This document shows positions 1 through 30,255 of a stretch of 30,255 nucleotides of DNA, in pieces. The DNA lies in IMG/VR virus record IMGVR_UViG_3300044637_000133, positions 1-30,255 of that record, one strand, 5' to 3'. This stretch comes from a virus. The notes under the pieces are model-generated. The model saw nothing but the letters and a program-made list of their open reading frames with translations, ran no database searches and was not told where the DNA came from. The position numbers and the translations under genes are program-made. Position 1 is the stretch's first letter. Every line of letters begins with the position of its first letter.

Positions 1-112
1 CAAAAGCATCAGCTTCGAGCATAGATACGCCATCAGATAGACGCATAGTTTCCAACTTCACTTCTAAACCTAAAAGTGTGCGGACTTTGTTTAAGATTGA
101 TTTTTCGTTCAT
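1..112 (-). CDS. Start of the scaffold gene, cut by the contig end
   Basis: Starting at the ATG at 112 this encodes the first 37 residues of the same protein encoded in full at 29640-30236 (it opens MNEKSILNKV). It is not a separate gene: it belongs to the terminal repeat, and in the closed genome it merges with the complete copy. Its upstream sequence here shows the true neighbour, the 114-residue gene at 126-470, ending 13 bases before this start. Confidence 0.85.
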   Translation of the reverse strand, partial: MNEKSILNKVRTLLGLEVKLETMRLSDGVSMLEADAF

Positions 113-119
113 TTGTTTT
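1..119. repeat. Left copy of the 119-bp terminal direct repeat
   Basis: Bases 1-119 are identical to 30125-30243. The repeat covers the start of the scaffold gene and a few bases upstream of it. The usual explanation is a circular or circularly permuted phage genome assembled with overlapping ends, giving about 30124 unique bases. The right copy is followed by 12 bases (30244-30255) that do not continue like bases 120-131, so the overlap is not perfect to the very end. Confidence 0.9.
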
Positions 120-125
120 ACTTGT

Positions 126-470
126 TTAAATTGAGTGTAAATTATTTATAAGTTTCTCAATCGCTTGTATATTTTCTTTGACTTGAATAATACCTGTTTC
201 TACTTCTTTTTGAGGTGCAGTGATTCCTAAATCTTTTATTTGTTTTGTAAAATCTTGAAGTTTAGAAAGTAATTGTTTGTTTAATTGTAAAGATGTTTGA
301 GCAGGTTTAATTGCTGCTTTTGCCATATCAATAGATTTAATAGCTCCTGAACTTGCAGCTATCAATTCTTTTTCAATTTCTTGTAAAGCCCCTAATAAAA
401 CTTCGTGTTTTCCTAACTCAACTTTGTCCTCTGAGAACAATTTGTTGTAAACTGATTTTGTCGTGTTCAT
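126..470 (-). CDS. Small helical head-region protein, unknown function
   Basis: The 114-residue product is almost entirely predicted helix with heptad-like spacing of leucine, isoleucine and lysine (for example ALQEIEKELIA and IQAIEKLINNL), so a coiled coil is likely. There is no signal peptide or membrane segment. It lies just upstream of the scaffold and capsid genes on the same strand and close to the protease gene, so a head assembly or minor virion role is plausible. I do not recognise a named family. The next gene, the scaffold, starts 13 bases after its stop; no promoter with the phage's usual consensus is visible in front of it. Confidence 0.75.
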   Translation of the reverse strand: MNTTKSVYNKLFSEDKVELGKHEVLLGALQEIEKELIAASSGAIKSIDMAKAAIKPAQTSLQLNKQLLSKLQDFTKQIKDLGITAPQKEVETGIIQVKENIQAIEKLINNLHSI

Positions 471-483
471 ACTTAATAAACGA

Positions 484-517
484 TTGTTTTTTGTTTTGTT
501 TTATTTTTATATATTTG
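484..517 (+). promoter_or_regulatory. Probable promoter for the plus-strand gene pair
   Basis: TATATTTG at 510-517 matches the Bacteroidota -7 element TAnnTTTG and lies 17 bases before the ATG at 535. The -33 element is less clear: TTG occurs at 484-486 (23-base spacer) and at 491-493 (16-base spacer), neither at the 19-base spacing seen in the three minus-strand promoters of this phage. The region also separates the divergent minus-strand gene that starts at 470. Confidence 0.5.
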
Positions 518-534
518 ACTCAAATTAAAACGCT

Positions 535-732
535 ATGAAAGAATATATATCATTTGAATATGAAGTTGAAAGTGGATACGCTATATTTACTTTTCATAAA
601 GGAGATTTATTTAAAGATTATGAGTTATATAATTACTTTAATGAAAAAATGACCATTCGTGAATATATACTTTTTAGAATAGAGCTCTTAAGAAACAAAG
701 AAGTTTGGGACTTTTCTTTGACATTTAATTAG
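535..732 (+). CDS. Plus-strand small protein, unknown function
   Basis: The 65-residue product is rich in aromatic and acidic residues (MKEYISFEYEVESGYAIF at the start, then FHKGDLFKDYELYNYF) and has no membrane segment. It is one of only two convincing genes on the plus strand. The ATG follows a -7 type promoter box by 17 bases, the gene does not overlap any minus-strand gene, and it is followed after 18 bases by a second gene and then a terminator. This makes a separate transcription unit inside the late head module. No homologue is recognised; a cargo (moron-like) gene is an inference from the layout. Confidence 0.65.
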   Translation: MKEYISFEYEVESGYAIFTFHKGDLFKDYELYNYFNEKMTIREYILFRIELLRNKEVWDFSLTFN

Positions 733-750
733 TATATAAATAAATGCGAT

Positions 751-945
751 ATGAAAATAGGTGATACAATACAAGACATTGAAGACGGTGATTGTTGGTA
801 TGAGGGTAAAGTTACTGAGATTGTAGATGAAAGAGTAACTAAATACTTACTTACAAAAATTGTTTGGAGTGGAGAAATAGATGAAGATGATGAAAGATTG
901 AACACCGAAATAGAACCGCAATGGTGGTATATTGAAAACCTATAA
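751..945 (+). CDS. Plus-strand acidic small protein of a phage-associated type
   Basis: The 64-residue product opens MKIGDTIQDIEDGDCWYEGK and ends EIEPQWWYIENL. The pattern of short strands with conserved glycine, aspartate and tryptophan suggests a small beta-barrel. Similar short proteins with a DIEDGDC...GKV...WW.IE pattern are, as I recall, found in tailed phages, function unknown. It is strongly acidic. It follows the gene at 535-732 by 18 bases and is closed by a hairpin terminator 8 bases after its stop, so the pair is a self-contained unit. Confidence 0.7.
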   Translation: MKIGDTIQDIEDGDCWYEGKVTEIVDERVTKYLLTKIVWSGEIDEDDERLNTEIEPQWWYIENL

Positions 946-952
946 TAACACG

Positions 953-979
953 AAAGCCTCCGATTAAAGAGGCTTTTTT
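953..979 (+). terminator. Rho-independent terminator of the plus-strand pair
   Basis: AAAGCCTC (953-960) pairs with GAGGCTTT (969-976) around an 8-base loop, and the T tract runs to 979. It points in the plus direction and lies just after the stop at 945. Read from the other strand the hairpin has only a short T tract; it also lies just past the stop of the minus-strand gene ending at 982, so a weak bidirectional role is possible. Confidence 0.85.
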
Positions 980-981
980 AT

Positions 982-1188
982 TTATCCGTTTTGACGTACG
1001 ATAGTCCTTACTCCATTGTTCTCAGTTTGAGTTGGAGCAGGTTCGTTAACTTCAGCAGTTTTACCGATTCCTTGAGCTTGTAAACTTCCGTCACAACATT
1101 CTTTAGAATACGTATTGTCTGCACATAGACATCCTCTTTTGCTTCCTGCACGAGGACTTGCTTTACTTGGTGTTTTAAATTTGCTCAT
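982..1188 (-). CDS. Small cysteine-rich head-module protein
   Basis: I take the start at 1188, giving 68 residues beginning MSKFKTPSKASPRAGSKRG, rather than the upstream ATG at 1221, because this start overlaps the end of the protease gene as is usual here. The centre holds four cysteines in RGCLCADNTYSKECCDGSLQ, a pattern I associate with small proteins near capsid genes of Bacteroidota phages; metal binding is possible. The N-terminus is basic and the C-terminus polar and probably disordered. A minor virion or capsid-associated protein is plausible, but no function is established. Confidence 0.7.
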   Translation of the reverse strand: MSKFKTPSKASPRAGSKRGCLCADNTYSKECCDGSLQAQGIGKTAEVNEPAPTQTENNGVRTIVRQNG

Positions 1189-1759
1189 TAAGTAGGTTTT
1201 TAAGTTGTTCAATAATTTCATTTTTCTTTTGTTGCTCTAAAGACATTTCTAACTTGTCAGCGAAGTAACCCTCAATTGAGAAGCCTTTGACCTTGCCATC
1301 TTTGACGTCTTGCCATACCTCATCGTTATCCACTTTCATAGAAATCATCCAAGTTCCTTTTGGCAAATTGAAGCCATATAATTGGGATTTATCCGATTTA
1401 CTATCCTCAATCAACCAAGATTCTACAACGGTCATTCCTTTGACTGCGTCTTTGTGTTCGTAGGTAGCGTTAGATTGGTTTCCGTTCTTAAAGAATAACT
1501 CCATAGCTTGACGCACGGTGTCCTCAGAAAAGTATATGTAATACTCTTCTTTTTTTTGATTTACACGATATATTTTTTTGTTTGGTATGAGAGCAGCACC
1601 CATTAAAATACGCTTCTCTTTGTCCACCTCTTTGAGTTCTACTTCGTGTTTTGATAGAGCGATGAAGTTCTCCTCAATAGCAGGAGATTCGACTACACTA
1701 ACTGCGTCTATTCCGCTTTGTGAGTCTTTTTCGTCAATGATTAATTCGATTACTTGCAT
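1175..1759 (-). CDS. XkdF-like prohead serine protease
   Basis: The 194-residue protein matches the XkdF-type putative prohead protease family. It has the VVESPAIEENFIAL opening, the RILMGAALIPNKKIYR strand, a candidate catalytic histidine in NATYEHKDAV (about residue 100), and a candidate serine in VKGFSIEGYF (about residue 160). The C-terminal helix (about 170-194) is charged. Such proteases cleave scaffold and capsid protein during head maturation. It sits after the tape measure and before the small cysteine-rich protein, and in the closed genome is followed by scaffold and capsid genes, which fits. The catalytic residues are assigned by analogy, not alignment. Confidence 0.75.
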   Translation of the reverse strand: MQVIELIIDEKDSQSGIDAVSVVESPAIEENFIALSKHEVELKEVDKEKRILMGAALIPNKKIYRVNQKKEEYYIYFSEDTVRQAMELFFKNGNQSNATYEHKDAVKGMTVVESWLIEDSKSDKSQLYGFNLPKGTWMISMKVDNDEVWQDVKDGKVKGFSIEGYFADKLEMSLEQQKKNEIIEQLKNLLNEQI

Positions 1760-1779
1760 ATCTTTTAGACGTTAAATTG

Positions 1780-3666
1780 TTACAATGTTGCATTTTCTAC
1801 TCGGTTTCTATCTAAGCTCTGAGCAGTTGTTACTTGACCGGAAACTACGTATGCTTGTACTGGTGTTTGCTGAAGTTGTGCCAACTGATTTACACCTGAG
1901 TTTCCTACTACGTTGAATGATGGTGCTTGTGTTGGTATTGAACCTGTGCTTGGAGGTGTACTTGTGTCAGGTGTGCCACCCTCAAATTGTTGTTGAGATA
2001 TTTTAGCTACGTTAGCCAAACCAGATGCTACTGCAATACCTGCTGCAATACCACCTCGAATTGGTGAGTCAGGAGTTGGTACAGGAGTAAACTGAGAAGC
2101 GTAAGCACTTGTAGCATTTTGATAAGTTGTAATTAACGCAGTCGCTATGTTTGCAGCCTTTTGAACTTGGAAAGCTCTCTTTGCTGCTTTCTCTGACTTC
2201 TTACCGAATAACTCGCTTATTGAAGCGATAGCAGAAAGACCATCTAATGTGGCTTTGAATTTAAATGATTGAGATTGCTCTTCAATTTGTCTTGCTCGTG
2301 TTGCAGTTGCTTCAAGCATTTTTATTTCTAAATCTGCTGCTTCTTGCTTTGCTTGTAGTTCGGTATTTAAAGAACCTTGAAGTGTGCCTAAATCTCTTTG
2401 GTTAATTCTAAACTTCTCAATAGAAAGAGTATCAATTTTGCCCATTGATTTGTCCAAAGCATCGTCTAACTCTTCAGCTTGTGCTTTTTCTAAATCAGCA
2501 GTATCTTGTTTGTACTTTTTAGCAAGTGCTATTTGTTGAGCATATTTTTCTTGGATATCTCTTACTTGCTTTTCGTATTCAGACTTGAATAAGTCAGTTG
2601 CTTCTCTATTGTATTGTTTAAGTTGAGCAAGCTCTTCATTTCGTTTATCCTTAGCTGCTTTAGCTCTATTTATTGAATCTTGTCTTTGTTGCTCTGCTTG
2701 TGCTTTATTTTCCTCTTCTTGTTCTTTTTGAGCTTGCTTTTGTTGCTGACGCATTTCATATTCGTCATTCTTTAACTTAGCAAGTTGTTGACGTAATTCT
2801 GATACGTGTATGCGTTGTGCTTTTGCAGTCTCTTCGTCTCCGTAGAATAAGCGACCAGTAGCATTAAGACCTAATTTGTCAAATATCTTTACATTCTCTA
2901 AATCTTTCTTTTGGCTTTGATATAACTTTTGAGCGGCAGCAAGTTCTTGTTGGCTTTTTTGGATTGCCTCTTTAAATCTTTTCTTTCGTTTTTCAGCAAT
3001 ATCCTCTTCAGTATAACCTAAACGCTTTAATGTTCTTTCATACTCATCAAAATTGGCCAATGCAGCACGAGCAGCATCAGCACTCTCAGCAGTTGATTGA
3101 GCAAACTTTTGAGCTTGTGCAGTCGCAGGAGTTAACGCTGCTTTAACGTCATCCCATTTAGCTATAAGTAAACCTAATGCAGCAATTACTAAACCGATAC
3201 CTGATGCAAGGAAAACTTTAGATGCAGTAGTCATACCAGCAAAAGCATTCTTAACAACTGCACCCAACTGAACAAAGCTATCTTTAGCTTCCATTGCTCC
3301 TTGAATACCTTGAGACAATGCCATCGCTGACTGAACTTTAAGGAGTGTTTTTTGTAGTGCTTCACTCTCAGTACCTACCAATCCCATTGCACCCTCAAAT
3401 GCTTGGAATCCGTTTAATGCTCCACCTATTGATTGAGATAGTGCGTTAAACTTAGCGTCAGGGTTAAAGGCATCAGTTAAACTCTTAGCATCGCCAATTC
3501 TATCTTTTAATTCAGCGGCTTTTTTCGCAGCCTCTGCTGCTTGTTGAGATGTTGCACCAAACTTCTCTGATAATGAAGCAACCTCAGCTTGTGCTTCTCT
3601 TAACTGGCTTTTTAACGAACCAATGTTTGTTTTTACTTCTAAGTCTATTACTTTAGTTTCTGCCAT
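1780..3666 (-). CDS. Tail tape measure protein
   Basis: The 628-residue protein has a helical N-terminus rich in alanine, lysine and glutamate, one or two hydrophobic segments at about residues 150-172 (FLASGIGLVIAALGLLIAKW), a long charged coiled coil (about 200-480) and a glycine-alanine C-terminal stretch (GGIAAGIAVASGLANVAKIS) typical of tape measure proteins of Bacteroidota phages. Tape measures set tail length and are delivered with the DNA at infection. By the usual rule of about 0.15 nm per residue it implies a tail near 90-100 nm, so a siphovirus. It follows the two large tail proteins and a 50-residue gene that it overlaps by 14 bases. Confidence 0.88.
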   Translation of the reverse strand: MAETKVIDLEVKTNIGSLKSQLREAQAEVASLSEKFGATSQQAAEAAKKAAELKDRIGDAKSLTDAFNPDAKFNALSQSIGGALNGFQAFEGAMGLVGTESEALQKTLLKVQSAMALSQGIQGAMEAKDSFVQLGAVVKNAFAGMTTASKVFLASGIGLVIAALGLLIAKWDDVKAALTPATAQAQKFAQSTAESADAARAALANFDEYERTLKRLGYTEEDIAEKRKKRFKEAIQKSQQELAAAQKLYQSQKKDLENVKIFDKLGLNATGRLFYGDEETAKAQRIHVSELRQQLAKLKNDEYEMRQQQKQAQKEQEEENKAQAEQQRQDSINRAKAAKDKRNEELAQLKQYNREATDLFKSEYEKQVRDIQEKYAQQIALAKKYKQDTADLEKAQAEELDDALDKSMGKIDTLSIEKFRINQRDLGTLQGSLNTELQAKQEAADLEIKMLEATATRARQIEEQSQSFKFKATLDGLSAIASISELFGKKSEKAAKRAFQVQKAANIATALITTYQNATSAYASQFTPVPTPDSPIRGGIAAGIAVASGLANVAKISQQQFEGGTPDTSTPPSTGSIPTQAPSFNVVGNSGVNQLAQLQQTPVQAYVVSGQVTTAQSLDRNRVENATL

Positions 3667-3805
3667 CTCTATTCTTTTTAAGTTCTTTCCAACTTTGTTT
3701 CCAAGTTCCTTTAATTCCTTTTATTTGGTATTTACCTTTTGCGATGTCTATGTGTTCGCCCTCAAATTCACTTATTTGTAAGAGGTCTAATATTTGTTTT
3801 ATCAT
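3653..3805 (-). CDS. 50-residue basic protein between tail genes
   Basis: The ATG at 3805 overlaps the TGA of the 800-residue tail gene as ATGA, and the stop lies 14 bases inside the tape measure gene. The product opens MIKQILDLLQISEFEGEH and ends GTWKQSWKELKKNRDGRN, with a basic C-terminus and no membrane segment. Coupling at both ends supports a real gene. No family is recognised; the position suggests a tail assembly or minor tail role. Confidence 0.6.
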   Translation of the reverse strand: MIKQILDLLQISEFEGEHIDIAKGKYQIKGIKGTWKQSWKELKKNRDGRN

Positions 3806-6204
3806 TGTACTACTATGTAAATTGTTTCGTCAGTTCTAATTCCGTTCGTGTTTGTGTAGGCCACCCCAATAGAGTACACCGTTCCTGCACTTGCAGCCGG
3901 TGTAGTTGCAGTTATGTTTGAGCTTGTCGTTAATGTGTAAGCACTCAACACAAGGTCTGAGCTTGATGGCGTCAATACTGCTGAGCCTCCTCCGTTAGGT
4001 AAGTTGATAGCAGTAACTACTGAGCCACCACTTGTAGGCACATTGTAGAAAGGCACTTTGTTAATCATTGGTCTGAAATCTAAGTAAAGCGAGAAGTTAA
4101 CTTCGCCAGTTGTTAGGTTAGAATTCATATCATTAATGATGTAACGCTTGTCTCTGATTATAAGTCTATCGTTTAGCTTGAGTCCTGTGAGTAAGCTGAT
4201 AGGTAGCTTCGTCTTTACGTTGATTAGCCTTTGCTTGAGGTTGTAAAGGTTAAAAAGGTAAGAGAAGTAATACTGAGCAAAGAGCGTTTGCTGAACAGGA
4301 GTTAAGAGTAAGCTCGAAGTCTCAGGTGCAAAGTTCAAAGTAAGGTCGTTGTTATTGTAGTACAAGTCCTGACCAAATGGCGTGTAGCTTGTGATAGTAA
4401 CATTTGAGCCATTGTTAAACTTAAAGTCAACTGTTTGGTTGTCGTACTGATACAATAGAATAGGCTTCGGAGTGTAAGGAGCAAACTCGTTGTTAAGAGC
4501 GTATCCTACTTGTAACTCAGTACCGTCAAATTTTTGTTGAAGTATATTCTCAAAAGGCAAGTCAACCGTGTACTCTCCACCATCGTAATCGTACTGATAG
4601 GTCATATCGCCATAACCTCGTGAGAATAGTTGACTAAACTGCTTATTTAAAAACGCTTCGCTTTCCTGAAACTTGAACGTAATCTTTTTGTAAAGTGGCA
4701 TTCGAGCAACGTCAATAGAATTTACATCCGTGTATTTAGTTATGTCAACTATCGCTCCTTGTCCATACCATTCGTCAATAGGTGCAAGTTGATACGTGTT
4801 CTCATCCGTACCAATACAAATCATATTAAACACCTTGAGTATGCCTGAAAAGAAATCAGCAATCTTCATCTGAGGTGCGTTATACTCTAAACTCTGAGTC
4901 ATAATCATTACCGATGAAGCATTAGTTGTTGATTGCGTTTCAGTAACTAAAGATGCACCACTCAAATAATTTACTGAGTATTCAAGTGAGTGAGTAACCG
5001 TTCCTGCACTTGTTGGTCTAATGTAAACTTGATAAGCTACGTTCATTCCTGACGTTTGATTTACTACATCCAAAGTGTAAACGCCTATTGAAGAAATCTC
5101 AATAGAGTTTAGTAAGTTTCCGTTTTGAAATACGTCAACAAAAAAAGCAGTAGAGGTTGAAAGTATATTAATACTCAAGATATGAGTAAGAACTCCGTTT
5201 AATTCTGTAAAGGTTACCGTGTCAGTAGTTGTGTCTATGTAAGGTGATAAGTCATAAGTTCCCGTTGGAGGACTCACCGATTGAATGTCAACTAAGTTTT
5301 GTTTTCCAATTACTTCAAACTCGCCTTTGTTTTTGTAGTACAAGAATAGCTTTGTAAATCGCTCATCCGTTAAGAATGTACCTGTAAAACTAACTCCGTA
5401 TTTTGCTTGAATGAGCTTGAAGATTTTGCTTACTCTAAACGCTGGAAAAAGCTCATTGTATTGAACTGCTCCACTTGTTGCGTGTATATCGTTTTGAGAT
5501 ATAGAAGTTATATCAAGCCAGTTAGGAGACGTTGCATTTACATAGTTTGATTGATAGTGCCAAATTCTCTTAGAAGTAATCAAAGGGTACTTTACGTCAT
5601 ACTGATTTGTTGCATCCGTGATTCTATTTTGAACTTGAGTTCCGTTGTATGTATGGTTGTAATCAGCATAGTCTAAGTCAGAAAGCAAGTCCTCGCCAAA
5701 GTAATCTTTGAGCGTTCTGCCATCTCCGTAGAATGTTACCGTGTAGCTTTCAGGTCTTCCGTTTTTAAGGTTAGCCTTTTCAATCTGCAACTTTCCACGT
5801 CTAAAGAATGTCAAGTCAATCTCAATGAATGAATCTAATCTAAGGTTGTAATCAATTAACGCATTTACATCCGATTGATAGAAGTGTTGTAAGATTCCGT
5901 TGTTATGGTCGTTAGCTGGAATCGTAAAGCTCTGAGAAAAGTCCGTAAACGTCTTAGAGATATCCTGAACGTTTTGTACGGTGCTTGTTACGTTGATTTG
6001 TTCGTCATTGAATAGCTCAAGTTTCTCTGCTGAAGTTAAGTTGCCTGAGATACCACCTAAAGATTGAAGATAGTCGAACATACATTGAGTAGCTTCAACC
6101 GTACCTCCGTTGTTAGTTACCCCCGTGACAAAGTTATTTACTACCGATGTGGTAGCGTTTTGAAACCTCGTAGTAGTTACGTATAAATGTACTTTTCTAT
6201 TCAT
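3802..6204 (-). CDS. Large tail protein (tail tip or baseplate-like)
   Basis: The 800-residue product is mostly beta-rich, with a region at about residues 55-170 (ELFNDEQINVTSTVQNVQD onwards, then GKLQIEKANLKNGRPESY) that resembles proteins placed just before the tape measure in Bacteroidota siphoviruses. A conserved-looking LYLDFRP occurs near residue 725. The last 70 residues are glycine-, serine- and threonine-rich (GGSVVTAINLPNGGGSAV) and look like an immunoglobulin-like or BACON-like exposed domain. It overlaps the previous gene at 6204. A tail tip or central fibre role is inferred from size, composition and position. Confidence 0.7.
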   Translation of the reverse strand: MNRKVHLYVTTTRFQNATTSVVNNFVTGVTNNGGTVEATQCMFDYLQSLGGISGNLTSAEKLELFNDEQINVTSTVQNVQDISKTFTDFSQSFTIPANDHNNGILQHFYQSDVNALIDYNLRLDSFIEIDLTFFRRGKLQIEKANLKNGRPESYTVTFYGDGRTLKDYFGEDLLSDLDYADYNHTYNGTQVQNRITDATNQYDVKYPLITSKRIWHYQSNYVNATSPNWLDITSISQNDIHATSGAVQYNELFPAFRVSKIFKLIQAKYGVSFTGTFLTDERFTKLFLYYKNKGEFEVIGKQNLVDIQSVSPPTGTYDLSPYIDTTTDTVTFTELNGVLTHILSINILSTSTAFFVDVFQNGNLLNSIEISSIGVYTLDVVNQTSGMNVAYQVYIRPTSAGTVTHSLEYSVNYLSGASLVTETQSTTNASSVMIMTQSLEYNAPQMKIADFFSGILKVFNMICIGTDENTYQLAPIDEWYGQGAIVDITKYTDVNSIDVARMPLYKKITFKFQESEAFLNKQFSQLFSRGYGDMTYQYDYDGGEYTVDLPFENILQQKFDGTELQVGYALNNEFAPYTPKPILLYQYDNQTVDFKFNNGSNVTITSYTPFGQDLYYNNNDLTLNFAPETSSLLLTPVQQTLFAQYYFSYLFNLYNLKQRLINVKTKLPISLLTGLKLNDRLIIRDKRYIINDMNSNLTTGEVNFSLYLDFRPMINKVPFYNVPTSGGSVVTAINLPNGGGSAVLTPSSSDLVLSAYTLTTSSNITATTPAASAGTVYSIGVAYTNTNGIRTDETIYIVVQ

Positions 6205-7244
6205 TAGATTACGGAGTTAATTACATCGTAAGCGTATTCAAATTCAAGTTGGTAGTTAATCATAGGAGTATTGATAGACTTGAATAGCTCCATAGATTTC
6301 GTGTTTAGTTTGGCAGCAGTCTCGTTGACTAAGATTCTTTCGCTTAGCATAATTTGCTTGATGGTCTCTTTGAAGCTCTCGTCAACCCAATCAGAGTTCA
6401 CTCGGATGCCTTGCTTTCCGTTAGCGTTAAATACTTGTCTTTGCCCCTCAGTAGGTAGGTAGTTAGGGAACTGAGATTGCATTACATTGTACTCCGTGTT
6501 TTCGGTGTTTAAGGTATCGTAAGAAGCAGTAAAGAAATACTCACGTTGCCACGCTCCAAACTTGTTAACAAAGTCAACTTGAACCGGAACGTATCTGCAC
6601 TCCTCTTGTGGGTAAAAGTAAGAAGTCCACATCACCCCGTTTGACGAATCCAAAAGCTCAAGTTTGTTTCCTACTGATTCCCAACCTGAATACACTCGGC
6701 TGATGTCTCTTACCGTGTTTAAAGATAGGTTGATAGTTTGCGTTGAGTTGGTGCTTAGGTTTGTCCATTTGGCTTTTGCTATCGTACCCGTTATTGCGGT
6801 AACCCAACCAACGTTATTGATAGGATTGTAATAGTAACTGCCTTGACCTAATAGCACATCGGTAAATGTAGGATTGTAGCCATCCGTGTAATAGCCGAAT
6901 CCCTCAAATCCGTAGCCTGTAATATCAGAACCAACTTGAGTGAACGCAGTACCCACTCTTTTGTATTTACGGATTGTGAAATTGCAATACTGAGCAGTTG
7001 GTGTAGCTGCCTGAGTAGTCATTTGCGTTTGTAAGCTATTATGAGAAATGAACTCACGAACGTACGGACTCACATCGTAATAAGTAGCAGGAGCATTTGT
7101 AGCAGGTATGAGCTTACTTAGAATGTACTGAGGTGCACTTGGCATTGAACCAGTATTCCAAAGGTAAATTTCTATCTTAGTTTCTACTTGTCCTGTTTCG
7201 TTTATTGTTACGATGTATGGACTTCTTGCAAATATGTTAGGCAT
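6204..7244 (-). CDS. Tail structural protein (distal-tail type)
   Basis: The 346-residue protein opens MPNIFARSPYIVTINETG and is rich in aromatic residues and beta strands. It has a YFYPQEECRYVPVQVDFVNK segment near residue 210 and ends in a helical stretch (about 285-346). It lies between the gp10-like gene (8-base overlap) and the 800-residue tail gene (1-base overlap), the place of distal tail proteins in siphoviruses. The start at 7244 fits the small overlap with the upstream gene. The exact role is inferred from context. Confidence 0.65.
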   Translation of the reverse strand: MPNIFARSPYIVTINETGQVETKIEIYLWNTGSMPSAPQYILSKLIPATNAPATYYDVSPYVREFISHNSLQTQMTTQAATPTAQYCNFTIRKYKRVGTAFTQVGSDITGYGFEGFGYYTDGYNPTFTDVLLGQGSYYYNPINNVGWVTAITGTIAKAKWTNLSTNSTQTINLSLNTVRDISRVYSGWESVGNKLELLDSSNGVMWTSYFYPQEECRYVPVQVDFVNKFGAWQREYFFTASYDTLNTENTEYNVMQSQFPNYLPTEGQRQVFNANGKQGIRVNSDWVDESFKETIKQIMLSERILVNETAAKLNTKSMELFKSINTPMINYQLEFEYAYDVINSVI

Positions 7245-7764
7245 TTTGTTTTAGTATTTGGTCTATTTGTTCGTTAAATAATTTTATCGCATCTAATCCG
7301 TATTTCTCTACCAAGTCTTCAGGTAGTCTCTTGTAAGCATTTTCAAATGGCTTGGTGAAAAACAAACTTCTTTCAATGCCTTTATTAAATATACTTCTTG
7401 CAATTGCAAATTTTATTCCCGTTCTTTTTACGAATTTACCTCCTGAATCTCTTGGGGACAATCCTTTTCTCCTAATCCAAACATCCAAAGACTTGAGCAT
7501 CTTCTTACTTGGTACTCCTTTCTTGAAACTATACTTAGAACCTTGATTATTTTTTAGTCCATTGACACCCTCATCTTGAAAAACTCCGTAGTCTTCCATA
7601 GAAAACTCAATCGAAATAGAATTAGGCATAGCCTTTACATTACCTTTAAGCGATTTATAGAGCTTACCATCGGCTTTTTTTAATCGTTTAAGGTTTGCCT
7701 TAGATACATCAATTACGTAGTCTCTAAAGCGTTCTAATTCCTTTTGAACTTCGTCTTTTTGCAT
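7237..7764 (-). CDS. HK97 gp10-like neck or tail-completion protein
   Basis: The 175-residue basic protein has a helical start (VQKELERFRDYVIDVSKANL), the phrase SISIEFSMEDYGVFQDEGVN and a C-terminal FFTKPFENAYKRLPEDLV. The layout of YGVFQDEGVNG followed by later FTKPF resembles the gp10-like family, in which a Y..F.e.G stretch precedes a P-F motif. Such proteins act at the head-tail joint or tail completion. It starts on the last base of the preceding tail terminator-like gene. Confidence 0.65.
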   Translation of the reverse strand: MQKDEVQKELERFRDYVIDVSKANLKRLKKADGKLYKSLKGNVKAMPNSISIEFSMEDYGVFQDEGVNGLKNNQGSKYSFKKGVPSKKMLKSLDVWIRRKGLSPRDSGGKFVKRTGIKFAIARSIFNKGIERSLFFTKPFENAYKRLPEDLVEKYGLDAIKLFNEQIDQILKQNA

Positions 7765-8219
7765 TAGCAGATTGTAACCTCGTTAGGAATGAGTACATCA
7801 AAGGTCATAGTCCAACCGGCTAAGTAGTTCTCGAAACGCTCAGTAAATGGCTCACAAGTAGGATTCCCGTCAACAACGTACTTGGCATCCCACAAATTAC
7901 CGTGAAGCATAAGTGCATACGCTCGGTTTAAGACTTCTAATTGAGTGTTGAGTACGTCTTGTTCGTTTGAGTTACCTCTGAACACGTCAGTAGTTGCTTT
8001 CTTGCTGATGTCAACTATGTCCATTGCTATCAATGAAATGTTAAAGCGTACTACATTGGTTTCAAAAGTGGCGTTGTTTACCATCAAGTGTACAAGTGGG
8101 AAGATAGTCTGCTTATTTAAATCCACCTCGAAGATATCGCCCTCAGTAATTGTGTTGACTATTGGGTCAGCAGTAAAGTGATTGCGTAATGCAGTTGTTA
8201 TATCGTAAAATCCTTTCAT
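7764..8219 (-). CDS. Tail terminator-like protein
   Basis: The 151-residue product opens MKGFYDITTALRNHFTAD and contains GDIFEVDLNKQTIFPLVHLM, NISLIAMDIVDISK, NEQDVLNTQLEVLNRAY and FENYLAGWTMTFDVLIPN. This arrangement is familiar from conserved proteins of flavobacterial phages and fits the alpha-beta fold of tail terminators, which cap the tail tube and fix its length. The ATG at 8219 overlaps the stop of the -1 frame of the tail chaperone gene (TGA at 8216-8218), an ATGA coupling that also supports that frame. Confidence 0.65.
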   Translation of the reverse strand: MKGFYDITTALRNHFTADPIVNTITEGDIFEVDLNKQTIFPLVHLMVNNATFETNVVRFNISLIAMDIVDISKKATTDVFRGNSNEQDVLNTQLEVLNRAYALMLHGNLWDAKYVVDGNPTCEPFTERFENYLAGWTMTFDVLIPNEVTIC

Positions 8220-8979
8220 CGTTTTAGTTGTCTTTCAAGTTGTCGGTGTTCAATTTCGTTTTTTTGCTTCTCGAATGTGAGATAGGTGAGACATTTAGTA
8301 AGTCGGTATTTCGTAACTTCGTCAAACTTTGTGATGTCTCCTTTAGCGAGTCCATAAATACTTTGATACCATCCCCATTGTTTTGCAAACTGAGTCGTTT
8401 CGCTAAAGTCGTTCTCATATCCTGACTCTTCTGAATCTCCGTCTCCAAATAACTCAGGGTAGCCTGCAATAATTCGTTTCCTAAACTCCAAAAAAAAAGC
8501 GATGCTGAAATGCAAACATCCAACGGAGCGAACTTCATCAGCTCTTGCATATCTTGGTTAGGATTGTACTCTTGAATTTCGTACTTGTCTTTGATTCGTG
8601 TTTTGATAGGTCGGTAAAGAACTGCCATTGCCTTATGGTAAGTATCCCAACTTTGCAAGTAATTCTCCAAGTCCACATACTCACCGAAAGTAATCTCTTC
8701 AAGATTCGGAATAAAACCGAACTCAATATCTCCTATTGTAAATTTATTAGTGAACTTAGTCTTAGAACCAAACAACTCGGTAAAATGAGTTATAAGTTGA
8801 TTTAATGACTTCAACTTAATCTTGGCAACTTCACTTAGATTTATTCCGCAGAATATCTCTACCATTTTTTGAGCGATAAACTCCTCATCATTGCTATTAC
8901 CTTGAACTTTTAAAAAGTCCTGATAATGCTTTAACGGGATTTCATTTAACTCAGTAGGAACTTTGATTTGTACTTCCAT
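8216..8979 (-). CDS. Tail assembly chaperone fusion made by -1 frameshift (GT-like)
   Basis: This is the predicted 254-residue product when the ribosome slips back one base on T9 (8490-8498): residues 1-163 come from the upstream frame and 91 residues from the -1 frame. After the slip it reads LEFRKRIIAGYPELFGDGD and later AKQWGWYQSIYGLAKGDI followed by TKFDEVTKYRLTKCLTYLTF, a pattern I associate with tail chaperones of Bacteroidota phages. The -1 frame has no ATG of its own (only a TTG at 8515), is open to 8216, and its stop overlaps the next gene's ATG. In lambda the analogous GT product bridges the tape measure and tube subunits. An alternative is a real or erroneous one-base indel in the homopolymer. 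Confidence 0.75.
8224..8979 (-). CDS. Tail assembly chaperone, unshifted product (G-like)
   Basis: The unshifted frame encodes 251 residues starting MEVQIKVPTELNEIPLKHYQ. The first 160 residues include FGEYVDLENYLQSWDTYHKA and HKAMAVLYRPIKTRIKDKYE, phrases that recur in proteins placed before tape measures in Bacteroidota phages. After the T9 run the frame stays open for a further 88 residues (SLGNELLQATLSYLE, then NNGDGIKVFMDSLKE), overlapping the -1 frame throughout. The two products would share residues 1-163. Whether the unshifted tail has a function of its own, or is only left open, cannot be told from sequence. Confidence 0.7.
   Translation of the reverse strand: MEVQIKVPTELNEIPLKHYQDFLKVQGNSNDEEFIAQKMVEIFCGINLSEVAKIKLKSLNQLITHFTELFGSKTKFTNKFTIGDIEFGFIPNLEEITFGEYVDLENYLQSWDTYHKAMAVLYRPIKTRIKDKYEIQEYNPNQDMQELMKFAPLDVCISASLFFWSLGNELLQATLSYLETEIQKSQDMRTTLAKRLSLQNNGDGIKVFMDSLKETSQSLTKLRNTDLLNVSPISHSRSKKTKLNTDNLKDN
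8490..8498 (-). promoter_or_regulatory. Slippery site for -1 frameshifting (T9)
   Basis: On the coding strand nine T follow a C; in the upstream frame they are read ctt ttt ttt tgg. This contains T TTT TTT in the correct X XXY YYZ register, the strongest type of -1 slippery heptamer, and moving back one base gives ttt ttg gag. Slippage by the polymerase on T9 is an alternative to ribosomal slippage. I did not identify a clear stimulatory stem just downstream. Confidence 0.75.
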
Positions 8980-8984
8980 ATTTA

Positions 8985-9167
8985 TTAGACGTTTGTTTCT
9001 TGTTTTTGTAGCACGTATGAGTAAGCTGCTGCCAACATTTGAGTATGGCGTCTGACGTTAAACATATCGTTGAATATTATCCTGACCTTTTTGCCAGTTG
9101 TATCTTGGATGTATTGCTCTACTACCCTCACCATTTTAGGTAGCTCATCGGATGTTGTATTGTGCAT
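8985..9167 (-). CDS. Small protein after the terminase, unknown
   Basis: The 60-residue product reads MHNTTSDELPKMVRVVEQYI to AAAYSYVLQKQETNV. It is probably helical and soluble. It overlaps the end of the terminase gene by 23 bases and ends 5 bases before the tail chaperone gene, so it belongs to the late operon. No family is recognised. Gene-like composition and tight packing support it being real. Confidence 0.6.
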   Translation of the reverse strand: MHNTTSDELPKMVRVVEQYIQDTTGKKVRIIFNDMFNVRRHTQMLAAAYSYVLQKQETNV

Positions 9168-10305
9168 AGTTTGATTTTAAACCGAGTGCTTCCATCTCGT
9201 GATAACGAAGTGCGTCAATGGCGTGATTAAAGTGGTCGATAGGTTTGTTCATTCTGACTCCTTGCTTATCTACATCCCAACAATATGACCTCAGCTCTTT
9301 GATTAGGTTTGTACTTGATTTGGTAACTAAGTAATCTTGCCTTTGCATTACGTCTATCCCGTAGTTGATAGAGTCCTTTCCTTTTGTTACTCCTTTAATC
9401 GTCTTTCCGTAGCGTCTAATCTCTTCGATTGATTTCGGCTCTGAACTATCAGCGTAAATGATAACGCCTGACGGAAGTATCTTGGCGATGTCTGAGTTGA
9501 CCATTCCTGTACGGTAAGCAATTTCGTTTACTATTCGTTTTCCGTTATAATTGTAGATTTCTATTGCAGCAGTAGGGTCATTCGTGTAACCGAAGTCAAG
9601 CCCTATGCCTACCAACTTTGCTTCGCTTGGGATTGTATCTATCTCTTTCCAATTATTAAACACCACACCCTCAAGACTACCTACCTCACCGAGTCCGTAC
9701 ACCCTCCACCAATTTGACCAATAAGAGCTCGTAGCTGCTTTGTCACGGTTCTTTTCTATTTGGCTTACTATTGATTCGTCTAATGCTTCGTTATCCTTGT
9801 AGGTTAATATAATAAAGTCCGTGTCAGGTTCGTCTTTTAGTTCCTTGTGTACCCAAAACTCATTCGCAGGATTAAAGTCTAAGAACACCTCTCGCTTGGT
9901 GCGGATAGCAAGTTCGTTGTAAGCCTCGAATGTTACGTTGTTGCACTCATTGATGTATAGGATATCACGCCTTGCACCTCGTAGTTTAGAGGCGTCATCT
10001 GCCGAAAAGAATTCTATGGATGAGCCATTAGCGAAATCGTACCTGAGTAGAGTCTTGTTGAATCTATCGTCAAAGTAACGATTAGTCCAACGCATTATTT
10101 TGAGGAAGTCTTTGAGTGCTCCTCTTCGCAAGTGAGGAATAGTCTCAGCTACTACTGAAACTTCTAAGCCTTTTTCTTTAGTGCATTTGTCTATCAAGAT
10201 TGGGAGTATGCCAAATGTCTTACCTGCTGACGTACCCCCTTGAATAATCTTGATTCGTTTTTTTAGAGCAAGGATTTTATTTATCGAGGTAGTTCTTTTG
10301 AACAT
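9145..10305 (-). CDS. terL: Terminase large subunit
   Basis: The 386-residue protein is the DNA-packaging motor and headful or end-cutting nuclease. The ATPase domain has Walker A GGTSAGKT (23-30) and a Walker B strand DILYINE (114-120), where asparagine precedes the catalytic glutamate. The RNase H-like nuclease domain has GLDFGYTNDPTA (D237), YADSSEP (D286) and DHFNHAIDALRY (D357, D364). The length is slightly short for the family (often 400-450) but all motifs are present. It starts inside the small-subunit gene with a 29-base overlap. Confidence 0.95.
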   Translation of the reverse strand: MFKRTTSINKILALKKRIKIIQGGTSAGKTFGILPILIDKCTKEKGLEVSVVAETIPHLRRGALKDFLKIMRWTNRYFDDRFNKTLLRYDFANGSSIEFFSADDASKLRGARRDILYINECNNVTFEAYNELAIRTKREVFLDFNPANEFWVHKELKDEPDTDFIILTYKDNEALDESIVSQIEKNRDKAATSSYWSNWWRVYGLGEVGSLEGVVFNNWKEIDTIPSEAKLVGIGLDFGYTNDPTAAIEIYNYNGKRIVNEIAYRTGMVNSDIAKILPSGVIIYADSSEPKSIEEIRRYGKTIKGVTKGKDSINYGIDVMQRQDYLVTKSSTNLIKELRSYCWDVDKQGVRMNKPIDHFNHAIDALRYHEMEALGLKSNYAQYNIR

Positions 10306-10735
10306 CTGCGTCTATTGCTTTTGTTTCGTCAGGGAATAATGGCATCTCCATCGTGACAGTCGTTTCAGTCTTCTCAGTTAGTCCGTTTAAACGTGCAGTT
10401 AAGTTAGCATTGTACTGACCAACTAACCCTCCGTTGATTTGGTCTGAGCGGATTTCTCGCTTTATGTATGTAGAGACGGAGCAAAAATCTTGGTAAGCAT
10501 CGTTTGTATTCTTGATGTAATGCTCAATCCAAAGGTCGTGCTTTTCAAATGCCCATACTTCAAATCCCTCCATTGACAAGGGAACTTCAAGAGGTTCTGC
10601 TACCATATCACCGGTACGTTGATTCAAGGTGTACTTGTAGCGAGGATTGTCTTTAACCCATACCTTGTACTTTCTGAATAGGTCTAATAGAGTTTCAGGA
10701 CTATCTATCTTTCTTGGTCTTCCTACTTTTGCCAT
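10277..10735 (-). CDS. terS: Terminase small subunit
   Basis: The 152-residue product opens MAKVGRPRKIDSPETLLDLF and contains PLSMEGFEVWAFEK and IKREIRSDQINGGLVGQYN, features of the DNA-packaging small subunit of many Bacteroidota phages. It recognises phage DNA and loads the large subunit. The GRPRK start resembles an AT-hook-like basic tail. It lies immediately before the large subunit, and its start overlaps the 59-residue gene upstream. Confidence 0.85.
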   Translation of the reverse strand: MAKVGRPRKIDSPETLLDLFRKYKVWVKDNPRYKYTLNQRTGDMVAEPLEVPLSMEGFEVWAFEKHDLWIEHYIKNTNDAYQDFCSVSTYIKREIRSDQINGGLVGQYNANLTARLNGLTEKTETTVTMEMPLFPDETKAIDADVQKNYLDK

Positions 10736-10880
10736 TTTCTAATTCGTGTTTTTGTAGTTGTTCTCTGCAAATTGTGTATCGTTGGTCTTGGTCATACTCT
10801 CTGACCATAGTGTCATCCATCATACATCGTTGAATGAACTCTCCTTGTTGCTCTTTAGGTAGTGGCTTCGGAATAGGCAT
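10701..10880 (-). CDS. 59-residue protein with QRCM...EYDQDQRYTIC motif
   Basis: From the ATG at 10880 this frame encodes MPIPKPLPKEQQGEFIQRCM, then MDDTMVREYDQDQRYTICRE and a basic C-terminus. The pattern of RCM, then a MV.EY.D.DQRY.IC stretch, is well known in small phage proteins and at the N-termini of some prohead proteases and head proteins; the two cysteines may bind metal. It overlaps the gene before it by 26 bases and terminase small subunit by 35 bases. Confidence 0.7.
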   Translation of the reverse strand: MPIPKPLPKEQQGEFIQRCMMDDTMVREYDQDQRYTICREQLQKHELENGKSRKTKKDR

Positions 10881-11238
10881 TGTACACTCTTTTAAGTTGG
10901 TTTACAATATCTCTAAAGCAAGAAGAGCAGTTGCTTGGTTCTAATCTTACTTTCATTACTCTTGAGTATATCTCTCTTACTCTTGTTACTTCACTTGGTT
11001 TGAATGTTTGTTGTTCAAGGATTCGTGTTTCCGTAAGCCAGTTGTATTCCTCTTCAGTTAAGCACTCAGGTTGACGATATGGAAACCACTCGTTAAGTTT
11101 CTTTTTACGCTCATTACATCCGCAGTCTTCTCCTGCTACAAACTCAACTAACTTTTTGATGCCTGTGATTTCAGTTATCTGCTCTATGGTATCTCCTAAG
11201 CCTTGAGCTTTCTTTCTTGGTGTTCGTGTTTTTGCCAT
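10855..11238 (-). CDS. Conserved cysteine-containing phage protein
   Basis: The 127-residue product opens MAKTRTPRKKAQGLGDTIEQ and continues with ITGIKKLVEFVAGEDCGCNE; near the C-terminus is NCSSC. The CGC and CSSC pairs could bind zinc. Proteins with the GLGDTIE...GIKKLVEFVAGEDCGC pattern sit next to terminase genes in several Bacteroidota phages, as I recall, with unknown function. It begins 5 bases after the sigma-like gene and so shares its promoter. Confidence 0.65.
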   Translation of the reverse strand: MAKTRTPRKKAQGLGDTIEQITEITGIKKLVEFVAGEDCGCNERKKKLNEWFPYRQPECLTEEEYNWLTETRILEQQTFKPSEVTRVREIYSRVMKVRLEPSNCSSCFRDIVNQLKRVYNAYSEATT

Positions 11239-11243
11239 TTCTT

Positions 11244-11771
11244 TTAAATTAAGTTATAATCTTGGTTATTGTAATCTTCGTAGTCTTCTCCTACGTTATC
11301 TCTTAAACGCTCCTTGCAGTTTTTAATCGTGTTGAATATTGATGTTAAACTTATGTTGGTGTCTTTAGCTATGTCTCTCATTGAGAGTTCTCCTTGTTTG
11401 TATAAGTTGAATAGCTTTTGGTCGTACCAATGCCAGTTACTAATCTCGTCTTCTATCTTATCGTAAATGTTTGAGTAGGCTTCGTGTTTTTCTAAGTCAG
11501 CTTCGTCATAACATTCTTTGACCTCATCGAGTGATACTAAGTTCATTTGGTTTGCCCTCAGATAATCTACGTGAACTGCTCGTATTGAAAGCCACATATA
11601 AAACTTATTTAAGCTACCGTCATCTTTTACCACTCCGTCAATATAGTTAAGACGTATGATTCTCAGGTATGTTTCTTGCACGATGTCTTCAGACAGTTCT
11701 CCTATGCCCATTTTCTTGGCCATCAGTAGCCATTCTTTATGGTTTAGTCCGAGTTTTTGTAGTTTGTCCAT
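11244..11771 (-). CDS. Sigma-70-like transcription factor
   Basis: The 175-residue protein resembles small (ECF-type) sigma factors. A region-2-like part holds ELSEDIVQETYLRIIRLNYI and YMWLSIRAVHVDYLRA; a region-4-like helix-turn-helix is GELSMRDIAKDTNISLTSIF followed by NTIKNCKERLRD (about 128-160). It would direct host RNA polymerase to phage promoters. It has its own promoter (11787-11816) just after the terminator that ends the early block, and it heads the terminase and tail operon, so it is the best candidate for the early-to-late switch. The link to late promoters is an inference. Confidence 0.75.
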   Translation of the reverse strand: MDKLQKLGLNHKEWLLMAKKMGIGELSEDIVQETYLRIIRLNYIDGVVKDDGSLNKFYMWLSIRAVHVDYLRANQMNLVSLDEVKECYDEADLEKHEAYSNIYDKIEDEISNWHWYDQKLFNLYKQGELSMRDIAKDTNISLTSIFNTIKNCKERLRDNVGEDYEDYNNQDYNLI

Positions 11772-11786
11772 TGGTTAAATTCTAAA

Positions 11787-11816
11787 CAAATATAAAACTA
11801 ATTTCTAATCAAGCAA
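11787..11816 (-). promoter_or_regulatory. Promoter of the sigma/late operon
   Basis: Read on the minus strand, TTG (11816-11814) is followed by exactly 19 bases and then TATATTTG (11794-11787), matching the Bacteroidota -33/-7 consensus TTG...TAnnTTTG. Transcription should start near 11780, about 10 bases before the ATG at 11771. The same sequence and spacing occur at 14822-14851 and 19918-19947. Confidence 0.8.
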
Positions 11817-11823
11817 GAATATT

Positions 11824-11848
11824 AAAAAAGCCACCGATTAAAGTGGCT
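11824..11848 (-). terminator. Terminator of the early operon
   Basis: Read on the minus strand, AGCCAC (11848-11843) pairs with GTGGCT (11834-11829) around an 8-base loop, followed by a T tract to 11824. The stop codon of the HTH gene (11838-11840) lies inside the loop. The terminator sits only 8 bases upstream of the sigma-operon promoter, insulating the two units. Confidence 0.85.
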
Positions 11849-12059
11849 CTAAATTGTTTAAGTAAATCTCTCGTGTAACGTATCTATCTATTTTGTGTAA
11901 GGTTGATAAGGTTACGTCTTTTCCGTTTAGAAAGTTGTTCAACTGAAACTGGTGCATCTTGTGTCCTTTGGCTTTTATCTCTTTGACTATTTGATTCCGT
12001 GTTTTTACAAATAGGATGCGATTCAGTTGCTTTCTTAAAGCGTCATCGTCAATGTACAT
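11838..12059 (-). CDS. Small Cro-like helix-turn-helix protein
   Basis: I use the ATG at 12059 (73 residues, MYIDDDALRKQLNRILFVKT), directly after the previous stop, rather than the ATG at 12095, which lies inside the upstream gene. The section TRNQIVKEIKAKGHKMHQFQ followed by LNNFLNGKDVTLSTLHKIDR has the helix pattern of Cro/CI-type DNA-binding domains, with no further domain. It is the last gene of the early operon, and its stop lies in the terminator loop. It may repress early genes; no operator could be assigned. Confidence 0.6.
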   Translation of the reverse strand: MYIDDDALRKQLNRILFVKTRNQIVKEIKAKGHKMHQFQLNNFLNGKDVTLSTLHKIDRYVTREIYLNNLEPL

Positions 12060-12060
12060 A

Positions 12061-12291
12061 TTAGAAGGGTAGGTCATCGTCAATACTATCTCCAATTACT
12101 GCTCTCTCAGGTGCTACATAAGGCTCAGAGAATGATGCTGAGAAATAACTACCTGCTTTACCTTGCTTTACCCAAAGAGCTACTTCCATTTCTTTACCGT
12201 TTACGTTTACCTTTCCTTTGTAGTCAGGATGGTTGTCAGCTTTCTTGTTCGTGTTTTTAAAGATTGCTCCAGTGTTTAACTTGTTTTCCAT
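12061..12291 (-). CDS. Small protein with SSB-like acidic C-terminal tip
   Basis: The 76-residue product opens MENKLNTGAIFKNTNKKADN and contains HPDYKGKVNVNGKEMEVALW, short strands like a reduced OB-fold or beta-sheet domain. It ends GDSIDDDLPF, which closely matches the DDDIPF-type tip by which bacterial SSB proteins dock replication and repair enzymes. Short phage proteins with this architecture are common, usually unnamed. A single-strand DNA-binding or SSB-mimic role in replication or recombination is plausible. It lies in the early operon downstream of the recombination genes. Confidence 0.6.
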   Translation of the reverse strand: MENKLNTGAIFKNTNKKADNHPDYKGKVNVNGKEMEVALWVKQGKAGSYFSASFSEPYVAPERAVIGDSIDDDLPF

Positions 12292-12296
12292 TGTAT

Positions 12297-12413
12297 TTAA
12301 TTTAAAAGGTTACTAATTATTGCTGCTATGATTAATGTTAGAACTACTGACATCAGTACAATAGTTCCATAAGCTGCCATCTCTTCTCTGCGGTCGTCTT
12401 TGTTTAGTTTCAT
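12297..12413 (-). CDS. 38-residue single-pass membrane protein
   Basis: The ATG at 12413 overlaps the TGA of the preceding gene (ATGA). The product has a short charged N-terminus, MKLNKDDRREEMAAYGTIVL, and one transmembrane segment (TIVLMSVVLTLIIAAIISNL), giving a likely N-in small membrane protein. It ends 5 bases before the next gene. Translational coupling and the clean membrane helix support a real gene. Function unknown. Confidence 0.6.
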   Translation of the reverse strand: MKLNKDDRREEMAAYGTIVLMSVVLTLIIAAIISNLLN

Positions 12414-12616
12414 TGGTCAATGTGAATTAAGAAACTTGTCTTTCGTTTTAATGTAGGGTACTTACTCAATAACCACAAGGTCAACTCATCTTGTTCGGAG
12501 TCATCAATGTGAAATTCTGCGTATGTATGCACTTTGTGTCCTTGTAGGATTTCGTCTTTTTGTAAATGCTCTGGAATCTCCGATAGCTTAATTACTGATT
12601 TTGTTATTTGTTTCAT
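12410..12616 (-). CDS. Small early protein, unknown
   Basis: The 68-residue product opens MKQITKSVIKLSEIPEHLQK and ends KRKTSFLIHIDQ, a mixed alpha-beta composition without membrane segments. It is joined by ATGA overlaps to the gene before it (stop at 12613) and the micro-membrane gene after it (start at 12413). No family is recognised; position in the early operon suggests a host-takeover or accessory role. Confidence 0.6.
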   Translation of the reverse strand: MKQITKSVIKLSEIPEHLQKDEILQGHKVHTYAEFHIDDSEQDELTLWLLSKYPTLKRKTSFLIHIDQ

Positions 12617-12855
12617 TGTTCTTCTTTTTTAGGTGATAAAATAAATTTAAAAGTGTAAACATCATCTGCTGCATCAATGAAGCTATCGCTGCTCATATAC
12701 ACATTATAATACTCACTCAAATCTTCTATCCGTTTGCCAATAAGGACTAACTCATTAGTGATTCCTTGACCATTCTTTCCAAAGTCAACTACATACTTTC
12801 CAAAGTCAACTACATATGAGTCAACTCCTGATTCTCTTACAATTTCTTCTTTCAT
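12613..12855 (-). CDS. Small early protein with a 7-residue internal duplication
   Basis: The 80-residue product opens MKEEIVRESGVDSYVVDFGK; YVVDFGK occurs twice in a row because of a perfect 21-bp tandem duplication (12775-12816). The rest is acidic and mixed alpha-beta, ending SPKKEEQ. Its stop overlaps the next ATG as ATGA. No family is recognised. Confidence 0.6.
   Translation of the reverse strand: MKEEIVRESGVDSYVVDFGKYVVDFGKNGQGITNELVLIGKRIEDLSEYYNVYMSSDSFIDAADDVYTFKFILSPKKEEQ
12775..12816. repeat. Perfect 21-bp tandem duplication inside a gene
   Basis: The 21 bases at 12775-12795 are repeated exactly at 12796-12816 (unit starts ctttccaaagtcaacta). The length is a multiple of three, so the reading frame of the 80-residue gene is kept and YVVDFGK is doubled. 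Exact identity suggests a recent slippage event. Confidence 0.9.
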
Positions 12856-12873
12856 TTTATTTTAGTTTAAATT

Positions 12874-12948
12874 TTAATTTTTTGTTGACCACCAAATCAA
12901 TGCTAATACAATGATGGTAACACAAATGATTTCTACTATCTCTTTCAT
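12874..12948 (-). CDS. 24-residue membrane micropeptide
   Basis: The ATG at 12948 overlaps the TGA of the preceding gene as ATGA. The whole peptide is a single hydrophobic helix with charged ends: it opens MKEIVEIICVTIIVLALIWW and ends with a short polar tail containing lysine. It resembles the 38-residue membrane protein at 12297-12413 in design and position. Its very small size leaves doubt, but coupling and the membrane helix favour it. Confidence 0.5.
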   Translation of the reverse strand: MKEIVEIICVTIIVLALIWWSTKN

Positions 12949-13157
12949 TTTTCTTGTTGTTTAAGTTCAGGTCTCATTGGTTCTTTGTTCTGATTACCAT
13001 CATCCCATCCTTGAGAATAGCCATAGTTAGTATCTTCTTGGCGTTGCTGAAGCTCCATTTCTTTGGCTTTGTCAATCATCCATTCTTTGCGTTTAATATT
13101 GATATCAGGGTATTGCATATCAATTTCATCAATTAACCATTCTACTGCTGTTTTCAT
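12945..13157 (-). CDS. MKTAVEWL-family small protein, copy 1
   Basis: The 70-residue product opens MKTAVEWLIDEIDMQYPDIN, followed by a helical, glutamine-rich section and ELKQQEK at the end. The family with this opening is widespread in phages and genomes of Bacteroidota as I recall; function unknown. It is adjacent to a second copy (13154-13339), and a more distant copy lies at 18885-19103. Gene joints are ATGA overlaps. Confidence 0.7.
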   Translation of the reverse strand: MKTAVEWLIDEIDMQYPDINIKRKEWMIDKAKEMELQQRQEDTNYGYSQGWDDGNQNKEPMRPELKQQEK

Positions 13158-13174
13158 TGTTCTTGTTGTTTAAG
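13141..13174. repeat. 33-bp direct repeat at paralogue start, copy A
   Basis: Bases 13141-13173 match 13323-13355 with one mismatch (unit starts tctactgctgttttcattg). The repeat covers the first codons of the MKTAVEWL genes and the bases upstream, which in copy A encode the KQQEQ end of the preceding gene. A third, shorter relative (tttttcttgttgtttaag) ends the family member at 12945. Confidence 0.8.
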
Positions 13175-13339
13175 TAATTCAATTGCTTTTTGGAATCCTT
13201 GTTTAAATCCATAAATTGTATCTAATTTTTGGGTTTCTGAAGTTATGTTTTCGCCATAACTATTGTATCTATGTTTAATACTATCTTTAGCAAACTTATC
13301 AACCTCAACGCTTTCTAAAAATTCTACTGCTGTTTTCAT
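13154..13339 (-). CDS. MKTAVEWL-family small protein, copy 2
   Basis: The 61-residue product opens MKTAVEFLESVEVDKFAKDS and ends FQKAIELLKQQEQ. The start region and the KQQE end are shared with copy 1, and the DNA around the two starts is a 33-bp near-identical repeat, so the pair arose by tandem duplication followed by divergence. A YGFKQGFQKAIE stretch echoes YGYSQGWDDG in copy 1. Function unknown. Confidence 0.7.
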   Translation of the reverse strand: MKTAVEFLESVEVDKFAKDSIKHRYNSYGENITSETQKLDTIYGFKQGFQKAIELLKQQEQ

Positions 13340-13355
13340 TGTTCTTATTGTTTAA
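13323..13355. repeat. 33-bp direct repeat at paralogue start, copy B
   Basis: This copy differs from 13141-13173 by one base. Upstream of the ATG at 13339 it still resembles the coding sequence for the KQQEQ end but is no longer part of an open gene, which looks like a scar of an earlier family member. Confidence 0.75.
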
Positions 13356-13398
13356 AGGTTTTACATTTCGTTTTAAGATATGTGGCAATTTTTACCCC

Positions 13399-13611
13399 TT
13401 ATCCTTGTTTAAATTGTTTCACTTCGTCTTTTAGTCGTTCTACGTACAAAGTCGCGTCCATTAACTCCTCTTGTAAATGTGTAAGCCAGTCAGTTAAATT
13501 TAGGTCTGTTCGTGTTAACATAGTACCGTACTTTTCAATTCCTTTCTGGGAACGTTCTGCGTACTTGGCCATCACGCTTAAAACTACTTTGTCGGTTACT
13601 TCTTGGTTCAT
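13399..13611 (-). CDS. MazG-like small helical protein
   Basis: The 70-residue product contains KYAERSQKGIEKYGTMLTR and WLTHLQEELMDATLYVERLK. The EE..DA..Y core resembles the metal-binding helix of all-alpha NTP pyrophosphohydrolases (MazG-like), though only one such helix is present. Proteins with this exact layout are common in phages. It could act on nucleotides or alarmones, or have lost activity. It is coupled by ATGA to the exonuclease gene upstream. Confidence 0.6.
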   Translation of the reverse strand: MNQEVTDKVVLSVMAKYAERSQKGIEKYGTMLTRTDLNLTDWLTHLQEELMDATLYVERLKDEVKQFKQG

Positions 13612-14288
13612 AGCATTTGGATTAGTGCGTTATAATACTCACGAGCAAGTTCTATCTTCTCTTTTATCTGCTCAATTACTTGTTCGTCTTTTTGTACGTA
13701 GAAAACTTTGACTCTGCGGTTCTTGGGAATGTGTGAAAACTGATGTTTACTCTCTACTTCTTCACGCAAATCTAAGTCCTCGTCAATCTTGTGTAGTTTC
13801 CAATGTGCTCTACGGATTTCGTCTTCTACCATTTCAAGTGGAGTATCCACAAGGCAGTAACAAAGCATTGATTGTTGCTTTCCTGTTAGCCACATATAAC
13901 CTTGAAGTTGATAAAAATAGTCCTTGTTAGGAATTTCGGTATCAAAAAACGGAAAGGTAGTAGCATCCCAAGAGCTTTTTACGTCAAGCAATACATCCTC
14001 CGTGTTTACGTCAGGTGTGCCAGTTATCCAATCGTTCTCAAAATACTCCTCATTCTTGTAGATAAATTTGACGTCTAAGACATCATTGACTAACGAGATA
14101 GATTCGTCTTCAACTTGGATTCCTTTGTCCGTGTAACGTGAGCTAAACTCCTTACGGATACCGTATTTATGCTCAAGAACTAACTCGTGTATGTAAGTTT
14201 TAGCAGTCTGAGATAAAAATTCACCTTTTGAACGTGGTGTAGCCATCAGTTTTCCGATAGCACTACACCTAATTTTGAGAGTCTTCAT
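13608..14288 (-). CDS. YqaJ-like recombination exonuclease
   Basis: The 226-residue protein has the PD-(D/E)XK nuclease pattern of the YqaJ/lambda-exonuclease group: an early KGIQVEDE (E60), then WITGTPDV (D93), LLDVKSSWD (D102 and K104) and DYFYQLQGYMWL (Q127, Q129). It would digest one strand of double-stranded ends to give single strands for the ERF protein encoded just before it, with which it forms a two-part recombination system. It is joined to the ERF gene by ATGA. Confidence 0.85.
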   Translation of the reverse strand: MKTLKIRCSAIGKLMATPRSKGEFLSQTAKTYIHELVLEHKYGIRKEFSSRYTDKGIQVEDESISLVNDVLDVKFIYKNEEYFENDWITGTPDVNTEDVLLDVKSSWDATTFPFFDTEIPNKDYFYQLQGYMWLTGKQQSMLCYCLVDTPLEMVEDEIRRAHWKLHKIDEDLDLREEVESKHQFSHIPKNRRVKVFYVQKDEQVIEQIKEKIELAREYYNALIQML

Positions 14289-14800
14289 AGAGCGTTAAGA
14301 ATATCAATTTGACCATCAGTTAACGAGAATGATGCTTCGAGCTTTTCACGAGTGTATTGTCCGTTTGAAATGGAAGTTACCGCTGCTTGAAATCTCTTAG
14401 CGTCAATGGCGGGAAGTTTCTTTACTTGTTCTCCACTTGCATCCGTGTCTTTGTCCGTTACTAATCCTAATGCAGAGCTGAGTGCATATCTACGGTAGTA
14501 AGTAACTCCTGAACCAAAAGATTGATAGTCGTTCATACCTTTCAACTGAACGTAAGGAATTGCACATTCCGATTCAATAAACTCTCCGCTCTCGTGAAAG
14601 ATTGTAGTCTTTAGGCAGTTTTGCCCATCTACTAATGTGAGTTGCTGAGTGAATCCAAGTCCGTGTTTTTTTAAGATTGGATTGATTACACTCAAGATTT
14701 TAGGTAAGTCAGAGTAAGAATAACCGTAACCTTGTGTTGCCTTGTGTATTACAGGCACTTCTTGTTGGAACGAAGCCAACGATTTAAATAAATTCTTCAT
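14285..14800 (-). CDS. erf: ERF-family single-strand annealing protein
   Basis: The 171-residue product (start MKNLFKSLASFQQEVPVIHK) has the ERF signature: YGYSYSDLPKILSVINPILKK trimmed here to its core YSYSDLPKILSVINPIL, then a GSGVTYYRRYALSSALGL segment with YYRRYALSSALG near residue 100 and TDKDTDA after it. ERF proteins anneal complementary single strands in phage recombination. The ATG at 14800 is chosen over 14824 because the promoter at 14822-14851 would start RNA near 14815. The paired exonuclease follows immediately. Confidence 0.9.
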   Translation of the reverse strand: MKNLFKSLASFQQEVPVIHKATQGYGYSYSDLPKILSVINPILKKHGLGFTQQLTLVDGQNCLKTTIFHESGEFIESECAIPYVQLKGMNDYQSFGSGVTYYRRYALSSALGLVTDKDTDASGEQVKKLPAIDAKRFQAAVTSISNGQYTREKLEASFSLTDGQIDILNAL

Positions 14801-14821
14801 AGCGTGTAATATTAATTTAGA

Positions 14822-14851
14822 CAAATATAGCTTATATTTTTATATAAACAA
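14822..14851 (-). promoter_or_regulatory. Promoter of the recombination operon
   Basis: On the minus strand TTG (14851-14849), 19 bases, then TATATTTG (14829-14822). RNA should begin near 14815, ahead of the ATG at 14800. This is an internal promoter within the early block; no terminator is seen between it and the gene ending at 14860. Confidence 0.8.
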
Positions 14852-14859
14852 TATCTAAG

Positions 14860-15213
14860 TTAAATATTTTTTATCAAATCTTCCATCGGAAGCAGGATTC
14901 CCTTACTTGTGTTAGAATCTCCACCTAAAATATCTCGTGAAGTGCCTACATATTTTCTGCACATTTGCTTTAATTCACTTGTTTCAATCAAAATACTTCG
15001 TGTTTTACTAAACCAATACACCCACCATTTTGCCTCAGTTGTACTGATTCCACTTTTCTTGCCTCTGCTTTCGTATTCTACAAATAGATTGCCCGTCTCA
15101 TAGCACTTAAAATCACGTTTTACTTCGATTGTAGACTCTATCACCTCACTTAATAGGGTTTCATACTCCTGACCAATTTTAAGGTCATAACGGAAGTCAC
15201 TATTATATTCCAT
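14860..15213 (-). CDS. Probable PD-(D/E)XK-type nuclease
   Basis: The 117-residue product has STIEVKRDFKCYETGNLFVE followed by YESRGKKSGISTTEAKWWVY. The E-V-K-x-D core (residues 30-34), a following glutamate strand and the SGI.T..A.WWV segment fit small phage PD-(D/E)XK nucleases, some of which are Holliday-junction or structure-specific enzymes. It follows the NinG-like gene with an 11-base overlap, consistent with a recombination role. The assignment rests on motif pattern only. Confidence 0.6.
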   Translation of the reverse strand: MEYNSDFRYDLKIGQEYETLLSEVIESTIEVKRDFKCYETGNLFVEYESRGKKSGISTTEAKWWVYWFSKTRSILIETSELKQMCRKYVGTSRDILGGDSNTSKGILLPMEDLIKNI

Positions 15214-15724
15214 CTTTTATCTTTTGTTTGTAGGTTTTGATTATTTCTTGCAGCTCATCTGCTGAATACTTACGTGTTTGATGTGCTTTTTCGTGTAATT
15301 GTAGCAATCTTTCAGCTCCAATACGCTTTTCTATGCCTATTTGATAGTTCAGCAGGTTTCCGTGTTTGAATTGGTTACAGGTTACGCATTGAGCGTGTAC
15401 ATTATCTTCATCAAAAGTTACTGCTTTATGACCTCCTGAGCTAAAATAGTGCCCTGCGTCATACTTTGAGCCTAACTTTGATTCGCAACTTACGCACGGT
15501 TTGTGCTTATCTCGCAATCGGATGTACTGATTGAATACCTTTTGAGCTTCTTTCATCCAATCTGAAGTAGTTTTAAGCTCGTTTTTCATACGAACCTTAG
15601 TCTGCTTCCACATTTTCTCTTTTGTCTCTGCTACAAAGGCTCTGATGCATTCGTCTTTTAGGCAGTATTTATGGTTGAAGCGTATTGGCTCGAACTTGTC
15701 TTTGCAGTTTTTACAACGTGGCAT
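15203..15724 (-). CDS. ninG: NinG-like recombination protein
   Basis: The 173-residue protein has a zinc-finger start MPRCKNCKDKF...YCLKDEC (C4, C7, C21, C26), a helical middle, then an HNH-like domain CVSCESKLGSKYDAGHYFSS (C77, C80, H92) and NVHAQCVTCNQFKHGN (C113, C116, H121). This is the layout of lambda NinG (Rap), a Holliday-junction-directed endonuclease in phage recombination. The length is near that family's usual value. It lies between the 85-residue gene (1-base overlap) and the PD-(D/E)XK candidate. Confidence 0.88.
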   Translation of the reverse strand: MPRCKNCKDKFEPIRFNHKYCLKDECIRAFVAETKEKMWKQTKVRMKNELKTTSDWMKEAQKVFNQYIRLRDKHKPCVSCESKLGSKYDAGHYFSSGGHKAVTFDEDNVHAQCVTCNQFKHGNLLNYQIGIEKRIGAERLLQLHEKAHQTRKYSADELQEIIKTYKQKIKDGI

Positions 15725-15981
15725 CAGAGAGTTATTGATTCCTCAATCCATTGACGAAAAGCAATCTGCAAATCTACTTGCTCTTTCCATACTTGCTCGG
15801 CGTGTGCTTCGTCTATTCGTAAAACTGAACGGTCAGTCTTGTGAATTTCTTGTAGTAGCATATTCGCTTTGTTTTTTAGTCCTTGTCTGAACACGGATTG
15901 GTCATTAAGGTCTTCGATGAAGTCTCCTAATACAGGTAGGAAAGCGGCTAATGAAATCAATTTTTGTTCTTTTGTAATCAT
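15724..15981 (-). CDS. Small helical early protein, unknown
   Basis: The 85-residue product opens MITKEQKLISLAAFLPVLGD and is helical throughout, with AHAEQVWKEQVDLQIAFRQW near the end; no membrane segment is likely. It sits between a coiled-coil protein (5-base gap) and the NinG-like gene (1-base overlap) in the replication-recombination block. No family is recognised. Confidence 0.65.
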   Translation of the reverse strand: MITKEQKLISLAAFLPVLGDFIEDLNDQSVFRQGLKNKANMLLQEIHKTDRSVLRIDEAHAEQVWKEQVDLQIAFRQWIEESITL

Positions 15982-15986
15982 AATTT

Positions 15987-16289
15987 TTAGATTTGGTTTT
16001 CGATTTTGTTAAACTTTATTTGGTTTTCTAATTCTAATACTTTTTCTTGGAGCTTTATGTTTCGTCTTGCTAACTCCGTGTTTTCTCTGCTTATTGCTAA
16101 GATGTGGTCACTTAGGTCAGTAAATGCTTGATAGGCTTCGAGTAGTTCTAATTCGCTTTGCTTTGCACCATCTATGTATGGCTTTGCGTTTGGTTTGTCT
16201 TTTTGTATTTGCTCTCTTGCTAATCTTATTCGTGTTCTGATAGATTCGAGGTTAGCTTTGGTCTTTATGACTAGTAAGTATAAGTCCAT
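15987..16289 (-). CDS. Coiled-coil early protein
   Basis: The 100-residue product is one long charged helix; the last 40 residues (ENTELARRNIKLQEKVLELE) have a strong leucine heptad pattern, and the end of the protein is rich in asparagine and isoleucine. It starts on the last base of the ATPase gene. A partner of the replication ATPase is possible from position only. Confidence 0.65.
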   Translation of the reverse strand: MDLYLLVIKTKANLESIRTRIRLAREQIQKDKPNAKPYIDGAKQSELELLEAYQAFTDLSDHILAISRENTELARRNIKLQEKVLELENQIKFNKIENQI

Positions 16290-17209
16290 TAGAAAGGCGT
16301 TTGGTTTGTAAATCTACTGAAATTATTTTCGTCTATCGTCTTTTGGACTTCTTGAGGTCGGTGTTTAGCTAACGGGTCAACTCCATTTATTGCAAATCCG
16401 ATTCCGTTATTGAAATCGCAAACAACAGGATAATCTATTGGCGTATGCTTTCCGCCTGTTTCCATATCTTTGACTTTTTCTACTTGCACCCAAGTCTTGT
16501 ATTTGTGCTCAGGATGCTTAATTAATCGGTGAATTACAATCATATCGTCACATCGGTTTAAGAAAGCCTTACCGCCCTCAATATGGTCTTTAAGAGGAGC
16601 TTTAAGATGTCCTTTAAGTTCTCCGTCAGGATATAAGTTTGCGTTTCTACCTGATTCAGTATTTGGATGCGTATTTATGTATATAGTCATTCCCGTTTGA
16701 TTGGCAAATTGTCTTGCTCGGTTCATAAATTCATAGTTACCGGAAAAGCTCATCTCTCTATCGAGTCCTGTAAATGGGTCAATCAATCCAACGTCAGCTC
16801 CACTTTCTTTGAACAATGCTAATATCTCGTCAGGTTTGTAAAGTTTTGAGTTATCTATGAACACAAATGACTGCTCTAAAAACGCTAAATCTCCGCTAAT
16901 TTCTCTATGGCTTAATTTACTGAAGTGCTTACCTCTATACATTTGAATCATATCACGTAAGATTTGACCTTTCTGATTCTCTCCTGACCAAATGCAAAAT
17001 GTTAGATTGTGTTTAAGAGCTAAGGTTAGAAAGTACCAATTTATCCAATATGTCTTACCAACGTTATCGTGGCCTAAAATGATGTTTAGTTGCTTAGGTT
17101 TGAATTTTAAATGCTCATCAAGGAAGCAGTCAAGTCCAAGACCTTGTTTTATCTTACCGTCTTTTACATCAAGTAGGTACTGAAGTGAATCTCCTTGTTT
17201 GAGTAGCAT
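16289..17209 (-). CDS. RecA/DnaB-like replication ATPase
   Basis: The 306-residue protein has Walker A GHDNVGKT (46-53), a strand FCIWSGENQKGQILRDMIQM with the glutamate typical of RepA/DnaB-type ATPases (E77), and Walker B ADVGLIDPF (D144). Later come INTHPNTE and DMIVIHRL. This is the AAA_25/RepA-like helicase group used as the replicative helicase in phages and plasmids. It follows the replisome-organiser gene by one base, the usual initiator-helicase pair. The N-terminal DnaB domain is absent. Confidence 0.8.
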   Translation of the reverse strand: MLLKQGDSLQYLLDVKDGKIKQGLGLDCFLDEHLKFKPKQLNIILGHDNVGKTYWINWYFLTLALKHNLTFCIWSGENQKGQILRDMIQMYRGKHFSKLSHREISGDLAFLEQSFVFIDNSKLYKPDEILALFKESGADVGLIDPFTGLDREMSFSGNYEFMNRARQFANQTGMTIYINTHPNTESGRNANLYPDGELKGHLKAPLKDHIEGGKAFLNRCDDMIVIHRLIKHPEHKYKTWVQVEKVKDMETGGKHTPIDYPVVCDFNNGIGFAINGVDPLAKHRPQEVQKTIDENNFSRFTNQTPF

Positions 17210-17210
17210 A

Positions 17211-17837
17211 TCAATATTTATTTAAGTGGGCTAATATACTATCACTTTCGCTAACTATGGTACGGTCTGCGTATTTATCTATCGTCTCAGCTCTACTAAA
17301 GAACTCAGGAGTGCAATACTGGTAGTTGTTATCCTTATGGTATTGGTTCTCTTTGCAGTTTTTGATTGCGTTGATAATGTCTTCTTTCTTGTATCCGTCT
17401 TTAAGTAGTTTCTTGTAAGCTCGTTTTACCTTGTCAGTAATCACTTTAAAGCTCCTACCAAATGTCTTATTCACGAAGTCAAGCAACGCTTGATAATCTA
17501 TATTATATATATCATTATCACTATCACTTACACTATCGGCATTTTTGGTATTGTTTGGTACTTTTGGTATGCGGTCGGATGCGGTCGCATTCCATCGCTT
17601 CTTTGCGTTCTCACTATTACGCTCTCGGATACTTTCGTACTTAATCAAATCACGCTTTAAACTCTGCTTAATTGGTTCAAACGCAATCTCAACTAACGCA
17701 TTCTCAGGAGTTGGGTCTTGGTCGTTTACGTACTTGAGTAGGTGTTTAAATAATTTACCTGCTTGAACATCGTCAAGTTTTTCTACCGTGTGAATAATAT
17801 CACAATAGAGTAGAAATGAATTTTTTTCTTTTGCCAT
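17211..17837 (-). CDS. Replication initiator / replisome organiser with DUF6291 domain
   Basis: I start at the ATG at 17837 (208 residues, MAKEKNSFLLYCDIIHTVEK); the longer GTG start at 17885 lies in a dyad element. The first 90 residues match the DUF6291 pattern (SFLLYCD...L.D..AG.LFKHLLKYVND...EIAFEPIKQSLKRDLIKYE). Residues about 120-190 resemble the conserved phage C-terminal domain of replisome organisers (ALLDFVNKTFGRSFKVITDK, then ENQYHKDNNYQYCTPEFFSR). Such proteins bind the origin and load the helicase, encoded next. Confidence 0.75.
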   Translation of the reverse strand: MAKEKNSFLLYCDIIHTVEKLDDVQAGKLFKHLLKYVNDQDPTPENALVEIAFEPIKQSLKRDLIKYESIRERNSENAKKRWNATASDRIPKVPNNTKNADSVSDSDNDIYNIDYQALLDFVNKTFGRSFKVITDKVKRAYKKLLKDGYKKEDIINAIKNCKENQYHKDNNYQYCTPEFFSRAETIDKYADRTIVSESDSILAHLNKY

Positions 17838-17969
17838 CGCAATTAGTTGGTAATAAAAAACCCCTGCAAATCCATCGGCTCTCACTTCGACTTCATTACA
17901 AGGGTCAATAATTCCTTTAGGTTCTATGGTGTGAGAGGCGAACCGTGTACAAGTATAACGATTATTCTA
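17838..17969 (-). other. Intergenic element with a long dyad before the initiator gene
   Basis: No ATG-started gene is present in this 132-base gap. It holds CTCTCAC (17879-17885) and GTGAGAG (17931-17937), a perfect 7-bp inverted repeat extended by TCG/CGA across one mismatch (17875-17941), with a 45-base loop, and a T6 run after it on the minus strand. The minus-strand frame joined to the initiator is also open back to a stop near 17965, without ATG. It may be an RNA leader, a regulatory site or part of the origin. Confidence 0.5.
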
Positions 17970-18371
17970 TCATTTAGTTGCTTTTGTTGAAAACTCTCCG
18001 TTTTTTATTTGCTCTTGAAGATGACATAGCTCAAAGTAGTTTTGGCATTTTAAGACTGACTCTTCGATTTTACTCAGCTTAGAAATAGACGGAGTAACGT
18101 ACAAGAAATCTTCAAACTCTACTACATAGGATGAAACGTAGTCTAAGAATACTAAATCGTTTTTGATGCTATTGTATAAATTCAATCCGTTTATGATTGT
18201 AGCGTGACTTCTATTGAATAGTTCACCAGTCTTTGTCAAGGAGTATCCGTGTTTCTGCATCAAGTGGTAAACAAAAGCTCTCTGATAAACCATCTGCTGA
18301 GCTCTGCAACTTGTATCAAGCTCATCTCTCTTGATTACGTCTTTTACTTTTTCTAATAATTCCTTTCTCAT
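17970..18371 (-). CDS. DnaA domain IV-like DNA-binding protein
   Basis: The 133-residue product has an N-terminal helix and then a section (residues about 22-70) resembling the DNA-binding domain IV of DnaA: ARQQMVYQRA-like SCRAQQMVYQRAFVYHLMQ, GYSLTKTGELFNRSHATIIN. The LFNRSHATIINGL part corresponds to the F.gRdHsTV signature that reads DnaA boxes. It lacks the AAA+ part of DnaA. It is placed just before the initiator and helicase genes, so a role in origin recognition or regulation of initiation is likely. Confidence 0.7.
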   Translation of the reverse strand: MRKELLEKVKDVIKRDELDTSCRAQQMVYQRAFVYHLMQKHGYSLTKTGELFNRSHATIINGLNLYNSIKNDLVFLDYVSSYVVEFEDFLYVTPSISKLSKIEESVLKCQNYFELCHLQEQIKNGEFSTKATK

Positions 18372-18514
18372 TGTGGCGTTATTTTAAATTTTCCGTCATT
18401 AAATCTTCCTGTCTCAATCAAGTCCATCTTTTTCCAATAGCATAGACTCTTTGATGTGAATATCCACTCTTGTACCGTGACAAGTCCTACGTGGTAACTT
18501 AGTTTAAATCTCAT
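18368..18514 (-). CDS. 48-residue early protein, unknown
   Basis: The ATG at 18514 overlaps the upstream TGA and its own TGA overlaps the next ATG at 18371, both as ATGA. The product opens MRFKLSYHVGLVTVQEWIFT and ends with a basic stretch (ETGRFNDGKFKITPQ). No membrane segment. Double coupling strongly supports a translated gene; no family is recognised. Confidence 0.65.
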   Translation of the reverse strand: MRFKLSYHVGLVTVQEWIFTSKSLCYWKKMDLIETGRFNDGKFKITPQ

Positions 18515-18888
18515 ATTTCAAATTTTTTAAAAAATGAATTTATATTTTCTACTTCTAAATCATACAATCTTTTTGCCTGAGTTAATCTCGATGATTTGGC
18601 CTCTTCAATTGTATTAAATATTTTATCGCAGATTAAATCTCTATACTTATCATCCTCATCAATGGCCATTTCTCTTGGTATCTCAACCTTATAAACAAAC
18701 TCAGGATTCTGAAAGTCATCATCCAATGTTACACCTCTTATAGTAGCTCTGAAAATACAATCATCTCCATATCCAATGAATACAGAATCTCCTATATTAA
18801 ATCTCTTAGCATTCCTAAGGAGACCTTGATATTTTTGTTGAATAGAATAATTCTGAAATGTTGTCTTATAAATATTTGTTATTATCAT
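18511..18888 (-). CDS. Early protein with a small beta domain, unknown
   Basis: The 125-residue product opens MIITNIYKTTFQNYSIQQKY. The middle (RFNIGDSVFIGYGDDCIFRA) looks like a small beta-barrel, and the C-terminal third is helical and charged (EEAKSSRLTQAKRLYDLEVE). Both ends are ATGA-coupled to neighbours. No known family is recognised. Confidence 0.65.
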   Translation of the reverse strand: MIITNIYKTTFQNYSIQQKYQGLLRNAKRFNIGDSVFIGYGDDCIFRATIRGVTLDDDFQNPEFVYKVEIPREMAIDEDDKYRDLICDKIFNTIEEAKSSRLTQAKRLYDLEVENINSFFKKFEI

Positions 18889-19103
18889 ATCTCTTCAATT
18901 GCTTGTTTTGCTTCCTTTAATAGTTCAACTGTTTTTTCAAATCCAATAATTTCAGAAACCTTCCCAATAAATAATTGTCTTTCAAGTTTATTTTTGGTTT
19001 CCATTTTAAGAGCTTCTTTAATACATTTCTCAAAACCTGCTCTTGTTACTCCGTTATGGTTTTCGAGTTGCTCTACTAACCATTGTACTGCAGTTTGTTT
19101 CAT
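18885..19103 (-). CDS. MKTAVEWL-family small protein, distant copy
   Basis: The 72-residue product opens MKQTAVQWLVEQLENHNGVT and is helical, ending KTVELLKEAKQAIEEI. It shares the opening and length of the proteins at 12945-13157 and 13154-13339 but is more divergent, suggesting an older duplication or separate gain. It is ATGA-coupled to both neighbours. Confidence 0.65.
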   Translation of the reverse strand: MKQTAVQWLVEQLENHNGVTRAGFEKCIKEALKMETKNKLERQLFIGKVSEIIGFEKTVELLKEAKQAIEEI

Positions 19104-19192
19104 AGCTCTTGCATTTTAATTTCACAAATTCGGTTATAAAGGTCAAAGTTGAAGTTTGTCCAATAGCGTTTCAACTGATAGTCTCTAAACAA
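19100..19192 (-). CDS. Possible 30-residue gene with TTG start
   Basis: A frame ending at 19100 overlaps the next ATG (19103) as ATGA, which argues for a translated gene here. From a TTG at 19192, overlapping the previous stop by 8 bases, it would encode a peptide opening MFRDYQLKRYWTNFNFDLYN and ending ICEIKMQEL. The frame is open further up to an ATG at 19363 (87 residues), but that would overlap the convincing upstream gene by 179 bases. The start is therefore uncertain. Confidence 0.4.
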   Translation of the reverse strand: MFRDYQLKRYWTNFNFDLYNRICEIKMQEL

Positions 19193-19496
19193 ACCAAGAC
19201 TCCTCTTCGTCAAAATGTTCGTAGTTGGTACATTCTGAAGCGAACTCGTGAAATTGTCCATCTCTTGCTGCGTTAAGAAGTTCTGATATTGCATCTTCTG
19301 CTTCTCTGATGGTAATTTTTTCACTCCATCTTGTAAATTCGATTTTAAACTCATCTCTTTCATTTATTTTGTCATAGTTATACATTAGTTCAACCATACC
19401 TATATGCTCGTCGTCCCAAGCGCGGTAAATATTGACGTCCATTAGTCGCTGATAGCTACTGCTGTCGCCTTGTTCGAAGTAAAATTTATTTGCCAT
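19185..19496 (-). CDS. Acidic early protein, unknown
   Basis: I use the ATG at 19496 (103 residues, MANKFYFEQGDSSSYQRLMD), which overlaps the end of the previous gene by 11 bases, over the ATG at 19523. The protein is acidic, with helices (IREAEDAISELLNAARDGQF) and an aromatic, acidic C-terminus (NYEHFDEEESWFV). Acidic early proteins can mimic DNA, but nothing specific supports that here. Confidence 0.65.
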   Translation of the reverse strand: MANKFYFEQGDSSSYQRLMDVNIYRAWDDEHIGMVELMYNYDKINERDEFKIEFTRWSEKITIREAEDAISELLNAARDGQFHEFASECTNYEHFDEEESWFV

Positions 19497-19734
19497 ATTT
19501 TCTGTTATAAACTCCTTGTGCATACTTGGCCCAGTCGCCTTTTAATTCGTAAGTCTGTTTTTTAATTTGGGTATTTTCCGTCATTACGTCCAGAACTGGG
19601 GGTGTATTGGTGGAACAAAGCCACACAATAACGGACGCAATAGGTAAAAAGAAAATTACAATGTGCTTGAAAAAGTCCTTGTCCTCTTGTTCGAGTTCGT
19701 GCCATTCGGCTCTTAAATTGTTAAGCGTTTTCAT
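19486..19734 (-). CDS. Early single-pass membrane protein
   Basis: The 82-residue product has a charged N-terminus (MKTLNNLRAEWHELEQEDKD), one transmembrane segment (HIVIFFLPIASVIVWLCST, about 24-42) and a soluble C-terminal part ending QGVYNRKYGK. It is the second gene of the early operon. Superinfection exclusion or a membrane accessory role are possibilities only by analogy. Confidence 0.65.
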   Translation of the reverse strand: MKTLNNLRAEWHELEQEDKDFFKHIVIFFLPIASVIVWLCSTNTPPVLDVMTENTQIKKQTYELKGDWAKYAQGVYNRKYGK

Positions 19735-19894
19735 CTTCGATTTTTTGTAAAAGTGTTAATACTGCATTCCATTGTTGAGCTGCTACTCGTGTACTCTTGT
19801 CGTTTACTCCGTATGTTTCTCGCAGTTCAGCAAACTCATTATAAAGCTCTGTCTCCTCAGCTTTAATAATCTCTAAAATTCTCTCTTTTGTCAT
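19721..19894 (-). CDS. First gene of the early operon, 57 residues
   Basis: The ATG at 19894 is the first start after the strong promoter (predicted RNA start near 19910). The product opens MTKERILEIIKAEETELYNE, is helical and acidic, and contains TRVAAQQWNAVLTLLQKIED. It overlaps the next gene's start by 14 bases. No family is recognised. Being first to be transcribed, it is a candidate host-takeover protein. Confidence 0.65.
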   Translation of the reverse strand: MTKERILEIIKAEETELYNEFAELRETYGVNDKSTRVAAQQWNAVLTLLQKIEDENA

Positions 19895-19917
19895 AGTGTT
19901 TGTTTAAATGTTATATG

Positions 19918-19947
19918 CAAATATAGATACTTATTCGTAATTATCAA
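19918..19947 (-). promoter_or_regulatory. Main early promoter
   Basis: On the minus strand TTG (19947-19945), 19 bases, TATATTTG (19925-19918). RNA should start near 19910, 16 bases before the first ATG. It is identical in both boxes and spacing to the promoters at 11787-11816 and 14822-14851 and fits the Bacteroidota housekeeping consensus, so it should be read by host polymerase at once after infection. Confidence 0.85.
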
Positions 19948-20004
19948 CAAAAGGTTGCAAATTTTTTAAATTTTTTTTTGAGGTATGTATAAAAAGATGG
20001 AAAA

Positions 20005-20034
20005 TCTATACACGAAAGGCTTATAGTGTATAGA
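20005..20034. promoter_or_regulatory. 9-bp perfect inverted repeat upstream of the early promoter
   Basis: TCTATACAC (20005-20013) and GTGTATAGA (20026-20034) form a perfect 9-bp dyad with a 12-base loop. On the minus strand it is followed by TTTTCC, so it could be a weak terminator protecting the early promoter; on DNA it could be an operator or origin site. It lies about 60 bases upstream of the early promoter. Confidence 0.6.
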
Positions 20035-20055
20035 AAAAATGAAATTTTATACGTA

Positions 20056-20110
20056 ATAAGATATAAAAAACGCTAAATCGGCAAATTTATATGTTATAAG
20101 ATATAAAAAA
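20056..20110. repeat. Two 15-bp direct repeats, 40 bp apart
   Basis: ataagatataaaaaa occurs at 20056-20070 and again at 20096-20110, exactly 40 bases later. The second copy overlaps the T tract of the late terminator. A related gtataaaaagat lies near 19987. Together with the dyad at 20005-20034 and the very AT-rich sequence this gap (19948-20103) could hold a replication origin or regulatory array; it contains no gene. Confidence 0.6.
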
Positions 20111-20129
20111 GCCCCCAATTAAGGAGGCT
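20104..20129 (-). terminator. Terminator ending the late/lysis operon
   Basis: On the minus strand AGCCTCC (20129-20123) pairs with GGGGGCT (20116-20110), including one G-T pair, across a 6-base loop, followed by TTTTTTAT. It lies 37 bases past the metallophosphoesterase stop and separates late transcripts from the early promoter. Confidence 0.85.
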
Positions 20130-20165
20130 CTTACGCTATGAGTAGAGGTTAGGTGAGCAAATATA

Positions 20166-21200
20166 CTAAAATATATGTGTCAAACGTGCTACTTGACCAA
20201 AATCTTTATGGTGAATGAATCCCTCAACTGCTTTGGGAACGTGTGCATAGCCGTTTCTATGATGCCAAGAGTCAGTTCCTGATGGACTTCTTAACGATTC
20301 TACCGTAACACCGATGTAATCTTTGCTCGTTTTATGGTGAACGTGATGCGTGTAAACGTAGCGATGTTTACTTTCTGACCATTCAACTGGAAACTCAGTA
20401 GCCATTAATAGAGGTAAGTCTTGATGCTTCGCTCCGTCTCCGTGAGTTGTTCCGATAAGGTTCTTTCCGTATTGGAAGCCTTTTCTATGTGCAATAGAGC
20501 AGTCAAAAGTAATGTTCTTGCAGTCTTTAAACCAAGTCTGAATAACGTCAGCAAGAAAGAAACCGTGTGTATAATCGTGATTAGAGGGATTGAAAGTAAA
20601 ATGTACGTCAGCCACGCTGATAAGTCTTTCCAAAATGTCAACATATAGTTTTTTAGCGATTAAGAAATTAGAGTACCACATACCATCGGTGTCTTGAGGT
20701 GTTCCTGACGTAGTAGTTCGTCTTGGAGTATCTATGTGCAAGATATCGTTTCCACCTATAAATAGAATCTTATCTATATGAAATCCACTTGCTTTATCTA
20801 AAATGCCTTGTACGCCCTCTAAGACACGTTGTACTGCAATTTGATTGTTATATACTTCTCCTACTTCAAAAGCATCGCAGAGCTTACCTATGTGGATGTC
20901 AGCAGGGTCTATGACTAATAAGTGTCCGTCTTTTTGCTCATTTCGTTGCAAATTAGGATACATCGGAACGTGTCTGCTGATTTCATTTAAGATACTCGTG
21001 CGAATCTTCTCGTAGTTCTCCTCTTCCTGTTCCTTAAAGTTTGGATTCTTAAAGAATAACGAAGCATTTTTAGATTTAAGCCATCCGTGTTTTACGTCAG
21101 CATCGTTTAAGCCCATTCCGTTGGACTCTCTTTTTATCGCTCTATACTGCTCAATGATTTCAAACTCATCTTGCTTTAAGCGAATTCTTGGTATTTTCAT
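20166..21200 (-). CDS. Metallophosphoesterase
   Basis: The 344-residue protein has a helical, charged N-terminus (1-90) and then a calcineurin-like phosphoesterase domain with DPADIHIGKL (D101, H103), LFIGGNDIL (D152), NPSNHDY (N207, H208, D209), GTTHGDG (H253) and YTHHVHH (284-289). These are the metal-binding motifs of the family, with GND and NHD in place of GD and GNHD. The substrate may be DNA ends, nucleotides or RNA. It is the last late gene, coupled by ATGA to the spanin gene, an unusual place for a DNA enzyme. Confidence 0.82.
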   Translation of the reverse strand: MKIPRIRLKQDEFEIIEQYRAIKRESNGMGLNDADVKHGWLKSKNASLFFKNPNFKEQEEENYEKIRTSILNEISRHVPMYPNLQRNEQKDGHLLVIDPADIHIGKLCDAFEVGEVYNNQIAVQRVLEGVQGILDKASGFHIDKILFIGGNDILHIDTPRRTTTSGTPQDTDGMWYSNFLIAKKLYVDILERLISVADVHFTFNPSNHDYTHGFFLADVIQTWFKDCKNITFDCSIAHRKGFQYGKNLIGTTHGDGAKHQDLPLLMATEFPVEWSESKHRYVYTHHVHHKTSKDYIGVTVESLRSPSGTDSWHHRNGYAHVPKAVEGFIHHKDFGQVARLTHIF

Positions 21201-21637
21201 AGTGTATATTTAGAGAATTTGAGCAACCATTTGGTGATAAATCCTGCTCCAAATCCTATTACAAAAAGCCAAAGGTTAGGTTTTTTATTTGAATTACGTT
21301 CTTTTTTGTACTTAATTACCTCAACTTTTTCAATCAGTCGAAGTGTATCTCTCTTTAGCTTATACTCAATACGTGTCTCAAATCGTGTTTTAGGCACGAA
21401 AGAACGCTTGTAACGAATGATTGTATCTTTTTGGACTAATACCTTTTCCCACATAATAGAGTCTCTTAAAACGTACGGAATTGAGTCTATTGAATTTATG
21501 GTAATTGTATCAGCAACTTCATCGCATCGGTATCCTTTCTTGATAGCCTTTCTGACGTGGTAATTAGCCGTGCAACTTGTCACAATTATTGCCAAAATTA
21601 GTGACAAAATAAGGGTGTAACCTGAAAGTTTTTTCAT
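21197..21637 (-). CDS. One-piece spanin (u-spanin) candidate
   Basis: The 146-residue protein has a lipoprotein signal, MKKLSGYTLILSLILAIIVT followed by SC with cysteine at residue 22, a charged periplasmic middle that is likely beta-rich (RFETRIEYKLKRDTLRLIEK) and a C-terminal membrane helix (LWLFVIGFGAGFITKWLL). Lipid anchor in the outer membrane plus C-terminal anchor in the inner membrane is the layout of unimolecular spanins such as T1 gp11, which fuse the two membranes at lysis. It follows the endolysin and holin genes. Confidence 0.75.
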   Translation of the reverse strand: MKKLSGYTLILSLILAIIVTSCTANYHVRKAIKKGYRCDEVADTITINSIDSIPYVLRDSIMWEKVLVQKDTIIRYKRSFVPKTRFETRIEYKLKRDTLRLIEKVEVIKYKKERNSNKKPNLWLFVIGFGAGFITKWLLKFSKYTL

Positions 21638-21654
21638 TTTATAAGGTTATAGCT

Positions 21655-22230
21655 TTAAAATTCGTTGATTAGGCAGTAAGTGACGAGCTTTTCTCTTTTG
21701 AGGAGGCCTATCATTAGCTTATAATTTGATACGTTATTTACTACTTGGCAACCTGCTGACCACCATCCGATGTTAGTTCCTGATGGTTTGCTCAGGTCAT
21801 ATGTGTTTGGATGGAAGTTGATTCCGAAGTAACCGGTTTGCAATTTGCCTTGCTCCTCTGATTTATCGTCTTTGTCCGTGTCTCTATATACAGTGACTTT
21901 GTTACCTAACTGCAAAAGAGCTTCTACTTTACCGTTGTGCTTTCCGTACTTCCAAACATTGTAGTACCACTCTTCAGCTTTTAGGATTGCAGCTCCGTCT
22001 TTATTTACCTTTTCAAACTGACGTAGTGTAGGAGTACCTGCATTGGTAGTTGCTGAGGTCACTAAGACAAACTCCTCCCCTTTAAACAAGTAAATCTTGT
22101 CATCAAAGCGATTAGGCAAGTCATCTAAAGAACGGACTCCGAGTAGCCAATATCCGTCAGGAATCTTAGTAAAAGACGAAAGGCTCTTAACCTTTTCAAG
22201 TAGTTGTTTATCCGTGTAAGGTCTTACCAT
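21655..22230 (-). CDS. L,D-transpeptidase-like endolysin candidate
   Basis: The 191-residue protein has no signal peptide. The C-terminal part has GYFGINFHPNTYDLSKPSG with histidine 140, then GWWSAGCQVVNN with serine 158 and cysteine 161, which resembles the H...S-x-G-C-x-V active site of YkuD-type domains. Phages use related proteins to cut peptidoglycan. It lies between holin and spanin genes, so it is the best endolysin candidate. The start at 22230 overlaps a possible 19-residue leader frame. No classical lysozyme or amidase is found elsewhere. Confidence 0.7.
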   Translation of the reverse strand: MVRPYTDKQLLEKVKSLSSFTKIPDGYWLLGVRSLDDLPNRFDDKIYLFKGEEFVLVTSATTNAGTPTLRQFEKVNKDGAAILKAEEWYYNVWKYGKHNGKVEALLQLGNKVTVYRDTDKDDKSEEQGKLQTGYFGINFHPNTYDLSKPSGTNIGWWSAGCQVVNNVSNYKLMIGLLKREKLVTYCLINEF

Positions 22231-22420
22231 AACTTGTTTTTAAAGGTACAAATGTCTTGTTTTTTGTCCGTTTTACTGGACATTAAGTGTTTTTCTCCTT
22301 AATTAAGTAAATATCCCCCGACAACATAATCATCGGGGGAACGCAGGGCAGTTCTTACGGTATGCTTCCACGTGAAGTTTCGGTTTAATCGAGTTGCTCA
22401 CTCAATAACTGCACCGATAG
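22231..22420 (-). ncRNA. Structured intergenic region, possible RNA element
   Basis: This 190-base gap lies in the middle of the lysis cassette. On the minus strand, from the holin stop, there are successive small hairpins: AGTTAT/ATAACT-type pairing at about 22403-22422, GAGT/ACTC, CTTC/GAAG, GAAC/GTTC, then a strong CCCCCGA/TCGGGGG stem (22315-22321 with 22333-22339, 11-base loop), then TGTCC/GGACA near 22265-22283. A 19-residue frame (22224-22283, start MSSKTDKKQDICTFKNKLW) overlaps the endolysin start. The strong stem lacks a good T tract, so it may be an RNA leader or stability element rather than a terminator. Confidence 0.45.
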
Positions 22421-22843
22421 TTATTTCAATTCCTCTACTTGCTCCTTGCTACGTTTAACGAACTTGATAAACTTGTCCCAAACGTTAATGCCTGTAACTG
22501 AAAAGTAGTTCTCGTTGATGCTCTTTACTTCCGTGAAAACGCAAAATGCAGTAAACGCTTTAGTAAGTAGTAAATCAACTGAAATGAAGTAGCCTAATAA
22601 ATCGGCTAAGACGAACTTTTCAAGCAAAAAGATAAATACTATCGCACCTGAATACAAAAGGCTCTTAGAAATCGTGTTAGATAGCCTACGTGAGCGAATA
22701 GAAGTCCATCCGTTTTTCTTTACGCTTCTCCAAATGCCAAAAGCCATATCTAAGATAATAGAGAATACTGCCATAAGCACCATCGGCTTAACGGGAGCTA
22801 ACACGCTCAACATAGAAAGTAGAAATAGAGATTTAGTTTTCAT
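22421..22843 (-). CDS. Holin (phage holin 4 type)
   Basis: The 140-residue protein has about three membrane segments (VLMAVFSIILDMAFGIW at about 22-38, SLLYSGAIVFIFLLEKFVLA at about 62-81, and LLLTKAFTAFCVFTEVKSI at about 91-109) and a charged C-terminus ending KRSKEQVEELK. The DMAFGIW element followed by basic residues and S..L..K is typical of the TcdE-like holin 4 family. It would form lesions that release the endolysin. It overlaps the preceding 52-residue gene by 11 bases. Confidence 0.8.
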   Translation of the reverse strand: MKTKSLFLLSMLSVLAPVKPMVLMAVFSIILDMAFGIWRSVKKNGWTSIRSRRLSNTISKSLLYSGAIVFIFLLEKFVLADLLGYFISVDLLLTKAFTAFCVFTEVKSINENYFSVTGINVWDKFIKFVKRSKEQVEELK

Positions 22844-22991
22844 ATCCGTTCATAATATGCCAAGTAAGGTAAAACCCCATACATACTCCAAAAAGTTTGT
22901 GATAGAGACTTTCTCCGCTAATCATTAAAGCTATCGAAGTAAGATAACCGGTAACGAAGTACATTGTGCCTATTGCGTCTTTATGCTTCAT
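22833..22991 (-). CDS. 52-residue small membrane protein next to the holin
   Basis: The ATG at 22991 overlaps the end of the preceding gene by 11 bases. The product (opening MKHKDAIGTMYFVTGYLTSI) has two hydrophobic stretches, GTMYFVTGYLTSIALMISG and LYHKLFGVCMGFYLTWHIM. Position and topology make an antiholin or second holin possible. Function is inferred from context only. Confidence 0.6.
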   Translation of the reverse strand: MKHKDAIGTMYFVTGYLTSIALMISGESLYHKLFGVCMGFYLTWHIMNGYEN

Positions 22992-23340
22992 TTGTCAAGA
23001 ATTGTGGCTCATAAGGGAACTCCTCTTTAATTGAATGTCCAGCAAATGCGTGTTTCGGGTTCTTTGGTTCTACCAAGTTGCTACCGAAGTCGTATGTCTC
23101 GGAACTCATTACGTCATAGTGGTAGCCATCAGCGTAAACGGGTGGGGTTATTATCTCCATTCCATCCATTACGGGAGGAGTTACCATAATCAACCCAAGT
23201 TCTACAACTGCTTGCACTCCGTTTCCGTATGCTTCGTGTTTCTCTCCGTTGAACTCAACCTCTACAAGTATGCCTTTGGCTTTAAGGTCTGCGAGTGCGG
23301 TTGCTTTGTCGCTATAAGTAAGCTTGAATATATTTTCCAT
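22981..23340 (-). CDS. Small protein after the tail fibre, unknown
   Basis: I start at the ATG at 23340 (119 residues, MENIFKLTYSDKATALADLK), 2 bases after the fibre stop. A start further up would overlap the fibre gene. The product has alpha-beta composition with VVELGLIMVTPPVMDGMEII and PPVYADGYHYDVMSSETYDF. Small proteins with a repeated TPPV-type sheet follow fibre genes in several phages; a fibre-associated or chaperone role is possible. Confidence 0.6.
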   Translation of the reverse strand: MENIFKLTYSDKATALADLKAKGILVEVEFNGEKHEAYGNGVQAVVELGLIMVTPPVMDGMEIITPPVYADGYHYDVMSSETYDFGSNLVEPKNPKHAFAGHSIKEEFPYEPQFLTNEA

Positions 23341-23342
23341 AG

Positions 23343-25031
23343 TTATAAGGTTGTGAGCGCGGCTAGTTGAGTATTTGTCAAGCGAGTTTTCCAAAGTGCG
23401 GCAGAGTTGATGTCTTGAGTACCACGATAAAAGTCTTGGTAGTATTGTAAACCAAATTCAGTAAGCGAACCGCTCACAGTACCACTCGTGTCAGTTCCAA
23501 CTTGAACTCCGTCAACGTAAAGAACAAAGTCGTTATTCTTGTAGCCAAATCCCATTTTATGTCTGCCATTTGTTAGGCCTATGTTTGCAAAAATACCACA
23601 TTGCACGCTGCTTCCGTCATAAAAAATTCCATATACAGCACCCGTATCATATACCTCAATATATACTTCAGCAGATGAACCCTTAAGATATATTAAAACG
23701 GGGTCATTTGTTTGAGCAGAAATATTCTCAATGTAGGTATCGATGAACAAAGTCCCCTCCGTTTGACCGATAAGCGAACTAATACCCGTCTTTGATATTA
23801 CGTCAGCGTTGCGTGTTACACTTGCAGAGGTTGTAGGGATGTAACTTGTACTATAACTTCCGATTTCAGCTTGTGCGCCGTAAAAATAAAACAGATTGGT
23901 TTCAGCTGGAGAAAAGTAAGTTCCGACTAATAAGTAAATTGATTGCGTTCCAACTACTCCAGTAAAAGTAACTTCGTATCTTTCCCATTCAGTAGTTAAA
24001 GTAAAATTTTGAATTGTTCCGTTTAAATCTCCAAAAACACGAACCTTTTGACCATTTACACTACCTTTTAAATATACTGAAAACGAATAAGATTGAGCAG
24101 AAGTTGATAGAGTTGTTAATATTACACCCGATGCTCCACCCGTAGAAACAAAAGAACTTGCATTATTTACACCTTGCGGACTTGTTGCGGCATTTGCTAC
24201 AAAAGTCCCATTAAAAGCATTAGATGTACTACCATTAGACGGAAAAATAAGGTTAGTCCTCTGCGGTTCTACAAGTAAACTCGGACAAGTTCCGTTTGAG
24301 TAGTCAAGTCTTGGGATGTTAAGTCTTGTTTCCGTTTTTTGGTAGTCTTTAGCGGTTGAGCCCTCGACAAGTTGTGCGCCCCAAGCGTAAACACTTTGAC
24401 CTGTAACCCTTGTAAAAGAATTATTTCCGTCAGGGTAAAGCATAAACGCAGTATATGCAACTGCATTCGGTACATATCCAGTAACTGAACAACGATACCA
24501 ACCATTCCCGACATTTTCAATTTCAGTATCTAAAATAACTGCTGAACCATCGGGTAGGTTACCACCTACTACACCCGTAGACAAATTAAACCAAACATAC
24601 ATTTCTCCATAAGTAGTTGCACCACTTCGAGCAATAGCAAGTACTGCCCAGTCATTGTTGGTACGCTTCAAATAAACGGAATGCGTAACTATTTGAGAAG
24701 TATTTACAGATGAATAAGTTTGTAAAATAATACCCGAAGACGAACTATTTGTGATTGTGTCAGCGGTTGTGCTTCCGTTTGGTGCGGTTGTGCTATTTGT
24801 AGAAATGCTTAAAGCGGTCTTATTCCAAATTGAATTGCTAAAATCTTCGCTATATGAAAGCAAATTATAAGGCACTAACTCCACCAAGCCTGCAGAGTTT
24901 ACTCGTGTTGCTGTGGTCGCTCGTGTTACTGACAAGTCGCCAGAACCATCCGACGGAATAACGGAATATAATTTGCCCTCCTTATATCCGTTTGGCGTTA
25001 CAATTAAAGAGGCAGTATCTAATAGGCTCAT
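23343..25031 (-). CDS. Tail fibre / receptor-binding protein with lectin-like domains
   Basis: I use the ATG at 25031 (562 residues, MSLLDTASLIVTPNGYKEGK), which makes an ATGA joint with the preceding gene. After an N-terminal module (about 1-55, DGSGDLSVTRATTATRVN) come two carbohydrate-binding-like modules (about 55-205, YSEDFSNSIWNKTALSIS, and 225-400), then a concanavalin-like C-terminal domain (about 415-562, with FGYKNNDFVLYVDGVQVGT). The final residues contain ALWKTRLTNTQLAALTTL, usual at the end of LamG-type domains. It probably binds host surface sugar. Confidence 0.8.
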   Translation of the reverse strand: MSLLDTASLIVTPNGYKEGKLYSVIPSDGSGDLSVTRATTATRVNSAGLVELVPYNLLSYSEDFSNSIWNKTALSISTNSTTAPNGSTTADTITNSSSSGIILQTYSSVNTSQIVTHSVYLKRTNNDWAVLAIARSGATTYGEMYVWFNLSTGVVGGNLPDGSAVILDTEIENVGNGWYRCSVTGYVPNAVAYTAFMLYPDGNNSFTRVTGQSVYAWGAQLVEGSTAKDYQKTETRLNIPRLDYSNGTCPSLLVEPQRTNLIFPSNGSTSNAFNGTFVANAATSPQGVNNASSFVSTGGASGVILTTLSTSAQSYSFSVYLKGSVNGQKVRVFGDLNGTIQNFTLTTEWERYEVTFTGVVGTQSIYLLVGTYFSPAETNLFYFYGAQAEIGSYSTSYIPTTSASVTRNADVISKTGISSLIGQTEGTLFIDTYIENISAQTNDPVLIYLKGSSAEVYIEVYDTGAVYGIFYDGSSVQCGIFANIGLTNGRHKMGFGYKNNDFVLYVDGVQVGTDTSGTVSGSLTEFGLQYYQDFYRGTQDINSAALWKTRLTNTQLAALTTL

Positions 25032-25231
25032 ATTTGAGATAAATTTAATAAGGTTAATGACATACAATATGTGGATTCTAATACTCCGCCCTCATCAATT
25101 ATTCTATCTCTCATCTCGTATTGTGAGTTGAAAGTTTCAGTAGCGTAATCAAAAAGGCTTTGAGCCGTGTTTACGGAATCTCCCCACCAAGTGGACTCGT
25201 AGATTTTACCCCAACTTATGTTATTTGACAT
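25028..25231 (-). CDS. Small protein before the tail fibre
   Basis: The 67-residue product opens MSNNISWGKIYESTWWGDSV and contains a helical DYATETFNSQYEMRDRIIDE. The ISWGKIY.STWWG start recurs in small proteins placed near tail or connector genes of Bacteroidota phages, as I recall. Its stop overlaps the fibre ATG as ATGA. Function unknown. Confidence 0.6.
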   Translation of the reverse strand: MSNNISWGKIYESTWWGDSVNTAQSLFDYATETFNSQYEMRDRIIDEGGVLESTYCMSLTLLNLSQI

Positions 25232-25325
25232 TTTCTTTTGTGTTTAATTTAGCGAGAAAAACACGGAGCTTCTCTACGTTAGTTTCTTTTGGTTTATAGC
25301 TTCCTACCTTAGTTCGTTTTTTCAT
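25221..25325 (-). CDS. 34-residue basic peptide
   Basis: The ATG at 25325 lies 3 bases after the connector stop; the peptide opens MKKRTKVGSYKPKETNVEKL and ends NTKENVK, strongly basic and without membrane segments. It overlaps the next gene by 11 bases. Tight packing supports it, but small size leaves doubt. Confidence 0.5.
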   Translation of the reverse strand: MKKRTKVGSYKPKETNVEKLRVFLAKLNTKENVK

Positions 25326-25327
25326 AA

Positions 25328-25828
25328 CTAAATATACCAGCCAGTGTAGTTGTTTTGAGTATCAGGGTACATATCCCCGTTAGTATTAGTAGTGTACTCA
25401 GGGAATAAATCGTTGTTAAACACGATGTAATCAATGAATCTCTCGGTGTAGTGCTGAGCGATTTGACGTTCTTTTTCGATTAAGAAGTCAACTTCGTTTT
25501 TTTCTACGTTTTCAGAGTTCTCAGATGAGTGCTTATAAACTCCTTTGTTTGCGATTGTGTATGCAGCGAAAGGTAAGTATTCAACCATTGCCCAGTGTAT
25601 GAGCATTGGCTTAACGTAGGTCTCAGTAAGCAACTCATAGTTACCGGTAAGAGTACCTGCTAAGATTTCAGTTTGAATCTTTTGAAGCAATCTTGTGCCT
25701 AAGTAGTTTTGAATGTGTATGTCTTGAGCGATTTTGATAAACTGAATAAATTTGTCAGTATCTACGTTACCATTTACCGCAGTAAATCGAACTAAATCGT
25801 CTCTTGTTATGAGTAGTGCAGTTGCCAT
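25328..25828 (-). CDS. Head-tail connector-like protein
   Basis: The 166-residue product opens MATALLITRDDLVRFTAVNG and is mainly helical with IQNYLGTRLLQKIQTEILAG and MLIHWAMVEYLPFAAYTIAN. This resembles the DUF6712-type protein that follows portal genes in Bacteroidota phages and is thought to act as a gp6-like connector between portal and tail. The start overlaps the portal stop by one base. The C-terminus is tyrosine- and asparagine-rich. Confidence 0.7.
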   Translation of the reverse strand: MATALLITRDDLVRFTAVNGNVDTDKFIQFIKIAQDIHIQNYLGTRLLQKIQTEILAGTLTGNYELLTETYVKPMLIHWAMVEYLPFAAYTIANKGVYKHSSENSENVEKNEVDFLIEKERQIAQHYTERFIDYIVFNNDLFPEYTTNTNGDMYPDTQNNYTGWYI

Positions 25829-27618
25829 TATTTATCTCCGTAAATTGGGTTAGTAGGTAAAAAGCCATTGTAAGGCATATCAACAGGTCTCACAAATACT
25901 TCTTGTGGATTTCTAACACGATAACCTGCCTTTTCCGCTTTGTTAGTGCTGATAGTTTTAGCGTTTGGATTGGTAGGGTCAATTCCCATACCCTCCTCAA
26001 ATGATACATAAGTTCTACGCAACCATTTGTGATGGCAGTTACCTCCACCTTTGTATTTAAAAATGTCGTATGTAGCAGCTCCGTTAGCACCCCATCCTGC
26101 ATTTACAGGTTGATTGCTCATTCTAACGATGTCTTCTTTACGGTAAACCTTATTTGCAACAGTCATCTTCTTGCAGAACTCACGAGATTTAGCAGACGTT
26201 TCACCTGAATAAACGTATCGAGTGATGAATTGAAATCCGTCAATAACTTTGTCTTGCTCTGATTTTGCTTTAGGATTTGCAGTTCCTGTACTTACAAAGT
26301 TGTAAACTTTAGATAAAAGAGATTGCTTAGGTTTATTTGCCATTTCAATTTCAGCGTCTATTGCATCCTCTTGCTCAAGGTCAACCTCAAACTCGTCAAT
26401 CAATATCCACTTGTCATCAGGCATCTCTCCGCACTCAATGAGTGCATCTGCAATCTCGTTATCTAAGTGATTGTGTTTGCTTAGTTCAGTTCCTGTTTCC
26501 TCAGCTACTTGCTCTTGGTTTTGAGCGTTTTCTAAATCGGTAAATTCAAGAGGTTTAAGCGTCTTAAAGAATAAGTTGAGGGATATTCCGTTATAAGCTA
26601 AGATAGTGTCTAAGGCCTCAAGTATTTCATCCTGAAGCGGTTTAATCACCATATTGTTAAATAATATAAACGAGTTTTGCAATTCATCAGCGTTAGACGA
26701 GAACCCGTTAGCACCTGCAATCCCAAATAATAAAGGTGAAGTTACATTGTGACCGAGCATAATCTTACGCATACACTCCTCAGATAAGTAAGTGTAGTGC
26801 TCAGGAGCGTCATTCAAAGGCAAATCATCTACCGTAGTTTTAGTGTCCATATTGTCGTTGAACGCTACGATTACTTTCTGACCTTTCGAACCAGTTAGTT
26901 TGCTTAGAACCTTGTTTGTGATGATTGATTGCTGCTCGTCAGTAGGCACTCCGTTGTTGAAGTTAACTACTTTAGTTCCTGAGAATCCGTTTTGTACTTC
27001 GTTGATTAGGTAATCAGCTATCTCCTCCTCCAAAAGTGCGTAAGGAACTGCACCTTGATAATCAGGATAAGCGTAATATTTCATTCCTACTGCATAAGGC
27101 TTAGAGAATAGAATCTCAACCTTGTCTTTAGAGTATCCAAATGCAGGTATGCGAGTAGGCGGGTATTTTTTTACATCAGTCCAATCATCTGAATAGTAGT
27201 AGGCTTCTATTTCTCCGTCTTTATTGCACTTCTCAGCACGTAAAAGGTTAACAGGAATGTGATACGCCTTGAGGATTCTATCGTGCTTGTCGTTGTAATG
27301 TACTTGGATAGAGAACTGGCCAAGCATCTTTCTATCAAGAGCAATCTTACGCAAACAATCCTTGTTAAACATAGCCATAGCTTGAGCGTACTCATTTGGC
27401 TTACGTGAAGCATCTACTGCACTTAACCCACGCCCATAAACTAAGCGAGAAATGTTGTTAATGATTGCGTTGTTTGTAGTGGAGTTGGTGTATCTTTCTT
27501 GTAGGAAGTGATAGTAGTTGTTATCTTCTCCAAAGTCAACCCAAGCATCACGCTTACTCTCCTGAATAACGGGAGTAGTGTATGCAGATAGGTTTAAGAC
27601 GTGTACGTTGTTACTCAT
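25828..27618 (-). CDS. Portal protein with C-terminal MuF-like domain
   Basis: The 596-residue product is a portal in its first 430 residues: SRLVYGRGLSAVDASRK, MLGQFSIQVHYNDKHDRILK, LSEECMRKIMLGHNVTSPL, and a helical stem with IKPLQDEILEALDTILAYNG. Portals form the 12-fold DNA gate. Residues about 455-596 (RYVYSGETSAKSREFCKKMT, later YKGGGNCHHKWLRRTYV) match the minor head (MuF-like) domain, with the usual S.R.FC and gG.C.H.W marks. In many phages this is a separate gene; here it is fused. It overlaps the preceding gene by 8 bases. Confidence 0.82.
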   Translation of the reverse strand: MSNNVHVLNLSAYTTPVIQESKRDAWVDFGEDNNYYHFLQERYTNSTTNNAIINNISRLVYGRGLSAVDASRKPNEYAQAMAMFNKDCLRKIALDRKMLGQFSIQVHYNDKHDRILKAYHIPVNLLRAEKCNKDGEIEAYYYSDDWTDVKKYPPTRIPAFGYSKDKVEILFSKPYAVGMKYYAYPDYQGAVPYALLEEEIADYLINEVQNGFSGTKVVNFNNGVPTDEQQSIITNKVLSKLTGSKGQKVIVAFNDNMDTKTTVDDLPLNDAPEHYTYLSEECMRKIMLGHNVTSPLLFGIAGANGFSSNADELQNSFILFNNMVIKPLQDEILEALDTILAYNGISLNLFFKTLKPLEFTDLENAQNQEQVAEETGTELSKHNHLDNEIADALIECGEMPDDKWILIDEFEVDLEQEDAIDAEIEMANKPKQSLLSKVYNFVSTGTANPKAKSEQDKVIDGFQFITRYVYSGETSAKSREFCKKMTVANKVYRKEDIVRMSNQPVNAGWGANGAATYDIFKYKGGGNCHHKWLRRTYVSFEEGMGIDPTNPNAKTISTNKAEKAGYRVRNPQEVFVRPVDMPYNGFLPTNPIYGDK

Positions 27619-27940
27619 AAACTATGAACGTATTTGATGTAGTGTTAGATGTGTATTGTCCGTTGTTTACGGAGAATGTTACGATATTTTGGTCAGTACA
27701 AAAGATTCTATCCTTGTAAACGATGTCCGTGTTTTTGTAAAGAACTAAATCGTAGAAGTGACCCTCAGTTAAGTCAAAAGTTGCGGTGATTGTATTGACG
27801 TAATCTCCGCTCGTTTGAGTTGTGATAGCTACCGTTACTGGCGTGTTTGTTTGGTCATCAGTAAGTACCATTGAAGTAGCAGTATCTCTCGGAATGAAAG
27901 AGAACGTCTGAGCTGAACTTGATGTAGTTAGTACAATCAT
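27611..27940 (-). CDS. Beta-rich structural protein, unknown
   Basis: The 109-residue product opens MIVLTTSSSAQTFSFIPRDT and is dominated by beta strands and threonine, like an immunoglobulin-like virion decoration or adaptor domain (GHFYDLVLYKNTDIVYKDRI near the C-terminus). It lies between the putative tail tube gene, with a terminator in the gap, and the portal gene, which it overlaps by 8 bases. Structural role inferred from context. Confidence 0.6.
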   Translation of the reverse strand: MIVLTTSSSAQTFSFIPRDTATSMVLTDDQTNTPVTVAITTQTSGDYVNTITATFDLTEGHFYDLVLYKNTDIVYKDRIFCTDQNIVTFSVNNGQYTSNTTSNTFIVYE

Positions 27941-27977
27941 ATTTAAAAGACGTAAACACGGAGGAATTGTTTTAAAA

Positions 27978-28003
27978 GCAAAAAGGGAGACCTAAGCCTC
28001 CCT
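27978..28003 (-). terminator. Terminator after the putative tail tube gene
   Basis: On the minus strand AGGGAG (28003-27998) pairs with CTCCCT (27989-27984) across an 8-base loop, followed by TTTT and an interrupted T run. It lies about 25 bases after the gene stop and is probably a partial terminator that lowers expression of the portal operon relative to the tube protein. Confidence 0.75.
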
Positions 28004-28027
28004 CCTTACACGCTATAAAGAAAAGTG

Positions 28028-28588
28028 TTATGCAGTTACGATAGCAGCAGTACCGAATACATCACCTGCACCACCTGCTAAGTCTGCTTCAGATGAGCAG
28101 TCAAGTAGATTGGCGAGCAATTTTTCATTCCCTACGAAAGTCAAAGTGTAACCGTTTAAATCTCCCATTGCAGTACCGTTAGATACGTTTGCAGTAGTTA
28201 ACTCCATTCCGTGCTCCAATCCTGCTAAGAAAAATTGGTTGTTACGTGTTTTAACAACTACGTTAGGGCGGCCATAAGCCAACAATTTAACGCTTTTGTG
28301 TGTAGTAGCGTTTTGAGTCTTTAACGTCATTGTCAAAGTTTGCTCTACGAATGTAGTTCCGTTCTCACGTGAAGAGTTTACAACTTGCTCAAAAGAGTTA
28401 GTTCCTTTGAGTTCGTATTTGTAAAGCGAAGTTACGTTAGCTACTGCATCGATGGTATCAGTACCTGTTACATAAGTAACGTCAGTAGGGTAAGCGTAAT
28501 CTCCGTAGTTAATGAAGTAAACTGCATCGATACCACCTACGGCATCTTTACATACTTCTAAGCGACCATTTGCTAAATCACAAGCCAT
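28028..28588 (-). CDS. Probable major tail (tube) protein
   Basis: The 186-residue product opens MACDLANGRLEVCKDAVGGI and has a beta-sandwich pattern with FVEQTLTMTLKTQNATTHKS, KLLAYGRPNVVVKTRNNQFF and a FLAGLEHGMELTTANVSNGT strand. The type, with mid-chain TFVEQ.L.. and a glycine- and alanine-rich end, resembles tube proteins of Bacteroidota phages. It is flanked by terminators on both sides, as expected for an abundant structural protein. A capsid decoration protein is an alternative. Confidence 0.65.
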   Translation of the reverse strand: MACDLANGRLEVCKDAVGGIDAVYFINYGDYAYPTDVTYVTGTDTIDAVANVTSLYKYELKGTNSFEQVVNSSRENGTTFVEQTLTMTLKTQNATTHKSVKLLAYGRPNVVVKTRNNQFFLAGLEHGMELTTANVSNGTAMGDLNGYTLTFVGNEKLLANLLDCSSEADLAGGAGDVFGTAAIVTA

Positions 28589-28610
28589 TTTATTAAGTTT
28601 TAAAAGTTAT

Positions 28611-28638
28611 AAAAAAGGGAGGAGCGAAAACCCCTCCC
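28611..28638 (-). terminator. Terminator after the major capsid gene
   Basis: On the minus strand GGGAGG (28638-28633) pairs with CCTCCC (28622-28617) across a 10-base loop, followed by TTTTTTA. It sits 24 bases past the capsid stop. Partial read-through would let the tube gene still be expressed from the capsid transcript. Confidence 0.85.
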
Positions 28639-28661
28639 CGATTATTTAAATTGAGCTAAGA

Positions 28662-29612
28662 TTAGTTAGCAGAGTTTGTGATTCCGTAAGTAACAACGTC
28701 AGAAGCAAAACCGTATTTAGCGTCAGCAGTAAATCGCATAACTACACGTACGTTTTGTGAACCATCGATATCACCCATATCCAATACTTTAACTTCGTTC
28801 ATATCAGAAAGAAGACCAGTTGCAAAGTAAAGGTTAGATTTTTGGCTCAATAAAGCTGTGTTAGCAGCAAGACCGTTAGCCATAAATACACGAACACCGT
28901 CAAAGTAAACATCACCAAGTTGTTGGTTTGTACCTTTGTTGTCGTAACCGTTAGCACCTACACCTGAAGCAGCGAAGCCACCCAAAGCACGTACATAAGC
29001 ACGGTAGATGTTAGAAGATACATAAAGAGTCAAGTCTTCTTTTCCGTAAAGAGCAGCTGGACAAGCATCAACGATTTTACCAAGTTCTGTGATTACGTTA
29101 GCAGCAGTAACAGTAGTACCTGCAACTTCGTTAGCAGATGGCAAAGAAGCATCAGTAGTCAATTGTGTCATAATACCTGCGAACTCGCCAGCAGTATTGT
29201 TAACACCTTGCCAAATTGAAGTTTCCATACCAGCAGCAACTTTCTCAGCAGCGTGTGCGATTAAGAAGTCAGCGAAAGACTTAGGAAGTACGTCAAATGC
29301 AGAGTAACCCATTTGGATAGCATCCCAATCTGAACGGAAGTCAGTTTTACAAAGTTGTAAGTTAACTTGGAAAGATTCAGGTTGAAGAATTTTCTCAGTC
29401 AAAGTGATAGTTGACGTAGGGTCAAAGTCGCAAGTAGCGTTTTTGATGATTCCGTCAGTAGCAACTCTTTTGATAACTTGTTTGTACTTAACGTTAGGCA
29501 TAATTGTGATACCGCCTTTGTCAAGGGTTGGAGCAGACAATAAAGCTGCAGCGATGTACTTGCCAGCAAAATCTCCAGCATAAGTTGTAGTAATCGAGGT
29601 CGTAGTGGCCAT
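28662..29612 (-). CDS. Major capsid protein
   Basis: The 316-residue product opens MATTTSITTTYAGDFAGKYI and has the composition of HK97-fold capsid proteins of Bacteroidota phages: an N-arm, then TITLTEKILQPESFQVNLQL, a spine-helix region (FDVLPKSFADFLIAHAAEKV), an A-domain with CPAALYGKEDLTLYVSSNIY, and a C-terminal FTADAKYGFASDVVTYG. It follows the scaffold gene and is followed by a strong terminator, as usual for the most abundant late protein. The codons look optimised and it lacks the AAACACG motif found elsewhere. Confidence 0.85.
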   Translation of the reverse strand: MATTTSITTTYAGDFAGKYIAAALLSAPTLDKGGITIMPNVKYKQVIKRVATDGIIKNATCDFDPTSTITLTEKILQPESFQVNLQLCKTDFRSDWDAIQMGYSAFDVLPKSFADFLIAHAAEKVAAGMETSIWQGVNNTAGEFAGIMTQLTTDASLPSANEVAGTTVTAANVITELGKIVDACPAALYGKEDLTLYVSSNIYRAYVRALGGFAASGVGANGYDNKGTNQQLGDVYFDGVRVFMANGLAANTALLSQKSNLYFATGLLSDMNEVKVLDMGDIDGSQNVRVVMRFTADAKYGFASDVVTYGITNSAN

Positions 29613-29639
29613 TTAATTGATTATTAGTTAGTTAGTAAT

Positions 29640-30236
29640 TTATTTAATATTTGCGATACGGCTAAGAACAGTATCCATAGTGCTTGCGTTTCTTTTAGCA
29701 GCAAACTTGAATACATCAGTAGGTTGTGCGTTTTCAGGATTGAAAGAAATAGGCTTAGGCTCTTCGCTCAATTCAACTGGTGCAACTTCTTCTGCAACTT
29801 CAGTAGTTTGTGCTGAAAGTTTCGCTTTCAATTCCTCATTTTCTTTTTTAAGAGCTTCGATTTCACTAAAGAAAGATTCTTTAACGATAGACTCAATAAC
29901 TTTTTTTGCTTGTGGAGCAGTCTCGGTAGCAGCTTCAACTTCCTCTTCTACTTCAGGAGCTTCTACTTCAACTTCTACTTCAGGTTCAGCAGCTTCACGA
30001 ACGTCAGCGATAACACCCTCTTCGATAACTACAAGGATACGCATATCCTCAAGCTCATACTCTCCAATTGGAAGTGGGATGCGTTGTTCGTCTTCAGTTA
30101 AGATAAATACAGGTTGACCTGCTTCAAAAGCATCAGCTTCGAGCATAGATACGCCATCAGATAGACGCATAGTTTCCAACTTCACTTCTAAACCTAAAAG
30201 TGTGCGGACTTTGTTTAAGATTGATTTTTCGTTCAT
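29640..30236 (-). CDS. Capsid scaffold protein
   Basis: The 198-residue acidic protein opens MNEKSILNKVRTLLGLEVKL. Residues about 25-80 form a beta-like domain (AFEAGQPVFILTEDEQRIPL); then comes a very acidic stretch of alternating glutamate and valine (about 85-108) and a coiled coil (SEIEALKKENEELKAKLSAQ, about 124-143). The C-terminal helix is basic (DVFKFAAKRNASTMDTVL). Acidic, coiled-coil scaffolds immediately before the major capsid gene guide prohead assembly and are removed or cleaved by the protease. The first part is duplicated at 1-112 by the terminal repeat. Confidence 0.8.
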   Translation of the reverse strand: MNEKSILNKVRTLLGLEVKLETMRLSDGVSMLEADAFEAGQPVFILTEDEQRIPLPIGEYELEDMRILVVIEEGVIADVREAAEPEVEVEVEAPEVEEEVEAATETAPQAKKVIESIVKESFFSEIEALKKENEELKAKLSAQTTEVAEEVAPVELSEEPKPISFNPENAQPTDVFKFAAKRNASTMDTVLSRIANIK

Positions 30237-30243
30237 TTGTTTT
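30125..30243. repeat. Right copy of the 119-bp terminal direct repeat
   Basis: Identical to 1-119. After 30243 the sequence (taattaaatttc) departs from what follows base 119 (acttgtttaaat), so the last 12 bases of the contig are either an assembly artefact, a strain variant, or the edge of a different molecule. Confidence 0.9.
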
Positions 30244-30255
30244 TAATTAAATTTC

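Follow-up and report, generated by a model that had tools for sequence, protein, structure and literature searches.

Frameshifted tail chaperones are textbook knowledge, and in phage lambda the unshifted G protein ends just past the slip. The -1 shift in such genes has been established for lambda, P2, HK97 and others (PMC5009743; PMC5313236), and in P2 a ribosomal -1 shift on TTTTTTG was found to proceed without stimulators or RNA structure (PMC3091744). Transcriptional slippage at A9 or T9 is likewise established in bacteria (PMC1088944). Genes of the latter kind (Thermus dnaX with A9, Shigella mxiE/spa13, IS elements, tssM) possess an A/T homopolymer of at least 9 and have two protein ends and no ribosomal stimulators; none of them is a phage tail gene. 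Another related case is potyvirus P3N-PIPO, where a long overlapping and conserved frame is entered by slippage inside another gene.

The window, i.e., the whole stretch of DNA that was analysed, is a viral contig of 30,255 bases, with the gene of interest on the minus strand. The frame-0 ORF (8224..8979, 251 aa) consists of a common N-terminal part of 163 residues and an unshifted tail of 88 codons (8227..8490), and its stop codon TAA is located at 8226-8224. A run of nine T's at 8490..8498, with the codon phase CTT TTT TTT TGG, is the putative recoding site; it includes the in-register heptamer T TTT TTT at 8497-8491 (minus strand). The -1 frame tail (8216..8491, 91 codons, LEFRKR...WGWYQSIYGLAKGD...), with which the unshifted tail is doubly coded, has no ATG of its own, its first start codon being TTG at 8515, and the shift is its sole access. 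Reading of frame 0 up to T9 and then of the -1 frame gives a fusion of 254 residues. The stop codon of the -1 frame (TGA, 8218-8216) overlaps as ATGA the start codon (ATG at 8219) of the next gene on the same strand (7764..8219, 151 aa, phrog_30964), which is a relative of gene 42 of phage P12024L. Over about 265-270 nt both tails are open. The initial annotation had described overlapping frames of 251 and 254 residues meeting at T9, an overlap of about 270 bases with both frames open, a slippery heptamer in the correct register, the ATGA junction and the missing ATG, and all of these are present on the minus strand. As computed from the sequence, an mRNA with U10 would encode exactly the 254-residue fusion, and mRNAs with U8 or U11 would encode products of 165-166 residues.

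The arrangement resembles lambda gpG/gpGT, HK97 and P2 E/E+E' in its single start, its -1 slip run, its location in a tail or morphogenesis operon, a common N-terminal domain, a C-terminal domain which is present only in the minor product, and the dispensability of RNA structure. It differs from these systems by the lack of detectable sequence homology, by its position beside the terminase gene, by the 88 residues which follow the slip in the unshifted frame, and by a run of nine T's where the others have a heptamer (e.g., TTTTTTG or AAAAAAC). With the transcriptional-slippage genes it has in common the homopolymer, the two protein ends and the lack of ribosomal stimulators, although slippage is here only a candidate. 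In contrast to P3N-PIPO, where an RNA virus polymerase is involved and pipo is a short accessory frame, both frames here form the end of the same gene. A search of the open-licence literature found no description of a tail gene with T9, of a tail assembly chaperone that uses slippage, or of a gene of this type in which a long unshifted tail is maintained.

A true homologue was detected in the Nonlabens phages P12024S (genes 38-39) and P12024L (genes 40-41; phrog_32199, phrog_38404), where it is also placed after TerL. These are the only cultured relatives found; at about 27% identity they possess T9 in identical codon phase and a homologous -1 tail, whereas their unshifted tail is only 25 residues long. 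Because of these relatives the host would appear to be a member of the Bacteroidota. In the public records of P12024L/S (L082 9001-9695; L083 3001-3695) the fusion was missed and two hypothetical proteins are listed in each case (AFM54760.1/AFM54761.1 and AFM54699.1/AFM54700.1), which illustrates that gene finders now split or truncate this gene.

A first scan of viral contigs yielded 435 relatives, of which 80 were kept; barring contigs which ended early or were locally broken, these contained T9 in the same phase and both open frames. Two more scans, which were seeded with distant members, raised the number of complete loci to 227, of which 199 are distinct, with identities of about 27-100%. 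Among the distinct loci the run consisted of nine T's in 189 and ten T's in 10, and in none of seven or eight; the -1 tail comprised 81-94 codons in all complete loci. A less biased sample was obtained with a DNA pattern for HKAMAVxYRP, a motif about 140 bases upstream of the run, so that the run itself was not a criterion. All 114 distinct loci (some of whose contigs overlap the first set) contained an in-register run, T9 in 112 and T10 in two. The few exceptions are single contigs: in L164 a T10 fuses the frames into one of 254 codons, in L202 the -1 frame is broken after 12 codons, and in L038 and L147 a stop is present upstream, in the common part. These could be either mutants or assembly errors. 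A scan of GTDB contigs revealed no copies of the gene in host genomes.

Flavobacterium phage 6H was considered as an intermediate and was rejected, since the similarity was weak and confined to the fold, and since reading on in the -1 frame from its T TTT TTC leads to a stop. In this phage (L241 10048-10351, minus strand) an unannotated gap beyond a 191-aa gene (10352-10927) contains about 90 open codons in another frame which resemble the shifted tail domain; as the in-register T TTT TTC meets a stop at once, another access route would be needed.

In the near clade the unshifted tail comprises 78-101 codons; far-clade members have 47-67, and P12024 has the above-mentioned 25. When the -1 protein was kept fixed and synonymous codons were redrawn according to usage (1000 draws per representative), frame 0 remained open for 6-25 codons on average, compared to 87-101 observed in near-clade representatives; the observed open length was reached in 0/1000 draws in 11/11 of them, and the same test gave p values of 0-0.04 for far-clade representatives. 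Shuffling of the tail's own codons resulted in p values of 0.004-0.05 (near clade) and 0.002-0.125 (far clade). Third-position diversity of the -1 frame was 0.253 in the overlap, versus 0.492 in the common part and 0.516 in the next gene, and changes which are synonymous in the -1 frame occurred in the overlap at about half the rate of the common-part control. Those creating a stop in frame 0 amounted to 0 versus 0.62 (transversions, control), where the absence of frame-0 stops is partly built in, the loci having been grouped by tail length, with almost none lost thereby. Reduced synonymous change and two frames held open, which characterise overlapping genes, were thus both found.

With respect to amino acids the two frames behaved differently. 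In an overlap analysis of dN/dS in the style of OLGenie, the -1 frame gave a value of 0.62 (0.48-0.80), and for frame 0 NN/SN was about 1.0 (0.81-1.27) in the near clade and 1.25 in the far clade, SS sites being too few; this counts against strong amino-acid selection on most of the unshifted tail. Overall, radical frame-0 changes were about as frequent as conservative ones; in the first 30 frame-0 codons they were rarer (0.086 versus 0.163 for transitions; for transversions 0.017), but the intervals are wide. The initial annotation had suggested that the unshifted tail may be functional and under dual coding constraint, and had proposed a search for purifying selection in each frame. By dN/dS such selection was evident in the -1 frame and not in frame 0 as a whole; the suggestion holds in that the tail is kept open and synonymous change is reduced, and on the amino-acid level for the first 30 or so codons, not for the tail as a whole. 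At the level of sequence comparison, dual coding of the locus is well established, with T9 conserved, both frames open and constraint on both. The -1 tail would appear to be the more constrained of the two proteins, while the unshifted tail may be required to exist, its first part as a sequence and the remainder mainly as a length.

Predicted models, each based on its own alignment, cover the two tails. For the -1 tail a helical domain was predicted (pLDDT 80). According to AlphaFold, the last helix of the common domain (153-184) crosses the slip site into the unshifted tail, whose final 50 or so residues are of low confidence; this picture agrees with a first part constrained in sequence and a remainder constrained in length. 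Beyond the first 30 or so codons the unshifted tail is kept open and is probably disordered. Sequence and fold searches of the PDB gave no informative match and no similar solved structure. The PHROGs specific to the gene correspond, over their entire length, to the P12024 proteins. Many uncharacterised phage relatives are contained in BFVD, with a single match named tail assembly chaperone, which is insignificant (E 0.5).

The genes in the neighbourhood, in order of transcription, are the terminase large subunit (9145..10305, minus strand; phrog_2, E 5e-38), an ORF of 60 aa, the T9 gene, the gene for the 151-aa protein, a neck/tail-completion-like gene (7237..7764, minus strand, 175 aa; phrog_29822), the P12024L homologue of which matches phrog_5 "tail completion or Neck1" (E 4e-4), two large genes, a small ORF and the tape measure gene (1780..3666, minus strand, 628 aa; phrog_1538 and others, E 7e-8). 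Thus the T9 gene follows closely after the terminase, in the same module, and is five genes upstream of the tape measure. Genes for tail assembly chaperones are usually situated between those for the major tail protein and the tape measure, and their unshifted product ends soon after the slip; the T9 gene has a different position (the major tail protein is not certain here), and its unshifted frame continues for 88 codons (47-101 in relatives; 25 in P12024). Since these two usual features are missing, membership in the G/GT chaperones is not claimed. Another feature, an in-register -1 site which would give a fusion, is present in the sequence, and the -1 tail is conserved in complete relatives. 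An XkdF-like protease is encoded at 1175-1759, and scaffold, capsid and portal genes are found at 25828-30236, at the opposite end of the contig. In its layout the contig resembles a nearly complete, circularly permuted genome, in which the terminase, neck and tail genes are ahead of the protease and the capsid.

We consider it rather probable (about 0.75) that the gene gives rise to two proteins from one start, with a maintained unshifted tail and, by analogy, a chaperone role similar to that of lambda G/GT. From one start two main proteins with 163 N-terminal residues in common would be made; most molecules would stay in frame 0 and yield the 251-aa form with its tail of 88 residues, and a fraction would change frame at T9 and yield the 254-aa form with a helical tail of 91 residues. 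The pair would act as a tail assembly chaperone, the slip setting the ratio of the two forms. The beginning of the unshifted tail would extend the last helix of the common domain, and the remainder would be a stop-free tail. On this reading, hundreds of phages use the same bases to encode two complete alternative ends, and the maintenance of such a long dual-coded stretch in a phage morphogenesis operon raises the question of the role of the tail of the abundant form.

Several other explanations bear on this reading. That the homopolymer reflects a sequencing or assembly error, the true gene having a single frame, is extremely improbable: the frame-fusing T10 of L164 would fit, but this contig stands alone, and the two-frame arrangement is maintained in the 199 distinct complete relatives, including two cultured phages, together with third-position suppression. 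The single frame which reads with T8 or T10 were expected to reveal, if the initial proposal was wrong, was seen only in L164. The unshifted tail could also be devoid of function as a protein and be free of stops for the sake of translational coupling, where unshifted ribosomes terminate directly ahead of the following gene and start again on it. Of 126 near-clade loci, 91 do have the frame-0 stop 4 nt ahead of the following ATG, and amino-acid constraint is weak past about 30 codons, so that open frame 0 may in addition feed the next gene there. In most far-clade loci, however, 58-93 nt separate the stop from the following start, and yet 47-67 codons are open; coupling can thus not be the general reason for the open frame, and as the whole reason it was rejected for this clade. 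The general halving of -1-synonymous change moreover exceeds what stop avoidance alone would produce, and we regard a functionless tail as improbable, although it might apply to the near clade. A similarly low probability is assigned to the view that the product is a structural or neck protein in two forms. It would agree with the location soon after the terminase and before neck/completion-like genes, away from the tape measure, and with the lack of a Pfam chaperone family match. Against it, no other chaperone candidate is present ahead of the tape measure, and weak PHROG matches were obtained, in 6/29 members, to phrog_166 "tail protein" only. To our knowledge, the frameshift pairs of siphovirus morphogenesis modules were chaperones in all cases studied. 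A tail assembly chaperone functioning like lambda G/GT is therefore our best inference; of the "tail chaperone frameshift" initially proposed, the programmed shift joining the frames at T9 is borne out by the conservation, and the name chaperone rests on analogy.

The agent of the shift may be RNA polymerase, the ribosome or both. Addition of one U by the polymerase is slightly favoured, with about an even chance of being correct; a purely ribosomal -1 shift on U UUU UUU, as in lambda and P2, with the two extra T's being held by the encoded amino acids, is a somewhat weaker but serious candidate, and a joint action of both is rather unlikely. For the ribosome one could cite the in-register heptamer in every relative, but any T9 holds an in-register T7 by arithmetic, and the heptamer thus does not discriminate. 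The Phe codons inside the run are always TTT, though TTC makes up one third of Phe elsewhere, and stimulator-free -1 slippage is established in tail genes (PMC3091744; PMC5009743). The heptamer would, however, need just seven T's, and yet no relative has seven or eight; at least nine are kept even after a phase shift and a change of the flanks from V/L-FF-W/Y to S-FF-L. The codon phase of the run changed about 10 times on the tree, and its length was never below nine. Four losses of an upstream T (three on supported branches) are each paired with an extra downstream T, only 3-4 of these compensations being independent (sign test, p 0.25). Since T's 8 and 9 are nonsynonymous in both frames, protein constraint may hold the extra T's.

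Avoidance of runs was determined in comparison to synonymous shuffles, with 989 ORFs (1.16 Mb) which the same contigs contain besides the T9 gene. The ratios of observed to expected T runs were 0.59 for T7, 0.36 for T8 and 0.05 for T9 (1 versus 20.3), and A9 was found at 0.17 of expectation (7 versus 40). In many bacterial genomes, too, avoidance becomes apparent at a length of nine, and transcriptional slippage makes use of runs of this length (PMC1088944); an A/T run at or above this slippage threshold (about 9), as is characteristic of transcriptional realignment, was present in 199/199 and 114/114 loci. The avoidance of T9 elsewhere may also stem from replication slippage. No downstream RNA structure was detected just 3' of the run (mean fold z -0.35 to -0.51), and no Shine-Dalgarno-like stimulator is present at the site; ribosomes of Bacteroidia do not recognise such sequences (PMC9976891). 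The third frame is shut within four codons in 190/199 relatives, which would be convenient if polymerase slippage yields all three frames; in about half of the cases, synonymous redraws alone are enough to shut it within six codons. The strict rule of at least nine T's mildly favours the polymerase, whose slippage appears at least as likely as a ribosomal shift. If the rule does reflect polymerase slippage, the product ratio of a phage tail gene would here be set in transcription. The full version, in which slippage of the host RNA polymerase on T9, and not the ribosome, determines the ratio of a tail-assembly pair, with three products (251, 254 and roughly 165 residues) and two functional tails on the same 270 bases across a large lineage of Bacteroidota phages, is put forward tentatively, with somewhat less than an even chance.

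Other runs of this length were noted. In the window itself, the plus strand has a second nine-base T run at 19971-19979, where there is no clear gene. T9 or T10 in the sense strand of long ORFs elsewhere in these phages was found in just three ORFs of relatives, which could possibly be further slippage sites or errors; one of them (476 codons, MVALYIYVDGIAKRIELFDDEKISLTSSVQ...) resembles part of the 800-aa protein encoded at 6204-3802 of the window.
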